Below are positions 1 through 64,000 of a stretch of 64,000 bases of DNA, one piece after another. This DNA is from Cheilinus undulatus (Eukaryota > Chordata > Actinopteri > Labriformes > Labridae). The stretch is from the NCBI RefSeq assembly GCF_018320785.1, contig NC_054868.1:212885-276884 (forward strand), read 5' to 3'. The notes beneath the pieces were generated by a model that was not told the origin of the DNA, did no database searches, and worked only from the letters and a program-made list of their open reading frames with translations. Each line of letters starts with the position of its first letter. Position 1 is the first letter of the stretch. The position numbers and the translations under genes were made by a program.

Positions 1-469
1 TCTGAAGTAGACCTGGGGCTTCTGGGACAGCTGAGACCAACTAGAGGGTTCAGCATGGAGCTGCACAGACTGACTAGAGAGGGAAAGATCTGCCCCAGAC
101 TGTGCCCTGGGTGTGGACACTTTCACAGAGTATGTGCAATTTGGAGGTACTGTAGTGAAATTTTCAGTAGTTATATCGGTCCAAACAGGAGAGAAAATGA
201 TTTTTTTACATGTTTGACATGTGTCTGACCCTCGGGCTCTGCTGGGACGTCTTCATTCAGAGGGTCGGTGCCTCCCAGCGTTACCACGTCCACTCTAATC
301 CACATTCCTGTGGTTAAGCTGACGGATGAGGACCAGAGGAGCTGAGTCAGGCTGGATCTAGGTGAGAGGTCAGGGGGTTAAACCGCATTCCTGAGCGGTT
401 TAAACACAAACACAATCAGTGGAGAGTGTGACGCTTCAGCCAGTCAGACACGAGGACTAAACATGGATC
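1..469. other. intergenic, nothing identified
   Basis: No coding exon, RNA gene or repeat that I recognise. It runs directly into the first minisatellite. Confidence 0.5.
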
Positions 470-786
470 ACAGCTGTTTAAATACACACCTGTAGACCAC
501 AGCTGTTTAAATACACACCTGTAGACCACAGCTGTTTAAATACACACCTGTAGACCACAGCTGTTTAAATACACACCTGTAGACCACAGCTGTTTAAATA
601 CACACCTGTAGACCACTGCTGTTTAAATACACACCTGTAGACCACTGCTGTTTAAATACACACCTGTAGACCACAGCTGTTTAAATACACACCTGTAGAC
701 CACAGCTGTTTAAATACACACCTGTAGACCACTGCTGTTTAAATACACACCTGTAGACCACAGCTGTTTAAATACACACCTGTAGA
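470..786. repeat. 29-bp minisatellite, about 11 copies
   Basis: The unit ACAGCTGTTTAAATACACAC plus CTGTAGACC is repeated head to tail about 11 times with almost no length change. The only clear variant is ACTGCTG for ACAGCTG in three units. The array abuts the next array, which has an unrelated unit, with only a few bases between them. Confidence 0.95.
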
Positions 787-1864
787 TGAGCATGGTGACA
801 GCCGTTACTCTGAGGAAGCATGGTGACAGCCGTTACTCTGAGGAAGCATGGTGACAGCCGTTACTCTGAGGAAGCATGGTGACAGCCGTTACTCTGAGGA
901 AGCATGGTGACAGCCGTTACTCTGAGGAAGCATGGTGACAGCCGTTACTCTGAGGAAGCTTGGTGACAGCCGTTACTCTGAGGAAGCTTGGTGACAGCCG
1001 TTACTCTGAGGAAGCTTGGTGACAGCCGTTACTCTGAGGAAGCATGGTGACAGCCGTTACTCTGAGGAAGCATGGTGACAGCCGTTACTCTGAGGAAGCT
1101 TGGTGACAGCCGTTACTCTGAGGAAGCTTGGTGACAGCCGTTACTCTGAGGAAGCTTGGTGACAGCCGTTACTCTGAGGAAGCATGGTGACAGCCGTTAC
1201 TCTGAGGAAGCTTGGTGACAGCCGTTACTCTGAGGAAGCTTGGTGACAGCCGTTACTCTGAGGAAGCATGGTGACAGCCGTTACTCTGAGGAAGCATGGT
1301 GACAGCCGTTCTGAGGAAGCATGGTGACAGCCGTTACTCTGAGGAAGCATGGTGACAGCCGTTACTCTGAGGAAGCATGGTGACAGCCGTTACTCTGAGG
1401 AAGCATGGTGACAGCCGTTACTCTGAGGAAGCATGGTGACAGCCGTTACTCTGAGGAAGCTTGGTGACAGCCGTTACTCTGAGGAAGCTTGGTGACAGCC
1501 GTTACTCTGAGGAAGCTTGGTGACAGCCGTTACTCTGAGGAAGCATGGTGACAGCCGTTACTCTGAGGAAGCTTGGTGACAGCCGTTACTCTGAGGAGAC
1601 ACGGTGACAGCCGTTACTCTGAGGAGGCATGGTGACAGCCGTTACTCTGAGGAGGCATGGTGACAGCCGTTACTCTGAGGAGGCATGGTGACAGCCGTTA
1701 CTCTGAGGAAGCATGGTGACAGCCGTTACTCTGAGGAGGCATGGTGACAGCCGTTACTCTGAGGAGGCATGGTGACAGCCGTTACTCTGAGGAGGCATGG
1801 TGACAGCCGTTACTCTGAGGAAGCATGGTGACAGTCGTTACTCTGAGGAGGCATGGTGACAGCC
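787..1864. repeat. 28-bp minisatellite, about 38 copies
   Basis: The unit GCATGGTGACAGCCGTTACT plus CTGAGGAA is repeated about 38 times. Units fall into subtypes GCATGG, GCTTGG (which makes a HindIII site AAGCTT) and, towards the right end, GAGGCATGG. They occur in blocks rather than at random, as expected if several units were copied together. One unit near 1307 lacks four bases (CCGTTCTGAGG). Confidence 0.95.
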
Positions 1865-2448
1865 GCAGGTCTCTGATGTCTGACTCTGAGGACTTCAGGT
1901 TCGTTTCTCGTAGGGTGACCAAACGTCCTGTTTTCAGGTCGTGTCCTGGCCGTCCTGGTTGTTTTTTATAAAGTGATGAAAATGTCCTGGTTTTCATTGT
2001 TTTTCAGTGGGCCACTAAATTGACCGGCACTGCGGTGCTGCATGTTACGTCATCCTGAGAGGCGACTCTCTTTACACTCACAACGAACGAGCAGAACTCA
2101 GTAACTAAAGGTACAGATGGTTTTTGTTAGTTAATTTTTGTACGTTTGTGAGAGCTATTTTTGTTAACGTTGGACTGCTAATTTAGCAGAGGTATTTTTT
2201 AGTTTTTTTATTATTTTTATTTTTTCCCCTAATACAGAAGAGACATTTTTTCTATCATTATTTCATTCCTTATTTTTGAAACTTGTCATAATAAAACATG
2301 CAGAGCAGGGACGTCATTAGGCCTTTTTTGGGGGGGGGGGGGTCAAAGCCCCCCTGAAATGTTCATCAGCCCCCCTAACAATAACTACGGTTAAACAGTG
2401 ATAATATTAATGAAGGAATGCACTGTTACTTTGGCCTGATGTTTAGAG
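1865..2448. other. intergenic, poly-G tract, no gene
   Basis: AT-rich single-copy-looking DNA with a G homopolymer near 2331-2342 followed by two short C-rich inverted segments. No exon with recognisable homology was found. Confidence 0.5.
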
Positions 2449-3415
2449 CAGAGGTAGTCAGCCCATGGCTCTCCAGTCGCCTGTGGCTCTTTGATGCCAG
2501 GTCTAAATCAAAACTTTTAACTTTTAATCCGTGTGTTTTATTGTCAGGTGCACGCAACCGAGGAATGCGAGCAAGAGAGAGCAGAGGAAGTCCGCTGGTG
2601 CTCTGTCTCCTCACTGAGGTCTGCTGTCTGGTGTTTAAACTGAAGCTGCTTCTGTCCCTGTTTTAACAAGTGTCTTCAGTCTGTTCCTGTCCACGCTCTC
2701 CCACGCTGGTATTTTAAGATGATCATTGTGATACGTGTCATCAGCCATCAGCGACCCTCACACACACCGATCACATGTTGAGATAACATAATATCCAGTG
2801 AAACTTGTCCAAACGTGGCTGTTTTATTTGATCTTTAATGTCCTGCTGATAATAAAAACTGTCAAAGAGCAGAAACAGGAAACCAAAGCTACAGAACGAG
2901 ACGGGAACCATGTGTCTAAGAGAGCTGCAGGTGAAAGGCAGGGCCGGTTTTAGTCATTAGAGGCCCAGGGCAAAGACCACTGTGAGCTAAAAGCATCAAT
3001 AATGAGTGGAAAAAAATAGAAAACATCTTTTATGTTAATAAATCCACAGAACTACAGTAAAGGTCCCAGTGTGAGAGATAAATACTCAAATATCCAACAT
3101 TAATTCATCAGCTCTTTGAAAAGTTTCTCATGGCTCTGTCGGCACGTTCTGATATTTAAAAAAGACTTCAGTCCAGGTGGAACTTAAATAAAAATGTACG
3201 CTGATTATTGGTGAAATATTCTTTCTCCTGACACGACACAGACATTTTTATGGAGCCTGTTTCATCCCATTTAACAACACAATAATCCACCAGTTCACTG
3301 TTTCATGTCAGCTATGATCGACTGATCATCACACGCCCGGTTTTGGATGGGGGCTCTCATACTAGTGTTTTTAACACACCGAGGCTCCTGGGTAGAATAA
3401 GGCTGAGTACCGCTG
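2449..3415. mobile_element. non-autonomous hAT-like element (MITE)
   Basis: Terminal inverted repeats are CAGAGGTAGTCAGCC at the left and GGCTGAGTACCGCTG at the right (reverse complement CAGCGGTACTCAGCC, 13 of 15 identical). The left flank GTTTAGAG fits the NTNTAGAN target preference known for Charlie-type hAT transposons, and the right flank CTCTAGGC is a degraded version. No transposase is encoded inside. The family assignment is by terminal sequence only. Confidence 0.6.
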
Positions 3416-4480
3416 CTCTAGGCTGTTTTCACATCAGTCTGCTGAAAGTGGAAAGTTTCTCTGTGCTCACTCAAAACCAACATTTGAAGAGTGGGCCTCA
3501 AAAATTGTCTGGAAGTCAGATTTGTCCAGTATTCGGCTTACAAAAATGTAAAGTGGAAACGTGAAGTCTCCAGAGCACATCCACTGTCAGAGGACTAAAG
3601 AAACCAGAACATTTCACTTTTGAGAAGCTGGAATCAGAAAATGGGGACATTTTTGTCTTAAAAAGTAGTGAAAATGATCAGTCAATTCATTGATTTGTTG
3701 CCAGCTATTCTGATTATCTCATCAGTGCAGCCTTATGTCAGTTTGTTTCATCGTTTTTGTATTTTGAAATGACAAAAAAAGTATTTTACTTAACTACATT
3801 TCTCACCCTTTATTTTATTATTTGTATTTTCTTACATTTGTAGCACGTTTTTGTAACCAGATACTTTTAGATGTATTTGTGCCCATCTCTGCTCATTATT
3901 CATAGATTTTTCTCAGTAATAATAAACTTTTTCTGAGGTGAGCTTTTCTTACATGAACTCTAACTGGCTGTGTTAGTTTACTGCAGGAAACCTGAGAAAT
4001 CCTGCCTGAATAAACTCAGTCCACTGCATTAAATGTGATGCTGAATTATTGATGACTTTTAACCACAGTACTTAAACACAAACACAACTTGACAAGACTG
4101 TAATAGATTTTTTAACATGCCAGTGTAGGAATGAAAGGGTTTTTGTTATGATTTTAAAATCTGATTATTAAAAATGCTACAGTAAAATAACGGAGAATCA
4201 GAGGGACTCCTAGAGACCCCAGAACAAGAATATGCTGGGATGTTCTGATAACTACTGCTAACATTTGATTTGGTTATTTTATGGAATTTTGAAAACTGGA
4301 ATATGTGGTTGTGCTTTGCTGTCATTATTTTAAAATGCTCCGGTAATAAAAGAACAATAAGGTATGGCAAATGTCTGCATTTCTACAAAGGAAACTACCT
4401 GCCTGTCAGTCAAGTGTAAGTTAGATTTCTGACTTGCATTTGAAGGCACCATGACGTTTGTATGAGGTCCACCTGAGACA
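3416..4480. other. intergenic, nothing identified
   Basis: AT-rich DNA with short open frames only. None shows domain similarity or splice-linked continuity. Confidence 0.5.
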
Positions 4481-4489
4481 GCGCGACTG

Positions 4490-7400
4490 ACCACGATTGG
4501 TGGGGGGGCAAGGTGCATCCCCCTTCTTAAAAAAACCAAATCTCCTACTGGTTACAACATTCACCCCAGTTCTAAACACAATCTGGTAAAACCTACAGAA
4601 AAATCTGAAGCATTTGCAGAATATTACAAAACATATCCCAGACTCAAATAATGTGGAAGATAAAACAGACATTTTTGGAAAATCTACAACGAGCATCATT
4701 AACGGAGGATGAGGCTTCAGACAGGAAATACCACACTATAAAAAATTAAAAAGTAATAAATCCCCTGGCACAGAGATTCACGGGTGAATTTTACAAATGT
4801 TTCAGGGAAGAAATTGTGCCAGTACTGTTTAAAGTTTTCAGCTATGCTTTATCCTCAGGGAATCCACCAGCAACGGGGTCAGAGGTCATTTCAGCGTTAC
4901 ATAAAGAAGGGAAGGGTCCAATTTGGTGTGTTAACTATAGACCTGTTAGCCTACTGTGCACTGATCTAAAGACACTGACAAGCATTTTAGCACGGAGAAT
5001 ACAGAAATATATTACAGAAATAATCAGGCCTGATCAAACAGGACTCACTCCTGGGAGGCAGGGGGCTGACAATCCTGGAAGAACACTAAATCTCATACCA
5101 TGTACGACCAAGAGCAGCACAGAGGACACCATGCTGCTCAGTCTGGATGCACAAGAGGCGTTAGACAGGGTGAGGTGGTGTTTCCTGTATGATACACTAA
5201 AAAATTTGGGTTTAATAATACATTTGTAGACTGGGTAAACATGGTGTATAATAATCCCAAATCCAGGATCAGAGTAAATGGGTGCTGCTGGGAATTCTTC
5301 CCCTTAAAGAGAAGCGTCAGACAGAGAGATTGTCTTAGTCCATGGATATTTGCTATCAGTATTGAACCACAGCAGAGTCAGTAAGAATGAATGGAAAAAT
5401 TAAAGGACTCACAGATGAGGGAGGAACAGAACACACGCTTTCTCTGTTTGCAGTTATATACTGATGTATGTCAGTAAACCCATATCATCCAGTCCAGCAC
5501 CTCTGGATAACCCTGCTGAATACAGAGAAATGTATTTCTGATATCACATTTCTGATATATTTCTGATATATTTCTGATATCATATTTCTGATATATTTCT
5601 GATATATTTCTGATATCATATTTCTGATATATTTCTGATAAATTTCTGATATATTTCTGATATCATATTTCTGATATATTTCTGATATATTTCTGATATA
5701 TTTCTGATATCATATTTCTGATATATTTCTGATATCATATTTCTGATATATTTCTGATATCATATTTCTGATGTATTTCTGATATATTTCTGATATATTT
5801 CTGATATCATATTTCTGATATATTTCTGATATATTTCTGATATCATATTTCTGATATATTTCTGATATCACATTTCTGATATATTTCTGATGTATTTCTG
5901 ATATATTTCTGATATCATATTTCTGATATATTTCTGATATCATATTTCTGATATATATTTCTGATATATTTCTGATATCATATTTCTGATATATTTCTGA
6001 TATATTTCTGATATCACATTTCTGATATATTTCTGATGTATTTCTGATATATTTCTGATATCATATTTCTGATATATTTCTGATATCATATTTCTGATAT
6101 ATTTCTGATGTATTTCTGATATCATATTTCTGATATATTTCTGATATATTTCTGATATCACATTTCTGATATATTTCTGATATCATGTTTCTGATATATT
6201 TCTGATATATTTCTGATATCATATTTCTGATGTATTTCTGATATATTTCTGATATCATATTTCTGATATATTTCTGATATCATATTTCTGATATCATATT
6301 TCTGATATATTTCTGATATATTTCTGATCATATTTCTGATATATTTCTGATATATTTCTGATATCACATTTCTGATATATTTCTGATATATTTCTGATCA
6401 TATTTCTGATGTATTTCTGATATATTTCTGATATCACATTTCTGATATATTTCTGATAAATTTCTGATATATTTCTGATATCATATTTCTGATATCATAT
6501 TTCTGATGTATTTCTGATATATTTCTGATATCATATTTCTGATATATTTCTGATATCATATTTCTGATATATTTCTGATATATTTCTGATGTATTTCTGA
6601 TATATTTCTGATATCATATTTCTGATATATTTCTGATATATTTCTGATATCACATTTCTGATATATTTCTGATATCATATTTCTGATATATTTCTGATAT
6701 ATTTCTGATGTATTTCTGATATATTTCTGATATCATATTTCTGATATATTTCTGATGTATTTCTGATATATTTCTGATATCATATTTCTGATATATTTCT
6801 GATGTATTTCTGATATATTTCTGATATCATATTTCTGATATATTTCTGATGTATTTCTGATATATTTCTGATATCATATTTCTGATATATTTCTGATGTA
6901 TTTCTGATATATTTCTGATATATTTCTGATATATTTCTGATGTACTTCTGATCATATTTCTGATATATTTCTGATATCATTTTTCTGATATATTTCTGAT
7001 ATATTTCTGATATATTTCTGATATATTTCTGATGTACTTCTGATCATATTTCTGATATATTTCTGATATCATATTTCTGATATATTTCTGATATATTTCT
7101 GATGTATTTCTGATATATTTCTGATATCATATTTCTGATATATTTCTGATGTATTTCTGATATATTTCTGATATCATATTTCTGATATATTTCTGATATA
7201 TTTCTGATGTATTTCTGATATATTTCTGATATCATATTTCTGATATATTTCTGATGTATTTCTGATATATTTCTGATATCATATTTCTGATATATTTCTG
7301 ATGTATTTCTGATATATTTCTGATATCATATTTCTGATATATTTCTGATGTATGTCTGATATATTTCTGATATATTTCTGATATATTTCTGATGTACTTC

Positions 7401-8860
7401 TGATCATATTTCTGATATATTTCTGATATCATTTTTCTGATATATTTCTGATATATTTCTGATATATTTCTGATATATTTCTGATGTACTTCTGATCATA
7501 TTTCTGATATATTTCTGATATCATATTTCTGATATATTTCTGATGTATTTCTGATATATTTCTGATATCATATTTCTGATATATTTCTGATATATTTCTG
7601 ATATCACATTTCTGATATATTTCTGATATCATATTTCTGATATATTTCTGATATATTTCTGATGTATTTCTGATATATTTCTGATATCATATTTCTGATA
7701 TATTTCTGATGTATTTCTGATATATTTCTGATATCATATTTCTGATATATTTCTGATGTATTTCTGATATATTTCTGATATCATATTTCTGATATATTTC
7801 TGATGTATTTCTGATATATTTCTGATATATTTCTGATATATTTCTGATGTACTTCTGATCATATTTCTGATGTATTTCTGATATCATATTTCTGATATAT
7901 TTCATATATATATCATATATATTTCTCCATGATATCAGAAGTCTATGGAGAAATTTCAGGTCTAATGATGGATTTAGATGCTTAGGTATCATCATTACTC
8001 CTTTTTCTTCACAGCTTCTTGAAGCAAATTGTGGAAATTGTTAAATAATTAGGTAAAGTTACAGCTAGATGGGATGTTTCACTGACTCTGATAGGGAGAG
8101 CTGAAGCAGTGAGGATGAATAAACTACCTGGACTGTTATTCCTGTTTCAATCGCTGCCTGTCAGAGTACCAAACTATATCTTTAAAACATCAGACAAATA
8201 ATAATAATGATAATAATAAAAGAGCAAGAATGAAATCCCATATTCTCCATTGTTGTAAAGAGAGGGGGGTTAATCTCCCCACCTAAAACAGTTCAGGGCA
8301 GCTCACTCAGAGCAGCAGTAATGTGGACGGCTGATGATCCTGAGTCTGTCGGTAGAAATAGAGAAGCAGTGGTGTCCAAAGAAACCTCTGGAAACTCTTC
8401 CATTAAATGAAAAAGAACTGACAGGAATGAAGATTACAGATGAATGCATCAGGAACACTCAGAAGATTTGGTCATAGTTCATAGAAATGAAGACTATCAG
8501 ACTCCACATGGAGAGTTCCCAAAATAGCCGCAAATCTGGATTTTATATTTTATATATTTTATATTTTTTAGAAAGGATTCATGTATATCCCACAGGTATT
8601 CACAGGACAAACCAGGAACAGTTTAATTTACCAACACAAGGTTTTTACAGATTTTTACAACTCAGAAGTTATCTTCAGAAACATGAAGAATGGGACAACA
8701 TTTGTGTTCAAGAGCTTATGGCATTCACAGAAACTGAAACTAGAAAGGTGTTATTTCACGGGTTTATGAAGCATTACAACATGAATCTGAGGACAACAAC
8801 TTCAGGGTCAAAGAGGAACAGGAAGTGGAGGCAAACATTACCATAACGGATGAAAGTGGG
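4490..8860 (+). mobile_element. decayed L1/Tx1-like LINE reverse transcriptase, split by a satellite
   Basis: Translated pieces match the order of an L1/Tx1-clade reverse transcriptase. First comes a region around 4816-5229 with NYRPVSLL, LTSILARRIQKYI, RPDQTGLTPGRQ and LSLDAQEALDRVRW (the D of the LDAxxAFDRV block is kept). Next, after a frame change near 5230, come FVDWVNMVYNNPKSRIRVNG and a degraded PLKRSVRQRDCLSPWIFA block. Downstream of the array, at about 7960-8860, are LFLFQSLPVRVPNYIFK, a KERGGL motif and a FYRFLQLRSYL tail. Frameshifts and stops make it non-functional. The catalytic YADD box would fall close to where the tandem array interrupts the element. Class from motif order; the exact clade is uncertain. 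Confidence 0.75.
5531..7930. repeat. 11/14-bp tandem satellite inside the LINE
   Basis: About 2.4 kb made of two interspersed monomers, ATTTCTGATAT (11 bp) and ATTTCTGATATCAT (14 bp), with variants TGTA, CACA and AAAT. The two unit lengths recur in repeated orders, so higher-order copying is likely. The short minus-strand open frames rich in ISEIYQKY are by-products of the array and are not genes. Both flanks belong to the same LINE. Confidence 0.9.
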
Positions 8861-10021
8861 AAGACTCTTTTAAATGGACCAGCAGTCCGGTGTGGAGGGG
8901 TCTGGTCAGGGCGGGGGTTTCACACACACATTCTGGGCATTTCTTTTATAATGGCTCCTTCACTCCTCATGCTGGGTGTAGAAGAAGACTATCAGTGAAG
9001 ATCTGATCTACTGGTTGTTAATAGCAAAGAAAACAGGAACAGCATCCTGGCTGAAGCCGCGGCCTCGGAGCAAAACGGAGAGAAAGGCGGAGGAATGTTC
9101 AGGTCATGGAAAAATGACAGCGAGATTCAGAGAGAGACGGTTTGTTTGTTTTTCTCGCCGTGTATTTTCAGCTCAAAACAACTTTTATTTTTCAGTGTGT
9201 GGGGATGCATAAAATAATTTGACATCTTTAGAAAAACACTGTTGTGGTAGTAACTGAATAGAGCTGAGGTGTGTAAGCGCTGGCAGCCTTTTAGCACGCT
9301 GTGGTGGATGTAATCCCGTTGAGGCCTGTGTATGGGTAACAGGTCCACAGGTATGTGGACTGACCTCCACTCAGGACTGGTTTAAGGACTACTCAGTGGA
9401 ACTAAAACAAATTCAAAGAGTAATGTCATGTAAGGATGGAAGGACTGATAAGTGTATGTTTGAAAGCATCTCCAGAGTTTTACTTAAACAAATGCAAAAA
9501 TAAAAAAAGTTCAAAAAAAAAAAAAGAGAAAACAGGAAGACCTGCAGAAGGCTGAGGACAGGACAGAGAGTCCTGATAAAGGCTCTACAACTAATGATAA
9601 ATAGATTCATGAGGTATTTTAAGGTGTGGAGAAAAAAATTTGGTGCATGCTATATGCCAGGCATTACCTGCAACCCTCGGGGCTAAGCCCCGCCCCCCGC
9701 CCTGATGTTGAGTCTCCTCTCTGAGTACTGTTTGGTACTAGAACCCTTTTCTATCCATACCTATGCATTCAAATTATGAGGCATCTTTGAGTAAACTTTG
9801 AGTTTCTCATTCCTGAGTCCCGGTTGTTGGCCACCCTAGTTCTCGTCACGCTAACATGTTCACGTGGATCTTTAGGGTCCAGTTTTAGTCAGACCAGGAT
9901 CATTCAGCTGCCCCTATGTGGACCCTCTGATCCTGATGGTGGTAGACCCCGATCAGATCTGCTCCTGGAGCTGAAGGACGGTTTGATAAAACCTGCAGGT
10001 GTGTCCGTTCATGACACCTGG

Positions 10022-10055
<34 letters not shown>

Positions 10056-10179
10056 ATCACAGCAGACGGTGTGTATTCTCAGTGTGTTTTTACAACTCTG
10101 TGATGGACCAACAGCTACCCCTGCTGGCTGACAGCAGTCACTGCAGCATGGTTTACCCATAATGCCTCAGGCTCAGATG

Positions 10180-10217
<38 letters not shown>

Positions 10218-10220
10218 GGT

Positions 10221-10285
<65 letters not shown>

Positions 10286-11158
10286 TGTGTGGGGGTGTGT
10301 GGGTGTGTGTGTGTTAGGTGTGTGTGTGTGTGTGTGTGTCAGTGAGACAGGAACATATTTAAGACTTTGACTCAGTCTGAGGGTCAAAAATAAAACCACA
10401 GAGAAAAAACAACGTCCAGAGAGTCCTGAACAGATTCATTCTACATTTAAAACCCTGAGAAAATTAGAAACTGTTTAACATGAGTCTAAACGGGACCGGA
10501 CCAGCTTCAGACACAGGTCCAGGGATGAAGAGGAGGCTCAGGGACTGTTTACATCTTCATCTGGGTATTTAGAGCATTTTCCTTCATTTCTAAATAAATC
10601 TCAGAGTTTAATCAATGATAATGTTTTCATGTGTTTGTTTGTTTCTGGTGTGAAGGTTTAAAAATAAAACGGTAGGATGAGTGTTTTTATTCTCTCAGAT
10701 GGAGCTGCAGTCAGACGTCATTTATATTCATTTAAATGTTTAAATATTACATTAAAAAATAAATGTATGCCCTTAGATTCTATTTTGTTGTTGTTGTTGT
10801 TTTATTATTTTCTGTGAAATGTGCGGATCCTCTCTTCAGGTGTTTGTTTGCTTTTGTCATTCATTATTTATTTATTTATTTATTTATTTTATTTTTGCAG
10901 TTTCTCTTGTCGGCCACCGTAGAAACACATATAGGTGTAGGTGTTTTGTGTTTGTTTGATTTTTAAAAAGAAATGAATATTTGACATTTATGTAGTGAAC
11001 TAAATAAAGGTGAATGAACTTTTATTTTGAAATGAGTAAATCTGATGGTATTATTATCAGAGCTGCAGCATTAGCAGATATAAGGCCAGGATTATTCAGA
11101 GTCTGTAGAAAATGCCGGCTTGTTTTTCTGTTTGATGATTATTTTTAGGATTTTTAGT
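8861..11158. other. intergenic with two GT microsatellites
   Basis: A (TG)n tract lies at about 10023-10052 and a longer interrupted TG/GGG tract at about 10182-10339. TTTA repeats lie near 10866-10890. No exon is recognisable; open frames across the TG tracts are compositional. Confidence 0.7.
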
Positions 11159-11159
11159 C

Positions 11160-15951
<4,792 letters not shown>

Positions 15952-16437
15952 GGAGAGGATCAAACCCCTTCCGTTCGCCCTCCTCTTCCTCACGTGGACT
16001 CCTCCTCTCATTCTGACCTGCCAACGCCTCGGTCGCCATCACTCCGGCCGACGTCTCCCACTCCCTGTCAAGGCGTCCTTAAGGAAATTCATTTTTTTAT
16101 TCCTGGTAACTCCGCGACGCTAGAGTTTGTTTTTTTACTTCAGTGACCCGTTTTTGGGGTATTTCAGGGTCATCCTCCATCTTTAGTAGAACCAACAGGA
16201 CCGGGTGGTGTTGAAGTCATTGGTCAGCTTCTTCCTTCAGGTGATGTAGCTCACATCCCTACAGCGCCATGTACCGGGTTTACAGCTCTGGTTCTAATAT
16301 CACAGGTACACCAACAGGAATCTTCAGCGTATTTATTCTTTTGTTATCAGTCTTTCTGTTTGTTTAGAAACACTTTTTAAAAAGTGATGAAATGTTTCGT
16401 TCATCGTAAGAGGAAAATCCTCTTTGGGGAAAAAACA

Positions 16438-16443
16438 AATAAA
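16438..16443 (+). terminator. tomm20: tomm20 poly(A) signal AATAAA
   Basis: AATAAA lies 487 nt after the tomm20 stop codon, followed by a T/GT-rich stretch (GTCGTGTGTTCTTT) suited to a cleavage downstream element. The 3' UTR would thus be about 0.5 kb and end about 230 bp before the 20-bp satellite. Confidence 0.65.
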
Positions 16444-16667
16444 AAGTGAACAACTACAGCTGTCGTGTGTTCTTTCAGCTGTTTTCATGTTGTAGCAGGT
16501 GTTTCAGAGCTGTTAGAAAAAAAAGAAAACTTTATTAACACCAGAAAAACCGACGCCTTCTGGAAGATTCCACGCTGCTCACAAGAAAGTTTCAGTCCTG
16601 TGGGAACTTTTCTACATCAGAGGATGACGGCCGCTCAGTTTCTATTTCTAAACTTAAACTTTTTATC

Positions 16668-19238
16668 ATTCTGAGATCAAAGTCAGGATTCTGAGATCAA
16701 AGTCAGGATTCTGTGATCAAAGTCAGGATTCTGAGATCAAAGTCAGGATTCTGTGATCAAAGTCAGGATTCTGAGATCGAAGTCAGGATTCTGAGATCGA
16801 AGTCAGGATTCTGAGATCGAAGTCAGGATTCTGAGATCAAAGTCAGGATTCTGAGATCGAAGTCAGGATTCTGTGATCGAAGTCAGGATTCTGAGATCGA
16901 AGTCAGGATTCTGAGATCGAAGTCAGGATTCTGAGATCAAAGTCAGGATTCTGAGATCAAAGTCAGGATTCTGAGATCAAAGTCAGGATTCTGTGATCGA
17001 AGTCAGGATTCTGTGATCGAAGTCAGGATTCTGAGATCAAAGTCAGGATTCTGAGATCAAAGTCAGGATTCTGAGATCAAAGTCAGGATTCTGTGATCAA
17101 AGTCAGGATTCTGAGATCAAAGTCAGGATTCTGAGATCAAAGTCAGGATTCTGAGATCAAAGTCAGGATTCTGAGATCGAAGTCAGGATTCTGAGATCGA
17201 AGTCAGGATTCTGAGATCGAAGTCAGGATTCTGAGATCAAAGTCAGGATTCTGAGATCGAAGTCAGGATTCTGAGATCAAAGTCAGGATTCTGTGATCGA
17301 AGTCAGGATTCTGAGATCGAAGTCAGGATTCTGAGATCGAAGTCAGGATTCTGAGATCAAAGTCAGGATTCTGTGCTCAAAGTCAGGATTCTGAGATCAA
17401 AGTCAGGATTCTGTGCTCAAAGTCAGGATTCTGAGATCAAAGTCAGGATTCTGAGATCAAAGTCAGGATTCTGTGATCAAAGTCAGGATTCTGAGATCAA
17501 AGTCAGGATTCTGTGATCAAAGTCAGGATTCTGAGATCGAAGTCAGGATTCTGAGATCGAAGTCAGGATTCTGAGATCGAAGTCAGGATTCTGAGATCAA
17601 AGTCAGGATTCTGAGATCGAAGTCAGGATTCTGTGATCGAAGTCAGGATTCTGAGATCAAAGTCAGGATTCTGAGATCAAAGTCAGGATTCTGAGATCAA
17701 AGTCAGGATTCTGAGATCAAAGTCAGGATTCTGTGATCGAAGTCAGGATTCTGTGATCGAAGTCAGGATTCTGAGATCAAAGTCAGGATTCTGAGATCAA
17801 AGTCAGGATTCTGAGATCAAAGTCAGGATTCTGTGATCAAAGTCATGATTCTGAGATCAAAGTCAGGATTCTGAGATCAAAGTCAGGATTCTGAGATCAA
17901 AGTCAGGATTCTGAGATCGAAGTCAGGATTCTGAGATCGAAGTCAGGATTCTGAGATCAAAGTCAGGATTCTGAGATCAAAGTCAGGATTCTGAGATCGA
18001 AGTCAGGATTCTGAGATCAAAGTCAGGATTCTGTGCTCAAAGTCAGGATTCTGAGATCAAAGTCAGGATTCTGAGATCGAAGTCAGGATTCTGAGATCAA
18101 AGTCAGGATTCTGTGATCAAAGTCAGGATTCTGAGATCAAAGTCAGGATTCTGAGATCGAAGTCAGGATTCTGAGATCGAAGTCAGGATTCTGAGATCGA
18201 AGTCAGGATTCTGAGATCGAAGTCAGGATTCTGAGATCAAAGTCAGGATTCTGTGATCAAAGTCAGGATTCTGTGATCAAAGTCAGGATTCTGTGATCAA
18301 AGTCATGATTCTGAGATCAAAGTCAGGATTCTGAGATCAAAGTCAGGATTCTGTGCTCAAAGTCAGGATTCTGAGATCAAAGTCAGGATTCTGTGATCAA
18401 AGTCAGGATTCGGAGATCAAAGTCAGGATTCTGTGATCAAAGTCAGGATTCTGTGATCAAAGTCAGGATTCTGAGATCGAAGTCAGGATTCTGTGATCGA
18501 AGTTAGGATTCTGAGATCAAAGTCAGGATTCTGAGATCGAAGTCAGGATTCTGAGATCGAAGTCAGGATTCTGTGATCGAAGTCAGGATTCTGAGATCGA
18601 AGTCAGGATTCTGAGATCAAAGTCAGGATTCTGTGATCAAAGTCAGGATTCTGAGATCAAAGTCAGGATTCTGAGATCAAAGTCAGGATTCTGTGATCAA
18701 AGTCAGGATTCTGAGATCAAAGTCAGGATTCTGAGATCAAAGTCAGGATTCTGAGATCGAAGTCAGGATTCTGAGATCGAAGTCAGGATTCTGAGATCGA
18801 AGTCAGGATTCTGAGATCAAAGTCAGGATTCTGTGATCAAAGTCAGGATTCTGTGATCAAAGTCAGGATTCTGAGATCAAAGTCAGGATTCTGAGATCAA
18901 AGTCAGGATTCTGTGATCAAAGTCATGATTCTGAGATCAAAGTCAGGATTCTGAGATCAAAGTCAGGATTCTGTGCTCAAAGTCAGGATTCTGAGATCAA
19001 AGTCAGGATTCTGTGATCAAAGTCAGGATTCTGAGATCAAAGTCAGGATTCTGTGATCAAAGTCAGGATTCTGTGATCAAAGTCAGGATTCTGAGATCGA
19101 AGTCAGGATTCTGAGATCAAAGTCAGGATTCTGTGATCGAAGTCAGGATTCTGAGATCGAAGTCAGGATTCTGAGATCGAAGTCAGGATTCTGAGATCAA
19201 AGTCAGGATTCTGAGATCAAAGTCAGGATTCTCTGATC
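16668..19238. repeat. 20-bp satellite, about 128 units, no length variants
   Basis: AGTCAGGATTCTGAGATCAA repeated for about 2.56 kb with exact 20-bp phase; I see no insertion or deletion. Substitutions are concentrated at two positions (CTGAGA/CTGTGA and TCAA/TCGA), with rare CTGTGCTCAA and AGTCATGATT units. Rare-variant units recur in the same order: AGTCATGATT at 18301 and 18921 is followed by the same eight or more unit types, showing multi-unit duplication. It fills the gap between the convergent ends of tomm20 and rbm34. Confidence 0.97.
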
Positions 19239-19757
19239 AGTCAGAATTCTTTCTTTTTTCTAAGACTTTCAAAAAAATCTGTATCATGGCAAAAAAGTGC
19301 TCCCAATTCTTTTCTCCACATTTCACATGCTGGATATATTACAATGTTCCCTCTGAGCTATATGTACTCATTAGAAAGTTGTTTGAGATCACAGTACCAG
19401 AATTCTGAACCTTTATGATTCTAGAAAATATGAAATAGGACCAGGACCTCTTTCATACCAAGACATGGAGAAAGAATTCCTAGAAGATCAGTTTACAGAA
19501 ATTTAAATCAAACTAAAAGGAATTTGAAGCTTCAATGATCCGGGGACTGGGTGAGCTGTTAAAGGACTACTTTGTGTTTATCTGCTGCTGCCCCCTGCTG
19601 GACATTAGAGAGAACACAGGCTCACTGTCAGACATTTAGCTTCCACCCTCAGATTAGAGCCCTGGAGATATTTTACATGTCATTGCTGTATGTGAGGTTT
19701 TATTTGATTCATTATCTACTTCAATAAAAACAGAATTACACGTTTTGCAGGTTGAAT

Positions 19758-19886
19758 TTTATTTTTTAGTACAAAACTACAGACAAACATGAATGAAGAC
19801 ATCAGGAGCAGCAGATGAAAAATCCTTTTAGGACTGCATGAATCCTGTTAGAGAGGAGCACGCTCTAAGTGTTGAGCTTTTTTATT
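19758..19886 (-). terminator. rbm34: candidate rbm34 poly(A) signals
   Basis: On the minus strand AATAAA occurs at 19886-19881 and again at 19763-19758, about 175 and 300 nt after the rbm34 stop codon. Either could end the transcript. Which one is used cannot be told from sequence. Confidence 0.5.
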
Positions 19887-20058
19887 AAATGAAAAGTTAA
19901 AACCTTCTTAGAAACAAATAAAGGACATCTGAAAGTCTCTGAACCTCCTCAGAACAGAGAGGATGGCCCGACACTTCTTTAAACAGTCCGGGTCTGTTCT
20001 TCTGTTGGGTTTTCAGAGTAAATCCAGCCTCACCAGTCCTCCACACGTTTCTCTCCTC

Positions 20059-23000
20059 TCAGATGTGAACGGCCTTATTACTCTTCTTCTGTCCTTTCTT
20101 CTTAACCTTTCTGTTCGGATCCGTCATCTCTCCCTTGAAGGAGCCCGAGCTTTTGGTCGATTTCTGTTTGTTTCCAGAGAATTTCTTTGGAGACTTGATT
20201 CCTCCTCGTCCGCCTCCTCTCTCCCTGCCCGGGCCCCTAAAAGAACCTTTCTGTGGGCCCTTTGTGGGACCCTTGGAGGGGCCCCTGCCAGCCTTCCCCT
20301 TGGGTTCTTTACTGTCACTTTTCTTCAGCTTCTCCTTCTTCACTGACCTCTTCACCCGGATAGACCTGCCCTCCAGTTTGGAGCCGTCCAGCTCCAACGC
20401 CAGCTGCACTGAGTCAGCGCTCTGTGGGGGGAAATACACGACCAGAAATGTGCAATCAGAAATATGAAATCAGAAATATGAAATCAGAAACATGAAATCA
20501 GAAATATGAAATCAGAAACATGAAATCAGAAACATGAAATCAGAAACATGAAATCAGAAACATGAAATCAGAAATATGAAATCAGAAACATGAAATCAGA
20601 AACATGAAATCAGAAACATGAAATCAGAAATATGAAATCAGAAACATGAAATCAGAAACATGAAATCAGAAACATGAAATCAGAAATATGAAATCAGAAA
20701 CATGAAATCAGAAACATGAAATCAGAAACATGAAATCAGAAATATGAAATCAGAAACATGAAATCAGAAATATGAAATCAGAAACATGAAATCAGAAATA
20801 TGAAATCAGAAACATGAAATCAGAAACATGAAATCAGAAACATGAAATCAGAAACATGAAATCAGAAACATGCATATGTGGATGTTACATCCTGAAACTC
20901 TCTATATGACCTTTCTCGGGTGTCTCCTTTACTTTAGACCAAAGTGTTGAAAAATACCTTTGCAAGAGCCACAATCTAAGCAGTGAAAACAAGAACAATA
21001 ACAGCTAGAAGGAGCAATAAAAATAAGTAAATCTGGCAAAAAATGGCCCAAAAGCAGCAAAAATGAATGACAGGGGGCGACAATGAGGATAAAAAGTGGA
21101 AAAAAAGACCAAAAGTAGCAAAAATGAGTGAGAAGTTACAAAAACTGAATTACAGATAGCAAAAAAAAAAATGAAAAGTGATTAAAATGGGCAAAAAACA
21201 GTCAAGATTGGCAAAAATGGGCAAAAAATAGATAACAAGTGGTATTAAATGGCAAAATGTATCTTAATTGGGCGAAAAATGGTGAAAAAGGGGCAAAAAC
21301 TGGGAAAAAAAGTAGCAAAAAAAGTTTCAAAAGTGGGCAAAATATTTGAAAAAATGTTTTTTTAATAGCAATAGGTAACTTAATTGTGTGAAAAATAGCA
21401 ACAAATGTGGAAAAAGGGCAAAAATGGTGAGAAAAAATTGGTATTTAAAAACAAAAGGAAGCTTAAATGGGTGAAAAGTGGCCAAAAATGTTGGAAAGGG
21501 GCAAAAGTTTCCTTTTTTAAGGCTTTCTGGGGAATATTTAAAATGAAGACATAGAAGAGTTACAAGTTGAGTATCACTGCTTTAGATTATAAACACTTAG
21601 GATCTGAAATGTTTAAATGAAGACCTCCAGAAGAGGAGCCCAGGACTGGAGCAGTCCTACCTCAAAGAGGACGTAGCCAAATCCTTTCCCCAGTCCAGAG
21701 GTCGGGTCTCGTACCAACCGCACAGCCTCCACTGAACCGCACTCCTCGAAGTGACGGCGAAAAGCAGACTCATTTATCTCTGCAGAAACATTCACAGGAA
21801 GTAAGTTCACTTCAAAATAGAAGACCCACATTCAATCTGAATCACTCAGTCTGCAGACTCACCGAACGACAGATTCCCCACGAACACGGAGCGTTTGTGG
21901 TCGTGCTGCGGGGACAGAGAGAACCAGAAACAGGTTTATTATCTAGAAATGGTTTATTATTTAGAGCAGGTTTTATCATTAAAGCAGGTTTTTAATATAA
22001 TAAAGTAGGGCTGGGCGATATATCCAGTATACTCCATATATCCCAGCTTTTGCCTCCATGATATACAGTATAAAATGACTATACTGCGAATATCGGAGTA
22101 TAAATTATGTGGAAGTTTTGAGCCGTCAGCGTTCATTTCTTGCTGGAGTTTCACTTCTCCCATTGTCCCTGAATGCAACTCTCACAGCAGAGAGCGCACT
22201 CTCTCTCCTCCACCAATCCAGAAAACTCCTCTGCACATGTGCACCAGCGGCGAGAAGCAAGGGAGAGGAAGGTAAACACAGCAGCGTGGCTAGTTAGCGG
22301 GGAGTGAGCTGACTTTAGAGACAGAAACAGCGCTGGATCTGCAGCGGCGAGCAGCCGTTCAACTTTGAAAAGGAAGAGGTCGAACTCACGCGGTATTCGA
22401 TGTAATACGCCGCAAGATGACTCCGAGATAACGGCGGCAGTGACACAGCACGTCACTAACGACATGAGCCCAGCGTTGTTGAAAAGACACTTAACCCAGA
22501 ATAGGAGAGTTACCTGGCTGCCAGCATTTTGCTGTCCCATTGTTGCTGTGGTTTTTTTTGTTTGTTCTGTAAAGCGTCTTTGAGTTTCCTAGAAAAGCGC
22601 TACATGAGTCTGATGAATTATTATTGTTATTATTCAAACTCCCTGCCAGAGTGCTACATGTCAGAGAAGACGGCCCAGCAGCAGACAAATGTGATCCACA
22701 TCTACAGAGCCTTATCTCAGCCTTCCCGTTCAAAACACGACAACAAGGAGAGGAAATGTTCCCGCCTCCAGACGAGCTTCCCCCTGATCCCACAGGACAG
22801 TTTACTGAAAAAGGACTAAAGACGCTGTCCTGTTATGAACCCGCCAGAAACTGGTCCAGCATTCAACCGCACAGGTACCGGACTAATAGAATCACAGCTA
22901 TGAGCCTGAACGGTGGACTAGACTGCAGGGTTCTGGTCTGAATGGAGGACTAGACTGCAGAGTTCTGGTCTGAATGGAGGACTAGACTGCAGAGTTCTGG

Positions 23001-26000
23001 TCTGAATGGAGGACTAGACTGCAGGGTTCTGGTCTGAATGGAGGACTAGACTGCAGGGTTCTGGTCTGAATGGAGGACTAGACTGCAGGGTTCTGGTCTG
23101 AATGGAGGACTAGACTGCAGGGTTCTGGTCTGAATGGAGGACTAGACTGCAGGGTTCTGGTCTGAATGGAGGACTAGACTGCAGGGTTCTGGTCTGAATG
23201 GAGGACTAGACTGCAGGGTTCTGGTCTGAATGGAGGACTAGACTGCAGGGTTCTGGTCTGAATGGAGGACTAGACTGCAGGGTTCTGGTCTGAATGGAGG
23301 ACTAGACTGCAGGGTTCTGGTCTGAATGGAGGACTAGACTGCAGGGTTCTGGTCTGAATGGAGGACTAGACTGCAGAGTTCTGGTCTGAATGGAGGACTA
23401 GACTGCAGGGTTCTGGTCTGAATGGAGGACTAGACTGCAGGGTTCTGGTCTGAATGGAGGACTAGACTGCAGGGTTCTGGTCTGAATGGAGGACTAGACT
23501 GCAGGGTTCTGGTCTGAATGGAGGACTAGACTGCAGGGTTCTGGTCTGAATGGAGGACTAGACTGCAGGGTTCTGGTCTGAATGGAGGACTAGACTGCAG
23601 GGTTCTGGTCTGAATGGAGGACTAGACTGCAGGGTTCTGGTCTGAATGGAGGACTAGACTGCAGGGTTCTGGTCTGAATGGAGGACTAGACTGCAGGGTT
23701 CTGGTCTGAATGGAGGACTAGACTGCAGGGTTCTGGTCTGAATGGAGGACTAGACTGCAGGGTTCTGGTCTGAATGGAGGACTAGACTGCAGGGTTCTGG
23801 TCTGAATGGAGGACTAGACTGCAGGGTTCTGGTCTGAATGGAGGACTAGACTGCAGGGTTCTGGTCTGAATGGAGGACTAGACTGCAGGGTTCTGGTCTG
23901 AATGGAGGACTAGACTGCAGGGTTCTGGTCTGAATGGAGGACTAGACTGCAGGGTTCTGGTCTGAATGGAGGACTAGACTGCAGGGTTCTGGTCTGAATG
24001 GAGGACTAGACTGCAGAGTTCTGGTCTGAATGGAGGACTAGACTGCAGGGTTCTGGTCTGAATGGAGGACTAGACTGCAGGGTTCTGGTCTGAATGGAGG
24101 ACTAGACTGCAGAGTTCTGGTCTGAATGGAGGACTAGACTGCAGGGTTCTGGTCTGAATGGAGGACTAGACTGCAGGGTTCTGGTCTGAATGGAGGACTA
24201 GACTGCAGGGTTCTGGTCTGAATGGAGGACTAGACTGCAGGGTTCTGGTCTGAATGGAGGACTAGACTGCAGGGTTCTGGTCTGAATGGAGGACTAGACT
24301 GCAGGGTTCTGGTCTGAATGGAGGACTAGACTGCAGGGTTCTGGTCTGAATGGAGGACTAGACTGCAGGGTTCTGGTCTGAATGGAGGACTAGACTGCAG
24401 GGTTCTGGTCTGAATGGAGGACTAGACTGCAGGGTTCTGGTCTGAATGGAGGACTAGACTGCTGAGTTCTGGTCTGAATGGAGGACTAGACTGCAGGGTT
24501 CTGGTCTGAATGGAGGACTAGACTGCAGGGTTCTGGTCTGAATGGAGGACTAGACTGCAGGGTTCTGGTCTGAATGGAGGACTAGACTGCAGGGTTCTGG
24601 TCTGAATGGAGGACTAGACTGCAGGGTTCTGGTCTGAATGGAGGACTAGACTGCAGAGTTCTGGTCTGAATGGAGGACTAGACTGCAGGGTTCTGGTCTG
24701 AATGGAGGACTAGACTGCAGGGTTCTGGTCTGAATGGAGGACTAGACTGCAGGGTTCTGGTCTGAATGGAGGACTAGACTGCAGGGTTCTGGTCTGAATG
24801 GTGGACTAGACTGCAGGGTTCTGGTCTGAATGGAGGACTAGACTGCAGGGTTCTGGTCTGAATGGAGGACTAGACTGCAGGGTTCTGGTCTGAATGGAGG
24901 ACTAGACTGCAGAGTTCTGGTCTGAATGGAGGACTAGACTGCAGGGTCTGGTCTGAATGGTGGACTAGACTGCAGGGTTCTGGTCTGAATGGAGGACTAG
25001 ACTGCAGGGTTCTGGTCTGAATGGAGGACTAGACTGCAGGGTTCTGGTCTGAATGGAGGACTAGACTGCAGGGTTCTGGTCTGAATGGAGGACTAGACTG
25101 CAGGGTTCTGGTCTGAATGGAGGACTAGACTGCAGGGTTCTGGTCTGAATGGAGGACTAGACTGCAGGGTTCTGGTCTGAATGGAGGACTAGACTGCAGG
25201 GTTCTGGTCTTCATGCAGGACTGGTGAGTTTTGTAGGTTTTCTTCCTCCTTCGTTCTATAATCAGCAATAATAAACGTAACAGAGAAAAATTTCAGGACT
25301 TTCCATCGGGGCTAAAAACGAGTATTTCATGGTTTATGAATTTTTGATTTATTAGTAAAATTGACTGAAGTCGTTTTCACACTAAAACTGCTAAATTTGA
25401 CTTTATATTGATTTTTACTTTCTCCAAACAACGTTATTAAAAACCCAATAGGACAGTCTATTTTATCACCAAACTCGTGTCATTTGGGGCTGAATTAAAA
25501 ACAGCTGCTGAGAGGACATTTCAGTATATCGTGATATATATCGTGTATCAGGATATAGCAAAAATAAATGGGGACATCAATTTTAGGCCGTATCGCCCAG
25601 CCCTAAAGCAAAGGTTTTAACGTTGTAAAATGAACCCTGCAGACTCACGGAGGAGTTGTCGGCCACTCGGTCCACTCGGATGTGAAAGTCTTTCTGGATC
25701 TCCATGCCGTTCCTGTCAGAGAGGAGAATCGTGTTCATTCAAACGTTGACGGCGTTTCTGTGTGTCTGTCATCGCTGAGTCAGCGTCTCACCTCTCCAAC
25801 GCCTTCATCACTCCTTCTTCATCTTTAAAAACCACGTAGGCGTTCATGCTCTGCTTCTTAGGATGAACTTTACGTCTGAAGGAAAAAAGAAGCTTTTACT
25901 ACTTTTAACCCTTTATTGAATCGTGATTGTCCCGCTAAGACCAGGAGACCTGGTTAGGACGTCCCAGACCAGAGACACTCAGTCTCCTGCTTGTTCAGCT

Positions 26001-29000
26001 CCGCCCACCTCTGTTGCTTCCTAGTTTTTTCTGATTGAGGAGTTTCTTCACTAAAATTTACTGAACAGTCAATCATGATCATTTCATGGATAACATGAGG
26101 GAGAAAAGCGGCTAAAAAGTGGCAACACCATCCAGTTTCTCATCACTAGCTACTCCCAAAGCATTCTGGGAACGCCTGCAGCCCAAAGCCTGAAGGCGTC
26201 ACCACTTTAACAGCTTTTCTCCCTCAGCCTACATGTGGATCACACTGTTCTTCCTCTGTAACAGAGCTCAAACTGATGTTGACGCACATTCAGCCCTAAA
26301 CTAACCTGAGATGGCTGAACATCAGTCTCTCTGTCTAGTTTAGTTTCACTTCTCTCCTGCTGCAAAGCTGCTGCTGACACATTTCCTGATGTGGGCCTTC
26401 ACAATAAAAGCACTTTAAAAAGACCACTTTTATTCTGAAGACCTTGGAAAGAGCATGTTTGTCATTGATGTAGCCTAGCAGAGACTGTGGTGAGTGCCTG
26501 AGCTACTGTAGCTACTGTAGCTGCTGCTCTGACCGCGTTTAAGGCCACGGCTCGCTTCTTAAATCCCCACGGACTAAAAACAAGAGTGGTGAGTTAAAAC
26601 ATCTTTAAACACGTTTAAGAGCATCAGCTGGAATAAAGACAAACCCAGCTGATCCGTTGTGTCTGCTCTGCAGAGAGGGCACACTCTGCTGAAGGTGTGC
26701 TTACACCGACGTCTCACCTGTGGCTGTATTCAGGTTCACAGGGGCTAACGTCTATAACAGCAGGTCTACCTGCTGAAGGTGTGCTTACACCGACGTCTCA
26801 CCTGTGGCTGTATTCAGGTTCACAGGGGCTAACGTCTATAACAGCAGGTCTACCTGCTGAAGGTGTGCTTACACCGACGTCTCACCTGTGGCTGTATTCA
26901 GGTTCACAGGGGCTAACGTCTATAACAGCAGGTCTACCTGCTGAAGGTGTGCTTACACCGTCGTCTCACCCAGAGCAGTTGAGAGAGTTACGTCAACTCC
27001 ATAGACGCCAGTGGGCCAATAATTTTACAGCAGTGGTGGATCATGGGAGCCCCCGATAGTTCCAAACAATGCGACCGGTTCAACAGGATTCCTATGGCGA
27101 AGGCGTGTTTCTCGCATTTATGGAAGGTGAATTTACAGGTGGGAAGCTACAGTTGACATTTTAATGATGACTATTTAACAAACACATTTGAATCAACTTA
27201 ACGATGTAATTTAAAGCGTGATAGCTCATCAATTTTAAATAATATTAGTTTGAATGTTACGGTAGCAAAGACTCGTGGCTAACGCAGACAGTTAACTAGC
27301 TTACCTTTGCTATCGGTGAACTGTGATTGAAATTATCCTCAGTAGCTTAGCTAGGAGGACACTGCAGGACGTTAACTATGGACATTAGCTAATGTAATGA
27401 TTTTCTAACAGTGGGTGCTAATATGCTAACACTAATGTTAGTGTTTGTTTTGTCTGAAGCGAAGTGTTAGCTTCTTAGTTTGATGGGTGTTCGTGGTTAT
27501 TCAGCAGTTTTAACCACCAAATATGAAGCCCACTCTGATGATGTTGATAGTAATTGCCTTGATAATTGCCATAATAATAGTCATAGTTTGCTGCAGTTCA
27601 AGCTGATTTAAATGTTAGGTATGAGGTTGTGTAAGATGATGTCATACCTTGTTTAGCTATTATTATCAGGTGCAGCAGTAGTCTAACGTTACCTTAAAGG
27701 TGTCGTCTTTTGCAGCTTCTCAGTGTTCATCCAGAAGCTTCAGCCTGCACACAGGAGATACTGCCCCGGAGGACCTACACAATATTCAAAATACTGCTTT
27801 TTCCAGTTACTGTTAAACTGCCAACGCTGGATTTCTGTTGATATTTTACTGACTAGACTTCTTCTGACTTTGCAAGATCCAAAGCAGTTAGCCAGCCTTT
27901 ACTTCTCTCCTGCTCTTGGAAGACTGGAAGCAACTAGAGGCTCCACAGCAGCTGTGAAGATAGTCTGCTCTGAGTGGAACACATCGCTTTGTTATTGATA
28001 GGTCCACATTTTAATGGTTTTTGTTTTTCCTTTTTAAATCAGAGGGTGCCATGTTAAATTCCCACTGTGACGTCCTGGGTGCCTACGCAGGTGTTGAACA
28101 CGGGTCTGCTTCTTGTTACAGCTCACATCTCTGATGAACACTCTTTAGCATTAGGCCTGTGTGGTTAATCTGGAAACAACGGGACTGAATAAAATGTTTT
28201 TAGGAAATCGTGTAAGCCATTGTTTTACTGCTAGAACATTTAATTTTTGTTGAATATCATGGATAACTAGTAACACAACACTGTGGGTTGGTTTCAGTCA
28301 CGAGCTGTCACTTTCATATTTTTATATACAGCGCTTAACAAATTAATCTTCTTTTTAGACCCAAATGTGAGCCGGCTCACTGGGCTTCTCTGAGAAGTCA
28401 GAAATGAATCAAGCATAACATTCAACCACTAAAACTCATTTTTCTCTTCAGGAATGACAGTAAATAACTATAATCTGACATATTAATCAGAAATATTCAT
28501 GTGCTTTACTATTTTTTCAGTTTTTTGTAAATCAGTACATTTGAAAATTCATGGGTAACAATAATAATTCTATTTTAGTGTTAAAAATATCATTTGGGTT
28601 AGAGAGCTTCGACATATTGGTGTATTAACCATTGCAGAAACATGAAAAATGACGTTGGTAATTACCAATGTTGTTAATTTAGGGCAGCTGTGGCAGAAAC
28701 CTGACTTTGGGTGGTGGTCTCATAAATTTGTTAAGCACTGTATACATACAGTAGATGGATACGATTCTGAGTTTCTTCCCCTCCACCACAGCATATTGCA
28801 GCTTGGAGTATCTTACAACAGCCATTGTGTATGGACTACAGATTGATCACTTAGATATTTTATACTTCACAGAGCTTCCTACATGCTTTAAGTTAATGAA
28901 GCTAAGTTACAACATAGACATCGTCCTTGAAACATCTGAACATGTTTTCCTGCTCAGGAGTATCACACAGGCTTCTTTCTTTGTCTGAAATGTTAAAACA

Positions 29001-32000
29001 AAACAAGTCAGTAATTTTCAAAATCACCAACGTTGATGTTTTGAACAAGGTAATTTAGTAACGTTACTGTGTCAAGCAATGTTTGCTCGTCAAGAACGTA
29101 AGTGAAGCCAGCTAGTTTACTGTCTACATTCTTCCTTTTCAGAGGAAATTTCGTCGATTTTAAAAGCATTATCACAATAATAATGTTCCTACACATGCGC
29201 ATGGACTATGTGTCACGCTGGAATATATCTATATCTATATATGAATGTAAAAAAATGAAAATATTGGTAAGTAGTTACCAGAAATCACAGCTAAGCAGTT
29301 CATTTAAATGGCCCGCCAAGCTTTGTTTGGAACTATTTGGCTGCTACATGAACCACGTGACCCTCTAACTTCCAGACCTCTCAATGACGCAACTCTCTCT
29401 CTCAGTGGCTCTGGTCTCACCTGTCTAAAGTCTGTGATGATTAAAGCAGAGAGCTGTGGCTGTATTCAGGTTTACAGGGGCTAACGTCTCTATAACAGCA
29501 GGTCTACCTGCTGAAGCTGTGCTTAAACCGACGTCCCACCTGTCTAAGGCAGAGAGCTGTGGCTGAGAATGGTGGTCGAAGAAGCAGCTGTAAATACCGT
29601 CATCCTCTACTGACTGGTAGAAAATCACCTGCTGAGGCTAACTCAGAGATTTTCACAATAAAAGCACCCAGTTCATACGTGGTGTGGACTAAATATGGAC
29701 TTACTTTATGACTGCAACTTTACGGGACATGGACGGATCCTCTCTGACCTGCAGGGAAAAACACGTGACTGATTCAGGAGAGGATTCCACGCCACAGCGG
29801 CTTTCCTAGCCGTCTGAATCCTGAACAGGCGGTTTAAATGACGGACATGATGTGCAATTTTTTTCTGAACCTCCTGATTTGTGTTTTTGTAAATTGGATA
29901 TGAAATGTTGTATTAAAGGGAGTCAGAATTTTATGTCATTCTCATATTTAGGAAGAAAACTGTACAAAAAAGTAGGATTTTTGTCAACTATTCTAGAAAA
30001 ACTGCCACTTGGATGACTGCATGATAAGTAATTTATAACATCTCTGCAGCAAATAAAGTTTTAAAATGTGGATTTTGACACAAATATATAAATGTATCTT
30101 GATGTTGCTAGATCAGTATGTGTTTTATGTGTTTTTGTGGGTCATTTATTGTGCTTTTACTGTTATGTCAAACCCTGTAAAGCACTTGGGTCAACTGTTT
30201 TTAATGTTCCATTGATTGCCCCGCCCTTCTCTGCAGTACCATTTATTATTTTCTATGATTTTATTTATTTCTGTTGGTTTTGTGGTCGATGAGTGTATTT
30301 GACTTTTTACTGCCTCAGACAAATAAAACGGATTGAAATGAGGGCTTGAAATAAATAAATATTATAATAAATACAATTGTATAATATACATTCTATAATT
30401 TTCTTTCTTATCAATAAATATAAATAATAAAATTATATTAATAATAATAAAACGGATTGAAATGAGAGCTTGAAATAAAAATAAATATTATAATAAATAC
30501 AATTGTATAATATACATTCTATAATTTTATTAATATCAATAAATATAAATAATAAAATTATATTTATAATAATAAAACGGATTGAAATGAGCTTAAAATA
30601 AATAAATAAAATAATAAATAAATAATACATTAATATAATAAGAAAAACATTAGATGTATATATTTATATTCATATTAATTAATCTAAATATTAATAATAT
30701 CAGTGTAATAATAAATAAAACTGATTTAAATGAGAGCTTAAAAAAAATAAATAATTAACAAATAAATAATAAATATAAAATAATTCAAATTTTATGTAAT
30801 ATTTATTATATTTACCTGTTCACCAATGCATACGACTCCTAACATTCATATTTTTCTCCTGTCCCATTGTTGCTGTGTTTTTTGTTTTTGTTTGTTCTGT
30901 AAAGCGTCTCTGAGTTTTCCTAGAAAAACGCTATATAAGTCTGATGAATTATTATTATTATTGTTATTATTAATACATATAAATATTATATATAATAATA
31001 TTATTAATATATAATAATATATAAAACTAATTGAAATGAGAGCCTAAAATAAATAAATCAATAAAGAAATAATTAATAAAATAATAAAGAAATAATAAAT
31101 ATTATAATAAACTTTTATAATATGTATATATATTAATATTAATAAATATAATATTAATAATATAGTTATATTAATAATAATTAAAACTGATTGAAATGAG
31201 AGCTTAAAATGAATAAATAAAATAAAACGATAAATATAACAAATATTTTTTATTATTTATATATATTAATATTAATAAATATTAATATAAACATTTATAT
31301 TTATTTCTAATAATAACAAATGAAACTGACTGAAGTGAGAGCCTTTGGCGGCTGTCTTGTTTTTCCCGTTTTAACAGAAGTGATGAGACAGTCTGCCTTT
31401 AAACCAAAGAAGAAGAACCAAACTGTGTCTGTGTTATTTACCACAGAGCGAAACCGGATGGACTCGATGGCTCCTTTCTCCCTGAAGAGAGTCTGCAGAG
31501 TCTGAAAGAGACAAACACACCAAAATAAAGTTCTCCTTCTCTGCTGACCAGGAACACGCCTGCAGAAACCTCATCTCTAGAAACGACATCAACGTGAAGC
31601 AGTCCAGATCAACACACGCCAAGATCTGCAGCAGACGGAGAAATAAGAACTAAAGAACAGGAGCAGAGTTCCTCTCTACCTTCTTGGTGCAGCCAATGGG
31701 AAGGTTTCCCACAAACACCGTCCTCTTGCTCTTCATCGCCTCCTCCTGCTTCCTGGCTCTCACTTTCTGCCTCTTCATCACCATCTGCTCCACATCGATC
31801 TCCCCGCCCGGCTCCGGAGCTTTCCTCTTCTTACTCTTCCTCACTGACGTCTGCTGCTCTCGCTCGTCCTCGTCTGCGTTCTGTAGACCGCTCTCTCTGA
31901 AACACAGTATGAAAATGAGCGGGATGGAGAACTGGCTCCAGGATATGACAGAGAGGAAGCTCTGTGGCGTCCTGACCTGTGCTCCAGCGTCTCCTCTGCC

Positions 32001-34708
32001 TCTGATTTCTCCTTCTTCTTCTTCTTCTTCTTGTTCTGCTCCTGCTGACCTGGACGTTTCCCTTCTGGAGCTTCTTTCTGCTGCTCTTTTTCCTCTGAGC
32101 TCTTTCTGACAGGCTGCCACAAAACAACAAAACATTCTCACCAATCATCAAACAGTTATCCATCCGCCGCTGTAAATAGTCCCTAGTAAGGCCCCTTCAG
32201 CTGGTAGTGACAGATCTGTGCTGGAATAAAGCGTTGGGCTGTGTTTTCATGGATGCTCATTCACCTGAGGGGCAGCTGCGAACAGCACGGGTGCAGCTGG
32301 TGCAGCGCTGCTGAATAAAGCCGACAGCGACGATCCCGAGTCTGCAGGGTTCTTCTGGAACAAACTTCCCGAAACCTGGCCGACCACGTAGTCGGACGAC
32401 CGTTGATCTGCCGCCGCCGCTTCGCTGTGGACGGAGACGGTGAGGTTAAAACGATACAGCAAACTCAGACCTCCTAAAATACACTGACCAGAACGTTTCT
32501 CCACAGAACCACGGGCTCTTGACCTTTTTAGTCTCCTACACCACATGGACAAAAGTATTCGGCCACACCTGTTAATTGTTGAACTCAGGTGTTCCAGTCA
32601 GACCCACAGGTGTATAAATGGCACGGCAACAGCTGCATCACCAAGGCCAGCATCGACCCTGGACTGTGGAGTGACCAATCATCTTCTCTGTTTACAGTCA
32701 GATGGTGAGCCTGGGTGTGGAGGATGCTGGGAGAACGTTACCTGTCTGACTGAGGAGGGGTAATGGTCTGGTTTTCAGGGTCTGGTCCAGACCCCTTATC
32801 TCCAGTGAAGGACCATCTTAAAGGGGACATATTATGCAAAAAACACTTTTTCAGGCTTTTCTGGGAGGGTTGATGGTTCGAATCCCAGTCTAAACTTTGG
32901 AAAAAAGTTTTGGTAATTTCACGAGTGCTGCATCCGTTTCCTGAGAGGGGTGTGGTCAGGGGCGGAGTCAGACAGCTCATTAACATTTAAAGCCACAGAC
33001 ACAGAAACAGCTGGTTCTGATCAGGGCTGAAACAGAGGAGGGTTTTAGAGCTGCAGAGAGTTTTTACAGAAATAAGCTTCACAGGACCTCTGAGACGATA
33101 TAAACTGGTCTTAAAGGGGTAAAATCTGTGACCTTTAATGCCTCAGCTGACCAGGACATTCTGGACAATGCTGTGCCAATACAGTCCCTGCTGGTGGCTG
33201 AATACTTTTGTCCATATAGTGTACGTTTTATGACACCGAAATTCAGACTGGAACGTCTGTGTGAGAACATCTCAGCATCACAAATGTTAATCCCAATAAA
33301 ATCAGATAAACTCTGAGTCTCAGTCCTTCCAGGATGATAAAGAATATTTAACCATGTGGCGGTACGTGTATCTGAGTCCTGAATTAGACCAGCGCCACTC
33401 AACCAAACAGCCAAACTGATGAAAAATACATTTACAAGAGCCACAGTCTAAGAGGGGAAAAGCTGCAAAAACAGCTTGAGGAAGCAAAAACACCAAGTTA
33501 AAGGTGGCAAAAACGGTCAAAAAAGCTGTAAAAAGGTGGGAAAATGGGGAAAAGCTGGCATTTAATGGCAAAAGGCAGCTGGAGTGGGTGAAATATTGCA
33601 AAGAAGCAGGATAAAAGTGGCTAAAACTGACGAAAAACAGGCTACAAGGGAAAAATGTAGCAAAATGGTCAAAAAGTGGCTAAAAGAAGCAGAAAAATGG
33701 AGTAAAAGCAGCAGAAATGTATAAAAAGTGGCAAAAAAAAGGGGGGGGGGGCAAAATGGGCATGCAATGGAGAAAACTGGGTGAAAAGCTGCAAAAACAG
33801 CTTGAAGAAGCAACAACAATAATTATTAAAGGTGGCAAAAATGGTCAAAAAAGCAGCAAAACGGGGTTAAGAGCTGGAGAGAAAACGTGGAACAGGGTCA
33901 GAAGGTAGCAAAAAAATGGGGGAGTAGGGACAGAAATGAGTTGCAGGCGACAAAGAATGGTCGAAAATGGTCAAAACTGGTCAAAACTGGTTGAAAATGG
34001 TCAAAACTGGTCAAAACTGGTCGAAAATGGTCAAAACTGGTCAAAAATGGTCAAAACTGGTCAAAAATGGTCAAAAATGGTCAAAAATTGGCAAAAAATG
34101 GTCAAAAATGGTCAAAAATTGGCAAGAAATGGTCAAAAATGGTCAAAACTGGTCACAAATGGTCAAAACTGGTCAAAACTGGTTGAAAATGGTCAAAACT
34201 GGTCAAAAATGGTCAAAAATGGTCGAAAATGGTCAAAACTGGTCAAAAATGGTCAAAACTGGTCAAAAATGGTCAAAAATGGTCAAAAATGGTCAAAAAT
34301 TGGCAAAAAATGGTCAAAACTGGTCGAAAATGGTCAAAAATGGTCAAAAATGGTCAAAACTGGTCACAAATGGTCAAAACTGGTCAAAACTGGTCAAATA
34401 TGTGGCAAAAAATGGTCAAAAATGGTCAAAAATTGTCAAAACTGGTCAAAAATGGTCAAAAATGGGCAAAAAATGAGCGAAAAGTGACTAAAACAGGCAA
34501 AAGCAGTCGAGAGTGGCTACAGTCACTGCCACACTTTGAAAAGCCCTGACGTAGAGTGTGTGCTGCAGTTAAATGCTTCCCCGCCATGTCTAGCTGTAAA
34601 AGGATAATACATGTTGAAGTCCCGGTAAAGACCCGGCTCTGGTGCTGTTATATGGATGAATGTGAACCTGAGAGTGTAAACAAACCTCTGTTTAAGTTTC
34701 TTCTTCAT
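20059..34708 (-). CDS. rbm34: Rbm34, RNA-binding motif protein 34 (two RRMs)
   Basis: Coding exons in transcript order: 34708-34686, 32424-32265, 32113-31977, 31896-31680, 31501-31442, 29748-29705, 25875-25792, 25712-25649, 21905-21863, 21779-21661, 20421-20059. They total 1314 nt and 437 residues (human RBM34 430), every junction GT/AG and in phase. The N-terminal part has the conserved DYVVGQVSGSLFQ and a lysine-rich nuclear-localisation-like run (NKKKKKKKEKSE). RRM1 starts at TVFVGNLP (about residue 166) with RNP1-like NAYVVFK (225-231). RRM2 starts at RSVFVGNLSF (about 268) with canonical RNP1 KGFGYVLF (309-316). The C-terminal 90 residues are basic and low-complexity (RGPGRERGGGRGG) and end KKGQKKS. 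The family is nucleolar and linked to ribosome biogenesis; the exact role is not established. tbce is divergent upstream. Introns hold several transposons and arrays. Confidence 0.95.
20456..20872. repeat. 14-bp array just upstream of the last rbm34 exon
   Basis: About 30 copies of ATGAAATCAGAAAC or ATGAAATCAGAAAT in the last rbm34 intron. Read on the transcript strand each unit contains TTCTGAT within a T-rich context. The nearest unit lies about 35 nt from the 3' splice site of the last exon. Confidence 0.95.
20940..21579. mobile_element. hAT-like MITE with 8-bp target duplication
   Basis: The left end CAAAGTGTTGAAAAATACC is preceded by CTTTAGAC, and the right end GTTGAGTATCACTG is followed by CTTTAGAT. 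These 8-bp direct repeats are 7/8 identical and fit the NTNTAGAN preference. The interior is GGCAAAAATGG-rich as in the related copies at 13.2, 33.4 and 46.7 kb. No coding capacity. Lies in an rbm34 intron. Confidence 0.75.
22541..22640 (+). mobile_element. L2/CR1-like retroelement tail
   Basis: Contains TCTGTAAAGCGTCTTTGAGT, AGAAAAGCGCTACATGAGTC and a following ATTATT run, the usual 3' end of fish L2/CR1-type LINEs or SINEs using their tails. A nearly identical copy lies at 30860-30970. Confidence 0.6.
22913..25210. repeat. 32-bp minisatellite, about 71 copies
   Basis: The unit CTGGTCTGAATGGAGGACTA plus GACTGCAGGGTT is repeated about 71 times. Variation is very low: mainly GAGTT for GGGTT, two GGTGGACT units, one GCTGAG, and one unit near 24947 lacking a T. 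It forms most of the transposon at 22006-25605 and lies in an rbm34 intron. Confidence 0.97.
26677..26970. repeat. 84-bp tandem repeat, about 3.4 copies
   Basis: The unit starts CTGCTGAAGGTGTGCTTACA and contains GTGGCTGTATTCAGGTTCAC and GGGGCTAACGTCTATAACAG. Because 84 is a multiple of 3, an artificial frame stays open (28-residue repeat). A diverged remainder of the same unit continues at about 29451-29560, on the far side of the transposon that split the array. Confidence 0.9.
26971..29413. mobile_element. 2.4-kb DNA transposon with perfect 8-bp target duplication
   Basis: The left end is CAGAGCAGTTGAGAGAGTTA then CGTCA. The right end TGACGCAACTCTCTCTCTCA then GTGGCTCTG is the inverted match. 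The direct repeat GTCTCACC flanks both ends exactly (26963-26970 and 29414-29421). CAG termini plus an 8-bp duplication suggest hAT, though P-type elements also duplicate 8 bp. No transposase frame longer than about 90 codons remains, so it is non-autonomous. Lies in the rbm34 intron between 25875 and 29705. Confidence 0.8.
30340..31320. repeat. AT-rich degenerate tandem repeats with an L2-like tail
   Basis: Roughly 130-190 bp units beginning with a motif like AAACGGATTGAAATGAGAGC followed by long AATAAATA and ATTAT runs, repeated about six times with divergence. A fish L2/CR1-like tail lies at about 30860-30970. In an rbm34 intron. Confidence 0.7.
32537..33223. mobile_element. Tc1/mariner-like MITE, itself interrupted
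   Basis: Inverted repeats: left CACCACATGGACAAAAGTAT and right ATACTTTTGTCCATATAGTG, each bordered by TA as expected for Tc1/mariner target sites. The interior keeps decayed Tc1-type sequence (TGACCAGGACATTCTGGACA). Between about 32816 and 33135 a different repeat is inserted (AAAGGGGACATATTATGC at the left); a reversed relative of it occurs at about 36870-37080. Lies in rbm34 intron 1. Confidence 0.75.
33390..34548. mobile_element. hAT-like MITE with expanded 10-bp core
   Basis: Opens CAGCGCCACTCAACC and continues into the GAAAAATACATTTACAAGAG and AGCCACAGTC segment shared with the 13.2, 20.9 and 46.7 kb copies. The right end TTTGAAAAGCCCTG is degraded. Flanks AATTAGAC and ACGTAGAG are 5/8 alike and both fit the TAGA-centred target preference. 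Ends approximate. Lies in rbm34 intron 1. Confidence 0.55.
33957..34480. repeat. 10-bp array (TGGTCAAAAC), about 52 units
   Basis: TGGTCAAAAC/TGGTCAAAAA/TGGTCGAAAA units in nearly exact 10-bp register, with occasional 11-bp units (TTGGCAAAAAA). The array contains no stop codon in any plus-strand frame for several hundred bases. The long frames it creates (peptide NGQNWSKLVK repeated) are compositional and on the opposite strand to rbm34. Confidence 0.95.
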
Positions 34709-35610
34709 GGTTTCTTCTAGAAGATTCCGGAAGTCAGACTCCGTCCCTCCCTAATAACAAACCAAAACAAATGTCTGGTAAACGGCGGCGTTTATTTTAT
34801 TTTTCTATACTCTATTAACATGATCGATACAGCACAGACACGCGTTTTTAACAGCAGCACAGCTGTACTACTGTGGACTAAATCCTACGGGAACACGGTC
34901 ACAGCATCACAAAGGTTCCTCTTAATGTTTTCTCATACACATTAATTTAACGACATAACATCCGGTTAAGCCTACGCCATTAAAATAGCTCAGACATGGT
35001 CACCGTGGGTTTAAGTTAACTATAATTATAAATAATGTGTTTTAAGCATTATGTATATTACTGTAAAATATCTCTGACATGGAGGTCCTACATCTAAATG
35101 TGTCCGTTCCGGTGGTGTAAAGGTGTGTAGTGTTTTGGAGTGGACGCTAACGTTAGCTGAGCCCTGAACCAAGATTTAAAATCGACAGATTAGCGGTAAA
35201 TATGGACATTTATTTCATCACATATTATATTTATCTACTTGAACACACCCTATACATATTTAGAAAACAGCAGCTAAACGTCTGGAGTTTTAATTTTTCA
35301 TAATTAACTTCTATAAGAGGAGTTTAGTTTCCAGCCGGTGTACTGGTTTCTAGAGTTACCGTGTTATCTGAGGACTTTCAGCTGAATGCCTCCGTGATTA
35401 CTAGTTAGTTAGGAGAGATGTTTAAAAGGAAAAGGCCCCTTAGCTTTTCATTTTAGTTTAATTTATTATGATGTTGACGTGTTTAAAAAACCTCCATGAA
35501 GAACCACACAGGAGGATGTTCAACGACAGACACCAGTTAGCACGGAGGCTAATTTAACCGCTACACCGATGACTCTTCATGTCTACCGGTGTCTTCGGCA
35601 GGAGGCCCTG
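34709..35610. promoter_or_regulatory. divergent rbm34/tbce promoter interval
   Basis: Only 902 bp separate the two start codons, which point away from each other, so both promoters must lie here or very close. An ETS-type site CCGGAAGT lies at 34727-34734, in the rbm34 5' leader about 20 nt before its ATG. No transposon or array was seen in the interval, in contrast to both flanking genes. Shared regulation is an inference. Confidence 0.6.
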
Positions 35611-38600
35611 ATGGGAGTGGACCACACGGAGCCGGAGGTCCCGGCTGACACGGTGGGAAGGCGGGTGTCCTGCGACGGGGAGCGGGCCACGGTGCGGTAC
35701 GTGGGCTCGGTGCCTCCGACATCAGGTAAACACACCTGAGATTATCTCTGCTCCTCACATCAGGTAAACACACCTGAGATTATCTCTGCTCCTCACATCA
35801 GGTAAACACACCTGAGATTATCTCTGCTCCTCACATCAGGTAAACACACCTGAGATTATCTCTGCTCCTCACATCAGGTAAACACACCTGAGATTATCTC
35901 TGCTCCTCACATCAGGTAAACACACCTGAGATTATCTCTGCTCCTCACATCAGGTAAACACACCTGAGATTATCTCTGCTCCTGAGTTATCTTACTTTAT
36001 GATGATTATGCAGGTAAACACAGCAGCCATAAATCAACAGTTCTTCATTCTCATCATGAACTGTTTCGACAGGACTCTTCTGGTCTACAGCTGCAGACCT
36101 CTCTGGTCACATGTTTGACCTTTAGATTAGTTTTTGTTGTTCTCAGAGGTCCTTAAACATGCCTGTGAAGTTTGTAGCTGTAAAAACACTCCAGTATTGA
36201 TTTCTGTGTGTCACTGTTACACTGGTTATATTTTATATCAGGGTTATCCAAACAACGGCTCCTGGGCCAACGGTGGCCCTTTTTCCAAAGCATTTAGGGT
36301 AATTTCTATTTAATTAGTGAACATTTGATTCATTTACATAAACAGCACGCTCTTTTTTTCTAGTAAAATTAGTGGAAAGGTTAAAAAACTGAATTCCAAA
36401 AAACATTAAAATGGAAAAAAACAGATTTTGGCAAAAACAAAACAAAAAAAAAAAAACAGATTTCATAGGGCCCTACATCTGCTTTGCAAGTAATTCTGAG
36501 CCTCCGATTTCCCCTCGTCTGTTTTACCTTTTTGCCAGTATGGATGTGAAATGGTATTTATTATTAAATTTGACTTGTTGAAACGTGCAGAGACCCTGAC
36601 CTGTTCCAATGCTGCCACAGAACCACTGCATATAGCCACTCTGCTCAGCCCAGCCTACGGCCACAGCAAACAGCTCAGCAGCAAACACACTAATGTGGTC
36701 GGATGTCCTCCTCCTGCACCCAGAATTAACAGCAGGTACTGCACCTGTGAGGGGCTCCTTTGACCCGTCAGTAAGAACTTGGACCCAGTCCTTATATCTG
36801 TGATGATAAAATTGGAGACTAAATCTGTGTTTTTATTGCTTTGCTGAACTTGCAGTAGCTCAAAGTCTACTGTTGGCTTCAGCCACAGAGGTCTTTCAGG
36901 CCGTAGTGAAGTCTCTGGAAACTCTCACACACCTTCTTCTTCCTTCTCCCAACACGCCTGCAGCACACTCATCACCTCAGAGCCAGCTGTTTCTGTGGCT
37001 TTAAATGTTACTGAGCTGTCTGACTCCACCCCTGCCAGGAAATGGATGTGGCTCTCCTGATCCTCCTCTCAGCTGCATAAAGATATTTTTATATTAAGAT
37101 CCTGTTATTTTCAGATATTTATTTAGTTGTGTTGTTCTATTTTTTATATTGTGTTTAATTTTTTTAGATTTATTTTGGACTTTTCGCCTTCGTTCTGATT
37201 TTAACAGGACAGTTGACGGTGTAGGGAATCATGAGGAGAAAGTCAGGAATACTGGGAGTATGAACCACTATTACTGAGTCTAACAGGGATGGCTGTCTTA
37301 GATCTGGGTCTTCTGTCTGTGGTTTTACTGCAGTCCTGTGTATCCTGGTACCAGGACAGTCCCAGCAGACTGACTCAAGCTGATTCTAATGTCGTGATCT
37401 CAAACACTAACCACGTGTGTGATGTGGTCCAGGGCTGTGGCTCGGTGTGGAGTGGGATAACCCAGAGAGAGGGAAACACGACGGCAGCCATGATGGAGTC
37501 CAGTTCTTCACATGCAGGTAGATGTGAGTGAGATCCGGCTTCTTCTGCTCCGTGAACGCTAAAAAAGTCTGACCGAGTTTCTGACCAATGTTTCAGACAC
37601 CCTAAGGGAGGCTCCTTTGTGCGTCCAGGTAAGGTGAGCTTCGGCGTGGATTACCTGACGGCGGTGGAGCAGAAGTACGTCTACGACACGGAGAAGAACT
37701 ACATCGAGTGGGAGGGGTGGAGCTCGAAGCTCAGGTAGGACCGTGGTACCTCAGCGTGGTTTGATAATGACCGAGGACGCCGTGGATCATATTTTAATCA
37801 TCCTCATTTCAGAATAAAAGTCCTGGATGTGGGGAACAAGCGTTGAATATCTGACTCATGCGTGCTCTCAGACTCATGAGACTGAGATTATCAGTGGGTC
37901 GGTGCTGCAGATTAAACACTTCTATATTTCCTGTCTCCAGGGCTGAACCATTTGGGAAAATAATCGAATTGCGATTTTTTTCACCCAACATTGCGATTAC
38001 AATTTAACGTATGATTATTCTTCAGGTTCCTCATCTGATAAACCATTCTATGTTATCACACACAAAGCTATTCCCCCCAGAAATTTATATCCAGTCTCCC
38101 AAAATCTACGAATAAATGTTTCTAAAAAAATAACTAAGAATTATGAAAGTGCCAAATAAACTTCTGAAAAATTTACATTTCTCAAATTTTCATGAAATTA
38201 CTTAAAAGTCTCAAAGTTATTTCCCCCAGAAATTTGAATCAAACTCCCCAAAACTTACAAATAAAAATGTTCAAAATTTACCAGAAATTTTCTGAACAAA
38301 TTTCTGAAGAAATTCAAATCAGATTCCCCAAATTTTACAAATGTATAAAATTTTCAAGAAGATACTGTAATTTTCTAAGCAACCCCCCCACCCCAATTCA
38401 AATCAAATTCCTTAAAATGTCAAAATACATTTCTCACATTTCCACAAAAATATTTTCAAATTTCATGAGCAAATTTCCCCCCAAATTCAAATCGCTCAAA
38501 CAAAAATCTCTTACTGCCATTATTTTGTCCTGTGGTATGAATTTTGATGCAAGGAGTGATGATTTTATGGATTTTTTATTTTGAAGAAGACAAAAATATA

Positions 38601-41600
38601 CAAAAACAAGTAAAGTAGGAACTTTTGTCAATTACTCTAGAAAATACTGGCCCTTGAATGTTTGCTTTATGTGTAGAGCAAAACTCCTCTGCCTACAAAA
38701 ATGTAGTAAACTGCTATTTAAAACACGTCAGGTCAAAGAAGTATTGCAGCCTGAGCGGTTTGAAAATTGCAGTAGGTCACATTGTGATTTCATCTACATG
38801 TTGATGAGCTGCCCAGCCCTACCTGTCTCCACAGTATTCAGATGCTGACGTCAGTGCTGCTGGGGGGCTGTGAAGTCCATGGACCTGGACTGGATGGACA
38901 AATCCGGAAAACTACACCCCGTATCTTTTTATGAAGGCGTCCCAGCTTTTCTGAGTGTAATAAGCGGCTGTTTTTGGTTTTAGTGGTTGTTAGAGACGTG
39001 TTGAGGCTGATGACGGTGTAGTGTGACTCCTTAACAGCGGAGGTCAGAGGTGAAGTGGTTGGATCTGTCTAAGACTCTGATGTCTCGCTGGGAGGACGTG
39101 GCGTCCGTCACCAGACAGCTGGATCACCTGGAAGGACTCCAGCTCAGGTGTGCTCTCCTGATCACCTGGACGTTTGTGTAGTCCTCTCCTTCCTTCGTTT
39201 CCTCTAAACTTCCTGTTATTTTCAGCTCAAACAGGCTGCGGTTGTCCTCAGAGCCGAGCGCTCACGGCGAGGCGTTTCTCCGACTGAAGACCCTCGCCCT
39301 CAACAGCTGTGACCTCACCTGGCCTCAGGTACGCCTCTCATTGCTGTGACCCCCTGACTCTTCTGCTGGTGAAGGAGAGCTGCTCAGATAAGTCCATCAG
39401 TCATGATGGTGCCTCGTCTTTGTCTCTGTCCACTCAGATCCTGGAGTGCGCCCCCATGTGGCCACAGCTGGAGGTCCTGAGTGTGGAGGGGAACAACATC
39501 ACAGAGCTGCAGAGGTGGCGCTGCTGTTTGTCCACATGTCTGTGATGTTTTCAGAGCGTGTCGACTTTATTTAACCGTGTGTGTGATGTTTTAAAGGCCG
39601 GAGGGAGTCCTGCAGACCCTGAAGACCCTCAGTCTGTGTGAGAACCCTTTAAACCAGGACACGCTGCTCCAGATCGCTGCTCTGCCCAGGTACAGATCTA
39701 ACTAACACTCTAACAGGAGCCTGTCATCACTCTGCAGTCTGCTCTCAGCACCATCACCACAGAGTCAAACCTGAATTTAGACATTTTTACTGCTTTATTA
39801 GAATAAATAAAACCCTCAGGCTGACAGCAGAGTTCAGATCCTCTCCTCAGGTCTTAGTTGAAGCTCTGTAGTTCAGATCCTCTCCTCAGGTCTTAGTTGA
39901 AGCTCTGTAGTTCAGATCCTCTCCTCAGGTCTTAGTTGAAGCTCTGTAGTTCAGATCCTCTCCTCAGGTCTTAGTTGAAGCTCTGTAGTTCAGATCCTCT
40001 CCTCAGGTCTTAGTTGAAGCTCTGTAGTTCAGATCCTCTCCTCAGGTCTTAGTTGAAGCTCTGTAGTTCAGATCCTCTCCTCAGGTCTTAGTTGAAGCTC
40101 TGTAGTTCAGATCCTCTCCTCAGGTCTTAGCTGAAGCTCTGTAGTTCAGATCCTCTCCTCAGGTCTTAGTTGAAGCTCTGTAGTTCAGATCCTCTCCTCA
40201 GGTCTTAGTTGAAGCTCTGTAGTTCAGATCCTCTCAGTAAAAATTCTCCAGCTCAGTCAGGGTGGATGGGGACCGTGGACAGGTGGACAGACGTTTTCAG
40301 GTCTCTCCAGAGATGTTGAGAGGGTTCAGGTCAGGGTTCTGGTCCCTCTAGGACATTCAGAGTCTCTTATCCACTTCTGTGGGGTCCTGGCTGTGGTCTT
40401 TGGGTCACTGTCTTGGTGGAAGGAGACCCTTTGGTCCAGTCTGAGGTCCTGAGCCTGTGGATCAGGTTTTAATTGAGGATATCTCTCAGAGACCCTGACC
40501 AGCCTCCCAGTCCCTGCTGCTGAGAAACACCCCCACAGCATGATGCTGCCACCACCATGCTTCACTGTTGGGATGGTGATCAGAGTCCTGGTTGGTCCAG
40601 ACTTCATCATGTGAGGATTCTGGAGGCCACTGTTCTCTCTGGAACCTTCAGAGCAGCAGAAATGTTTCTGTAGTCTTCTCCAGATCTGTTTCTGCAGCTC
40701 CTCTGACCTTTGACCCTTGGTTTCAGCTCTGATGTCATTGTAAGCTGTGAGGTCTTCTATAGAGAGGGGCGTGGCTTTGTAATCATGTCCAGTCAGGTTC
40801 ATTTAGCACAGGTGGACTCCAGTCAGGTGTAGAAACATCTCAGCAGAGACATGGAGGAACCTGAGCTAGGGTTCCTGAAGACTCTGAATCAGCTGTTTAT
40901 AGGTGGATAGAAGTCTCATTCACACAGACTGGAGCTGCTTTAATAATCTGTCCTGTTCTTTCAGATTAGAAGAGTTAAATCTGTCGAAGACCGGGCTGAC
41001 TGAGCTTCGGTTTGAAGATGCTGCTCCTGGTAAAAACCTCTAAAGAACAGACCTGTCCGTTAGGTGTTCACATCCAGGTGTATCTAAATGATTTCCCTCT
41101 CTAGGATCTGTGACAGCCATGTTCCCCGCCCTGAGGAATCTGTACCTGGACCACAACAGCATCAGTGAGGTCTGTGTTCCTAAGCTCAAGTCTGGTCTGC
41201 TGGTTCTGGTCTCAGTATCTCTCCGTAGCGAGGTTAAATCTCCTCCTCTGTCCTCAGTGGTCCGTGGTGGACGAGCTGGCCAAGCTGCCCAGTTTGTTGA
41301 AGTTGTCGTGTCTGAGTAACCGCCTGGCGAGCAAAGACGGAAACCCGCAGACAGCAACGCAGCTGCTCATCGCCAAAATGGGACGGCTGGTCGTCCTCAA
41401 CCGCTGCGAGGTAGGCGGAGCCTCTCTGAGTGTGTTTATGTGGCTGTGATTGCGTGTTTATGCTGATCTGTTGCCGTGGTTTCCGTCAGATCCACCCTGA
41501 TGAGAGGAGGGGGGCGGAGCTTGATTACCTGAAGATGTTTGGGGAGGAGTGGCTTAAAGCCGGAGGGGGCCGTCAGCCAGACAGCCAGTTCACCCATCAG

Positions 41601-44600
41601 CATCCTCGCTACCTGACCCTCATCGACAGTAAGTCTTCCTGTTTCATTCTCCTAAGCAGGACTGTTGGACTGAAGACCCTGACCCGGTCTGCTCGGTTTT
41701 TCAGAGTATGGCGCTCCAGAAGAAGGCGAGCTGAAGAAGCCGGAGGAATTTGCTCTGAAAAACGAGCTGTTAAGTAAGTCCCGCCTCCTTTTCTCATTGG
41801 CCGATCACTGGGGGTCATCATTTAGACCCTGGTAGTTCTAAAGGGGGTCATCATTTAGATCCTGGTAGTTCTAAAGGGGGTCATCATTTAGACCCTGGTA
41901 GTTCTAAAGGGGGTCATCATTTAGATCCTGGTAGTTCTAAAGGGGGTCATCATTTAGACCCTGGTAGTTCTAAAGGGGGTCATCATTTAGACCCTGGTAG
42001 TTCTAAAGGGGGTCATCATTTAGACCCTGGTAGTTCTAAAGGGGGTCATCATTTAGACCCTGGTAGTTCTAAAGGGGGTCATCATTTAGACCCTGGTAGT
42101 TCTAAAGGTGGTCATCATTTAGATCCTGGTAGTTCTAAAGGGGGTCATCATTTAGACCCTGGTAGTTCTAAAGGGGGTCATCATTTAGACCCTGGTAGTT
42201 CTAAAGGGGGTCATCATTTAGACCCTGGTAGTTCTAAAGGGGGTCATCATTTAGACCCTGGGAATTCTAAAGGGGGTCATCATTTAGACCCTGGGAGTTC
42301 GAAAGGGGTCTGTATTTAGACCCTGGTAGTTCTAAATGGGGTCATCATTTAGCTCCGGGAAGTTCTAAAGGGGGTCTACATTAAGACCCTGGTAGTTCTA
42401 AAGGGAGTCATCATTTAGACCCTGTAAGTTCTAAAGGGGGTCATCATTTAGGCCCTGGTAGTTCTAAAAGGGGTCATCATTTAGACAGTGGTAGGTCTAA
42501 AAGGGGGTCATCATTTAGACCCTAGTAGTCCTAAAGGGGGTCATCATTTAGATCCTGGTAGTTCTAAAGGGGGTCATCATTTAGACCCTGGTAGTTCTAA
42601 AGGGGGTCATCATTTAGACCCTGGTAGTCCTAAAGGGGGTCATCATTTAGACCCTGGTAGTTCGAAGGGGGTCATCATTTAGACCCTGGTAGTTTTAAAG
42701 GGGGTCATCATTTAGACCCTGGTAGTTCTAAAGGGGGTCATCATTTAGACCCTGGTAGTTTTAAAGGGGGTCATCATTTAGACCCTGGTAGTTCTAAAGG
42801 GGGTCATCATTTAGACCCTGGTAGTTCTGAAGGGGGTCATCATTTAGACCCTAGTAGTTCTAAAGGGGGGTCATCATTTAGACCCTGGTAGTTCTAAAAG
42901 GGGTCATCATTTAGACCCTGGTAGTTCTAAAAGGGGGTCATCATTTAGACCCTAGTAGTCCTAAAGGGGGTCATCTTTTAGACCCTGGTAGTTCTAAAGG
43001 GGGTCATCATTTAGACCCTGGTAGTTCTAAAGGGGGTCATCATTTAGACCCTGGTAGTCCTAAAGGGGGTCATCATTTAGACCCTGGTAGTTCGAAGGGG
43101 GTCATCATTTAGACCCTGGTAGTTTTAAAGGGGGTCATCATTTAGACCCTGGTAGTTCTAAAGGGGGTCATCATTTAGACCCTGGTAGTTTTAAAGGGGG
43201 TCATCATTTAGACCCTGGTAGTTCTAAAGGGGGTCATCATTTAGACCCTGGTAGTTCTGAAGGGGGTCATCATTTAGACCCTAGTAGTTCTAAAGGGGGG
43301 TCATCATTTAGACCCTGGTAGTTCTAAAAGGGGTCATCATTTAGACCCTGGTAGTTCTAAAAGGGTGTCATCATTTAGACCCTGGTAGTTCTAAAAGGGG
43401 TCATCATTTAGACCCTGGTAGTTCTAAAAGGGGGTCATCATTTAGACCCTGGTAGTTCTGAAGGGGGTCATCATTTAGACCCTAGTAGTTCTAAAGGGGG
43501 GTCATCATTTAGACCCTGGTAGTTCTAAAGGGGGTCTTCATTTAGACCCTGGTAGTTCTAAAGGGGGTCATCATTTAGACCCTAGTAGTTCTAAAGGGGG
43601 TCATCATTTAGACCCTGGTAGTTCTAAAGGAGGTCATCTGTTAGACCCTGGTAGTTCTGAAGGGGGTCATCATTTAGACCCTGGTAGTCCTAAAGGGGGT
43701 CATCATTTAGACCCTGGTAGTTCTAAAGGGGGTCATCATTTAGACCCTGGTAGTTCTAAAGGGGTCATCATTTAGACCCTGGTAGTTCTAAAGGGGGGTC
43801 ATTATTTAGACCCTGGTAGTTCTAAAGGGGGTCATCATTTAGACCCTAGTAGTTCTAAAGGGGGTCATCATTTAGACCCTAGTTCTAAAGGGGGTCATTT
43901 TTTAGACCTGGGGATCAGCTGTGACCCGGAGAAAGAAGAGAAAACTTTATTTATCTTCTGGTCTTAGAGAGTCTGGCTTTACCAGAGGACAGTCCAGATC
44001 CACAGTCCAGATTCTTCAGTGGGGCTGTGGTCTTAGTGGGACTGTTCCAAAGTCTAGTCCTTTATCTGCATCAGTGGTGTTCAGAGTTAGACCAGATGAA
44101 TGTGATCTGATCAGATCTCTTCCTTTCCACCAGAGATCCTGTTCGTGTTCCCTGAAGATGCTGACAGGAAGTCGATAGAGAAGAAACTTCCAGGTAAAAC
44201 AGAAGAGACCTGACAGGATCAGACATGTGATGTTTAATGTAGACCACATAGGAGAGAACTAACCCTACCTCTGTTGTGGTCCAGCCTCCATGGTGATCCA
44301 GAAGGTGAAGGGCCTCCTCTACAGGCTGCTGAAGATCCCTGCAGTAGAACTGAAGCTCACCTACACCAGTCCAAAGGTAGTCCAGATCTGCTTTAGTCAC
44401 CAGTCCAAAGGTAGTCCAGATCTGCTTCAGTCACCAGTCCAAAGGTAGTCCAGATCTGCTTTAGTCACCAGTCCAAAGGTAGTCCTGATCTGCTGTAGTC
44501 ACCAGTCCAAAGGTAGTCCAGATCTGCTTCAGTCACCAGTCCAAAGGTAGTCCAGATCTGCTGTAGTCACCAGTCCAAAGGTAGTCCAGATCTGCTTCAG

Positions 44601-47600
44601 TCACCAGTCCAAAGGTAGTCCAGATCTGCTTCAGTCACCAGTCCAAAGGTAGTCCAGATCTGCTGTAGTCACCAGTCCAAAGGTAGTCCAGATCTGCTTT
44701 AGTCACCAGTCCAAAGGTAGTCCAGATCTGCTTCAGTCACCATTCCAAAGGTAGTCCACATCTGCTGTAGACACCAGTCCAAAAGTAGTCCAGATCTGCT
44801 TCAGTCACCAGTCCAAAGGTAGTCCAGATCTGCTTCAGTCACCAGTCCAAAGGTAGTCCAGATCTGCTGTAGTCACCAGTCCAAAGGTAGTCCAGATCTG
44901 CTTCAGTCACCATTCCAAAGGTAGTCCAGATCTGCTGTAGTCACCAGTCCAAAGGTAGTCTAGATCTGCTGTAGTCACCAGTCCAAAGGTAGTCCAGATC
45001 TGCTGTAGTCACCAGTCCAAAGGTAGTCCAGATCTGCTGTAGTCACCAGTCCAAAGGTAGTCCAGATCTGCTGTAGTCACCAGTCCAAAGGTAGTCCAGA
45101 TCTGCTGTAGTCACCAGTCCAAAGGTAGTCCAGATCTGCTGTAGTCACCAGTCCAAAGGTAGTCTAGATCTGCTGTAGTCACCAGTCCAAAGGTAGTCCA
45201 GATCTGCTTCAGTCACCAGTCCAAAGGTAGTCCAGATCTGCTGTAGTCACCAGTCCAAAGGTCGTTCTAATGCCTGTTAGACTTTAAAGGATGACATCAT
45301 CAAAGACAGGATATAGAAGGTTGGAGAAGCTGGGGATGTTGGGAACCTGAACCCTCAGAGGATCCTTTAGAATCCAACTCCATCTGAAATCAGCCACATC
45401 CTCAAAACTGCTGTAAAAATGATACTTTAATATTATTTCCACCTTAAAGAGTCAGTCTTGTCAAACTACTTCAGCCTGAAATATGTGAATCAAATAATAA
45501 TGATATGTAGAAATTTAAACCCTTGAAGGGCCAGTTTGGTTCCATAACCCCACTGTTTTTTTAATGAAAACACTTAAACTGCTGTAACTTGATTTTATTA
45601 TTAGATACACACAGAGTGTGTGTGAAGCTGGACATTAAAGAGACACACACACCCACACACACCCCATTATCCATCACCTACAGTGGCACACACTAACATT
45701 TCAGCTGCAGGATTCCTTTAAGAAAACTGTAGAAAGTGAGATTTTGTTGCACGCTTAGAGCGGGGAAAAGTAGCAGCATGTGGTTGACCAATATAAAAAT
45801 TAAAAACTGAAGGCCAGTAGTACAAAATTACATCCTGACATCAAGGAATGCATTAGTTTAAGTTCAGATAAATGTGGGATCAAAAATGGCATTTTCAGTG
45901 GTTTTTAATGGGGCCGTTTCTGTCTGAAGGAGCAAATGTGTCATTCTTTTCATAGTTTAGCCATTTTAGGCTAATTTAACCAACTGATACAACTGTCCAA
46001 AAATGTGTTCAAGATGAATATCCTCTGGTATATTTGAGCTTCATTCATTCTACACAGCCAACATGGCATGAAAATAAAACAGAATGTACAGAAAAAGGTC
46101 CCAGGATCCTCTGAGGGTAAAAATTGCTGTGCAGCCTGAGCAGTTATCATCTATTGTGGGAAACAAATGTATGATAGAACTTTTTTCTAGGGATGCGTGG
46201 TTAAACTTGTTGATCAAATAAGCTGGTGTGAGATTTACAGGTCAGTTAAAACGATCACCAATCATTTTTATAAACTGCTCTTTGATACTGAACCTCCTTC
46301 CACTAGAGGCCGCTGTAGCTTCAGTCAATGGCTGCTGCCCCCCCCCCGTCTGAGCTTTCCCATGGCGGGGGTTGCCAGGTCCACGGTTTTCCTGTGTGCT
46401 AAGCAGACACTGACGTGTATTTAATATCCAGAGTAGGGCTGAACGATGTAGATAAACAATCTAACTGCTGTTATTTTTCCAATTTATTTTTCCACAAGCA
46501 ATAAATCAGTTTTTATTAACAAGAGTACCATATTAGATAAAACTAGGAATACATAACTTTAAAAAAGAAAAGACATTTTCTTTCATATCTTTTCTTGTTA
46601 TTCTTGTTTTGAATAAGAAACGCACACACACGAGGGAGGAAAATAAGATTTTTGTAAAAAAAAAAAAAAAAATCCACAACAGAAACTCTGTTTGCATAGA
46701 GTGTAGAGCAGTGATACTCAACATGTGGCTCTTTAATGTCTTAATCTGAAATATTATTCCCCCAGAAAACCTTTAAAAAAACTTTTTTTTTAATTTGCCA
46801 TGTTCACCATTTTTGCCACTTTTTCCCCATTTATTCCACTGTAATCCAATTTTCTTACCCTTTTTCACCATTTTTGGCCCATTTAAGCAACATTTGCCGT
46901 TAAATATCACTTTTCAAATTTTTCCCTAAATTTTTCCTTCTTCTTTTTTTGCCACTTTTCCCCTTTTTTTTGCCTCTTTTCGTCTAAATAAGCTTCCTTT
47001 TGCCACTACATACCACTTGGTTCATATTGTCTTGCTCATTTTTGCTACTCATGACTGCTTTTTGCCCATTTTAGTCACTTTTTACTCTTTTTTTTGCCAC
47101 TTCTGAACCATTGTTGCTACTTTCTGACTTTTTTCCACATTTTCTCCCAATGTTCGCCCCCCTTTCATCCATTTTTGCCACCTTTAACTTATTTTGATTG
47201 TACTTATGCCGTTTTTGTCACTTTACACCTCTCAGATTGTGGCTCTTGTAAAGGTATTTTTCTGCAGGTTGAGTAACTCTGCTGTAGAGCATAAAACATC
47301 TACTCTAAAAACTCTATCTGGTATTCTGACACATTTCAGGTTGCAGAAATATTACACTGTCTGTGATTAGAATATTACAGCAGGCCAGATTCTGATTTAA
47401 TCCAGAGTGGAATAAACGGCCTCATTTACCCCAGATAGAACCAAATCAACCAGCAGAGAACAGAGATCTGCGGTGCCACACTGGCACATAGACACACACA
47501 CGCCACACACAGAAGCAGCACACCTGCACACACACACGTGAAAAACACGAGGTGTGGCAGAGGTTTGACTGGCGTGTGTTAAATTTCAGCGTTGGGCTGG

Positions 47601-48155
47601 TTTTTATCGGCCGCTGGGGTGGATTTGTCACCCAGACCTGGCAACCCTGAAGTATGAGGAGCTCAGCGCTAGCTTAGCGGTTAGCGTGTAGCAGGAACAG
47701 CACGGTCTGACAGGTTTTTAACTAGTAAATGGAATAAAGTGGTATGCAGGCTAACTACTACCCAGAGTGAAAAGAGGAAACACAGCTGATAGTGAGATTG
47801 ATCTACAGAGGAACGAAGGCTGGGGGAGCTAGCTGCTAACGTTAGCCTCGCTGTAGAGAGGATACCAGGCTCACACGGCCGCTGACACAGGGACTGTTTC
47901 TGAGGATTTTCTCCTCTTTAGACCCGTCAGGTAAACACAGTTTGACTCTGAACGGAGAAACAGGCGTTTAGGAACACCCCTACCTGCCTCCCTTTATTTA
48001 TTTATCTCTAAGTAGGCTGAAAAGAGCCAGCCGTACTAACGTCAGCCTTCTTATTCCAGATGGAGGGGACAGAGTTTGAGATCGACAACGACCTGAAGTC
48101 TCTGCGGTTTTACTCCATCGAGGACGGGGACCGTGTCCTGGTCCGCTGGTCCTGA
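35611..48155 (+). CDS. tbce: Tbce, tubulin-folding cofactor E
   Basis: Coding exons 35611-35725, 37433-37517, 37597-37734, (doubtful 37813-37842), 38835-38920, 39048-39147, 39226-39328, 39438-39514, 39597-39689, 40965-41029, 41105-41169, 41258-41410, 41490-41628, 41705-41773, 44134-44193, 44285-44376, 48060-48155. Without the doubtful exon they give 1536 nt and 511 residues (human TBCE 527). TBCE binds alpha-tubulin in the cofactor pathway that assembles alpha/beta heterodimers. The CAP-Gly domain shows [18 protein letters not shown] and [13 protein letters not shown]; leucine-rich repeats follow ([44 protein letters not shown]); the C-terminal ubiquitin-like domain has [15 protein letters not shown] and [23 protein letters not shown] 35611 is chosen from the N-terminal length of relatives; an in-frame ATG at 35569 also exists. 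The missing residues fall between exons 3 and 5. Confidence 0.93.
35719..35990 (+). repeat. 38-bp array that copies the tbce exon-1 splice donor
   Basis: Seven units start at 35719, 35757, 35795, 35833, 35871, 35909 and 35947. The first overlaps the last seven bases of coding exon 1 (ACATCAG) and its donor GTAAAC, so every unit repeats ACATCAG/GTAAACACACC. Units look identical. Read-through from exon 1 meets a TGA within five codons. Confidence 0.95.
36240..37080. mobile_element. dispersed repeats in tbce intron 1
   Basis: From about 36870 the sequence is an inverted relative of the insert at 32816-33135: AGCTGTTTCTGTGGCTTTAA and GAGCTGTCTGACTCCACCCC both have counterparts there. The stretch 36240-36480 has A-rich, low-complexity DNA. 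The piece 36580-36780 is not recognised; its open frame has no domain I can name. Boundaries approximate. Confidence 0.45.
37813..37842 (+). other. tbce: candidate tbce exon 4, no usable donor
   Basis: After a good acceptor (CTCATTTCAG) the sequence, in phase with exon 3, reads [10 protein letters not shown], similar to the human TBCE stretch before GFDSI. It then hits TGA one codon later. No GT donor in the required phase follows AAGCG (the next bases are TTGAAT). Skipping it joins exon 3 to exon 5 in frame, with loss of about 16 residues relative to human. It may be a real exon damaged by a small indel or sequence error, an exon whose end I misplaced, or a decaying exon. Confidence 0.4.
37938..38821. 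mobile_element. 884-bp hAT-like element next to the tbce exon-5 acceptor
   Basis: Ends are CAGGGCTG and CAGCCCTA (inverted). The direct repeat CCTGTCTC flanks the element exactly (37930-37937 and 38822-38829). The right copy is followed by CACAG and exon 5, so the element landed inside the polypyrimidine tract and duplicated it. The interior is AT-rich with no transposase. Confidence 0.85.
39832..40237. repeat. 39-bp minisatellite, about 10 copies, tbce intron
   Basis: The unit GTTCAGATCCTCTCCTCAGG plus TCTTAGTTGAAGCTCTGTA is repeated about ten times with one T-to-C variant (TTAGCTGAAG). It lies between tbce exons 39597-39689 and 40965-41029. Confidence 0.95.
40326..40905 (-). mobile_element. 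Tc1-like transposase fragment
   Basis: The minus strand encodes [20 protein letters not shown] followed by TGRLVR, then [20 protein letters not shown] and KWIRDSE. These are the Tc1 transposase catalytic-core blocks around the second and third DDE acidic residues ([10 protein letters not shown] equals the usual QQDNDPKHTA). The N-terminal DNA-binding part and the end are lost, and a stretch around [10 protein letters not shown] is altered or frame-changed. The fragment opposes tbce, in its intron. Confidence 0.85.
41811..43910. repeat. 33-bp minisatellite, about 63 copies, tbce intron
   Basis: The unit TCATCATTTAGACCCTGGTA plus GTTCTAAAGGGGG, with many point variants and single-base G-run length changes. 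A roughly 430-bp block starting about 42501 is repeated almost exactly from about 42931: the variant series CTAGTAGTCC, then GTAGTCC, TTCGAAGGGG and AGTTTTAAAG recurs in the same order. Begins about 37 nt after the donor of exon 41705-41773. Confidence 0.95.
44363..45262 (+). repeat. 34-bp array that copies the tbce exon-16 splice donor
   Basis: The unit CCAGTCCAAAGGTAGTCCAG plus ATCTGCTTTAGTCA is repeated about 26 times. The first unit overlaps the last exonic bases (CACCAGTCCAAAG) and the donor GTAGTC of exon 44285-44376. Variants: TTTAG/TTCAG/TGTAG, CATTCC, and TCTAGATC. Units are 34 bp, so use of downstream donors shifts frame by 34n nt; a TAG appears at the third unit. Confidence 0.95.
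45263..46708. other. tbce last intron, left part, no gene
   Basis: Contains an ACACAC-rich stretch near 45640 and a poly-C tract near 46340, with short non-homologous open frames. A repeat-like GGGATGCGTGG occurs near 46192. No exon recognised. Confidence 0.45.
46709..47281. mobile_element. 573-bp hAT-like MITE with near-perfect 8-bp target duplication
   Basis: The left end is CAGTGATACTCAACATGTGG and the right end CAGGTTGAGTAACTCTG (reverse complement CAGAGTTACTCAACCTG). Flanks GTGTAGAG (46701-46708) and CTGTAGAG (47282-47289) are 7/8 identical and fit NTNTAGAN. The interior is TTTTTGCCACTTTT-rich, the inverted form of the copies at 13.2, 20.9 and 33.4 kb. Of the copies in the window it has the clearest termini. 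Lies in the last tbce intron. Confidence 0.85.
47290..48059. other. tbce last intron, right part, no gene
   Basis: Single-copy-looking DNA with a CA-rich stretch at about 47495-47540, leading into the acceptor TTATTCCAG of the final tbce exon. Nothing else recognised. Confidence 0.45.
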
Positions 48156-48388
48156 TCCAGATTCAGGAGGTGAAAAACAAGGACTTATCGGACTAAACGC
48201 TCTCTGCTTTGGGGTCAGACCCAGATGCAGGAGCAGACTGGATGCTTTCTATGTGTGGCACTGAGACGTGGATTTACTTTATGAGGACTCAGTCAGGATC
48301 TTTCATGGTAATCTGTTGGCTCCACCTCCTTCAGGACAGCTTTAGAGCTTTGCAGCAATCACAGCAGCCTTCACTAACACCTGAGTAC

Positions 48389-48546
48389 AATAAACAAGCA
48401 GCAGAGCTGTCAGCAGATCCTCTCTGAATTATTCTGTTTATTATTGAACTACTAGCTCTGTGAATGAGCGAGAGGTTTATGAGGCAGGACAGCCTCCTGA
48501 ACGAGGAGGGACAAACTAAACCAGGAGGCCAACATCTGAAAATAAA
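48389..48546 (+). terminator. tbce: candidate tbce poly(A) signals
   Basis: AATAAA occurs at 48389-48394 and 48541-48546, about 235 and 385 nt after the tbce stop codon. The second lies at the edge of the following repeat. Usage not determinable from sequence. Confidence 0.5.
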
Positions 48547-48549
48547 GGA

Positions 48550-50335
48550 AAAAATTACACTGTTGCCACTTTTCACCAATTTTACCAAATTTGAATCACT
48601 TTTCATCACTTTATGACACAAATTTTAGCACATTTTAGCACATTTTTGCCACTTAAAACCCATTTGTGTCAATTTTATACCCTTTCCACCACTTTTACGC
48701 CTGTTTTTGTCACTTCTTAACCAGTTCATGCCATTTTTTGCCCATTGTTGCCTCACTATTGCCACTATTAACCCCTTTTTACGTCCCTTTATGCCATAGT
48801 TATCCCAATTTTACCAGTTTATATCAATTTCTCATCCCAATCCACCTAATTTTCCCCGAATTTTTGCACTTTAAAGCCATTTCAGCTACTTCTTAATCCC
48901 CTTTTACCACTTGTTGTGCCTGTTTTGCCAATTTAATGCATTGTTGCTTATTTTTTGCCACTTTTAACCCATTTATGTTCTTTAAAATTCCAATTTCATC
49001 ACCTTTTCTACCATTTTTTGCCATTATAAACTATTAACTAAGCAATTTTTTCGTCCATTTTAAAAATGTTTTTAACAAAATTTCTTTTCATTTTAAGAAG
49101 GCTATTTACTACACATGAACAGATAGAGGTATTAGTTTTTCCTTGATAAGAGTGGTCATTATGTAGGTCAAATATGAAATATGGTTTCCACAGCTTAGCT
49201 TCACAATTAATCATGATTTTCCTGACCTCCATCGGCCCCCAGTTTGGCTGGGTCCCAGAAACCTTCCTCTTTATCCCTCCTCATAGACGGCCTTGTCTCC
49301 ACACTAAGAATGTTCCTGGCTGTTCAACCAGCTTCAGGTACAGTGGGGGTCCCCAGTCTCTGGCACCTTTATTCTGGGGGTCCCCGGTCTCTGGCACCTT
49401 TATTCTGGGGGTCCCTGGTCTCTGGCACCTTTATTCTGGGGGTCCCTGGTCTCTGGCACCTTTATTCTGGGGGTCCCCGGTCTCTGGCACCTTTATTCTG
49501 GGGGTCCCCGGTCTCTGGCACCTTTATTCTGGGGGTCCCCGGTCTCTGGCACCTTTATTCTGGGGGTCCCCGGTCTCTGGCACCTTTATTCTGGGGGTCC
49601 CCGGTCTCTGGCACCTTTATTCTGGGGGTCCCCGGTCTCTGGCACCTTTATTCTGGGGTACCCCGGTCTCTGGCACCTTTATTATGGGGGTCCCCGGTCT
49701 CTGGCACCTTTATTCTGGGGGTCCCCGGTCTCTGGCACCTTTATTCTGGGGGTTCCTGGTCTCTGGCACCTTTATTCTGGGGGTCCCTGGTCTCTGGCAC
49801 CTTTATTCTGGGGGTCCCTGGTCTCTGGCACCTTTATTCTGGGGGTCCCCGGTCTCTGGCACCTTTATTCTGGGGGTCCCGGTATCTGGCACCTTTATTC
49901 TGGGGGTCCCCGGTCTCTGGGACCTTTATTCTGGGGGTCCCCGGTCTCTGGGACCTTTATTCTGGGGTCCCCGGTCTCTGGTACCTTTATTCTGGGGGTC
50001 CCCGGTCTCTGGGACCTTTATTCTGGGGGTCCCTGGTCTCTGGCACCTTTATTCTGGGGGTCCCCGGTCTCTGGCACCTTTATTCTGGGGGTCCCCGGTA
50101 TCTGGCACCTTTATTCTGGGGGTCCCCCGTCTCTGGTACCTTTATTCTGGGGGTCCCGGTCTCTGGTACCTTTATTTTGGGGGTCCCCGGTCTCTGGCAC
50201 CTTTATTCTGGGGGTCCCGGTATCTGGCACCTTTATTTTGGGGGTCCCCGGTCTCTGGCACCTTTATTTTTGGGGTCCCTGGTCTCTGGCACCTTTATTA
50301 TGGGGTTGCGGGCTGAAAAGGTTGAGAACCCCAGC
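48550..50335. mobile_element. hAT-like element (right part) with internal 31-bp array
   Basis: Shares its order with the intact copy at 51633-52590: TTTTGCCACTTTTAACCCAT words, then CAGTTTGGCTGGG, CCTCATAGACGGCCTTGTCT and CAGGTACAGTGGGGGT, and the terminus GCTGAAAAGGTTGAGAACCC. In the 51.6 kb copy the GTGGGGGT segment is followed almost at once by the terminus; here about 0.95 kb of array intervenes. The left terminus is not recognisable. Confidence 0.65.
49345..50306. repeat. 31-bp array, about 31 copies
   Basis: The unit CTGGCACCTTTATTCTGGGG plus GTCCCCGGTCT in 31-bp register, with a few 29- or 30-bp units. At least two plus-strand frames stay open for over 1.1 kb (380 and 385 codons), giving the same 31-residue repeat because 31 is coprime to 3. 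Judged non-coding. Confidence 0.95.
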
Positions 50336-50569
50336 TCTAATGTGCTGACCTGGGGTCATCAGGTGTTTTCTTCAGACACCCAGGTGAACCAGCCTGGGTA
50401 GACCAGGCCCCTCTCTGCCTCCCAGCAGAGATCTCCCACAGGTCTGCCCTCTCTGGCTTTCTCTGAGGCTGGTTCAGGGATCAGCTCTCTTCTCTGCTGC
50501 ACCTGAGATGTCCAGGTGGTCCAGGAATAAAGAAATCAAAGAGGCTGGAGACCCCAGACAACAAAAGAT

Positions 50570-51310
50570 TAATGCTATAGAAAAGTATGTCCTCCTTCCT
50601 GATGTTTGTCACACTTCAGTGTTTCAGATCAAACTACTGTTAAATCATGAATCAACTATCCACACCCAGACCTGATCCCTGCCAGACCTGATGGATCCAG
50701 AACCCCTTAACTAGAACCGGTCTGACAGTGAAGTAGAAGATCTCCAACACATCGTGGAACCATCTAGAGAAGAACAGATGAGGAACTAAGTCACTAAGAC
50801 ATTTCTAAGGCTTTGGGACTCTGAGAGCCATTACCCACAAATGGAGAAAACTGTGAACAGTGGTGGACCTTCCCAGGAGTGGCTGGCCTACCAACATGAC
50901 TCCAAGAGAACATGGACGACTCATCCAGGAGGTCCCAGAAGAACCCAGAACCACATCTAAAGACCTGCAGGCCTCACTGACTCAGCTAAGGTCAGAGGTC
51001 ATGATTCAACCATCAGAGACTGGACAACAACGGCATCATGGGAGAGTTCCAAGACCAGAACCACTGCTGAGCAAGAAGACTGAAGTTCTGGAAGGTGTGC
51101 GTCCCGTTCCATCTGGTCTAGAGCTGACCCAGCATTTCATCAGGAGAACATCAGACCAGCAGTCAGACGTGGTGGTGGTAGTGTGATGGTCTAGACCAGG
51201 ACCTGGACCACTAGAACCATGAACTCTGCTCTCTAGCAGGAGAATGTCATTGAAGTTTGACAAATAAAAAAGGGAGAAATCAGGAAGGGGGTAATTCCTT
51301 TTCACAGCCT
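50570..51310 (+). mobile_element. decayed Tc1-like element
   Basis: The nucleotide and protein order follows Tc1 transposases: DLPRSGWPTNMTPREHGRLI (the second half of the paired DNA-binding domain), RTTSKDLQASL, LLSKKTEV and finally a GTGGTGGTAGTGTGATGGTC stretch equivalent to GGGSVMVWG in a shifted frame. The tail GGGGGTAATTCCTTTTCACA resembles the common Tc1 3' end. Frameshifts and deletions make it inactive. Confidence 0.7.
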
Positions 51311-51632
51311 TGTAAATACAGTTTAAAGAAGAGTCTGAGAGAAGCAGGTCAGATGTTTCCTCCTAGGACTGAACCACAGGCGTGATGAGATGAAGGAGAA
51401 CGCTCCTCAGTCTTCCTAGCATTCCTAGCATTCACCACTAGAGGGCAGCAGACAGAGCTCTGTGACTGCACATGCCCAGACTCATTCAATGACTTACACT
51501 GTGATAGTGGATCAGTTTTTAAGAGGACCTGTTTGAGGTCTTAAACCTTCAGAGCAGAGACCTTCTAACAGCACCAGGACACTCTGGCTCCTGTTTCCCT
51601 CAGCTCAGTTAAGCCCTCATGTTGGTCTAGAG

Positions 51633-52590
51633 CAGGGGTTCTCAACACTGGGGGGTCCTGAGACACTGATAGGAGGTCTGTTATTTTAGGAGGTCAGATG
51701 CTTTAAAAAAAATAACATTTTCAAATTACACTTTACACCCATTTAGCCTAATTTTAACACTTTTTTATTACCTTTTCCCACAAATTTTGCCAATTTAAAC
51801 ACATTTGGCCACTGAAAACCCATTTTTGTCCATTTTAAACCCTTTCCACCACTTTTTCTGCCTGTTTTTGCCACTTCTAAACCAAATCTGGCCACTCTCT
51901 GCCTATTGTTGGCTCTGCTGACACATTATTGACACTATTAACCTCTTTTGCAATTTCATATGCCCATTTGTGCCAGTTTCTGACTATTTCTGCCTCAGCT
52001 GTCCCTTTTTTGCCAGTTTGTATCAATTTTCATCCTTTTCACCAAATTTAAAACCATTTCAGCCACTTTAGAATCCTCTTTTACTACTTAATATGCACAT
52101 TTTTGTCACTTAAACCCATTTTTGCCATTTCTTTGGTTAATTTTTGCCACTTCTATTTAATCTCTGGCACTTCTAACCCATTTCTGCTCCTTTTAAAATC
52201 TAATTTCACCACCTCTCCCACCATTTTTGCCATTACTAACCCATTTAAGTTATTTTTGACGTATTTTAATTCTGTTTTTAACAAAAGGATTTACTTTTAA
52301 AGAGGTGTACTTACTGCACAAATGAATTAAAATGTGTTTCTCTATTAAGAGTGGTTATTATTCAGGTTAAATATAAAATACCACAGCTTGACTTTACAGT
52401 GGACCAGGATTTTGCTGGCCTCCAGTTTGGCTGGGCCCCAGAAAGCTCCCCCCTTTATCCCCCCTCATAGACAGCCTTGTCTCCACGTGACTATTCTAGA
52501 ATAATCCTGGCTGTGTTTAACCTCCTTCAGGTACAGTGGGGGTGCTGGGTCTCTCTGTATTTTGGGGGCTGAAAAGGTTGAGAACCCCAG
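51633..52590. mobile_element. hAT-Charlie-like MITE
   Basis: The left end CAGGGGTTCTCAACACTGGG is preceded by GTCTAGAG, and the right end GTTGAGAACCCCAG is followed by ACCTAAAG. The interior is a loose TTTTTGCCACTT-rich stretch, then the CAGTTTGGCTGGGCCCCAGA segment shared with the 48.5-50.3 kb copy. No transposase. Serves as the unexpanded reference for that copy. Confidence 0.75.
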
Positions 52591-53400
52591 ACCTAAAGGA
52601 GCCTGAGGGTTTAGACCAGGGATGGGGGCTGAGGGGGGCCAGACTGTGACTTATTCTCAATAACACATTTAGAATTACTTTGAATTAAAAAACAATTAAA
52701 AGCTGAAAGCAGCATTGGACGGGTCCTCGGTATGTCGCACGTCCCTCATGCCCGTTTGACCTCCACTTTGAGGGTTTCATCACTCTTTGACCCTTTGACC
52801 TGCTCAAAGTTAGTCTGAGGTGTGTCCCTGCAGCTCTGTCAGGAGCCTCAGACATTATAATGGGTGTGTATTACACATTCCATTTTCCCGCCTTCAGTGA
52901 GTCACATGACCAGCTGCACGGTAAGCTTATTGTAATGTTCAAAAAACCTGCATCTGTAAGACACACAAACACACACTCATGCTCACTTCGCGCGCTAACA
53001 CACACACAAATGCACCATCTCTCCCATTCACTTCATATGGGTTATATGTGTGGCTGTCTTTGGCGGCTGACGTTGCCAAAGACTTTATGGGGGACTGTAT
53101 GTGGATGAGAAGCCACCCACAGTCCCACCATCCTGTTACAGCATTGTTTAAATGGGCTGCTTTATTGGAACAGCTCCATGTGTGTGCGTGATCAGAGCTC
53201 ATTAAGGGGCTTCCCCTGGTTGCTATGGTAACTAATGCCTGCATTCCAGGTGCTTTCATCTGTCAATCAGTGGATGACATCATCCCTAACTGCTCTCTTG
53301 ATCAGGAGTGAAATTAACTGAAATCTTTTTGAATCTCACCTCACAGATGCCACAATTTTAACCAAATCTCTGTAAAAATAAGATATTTTTGTAGTAAATT
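52591..53400. other. intergenic, no gene
   Basis: CA-rich stretch near 52970-53010. Otherwise unremarkable; no exon found on either strand. Confidence 0.5.
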
Positions 53401-54090
53401 TTGTCAGGAATCCATCCATGTAATTGTTAAAGCTGTAGGACCTTTGGTTTTTTGTGTAGAAGCCCAGCTGCCACAGCTGATGCGTATCAGAATTTCCACC
53501 ACTCCATTCATTTGAATGGGAGCAGCAGGGAGGGCTTCTTTGGGGTTGACCAATTTTGAGGGCTTGTAATTCGGAAACTGTTTGAGAAACAACAAATTCC
53601 TTCAGAGCTTTTGATCAGCATGGCCTAGTGTGTCTTCTCTGTGAGGTTCAAGCTGATACGATTTACGGCCTATGAGCCTTTACATTTTGTTCGGAGCCCT
53701 TTTTTCCTGGAAAATTTTATTTTGAAAGGCAAATTGCCGGCTTCCTGTTTGAGATAGGTTAGGGGTGTCAGCACGTGATTTGTGGGTCTCGATGAGACGA
53801 ATGTTTCAAAGTTGGTTTGATCTCTCTACGACATTCCTTCTGGCCGTGAGGGCCGTTTTAGTGTGCCTAGGTGGCGCTAGAGAGCACATTTTGGCATTTT
53901 TGGGGTTAATTTTTTCATTTGATCAAATTTTTCGCCGAATCTGAGGTGTGTGCCAATTTTGGTGAGTTTTTGAGTGTGTTTAGGGGGTCAAATTAAGGTT
54001 CAAAGAGGCGTGGGAATAATAATAAGAAGAAAGAGACAGACCAGATACAATAGGGTCCTTGCCCGAACAGAAGGGGTCCTCGGACCCTAA
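53400..54090. mobile_element. dispersed fish repeat ending in GGGTCCTTG...GGACCC
   Basis: The segment includes CCTAGGTGGCGCTAGAGAGC, GTGTGCCAATTTTGGTGAGT and ends with ATAATAATAAGAAGAAAGAG, AATAGGGTCCTTGCCCGAAC and GGGGTCCTCGGACCCTAA. This layout is that of a frequent non-autonomous repeat of fish genomes. I cannot name the family; boundaries are approximate. Confidence 0.5.
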
Positions 54091-54405
54091 ATACAGTGCT
54101 GCCAGGATGCTAATGTAATGCTAACTTCCTTCAGTTTGGCCCAGAATTCAAACCAGGATAGTGTTTTTAAACTGCAATGACACGATAGTTTAGGGTTATT
54201 TTAGTGTTTCACTGCCATCTAAGCTTTTACACAAATGCATTTCATGTATACAGTTGTTTTACAGACAGTTAAGGCTGATTATATCTGTGATTAAACGTAC
54301 TAGTAACCAAAAGTGTCATCATCATCATCGTCATCATCGTTGATGATCCAGTGGAGTCTGGAAGGTTAGAGAGAGGACACCAGACAGTCTGTTTTTATAA
54401 AATGT

Positions 54406-56820
54406 TTTATTGAGGCTGTACAGGTGGTTAATGTTCCTCTGTGGTCGCTACAGTTTTCCATGTTCACACAACAGTTCCTCTATCCTCAGAGCCTCTGCAG
54501 GACCCCCCGCTCTAGTCTAGGACCTTCATAGGAAACCAGAATCACTGATCTATTTCACAGTCGCTGATGAGTTACAGCCCTGCTGGACTGATCCGTGTCC
54601 TCCCTGAGGAGGTTTTATTTAAACCTGAGCTGGGTCTGCCAATGCCACACCCACCTACCTGTTCTCTACCTGCACACCTGAGCCCCGTCATGCCCCCGTC
54701 ATGTAAACGCCTCCCTCATACATCAGCGTCATAGTCCACCAGACACCTGAGCCCCGTCATGTAAACGCCTCCCTCATACATGAGCGTCATAGTCCACCAG
54801 ACACCTGAGCCCCGTCATGTCCCCGTCATGTAAACGCCTCCCTCATACATGAGTGCCTCCTTAGTTATTTGGCTAAACTTGAAGGAAATAGCCCCCAACA
54901 TCCCCAGCTTCACAAATATTCCATCCTTGCCTCTCACATACATTCCAGTCTAACCAGTACTCCACCAGTTAGTGAGCTAGTGTATCAGCGTGTCCTTTAA
55001 AAGCATGTTTGTGACAACATGAAGGTGAAAAGCTGTTAAAAAGGCTCCGCTAGCCTCTAAACTGGAGGCCAACATTCATTCCCATCTCATACTTGCAGGC
55101 TGTACCGCAGACGTTTTGACCCTTGAACTCTAACCTTTCAGGCCCTCATAACCATTTCTGTTCAGGTGAAGCTGAAATGCTACCGAGGTCGTGGTCTCAG
55201 GCCCGGTCCAACCCTGGACCTTGACCACGTAGCCGACCTCTACATTTAGCACCTTCACATCCACGTCCCGGTACTTGTTAGAATAGAGGGGTAGGGTGAA
55301 GTCCTGGGACTATGTGGTCTAAAGACTTTCCAGAGGTACCCTTCGAATAGAGTGTGGTGGGAAATCTCCCAGAAAGCCTTGCAAACATCAGCAAGACTTG
55401 AACATTCGGACAACAATCTAATAACAAAGCTTCCTGGTCCCTTAGATGTCAAACAGGCCCTTTAGAAAACCCCCTGTAGTAGAAAGGTCCGGAATCATCG
55501 TCACATCCGCTAACATCAACGGCTAGCAGGAACAGGAAGGATCGTTCCATTTCACAGCTACAGAGGACAAGGGGGCGCCAAAAACAAGCAGTTAGAAATG
55601 GGACGGAGCCGCTGTCTTTGACATTTGTTCTGTTTTCTTTGCATTTAGTCGACGTTTACAACCAGGGTCCTAAATCTGGTTCTAGTTCTAGATGATTTAC
55701 ATGAAAGGTCATGGAGGGGCTTCATCACCTTTACCTCTAGAATACCACCACCTTCATCATCAGGTAGGTCTCAGGCTAACATTAGCAACTTTAAGACATC
55801 AGAACATCGTCTGCATAGAAGGAGATTATTTACACATTCATATAAAATACACTGAGTCAGAAACAACTGAATAAATCTCATTTAGCCCTTATTAAAACCA
55901 GGACGGCTGGTTCTGTTAGTGGTCCGACTAAAAACGTGAGGAAGAACACGCACCAGAGTCAAATCATCCAACACTATGGTATAAGATCACTAGAACCACA
56001 AATCAGATTAAAACTTCATTTATAAGATGAAAACATGAACACCAGCCTCATTCATCTTTGGTTTCAACGTTAGTCACATCATAAAAAACTCATACACATG
56101 AAGATCCCTGTATTTCACACAGAACCCAACAAGACTGAGCTATCGCTAAGCCCCGCCCTCCAAAACATCAGGCCAATCACATCTCTCACAGCTCAACACT
56201 CAGCCGGGCTGGAGACGGCAATAATCCTGAAAATGGTCGAACCGCGGTCGTTTCTGACACACATAAACTCTAAACTCTCCCCCAAAAGAAAACCACTAAC
56301 ATGAGCTTAGACAGCGTGCAGGCAGTCAGAGCTAAGGGGGCGGGGCTTAGCTGTAGATCAGTTCTACTAAAACTAACAGAATGTTTAAAGCACCGTCACA
56401 ATGCCAGAATCTTAAACTTAGAAATTATTCTAGAGAAAATCAAACCATACTGGTTCCTGTTTGATACCACAGCCAGATAATGTCATTTCCTTTTTTAAAC
56501 CTAGCTCCGCCCCCTCTGCTCTTTACTGCTGGTCGTTTTTCAAAAAAGGACCCCTAATTACCAAACAGAGAACCAACGTTTAGTTTTCATTTGGAACTTC
56601 TTAGAATGATGGAGAAATGCAACAAAAAGGCACCACAGGGTTCCCGCCTCCAGCCTGAATGTGGAAGTGCCCTTTTAGCAGCTTTTCTCCATCACGAGAA
56701 ACCTATGAAAACTCAATGTTGGTTTTCTGTTTAGTAAATTTGCCTTATGAGAGGAAGGGGGCCGTCCTCAGCTCAAGACTAGGAGGAGTTTTAAGGAGGA
56801 GGCCATGGAGGTGGGCGGAG

Positions 56821-56859
<39 letters not shown>

Positions 56860-57548
56860 TATATATATCTATCTATCTGAATCAGTATCGTATCGGCACA
56901 TGTTTATTGGAATCAGATCAGAACTGAAAAGAAGTGGATCGGTGCATCCCTACTTTACCGCCAATGCTGTTATATCAAACAGGTTTTTTCTATGGTTATA
57001 TTTTCACAGGATCAAATCAAAGTTTAAACCCGACACTGCTGATCTCAGGAATAGTGGTCCCTTATTCTAAACCTTGGCCAGGTTTAAAATCACCTGAATT
57101 TCCACCTTAAAGCATAAAAACGTTTAAACTTCTTTGTTCCCAGAGTGAGCCGACCATCAGAGTCGAGGGTTTCTGTCGCTGAATCTAAGACTCGGATTGT
57201 TTTCGCAGAAATCTGTCAGAGCAGAGCGGTAAAAACACTAAAAACAGTCAAAACTAACATAACGTTCATCATTTGGTACCTTTAAACCCTCAGCTGTCAG
57301 AAACACGACATCATCTATAAATGTGGCGTGAACAGGACGGCGTCCCTGTGTTTGTGCTGTAATGTGGCGTCGTAGACGAGGCGAGGTCTGAACAGCTTTT
57401 TAGGGCCAAAAATAAAAACATAAAACTCTAAAATGACCGTAGAAATGTTCAGTTCAAGTAAGAAAAGTAGAAAACACGTGGATTCAGTTAAGTGTGTTTC
57501 GTTTCTCTCGGCAGCAGCGGTGGCGGCGTTCTCGTCGCTCTGCAGACC
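54406..57548 (-). other. nid1: probable nid1 3' UTR with poly(A) signal
   Basis: Downstream of the nid1 stop on the minus strand the first strong signal in good context is AATAAA at 54411-54406 (CCTCAATAAAACATTTTATA), giving a 3' UTR of about 3.1 kb. The stretch has few tandem arrays: only a 2.5-copy repeat at about 54660-54850 (CACCTGAGCCCCGTCATG) and an (AT)n tract at about 56822-56857. The extent of the UTR is an inference. Confidence 0.45.
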
Positions 57549-60500
57549 TCACAGGTTTCTCTCCTCACAGCTGCCGGCGGCGGCGTCCGGGCAGCGACAC
57601 GTGAAGCCGCCGAGCCGCGGCAGACAGAGGTGAGAGCAGCCGCCGTTGTTGGAGCAGTAGTTGTAGGCTGGAAGGAGAGAAAGACTGAGTCAGGAGGATT
57701 TTAGCGCCATCAGAGCGTTCAGAGACACGGAGACGGCTGGGGGCCGTACCAACATTTATGGAGGGTTAAATAATAAAATAATAATGCTTTGATGCTAACA
57801 TGCTAAACAGGAACAAACCGCTAAGTCTGAGCGTGAAACAAACCAGAAGTAAAGAAAAGAGCTTTATTCTGTTAGAAATGTTCAAGAAACACTGAAATAA
57901 CTGTTCCAGATTTCAAAACTGAAGTTTTTTATGTCTCTTCATCCCGGATTAAAAACAGCAGGTCTGGAGGTGAACGCTGGGACTGGGCTGTGTCCAGTTT
58001 TTATTCCCATTAAACCCTCCCAGTATACCCAGTATACAGGATTACAGGGCTCTAATAACCTTCAGTTGTTGTAGTAATCATGTGTGATAATTCCCACGAC
58101 ACCTAAATACACCATCTGATAAACAGTCTGACAGCGTGATGTCATACAAGAGGAAGGTCAGACCAAGCACCCCTTCCATAACTGAGGCGTGGCGTCCACA
58201 TGGTACCGCCCACGTGTCTAACACGCACATGCTAACCCCGCCCACATCAACCATAATGGCAGACTACAGGCTGGTCTCTTTATAGACACGGACCATTTCT
58301 GCTCTCATTCCTGTCCTGATTGGTTGATCATTTCCAAACATTTCTTCAGTTTGTTGAGTGTTTCCAGAAGTTTTTGACGGTCACGGCCGCCATGGCGTTA
58401 TCGGTGAAACGACGTCGTGTTTACAGACGACTTTTAAAAAAGGTAGAATAAATCAATCATTTTTGTCTCATGTGGACGAGGTCTTAGTTTAGGGGGTCTA
58501 AGGGGAGTCTAGGGGTCTTACCACAGCTGTGGGGGGTATGATTTAATCATGTGACTTTATCAGGCTCTAACTCTCCATAACTGAGCCTGCAGGCCTCCGT
58601 AGCTGTTTTCAACGACCTTAATTGTTTTTGATTGTTGGGTTTAGAAAATGCAGAAATGCAGTGGTTCTCAACTGGTGGGTCAGGACCCAAAAGGGGGTCA
58701 TGGATCTGTATTAGCTGGGTGGTGATATTTATCCAAGTATCCTTTTAGTGTTTTAATTCCTTAAAGACAGAAATCAAATAAAACAGCTTTGCAGAATTCT
58801 TCAGTGAGTTTATCCAAACTCACAGATTTAACCCAAGATTTAAAAAATAATGAGGGCAATTTTCCCAGAAAGGGTAGGGATTATTCTAGATTTAAGAGTT
58901 TTTCTGGGGCCTTTCTTCAGAAACCTTTGGTACGCTTCTCTTTGGAAGAAAATTTCCCTAGGAATGAGGGACCTTCAGGACTTAATCCAGAACCCTGTCT
59001 TGGTTAATATTTTAGAAAGAGTTTGGATTTTATCTGCTATTTTTCCCAGAAACCTTCAGCCATCTTTGCTGGGAATGTTCTTCATATTCTGTCTCTGTGT
59101 CAAAGCTGTCCCATCTTTTATGGAATAAATCTGATGTCCTGAAAATAGATCAGAGATTTGCCATGATGGAACCTGTGGTTAGTCCCAAACCTAGACCACT
59201 TAAAACCAGTGCCCTAAGAGACTGGTTTTGACCCCCATATAAGGCCTGTCCCTTAAGTGGACTCTGTTAAAGAACTTTCACGTGTTCAGTTCCATCTTGA
59301 AGCATTTAAACTATCACACCCAGACCTGAGAGTCCTCTGGACCCAGATCCAGATTTAAACAGCAGCACTTTAACTTCTAAAGACCCTAGACCAGATTTAC
59401 TCACAGATAGGACCCCCCCCCCCCCATACCATCTGCTGTAATGAGTCTGTTATCAGATCTTGAACGTTCACAAACTCTGAGTCGGTTTTTAAACGTGCTG
59501 CCAAGTCAAACAGAAACCCTGGACCAGGGCTGCAGGGCCGGAGCGGACCGTCCATCATCAGGAAGCAGCAGGTGGACTTCTGCTGTTCCGTTCAGGGCTC
59601 AGAGCCAGATGTGAGCCTCGTTATCCACAGCTGGCTCCCCCGAGCTCGCTCTGCCTGCAGTTCCCACGCTTATATCCAGCCATGAGCTATACGTGCCTGG
59701 AACCAATTACTGCGGTCAGCGAGTGCACAGAGGTGGTCCTGGTCCTGGTTTCTGCAGCCCTAAATCAGACTCAGTTTGGCTTTGTCAGTTTGACAAAAAG
59801 AAAGAAACAAAATTCCTCCAGACCTTGACCGTCCCTGCGGGGGATTTAGCCCTGAAGCAGCATCAAAATTACAAAACCTGCAAACGAGCCCAAACCCCGG
59901 CCCGGCCCGGTCCGTGATGTGAACTCAGGCTGAAGCGTACCTTGTGGACACTGCGTGGGCGTGGTGGTGATGCCGTACAGCCGGGAGCGTCTCTGCGGCA
60001 GGAACTCTTCTGTCTCTGTATCCGTCTGACTGTCCACGGCGATCACCGCCTCCCTGAAACCAAAGAGAGACGTTGAACCATCAGATCAACACGCCGTTAA
60101 ACTTTGATGAGAGCGTTTCAGTCAAACAGCGAGCTCAGAGACCCAGGAGGCTGCTTCTTTAAAATCATGTTTTATTTTAGTTCTAGGATGAAGGGGGCGG
60201 GGCTTCACTGGGACTTTAAACACCTAAAACTAGCCCCGGTCTTACACACGGACCTTTAATCTAAACTATCTCTTTACATTTTTCACTGGAGCCACCTGAA
60301 ACTGGCCCAAAGGCTGATGAGGATGATGATGATGAAGATGATGTGTGTGTGTTACCTCCTCCAGTCCGTGTAGTAAAGGTTCCTTCCAAAGGAGACGAGA
60401 GAGAATGGATACTGGATCCCTTCAACCACCTGCCTCCTCAGCCGGCGGTGAGGATCCATACACTCCACCTTACGGGTACCTGAGGACCAATCAAACGATA

Positions 60501-61891
60501 GATCAATAAACCAATCACACAATCAACCAAATCAGCCGACCAACCAATCTGTCAGTTAACAAACCAGACAATCAATCAATAAACCATCCAGCTGACCTTC
60601 CTACCGATCAACCATCCAACCACTGAACCATTAAAAATGACCTACAAATCAATAAACCATCCAACCATCGAACACACAATAAATGAATCAACCAACCACC
60701 CAGTCAACATCCATCCAATCAATCCATCAGTCAATTAATAAATCCACGTCAACCAACCAACCTGCCTATCATTTCACCAATCAACTATCTGTCCATCCAA
60801 CCAACCCATCAACCAACCAACCAACCAGTCCACCAACCAACCAACAAACTAAACATCCAACCAGCCAACCCATCAACCAACCATTCCACCAATCCATCAA
60901 CCAACCAACCATTCCACTAGTCCACCAACCAACCAACCAAACATCCAACCAGCCAACCCATCAACCAACCATTCCACCAATCCATCAACCAACCAACCAT
61001 TCCACTAGTCCACCAACCAACCAACCAAACATCCAACCAGCCAACCCATCAACCAACCATTCCACCAATCCATCAACCAACCAACCATTCCACTAGTCCA
61101 CCAACCAACCAACCAAACATCCAACCAGCCAACCCATCAACCAACCATTCCACCAATCCATCAACCAACCAACCATTCCACTAGTCCACCAACCAACCAA
61201 CCAAACATCCAACCAGCCAACCCATCAACCAACCATTCCACCAATCCATCAACCAACCAACCATTCCACTAGTCCACCAACCAACCAACCAAACATCCAA
61301 CCAGCCAACCCATCAACCAACCATTCCACCAATCCATCAACCAACCAACCATTCCACTAGTCCACCAACCAACCAACCAAACATCCAACCAGCCAACCCA
61401 TCAACCAACCAACCAAACATCCAACCAGCCAACCAACCAACCAAACATCCAACCAGCCAACCCATCAACCAACCATTCCACCAATCCATCAACCAACCAA
61501 CCATTCCACTAGTCCACCAACCAACCAACCAACCAACCAACCAGCCAATCCATCAACCAACCAACCAACCAACCAACCAACCAACCATTCCACTAGTCCA
61601 CCAGCCATCCAACCAACCAGCTGTTCACCATCAGTGAGACACAAATAAACACGAGGACCAACAGCATCATGATGGTCTCTGGGTAGAGGATCTAACTGAT
61701 TCTGTGGTGGGGGTTTGGGTCAAGGTGTCTCACCTGCATCTGCCCAGCACAGCTGCTGATTGTCAGGGTCAAAGGTCAGACCATTTGGAAGCCCCAGCTC
61801 ATCCTTTACCAGCACGGTCCTGTCTGTCCCATCCATGTTGGACATCTCAATCTTTGGTCCGTCTCTGTTCCAGTCCGCCCAGAAGATCCGT
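57549..61891 (-). CDS. nid1: Nid1 (nidogen-1/entactin), last four coding exons (5' part outside window)
   Basis: Exons in transcript order 61891-61734, 60479-60356, 60053-59941, 57667-57549, phases all compatible; about 170 C-terminal residues and the stop. Nidogen-1 is a secreted basement-membrane protein linking laminin and collagen IV. The first two exons carry YWTD-type LDL-receptor class B beta-propeller repeats: [38 protein letters not shown], then [20 protein letters not shown]. The third has [14 protein letters not shown]. The last encodes a complete six-cysteine EGF-like module, [20 protein letters not shown] followed by FTCRCPD and SCEERNL, ending the protein as in human NID1. Linkage to tbce favours nid1 over nid2. 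Confidence 0.9.
57668..59940. other. nid1 last intron, with a hAT-like end
   Basis: Mostly unrecognised. At about 58660 the sequence GCAGTGGTTCTCAACTGGTG followed by GGTCAGGACCC is a hAT-Charlie-type terminus, but I could not find a matching opposite end. A poly-C tract lies at about 59410-59423. Confidence 0.45.
60580..61615. repeat. CCAACC-rich array with 88-bp higher-order unit, nid1 intron
   Basis: A CCAAC/CCAT-rich tetranucleotide-like field. From about 60880 it is organised in 88-bp units marked by ATTCCACTAGTCCACCAACC (starts at 60911, 60999, 61087 and onward), about six near-identical copies before the pattern loosens. Lies between nid1 exons 61891-61734 and 60479-60356. Confidence 0.9.
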
Positions 61892-61908
61892 CTGCAGCGC
61901 CATAACAA

Positions 61909-64000
61909 AACCAGTTAGACCAGCCTGAGACCATTATCACCAGTGAGACCAGTCTGAGACCATTATCACCAGTGAGACCAGTCTGAGACCATTATCACCA
62001 GTGAGACCAGTCTGAGACCATTATCACCAGTGAGACCAGTCTGAGACCATTATCACCAGTTAGACCAGCCTGAGACCATTATCACCAGTGAGACCAGTCT
62101 GAGACCATTATCACCAGTGAGACTAGTCTGAGACCATTATCACCAGTGAGACCAGTCTGAGACCATTATCACCAGTGAGACCAGTCTGAGACCATTATCA
62201 CCAGTTAGACCAGCCTGAGACCATTATCACCAGTGAGACCAGTCTGAGACCATTATCACCAGTGAGACCAGTCTGAGACCATTATCACCAGTTAGACCAG
62301 CCTGAGACCATTATCACCAGTGAGACTAGTCTGAGACCATTATCACCAGTGAGACCAGTCTGAGACCATTATCACCAGTTAGACCAGCCTGAGACCATTA
62401 TCACCAGTGAGACCAGTCTGAGACCATTATCACCAGTGAGACCAGTCTGAGACCATTATCACCAGTGAGACTAGTCTGAGACCATTATCACCAGTGAGAC
62501 CAGTCTGAGACCATTATCACCAGTGAGACCAGTCTGAGACCATTATCACCAGTGAGACTAGTCTGAGACCATTATCACCAGTGAGACCAGTCTGAGACCA
62601 TTATCACCAGTGAGACCAGTCTGAGACCATTATCACCAGTGAGACCAGTCTGAGACCATTATCACCAGTTAGACCAGCCTGAGACCATTATCACCAGTGA
62701 GACTAGTCTGAGACCATTATCACCAGTGAGACCAGTCTGAGACCATTATCACCAGTTAGACCAGCCTGAGACCATTATCACCAGTGAGACCAGTCTGAGA
62801 CCATTATCACCAGTGAGACCAGTCTGAGACCATTATCACCAGTGAGACCAGTCTGAGACCATTATCACCAGTGAGACCAGTCTGAGACCATTATCACCAG
62901 TTAGACCAGCCTGAGACCATTATCACCAGTGAGACTAGTCTGAGACCATTATCACCAGTGAGACCAGTCTGAGACCATTATCACCAGTTAGACCAGCCTG
63001 AGACCATTATCACCAGTGAGACCAGTCTGAGACAATTATCACCAGTTAGACCAGCCTGAGACCATTATCACCAGTGAGACCAGTCTGAGACCATTATCAC
63101 CAGTGAGACCAGTCTGAGACCATTATCACCAGTTAGACCAGCCTGAGACCATTATCACCAGTGAGACTAGTCTGAGACCATTATCACCAGTGAGACCAGT
63201 CTGAGACCATTATCACCAGTGAGACCAGTCTGAGACCATTATCACCAGTTAGACCAGCCTGAGACCATTATCACCAGTGAGACTAGTCTGAGACCATTAT
63301 CACCAGTGAGACCAGTCTGAGACCATTATCACCAGTTAGACCAGCCTGAGACCATTATCACCAGTGAGACCAGTCTGAGACCATTATCACCAGTGAGACC
63401 AGTCTGAGACCATTATCACCAGTGAGACCAGTCTGAGACCATTATCACCAGTGAGACCAGTCTGAGACCATTATCACCAGTGAGACTAGTCTGAGACCAT
63501 TATCACCAGTGAGACCAGTCTGAGACCATTATCACCAGTGAGACCAGTCTGAGACAATTATCACCAGTTAGACCAGCCTGAGACCATTATCACCAGTGAG
63601 ACCAGTCTGAGACCATTATCACCAGTGAGACCAGTCTGAGACCATTATCACCAGTTAGACCAGCCTGAGACCATTATCACCAGTGAGACTAGTCTGAGAC
63701 CATTATCACCAGTGAGACCAGTCTGAGACCATTATCACCAGTTAGACCAGCCTGAGACCATTATCACCAGTGAGACTAGTCTGAGACCATTATCACCAGT
63801 GAGACTAGCCTGAGACCATTATCACCAGTGAGACTAGTCTGAGACCATTATCACCAGTGAGACCAGTCTGAGACCATTATCACCAGTTAGACCAGCCTGA
63901 GACCATTATCACCAGTGAGACCAGTCTGAGACCATTATCACCAGTGAGACCAGTCTGAGACCATTATCACCAGTGAGACCAGTCTGAGACCATTATCACC
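61909..64000. repeat. 29-bp array, about 72 copies, runs off the window
   Basis: The unit AGACCAGTCTGAGACCATTA plus TCACCAGTG in strict 29-bp register. Three unit types (GTGAGACCAGTCTG, GTTAGACCAGCCTG, GTGAGACTAGTCTG) recur in repeated orders, plus two ACAATTATC variants in the same context (about 63034 and 63554). It lies in the nid1 intron upstream of exon 61891-61734, starting less than 20 nt from that exon's acceptor. Confidence 0.97.

Follow-up and report, generated by a model that had tools for sequence, protein, structure and literature searches.

The tbce gene of Cheilinus undulatus raises the question of how the end of an exon is chosen when the sequence that marks it is repeated, many times over, at the start of the following intron. 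We addressed this in the window, a stretch of 64,000 nucleotides, placing tbce exons by tblastn with a human TBCE query; some internal exons (at least one) were left unplaced. Exon numbers 16 and 17 follow the first-pass annotation of this DNA and human TBCE, and are taken as assumed. The identity of the gene is supported by phmmer matches to four distinct PDB sequences, all of them TBCE (best E 5e-8, exon 16 as query), and by a CAP_GLY domain (Pfam, E 2e-24); a joint query of exons 16 and 17 reaches Ubiquitin_2 with E 1e-4, which is the family cut-off itself. The features at issue are the following, with a slash marking the exon boundary.

NC_054868.1:212885-276884, the window; tbce, + strand, occupies roughly 35.6-48.15 kb
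44285..44376, + strand, tbce exon 16, the penultimate coding exon found, 92 nt, ending in phase 0 (tblastn, PDB TBCE match, acceptor ..GGTCCAG/)
44377..44382, + strand, authentic exon-16 donor GTAGTC (AAG/GTAGTC), predicted U1 duplex -6.3 kcal/mol
44364..45262, + strand, 34-bp minisatellite, 26.4 copies, 95% matches, starting 13 nt inside exon 16 (TRF, unit table)
45248..45281, + strand, 27th, partial copy closing the array, AAG/GTCGTT, matching the unit at 23 of 34 positions
44446..44448, + strand, TAG, in frame once three or more extra units are kept
48060..48155, + strand, last coding exon, 31 residues to 48152 and TGA to 48155 (tblastn, sequence)

A minisatellite that begins inside exon 16

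The opening 13 nt of the array are the final 13 nt of exon 16, and the array continues through the initial 886 nt of intron 16, which is 3,683 nt long and ends at 48059 with the acceptor TTATTCCAG, about 2.8 kb past the last repeats. A 34-bp unit in 26.4 copies falls well within what is called a minisatellite, a run of many head-to-tail units of some 10-100 bp each. Units 1-26 each open with CACCA(G/T)TCCAAA(G/A)GTAGTC in the unit table, and the exact 9-mer AAG/GTAGTC is present in 25 of these 26 full units, unit 13 having AAA/GTAGTC instead. The TRF start at 44364 and the unit table thus bear out the first-pass annotation, which had placed the array start inside the exon and the 13 exonic bases plus GTAGTC in every unit. 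Its figure of about 26 donor copies after the real one is close as a count, but the copies are not all identical: 24 exact 9-mers and two weaker variants follow the authentic site. Because the 13 exonic bases recur at exact 34-bp spacing, and because AAGGTAGTC is absent from the rest of the window on both strands, the overlap of exon and array is not a matter of chance.

Arrays of this kind are hard to assemble, and the copy number could be inflated or the array misplaced. Such an artefact is very improbable, given that unit variants are interspersed irregularly along the array, that the array joins exon 16 seamlessly and that the same anatomy is met on other contigs (see below).

Nor is exon 16 the only exon of tbce to be affected in this way. 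A second array lies at 35719..35983 on the + strand (TRF; 38-bp unit, 7.0 copies, 100% matches) and begins 7 nt inside exon 2, which ends at 35725 (ACATCAG/GTAAAC). Six further copies of the exon-2 donor follow the first, all six intact, and splicing from any of them would bring in a stop 12 nt beyond the first donor, near the start of the gene.

Products predicted for the downstream donors

Splicing from the first exon-16 donor gives TSPK/MEGTEF... and a complete ubiquitin-like domain, the protein being completed by the exon at 48060-48152. Since 34 leaves a remainder of 1 when divided by 3, retention of 34 or 68 extra nucleotides puts the message out of frame, and from 102 extra nucleotides onward the TAG at 44446-44448 is read in frame, just as had been proposed (one or two units to shift the frame, a third to bring in the stop). 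Counting the authentic donor as copy 1, copies 2 and 3 give frameshifts whose stops lie 17 and 34 nt past the junction with exon 17; with copy 4 the stop lies 33 nt short of that junction (the last one, provided that exon 17 ends the gene), and with copies 5-27 it lies 67 to 815 nt short of it. All 26 alternative donors thus lead to a frameshift or a stop, so that the normal tbce C-terminus requires the first donor.

Nonsense-mediated decay, by the usual rule, is triggered when the stop precedes the last junction by more than 50-55 nt. Human TBCE ends with exon 17; if the same holds here, messages made from copies 2-4 should escape decay and only those from copy 5 onward should be decay substrates. 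This bears on the earlier suggestion that the array is a tunable brake, in which identical donors compete for U1, a steady mis-spliced fraction scales with copy number and tbce output falls as the array lengthens. The equal strength that such competition presupposes is borne out, as the predicted U1 pairing is the same for all exact copies of the exon-16 donor, 24 of them downstream (-6.3 kcal/mol), and copies 5-27 would indeed yield decay substrates if exon 17 is last. However, the three competitors nearest to the authentic site should escape decay under that same proviso, which corrects the decay step of the proposal as far as these sites are concerned, and in three of the seven arrays scored below every later donor copy is weaker than the first. 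We therefore regard a brake on tbce as unlikely.

Arrays at the donors of other genes

A set of 57 arrays (unit of at least 14, at least 2.4 copies, TRF score of at least 90) was drawn from 124 kb of this chromosome end, which holds 25 of them, and from 21 other loci (L039-L052, L002-L008). Eleven were chosen by a donor-like triple motif (one array being split between L043 and L044), one was the tbce exon-16 array that prompted the survey, and 45 were unchosen. The set leaves out shorter or weaker arrays and those whose best TRF row fell below the filter, the main array of L046 among them; L041, L049, L005 and L008 have no array passing the filter, and the motif places of L041 and L049 are uncounted.

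Six of the 57 arrays start 7-27 nt inside exon ends. Besides the two in tbce, they are two in selenos at successive exons (selenos_a and selenos_b, L042; Pfam Selenoprotein_S), one in trip12 (L045; PDB 9gkm, E 4e-21) and one in a TBC-domain gene (L004; Pfam E 6e-13). The selenos matches cover profile positions 111-137 (E 2e-11) and 143-167 (E 0.006, below the cut-off). Selenos_a and trip12 had been motif-chosen; tbce exon 2, selenos_b and the TBC-domain gene had not. Two further cases are borderline, both motif-chosen with the motif on the opposite strand. At L050 the array begins, by TRF, at the last base of an exon (1-nt overlap) that we tentatively name rrbp1-like and for which Pfam, NCBIfam and PDB gave no relevant match; at L051, beside an exon that resembles an opsin (Pfam 7tm_1 at E 4e-5, short of the cut-off), a degenerate copy extends back across the donor, an extension equalled in quality by 1 of 300 shuffles. 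The tbce exon-16 array resembles ordinary intronic minisatellites in unit size and copy number, but unlike the donor-spanning arrays, 49 of the 57 start neither inside nor at a recognised exon end.

Several other places were set aside. At L007 the exon-like stretch stops, by eye, several tens of nucleotides before the array; that of L046 has no Pfam match; L039, L047 and L048 have no convincing upstream exon and L040 none that could be supported, again by eye; and at L052 the repeat lies within an open frame.

In all six, the overlap of array and exon is clear. An excess of arrays at donors over random placement is a separate matter, for which the evidence is suggestive only. Among the 45 unchosen arrays, which include neighbours of chosen ones and of which selenos_b shares its gene with a chosen array, three overlap donors (Poisson P 0.002, taking 215,000 donors and a 30-nt target as assumed orders of magnitude; P 0.04 if exon density is tripled). 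In tbce alone, two of four arrays lie at donors (P 0.006), or one of three once the exon-16 array, the starting point, is removed (P 0.10). The comparison of donors with acceptors stands at 6:0 overall (P 0.03) and at 3:0 among unchosen arrays (P 0.25).

A symmetric coding-score scan of both array ends on both strands gave scores above zero for 96 donor-side and 98 acceptor-side entries. Seven of the best 16 of the 96 donor-side entries are the six donor arrays and the rrbp1-like one, whereas no exon start inside an array's far end was seen in the best 16 of the 98 acceptor-side entries, low-scoring exons being missable on both sides. Those 16 comprise seven signals antisense to opposite-strand exons, two exons, presumably RBM34-like and NID1-like, where the array stops some 20 nt short of the acceptor, as counted by hand, and seven weak scores (3.9 to 5.4) that are unexplained. 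A search of the 1.17 Gb assembly (46 contigs) for a motif of three AGGTRAGT, spaced by 11-41 nt, returned 991 + 2354 matches, and its reversed form 1139 + 852. It was rejected as a test of enrichment because it counts overlapping matches in large arrays and lists first places only. In addition, exons beside AGGTRAGT arrays are partly built in, because many AGGTRAGT sites are real donors (a large share of them in any genome, by our own estimate).

Which donor is used, and what the copies mean

The donors within each array were then compared by a donor scoring matrix. In the seven arrays scored (the six and the rrbp1-like one) no later copy scores above the first. Every later copy is weaker in selenos_b (4/4), the rrbp1-like array (89/89, the scored overlap including 9 nt added to the array end) and the TBC-domain gene (6/6); later copies equal the first in tbce exon 2 (6/6), tbce exon 16 (24/26), selenos_a (35/36) and trip12 (2/4, the fourth later copy sitting past the TRF array end in a scored stretch that was widened). 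The pattern fits selection on the first donor, although four of the seven arrays do not discriminate; the weaker later copies in the other three are what is expected if selection acts on the first alone.

The account that we favour, and consider probable though well short of certain, is that a tandem duplication across the boundary of exon 16 and intron 16 expanded, that the first donor is normally used and that the others are mostly passengers. The duplication, most likely by slippage or unequal exchange, would have fallen across the boundary by accident, in a chromosome region rich in minisatellites, before growing to 26 copies. Arrays are common here (25 of the 57 in 124 kb), so that spanning some donor needs no special function. 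The original donor would stay in normal use through exon definition, an established concept, since no other donor terminates an exon of full length and normal size (92 nt), complete with acceptor and exon signals. The remaining 26 donor-like sites would be pseudo-sites, mostly tolerated: occasional use of copies 2-4 would give tbce with a scrambled C-terminal ubiquitin-like domain from an mRNA that is not degraded, and use of copies 5-27 would lead to decay. The anatomy, the copied donor, the frame consequences and the like arrangement at other exons are read directly from the sequence; normal use of the first donor and near-neutrality of the later copies are what we infer.

Some observations pull the other way. 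Later donors are still intact in tbce exon 16 (24 of 26 identical), tbce exon 2 (6/6) or selenos_a (35/36), and donor decay backs the passenger reading in only three of the seven arrays. Classic two-site work by Eperon in 1993 is reported to have shown that a downstream site can prevail over an upstream one of equal strength.

Intact copies might also mean that many weak U1 sites serve as a platform, aiding local U1 recruitment and with it the definition of exon 16, or protecting intron 16 from premature polyadenylation. In favour of this, the exon-16 donor is on the weak side: among the 14 tbce donors listed, whose U1 duplex energies span -5.0 to -10.7 kcal/mol, it ranks third from the weak end by the matrix and sixth by energy. 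Moreover, non-consensus letters make up 1 of 234 in the donor 9-mer as against 26 of 390 elsewhere in the unit, although two columns account for 21 of these 26. The low variation is also accounted for by recent expansion, and other arrays that sit on strong donors (CAG/GTGAGT in selenos) or have weaker later donors indicate no general need for such a platform. We consider its chances as slim as those of the brake. The exon-16 array holds too few independent changes for selection on its later donors to be judged.

A minisatellite at an exon end, with a short unit that keeps the frame, is reportedly present in human IFI6. As described in PMC4526556, splicing in IFI6 makes use of two of the downstream units, so that three mRNA species arise, a point against the passenger reading. 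The tbce array is like it in starting at an exon end, 13 nt inside, and in having units that carry the authentic donor (the 9-mer in 25 of 26), here as read from the genome sequence. It is unlike it in that the 34-bp unit is out of frame and brings stops, frame-keeping being a reported but inessential property of the human case. Regulated isoforms made by the array, for which that precedent speaks, might be envisaged in selenos_a, where the first four extra 21-nt units are open and in frame (VSLRAAQ). For tbce they are more doubtful still than the brake or the platform, each downstream donor costing the normal C-terminus. Tandem copying of splice-signal sequence is also described in PMC4974935, which includes a case from fission yeast where a 24-bp segment has been duplicated repeatedly in tandem; the tbce array belongs with these cases in that sequence with splice signals has been copied in tandem. 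It differs from the intron gain treated there, in which both intron ends come from the duplicated segment: at tbce no new intron is seen, and the exon-17 acceptor lies outside the array and is, by eye, not a copy of the unit. Minisatellites that supply donors are therefore already in print, and tbce adds an out-of-frame example. A limited literature search found no report of donor arrays in fish, or of their recurrence across genes, and it is this recurrence that may be new.

What is known of the choice between donors of equal quality comes mostly from artificial constructs. Exons whose own donor is repeated after them, in some cases dozens of times, in varied genes, units and frames, offer natural tests of whether the first or a downstream site wins. 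If donors truly seed arrays more than acceptors do, this would bear on how minisatellites are born. Our broader proposal is tentative and has less than an even chance of being right: 5' splice sites may be preferred birthplaces of minisatellites in this genome and 3' splice sites not, vertebrate splicing may nearly always take the first of a few to nearly 90 donors, and array length could tune protein length where units are in frame, such as the first ones of selenos.

Minisatellites within tbce

tbce holds a second minisatellite that spans a donor, at exon 2, and a dispersed repeat adjoins the 34-bp array of exon 16:

35719-35983 of the window: donor-spanning minisatellite of exon 2, 38 bp x 7.0, 100% matches
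41810-43908: minisatellite near a tbce donor, 33 bp x 63.6
45261-45347: dispersed repeat, beginning at, or no more than 16 nt from, the end of the 34-bp array

The 33-bp array starts about 37 nt downstream of that tbce donor and leaves the exon untouched. For the dispersed repeat, at least 40 related places in the genome were listed (77-89% identity), a lower bound that excludes a run of further matches inside one array on contig C22.

Gene neighbourhood

Across the window (1-64000) and stretches L053-L058 of the same assembly, the gene order is striatin, TOMM20, RBM34, tbce and NID1-like, with striatin and MAS20 assigned by Pfam and the names RBM34 and NID1 presumptive. This stretch is dense in minisatellites.

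61729-61899, minus strand: exon with Pfam Ldl_recept_b, which we take to be NID1-like

Two minisatellites (60793-61615 and 61910-64000) hem in this exon.

Donor-spanning arrays in other genes

Further arrays lie in other stretches of the assembly, with coordinates local to each:

L045, 3794-3947: trip12, donor-spanning array
L004, 2662-2902, minus strand: TBC-domain gene, donor-spanning array
L051, 3560-3620, plus strand: opsin-like exon with array
L042, 4319-5067 and 3771-3953, minus strand: selenos, two donor-spanning minisatellites

In the TBC-domain gene all six later copies score below the first donor, one of them still resembling a fair donor, and the opsin-like donor is crossed by a degenerate copy of its array. 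The ends of two consecutive selenos exons lie within separate minisatellites. The initial four extra units of the first array, each of 21 nt, are open and in frame (VSLRAAQ), and use of those donors would therefore yield a longer protein.
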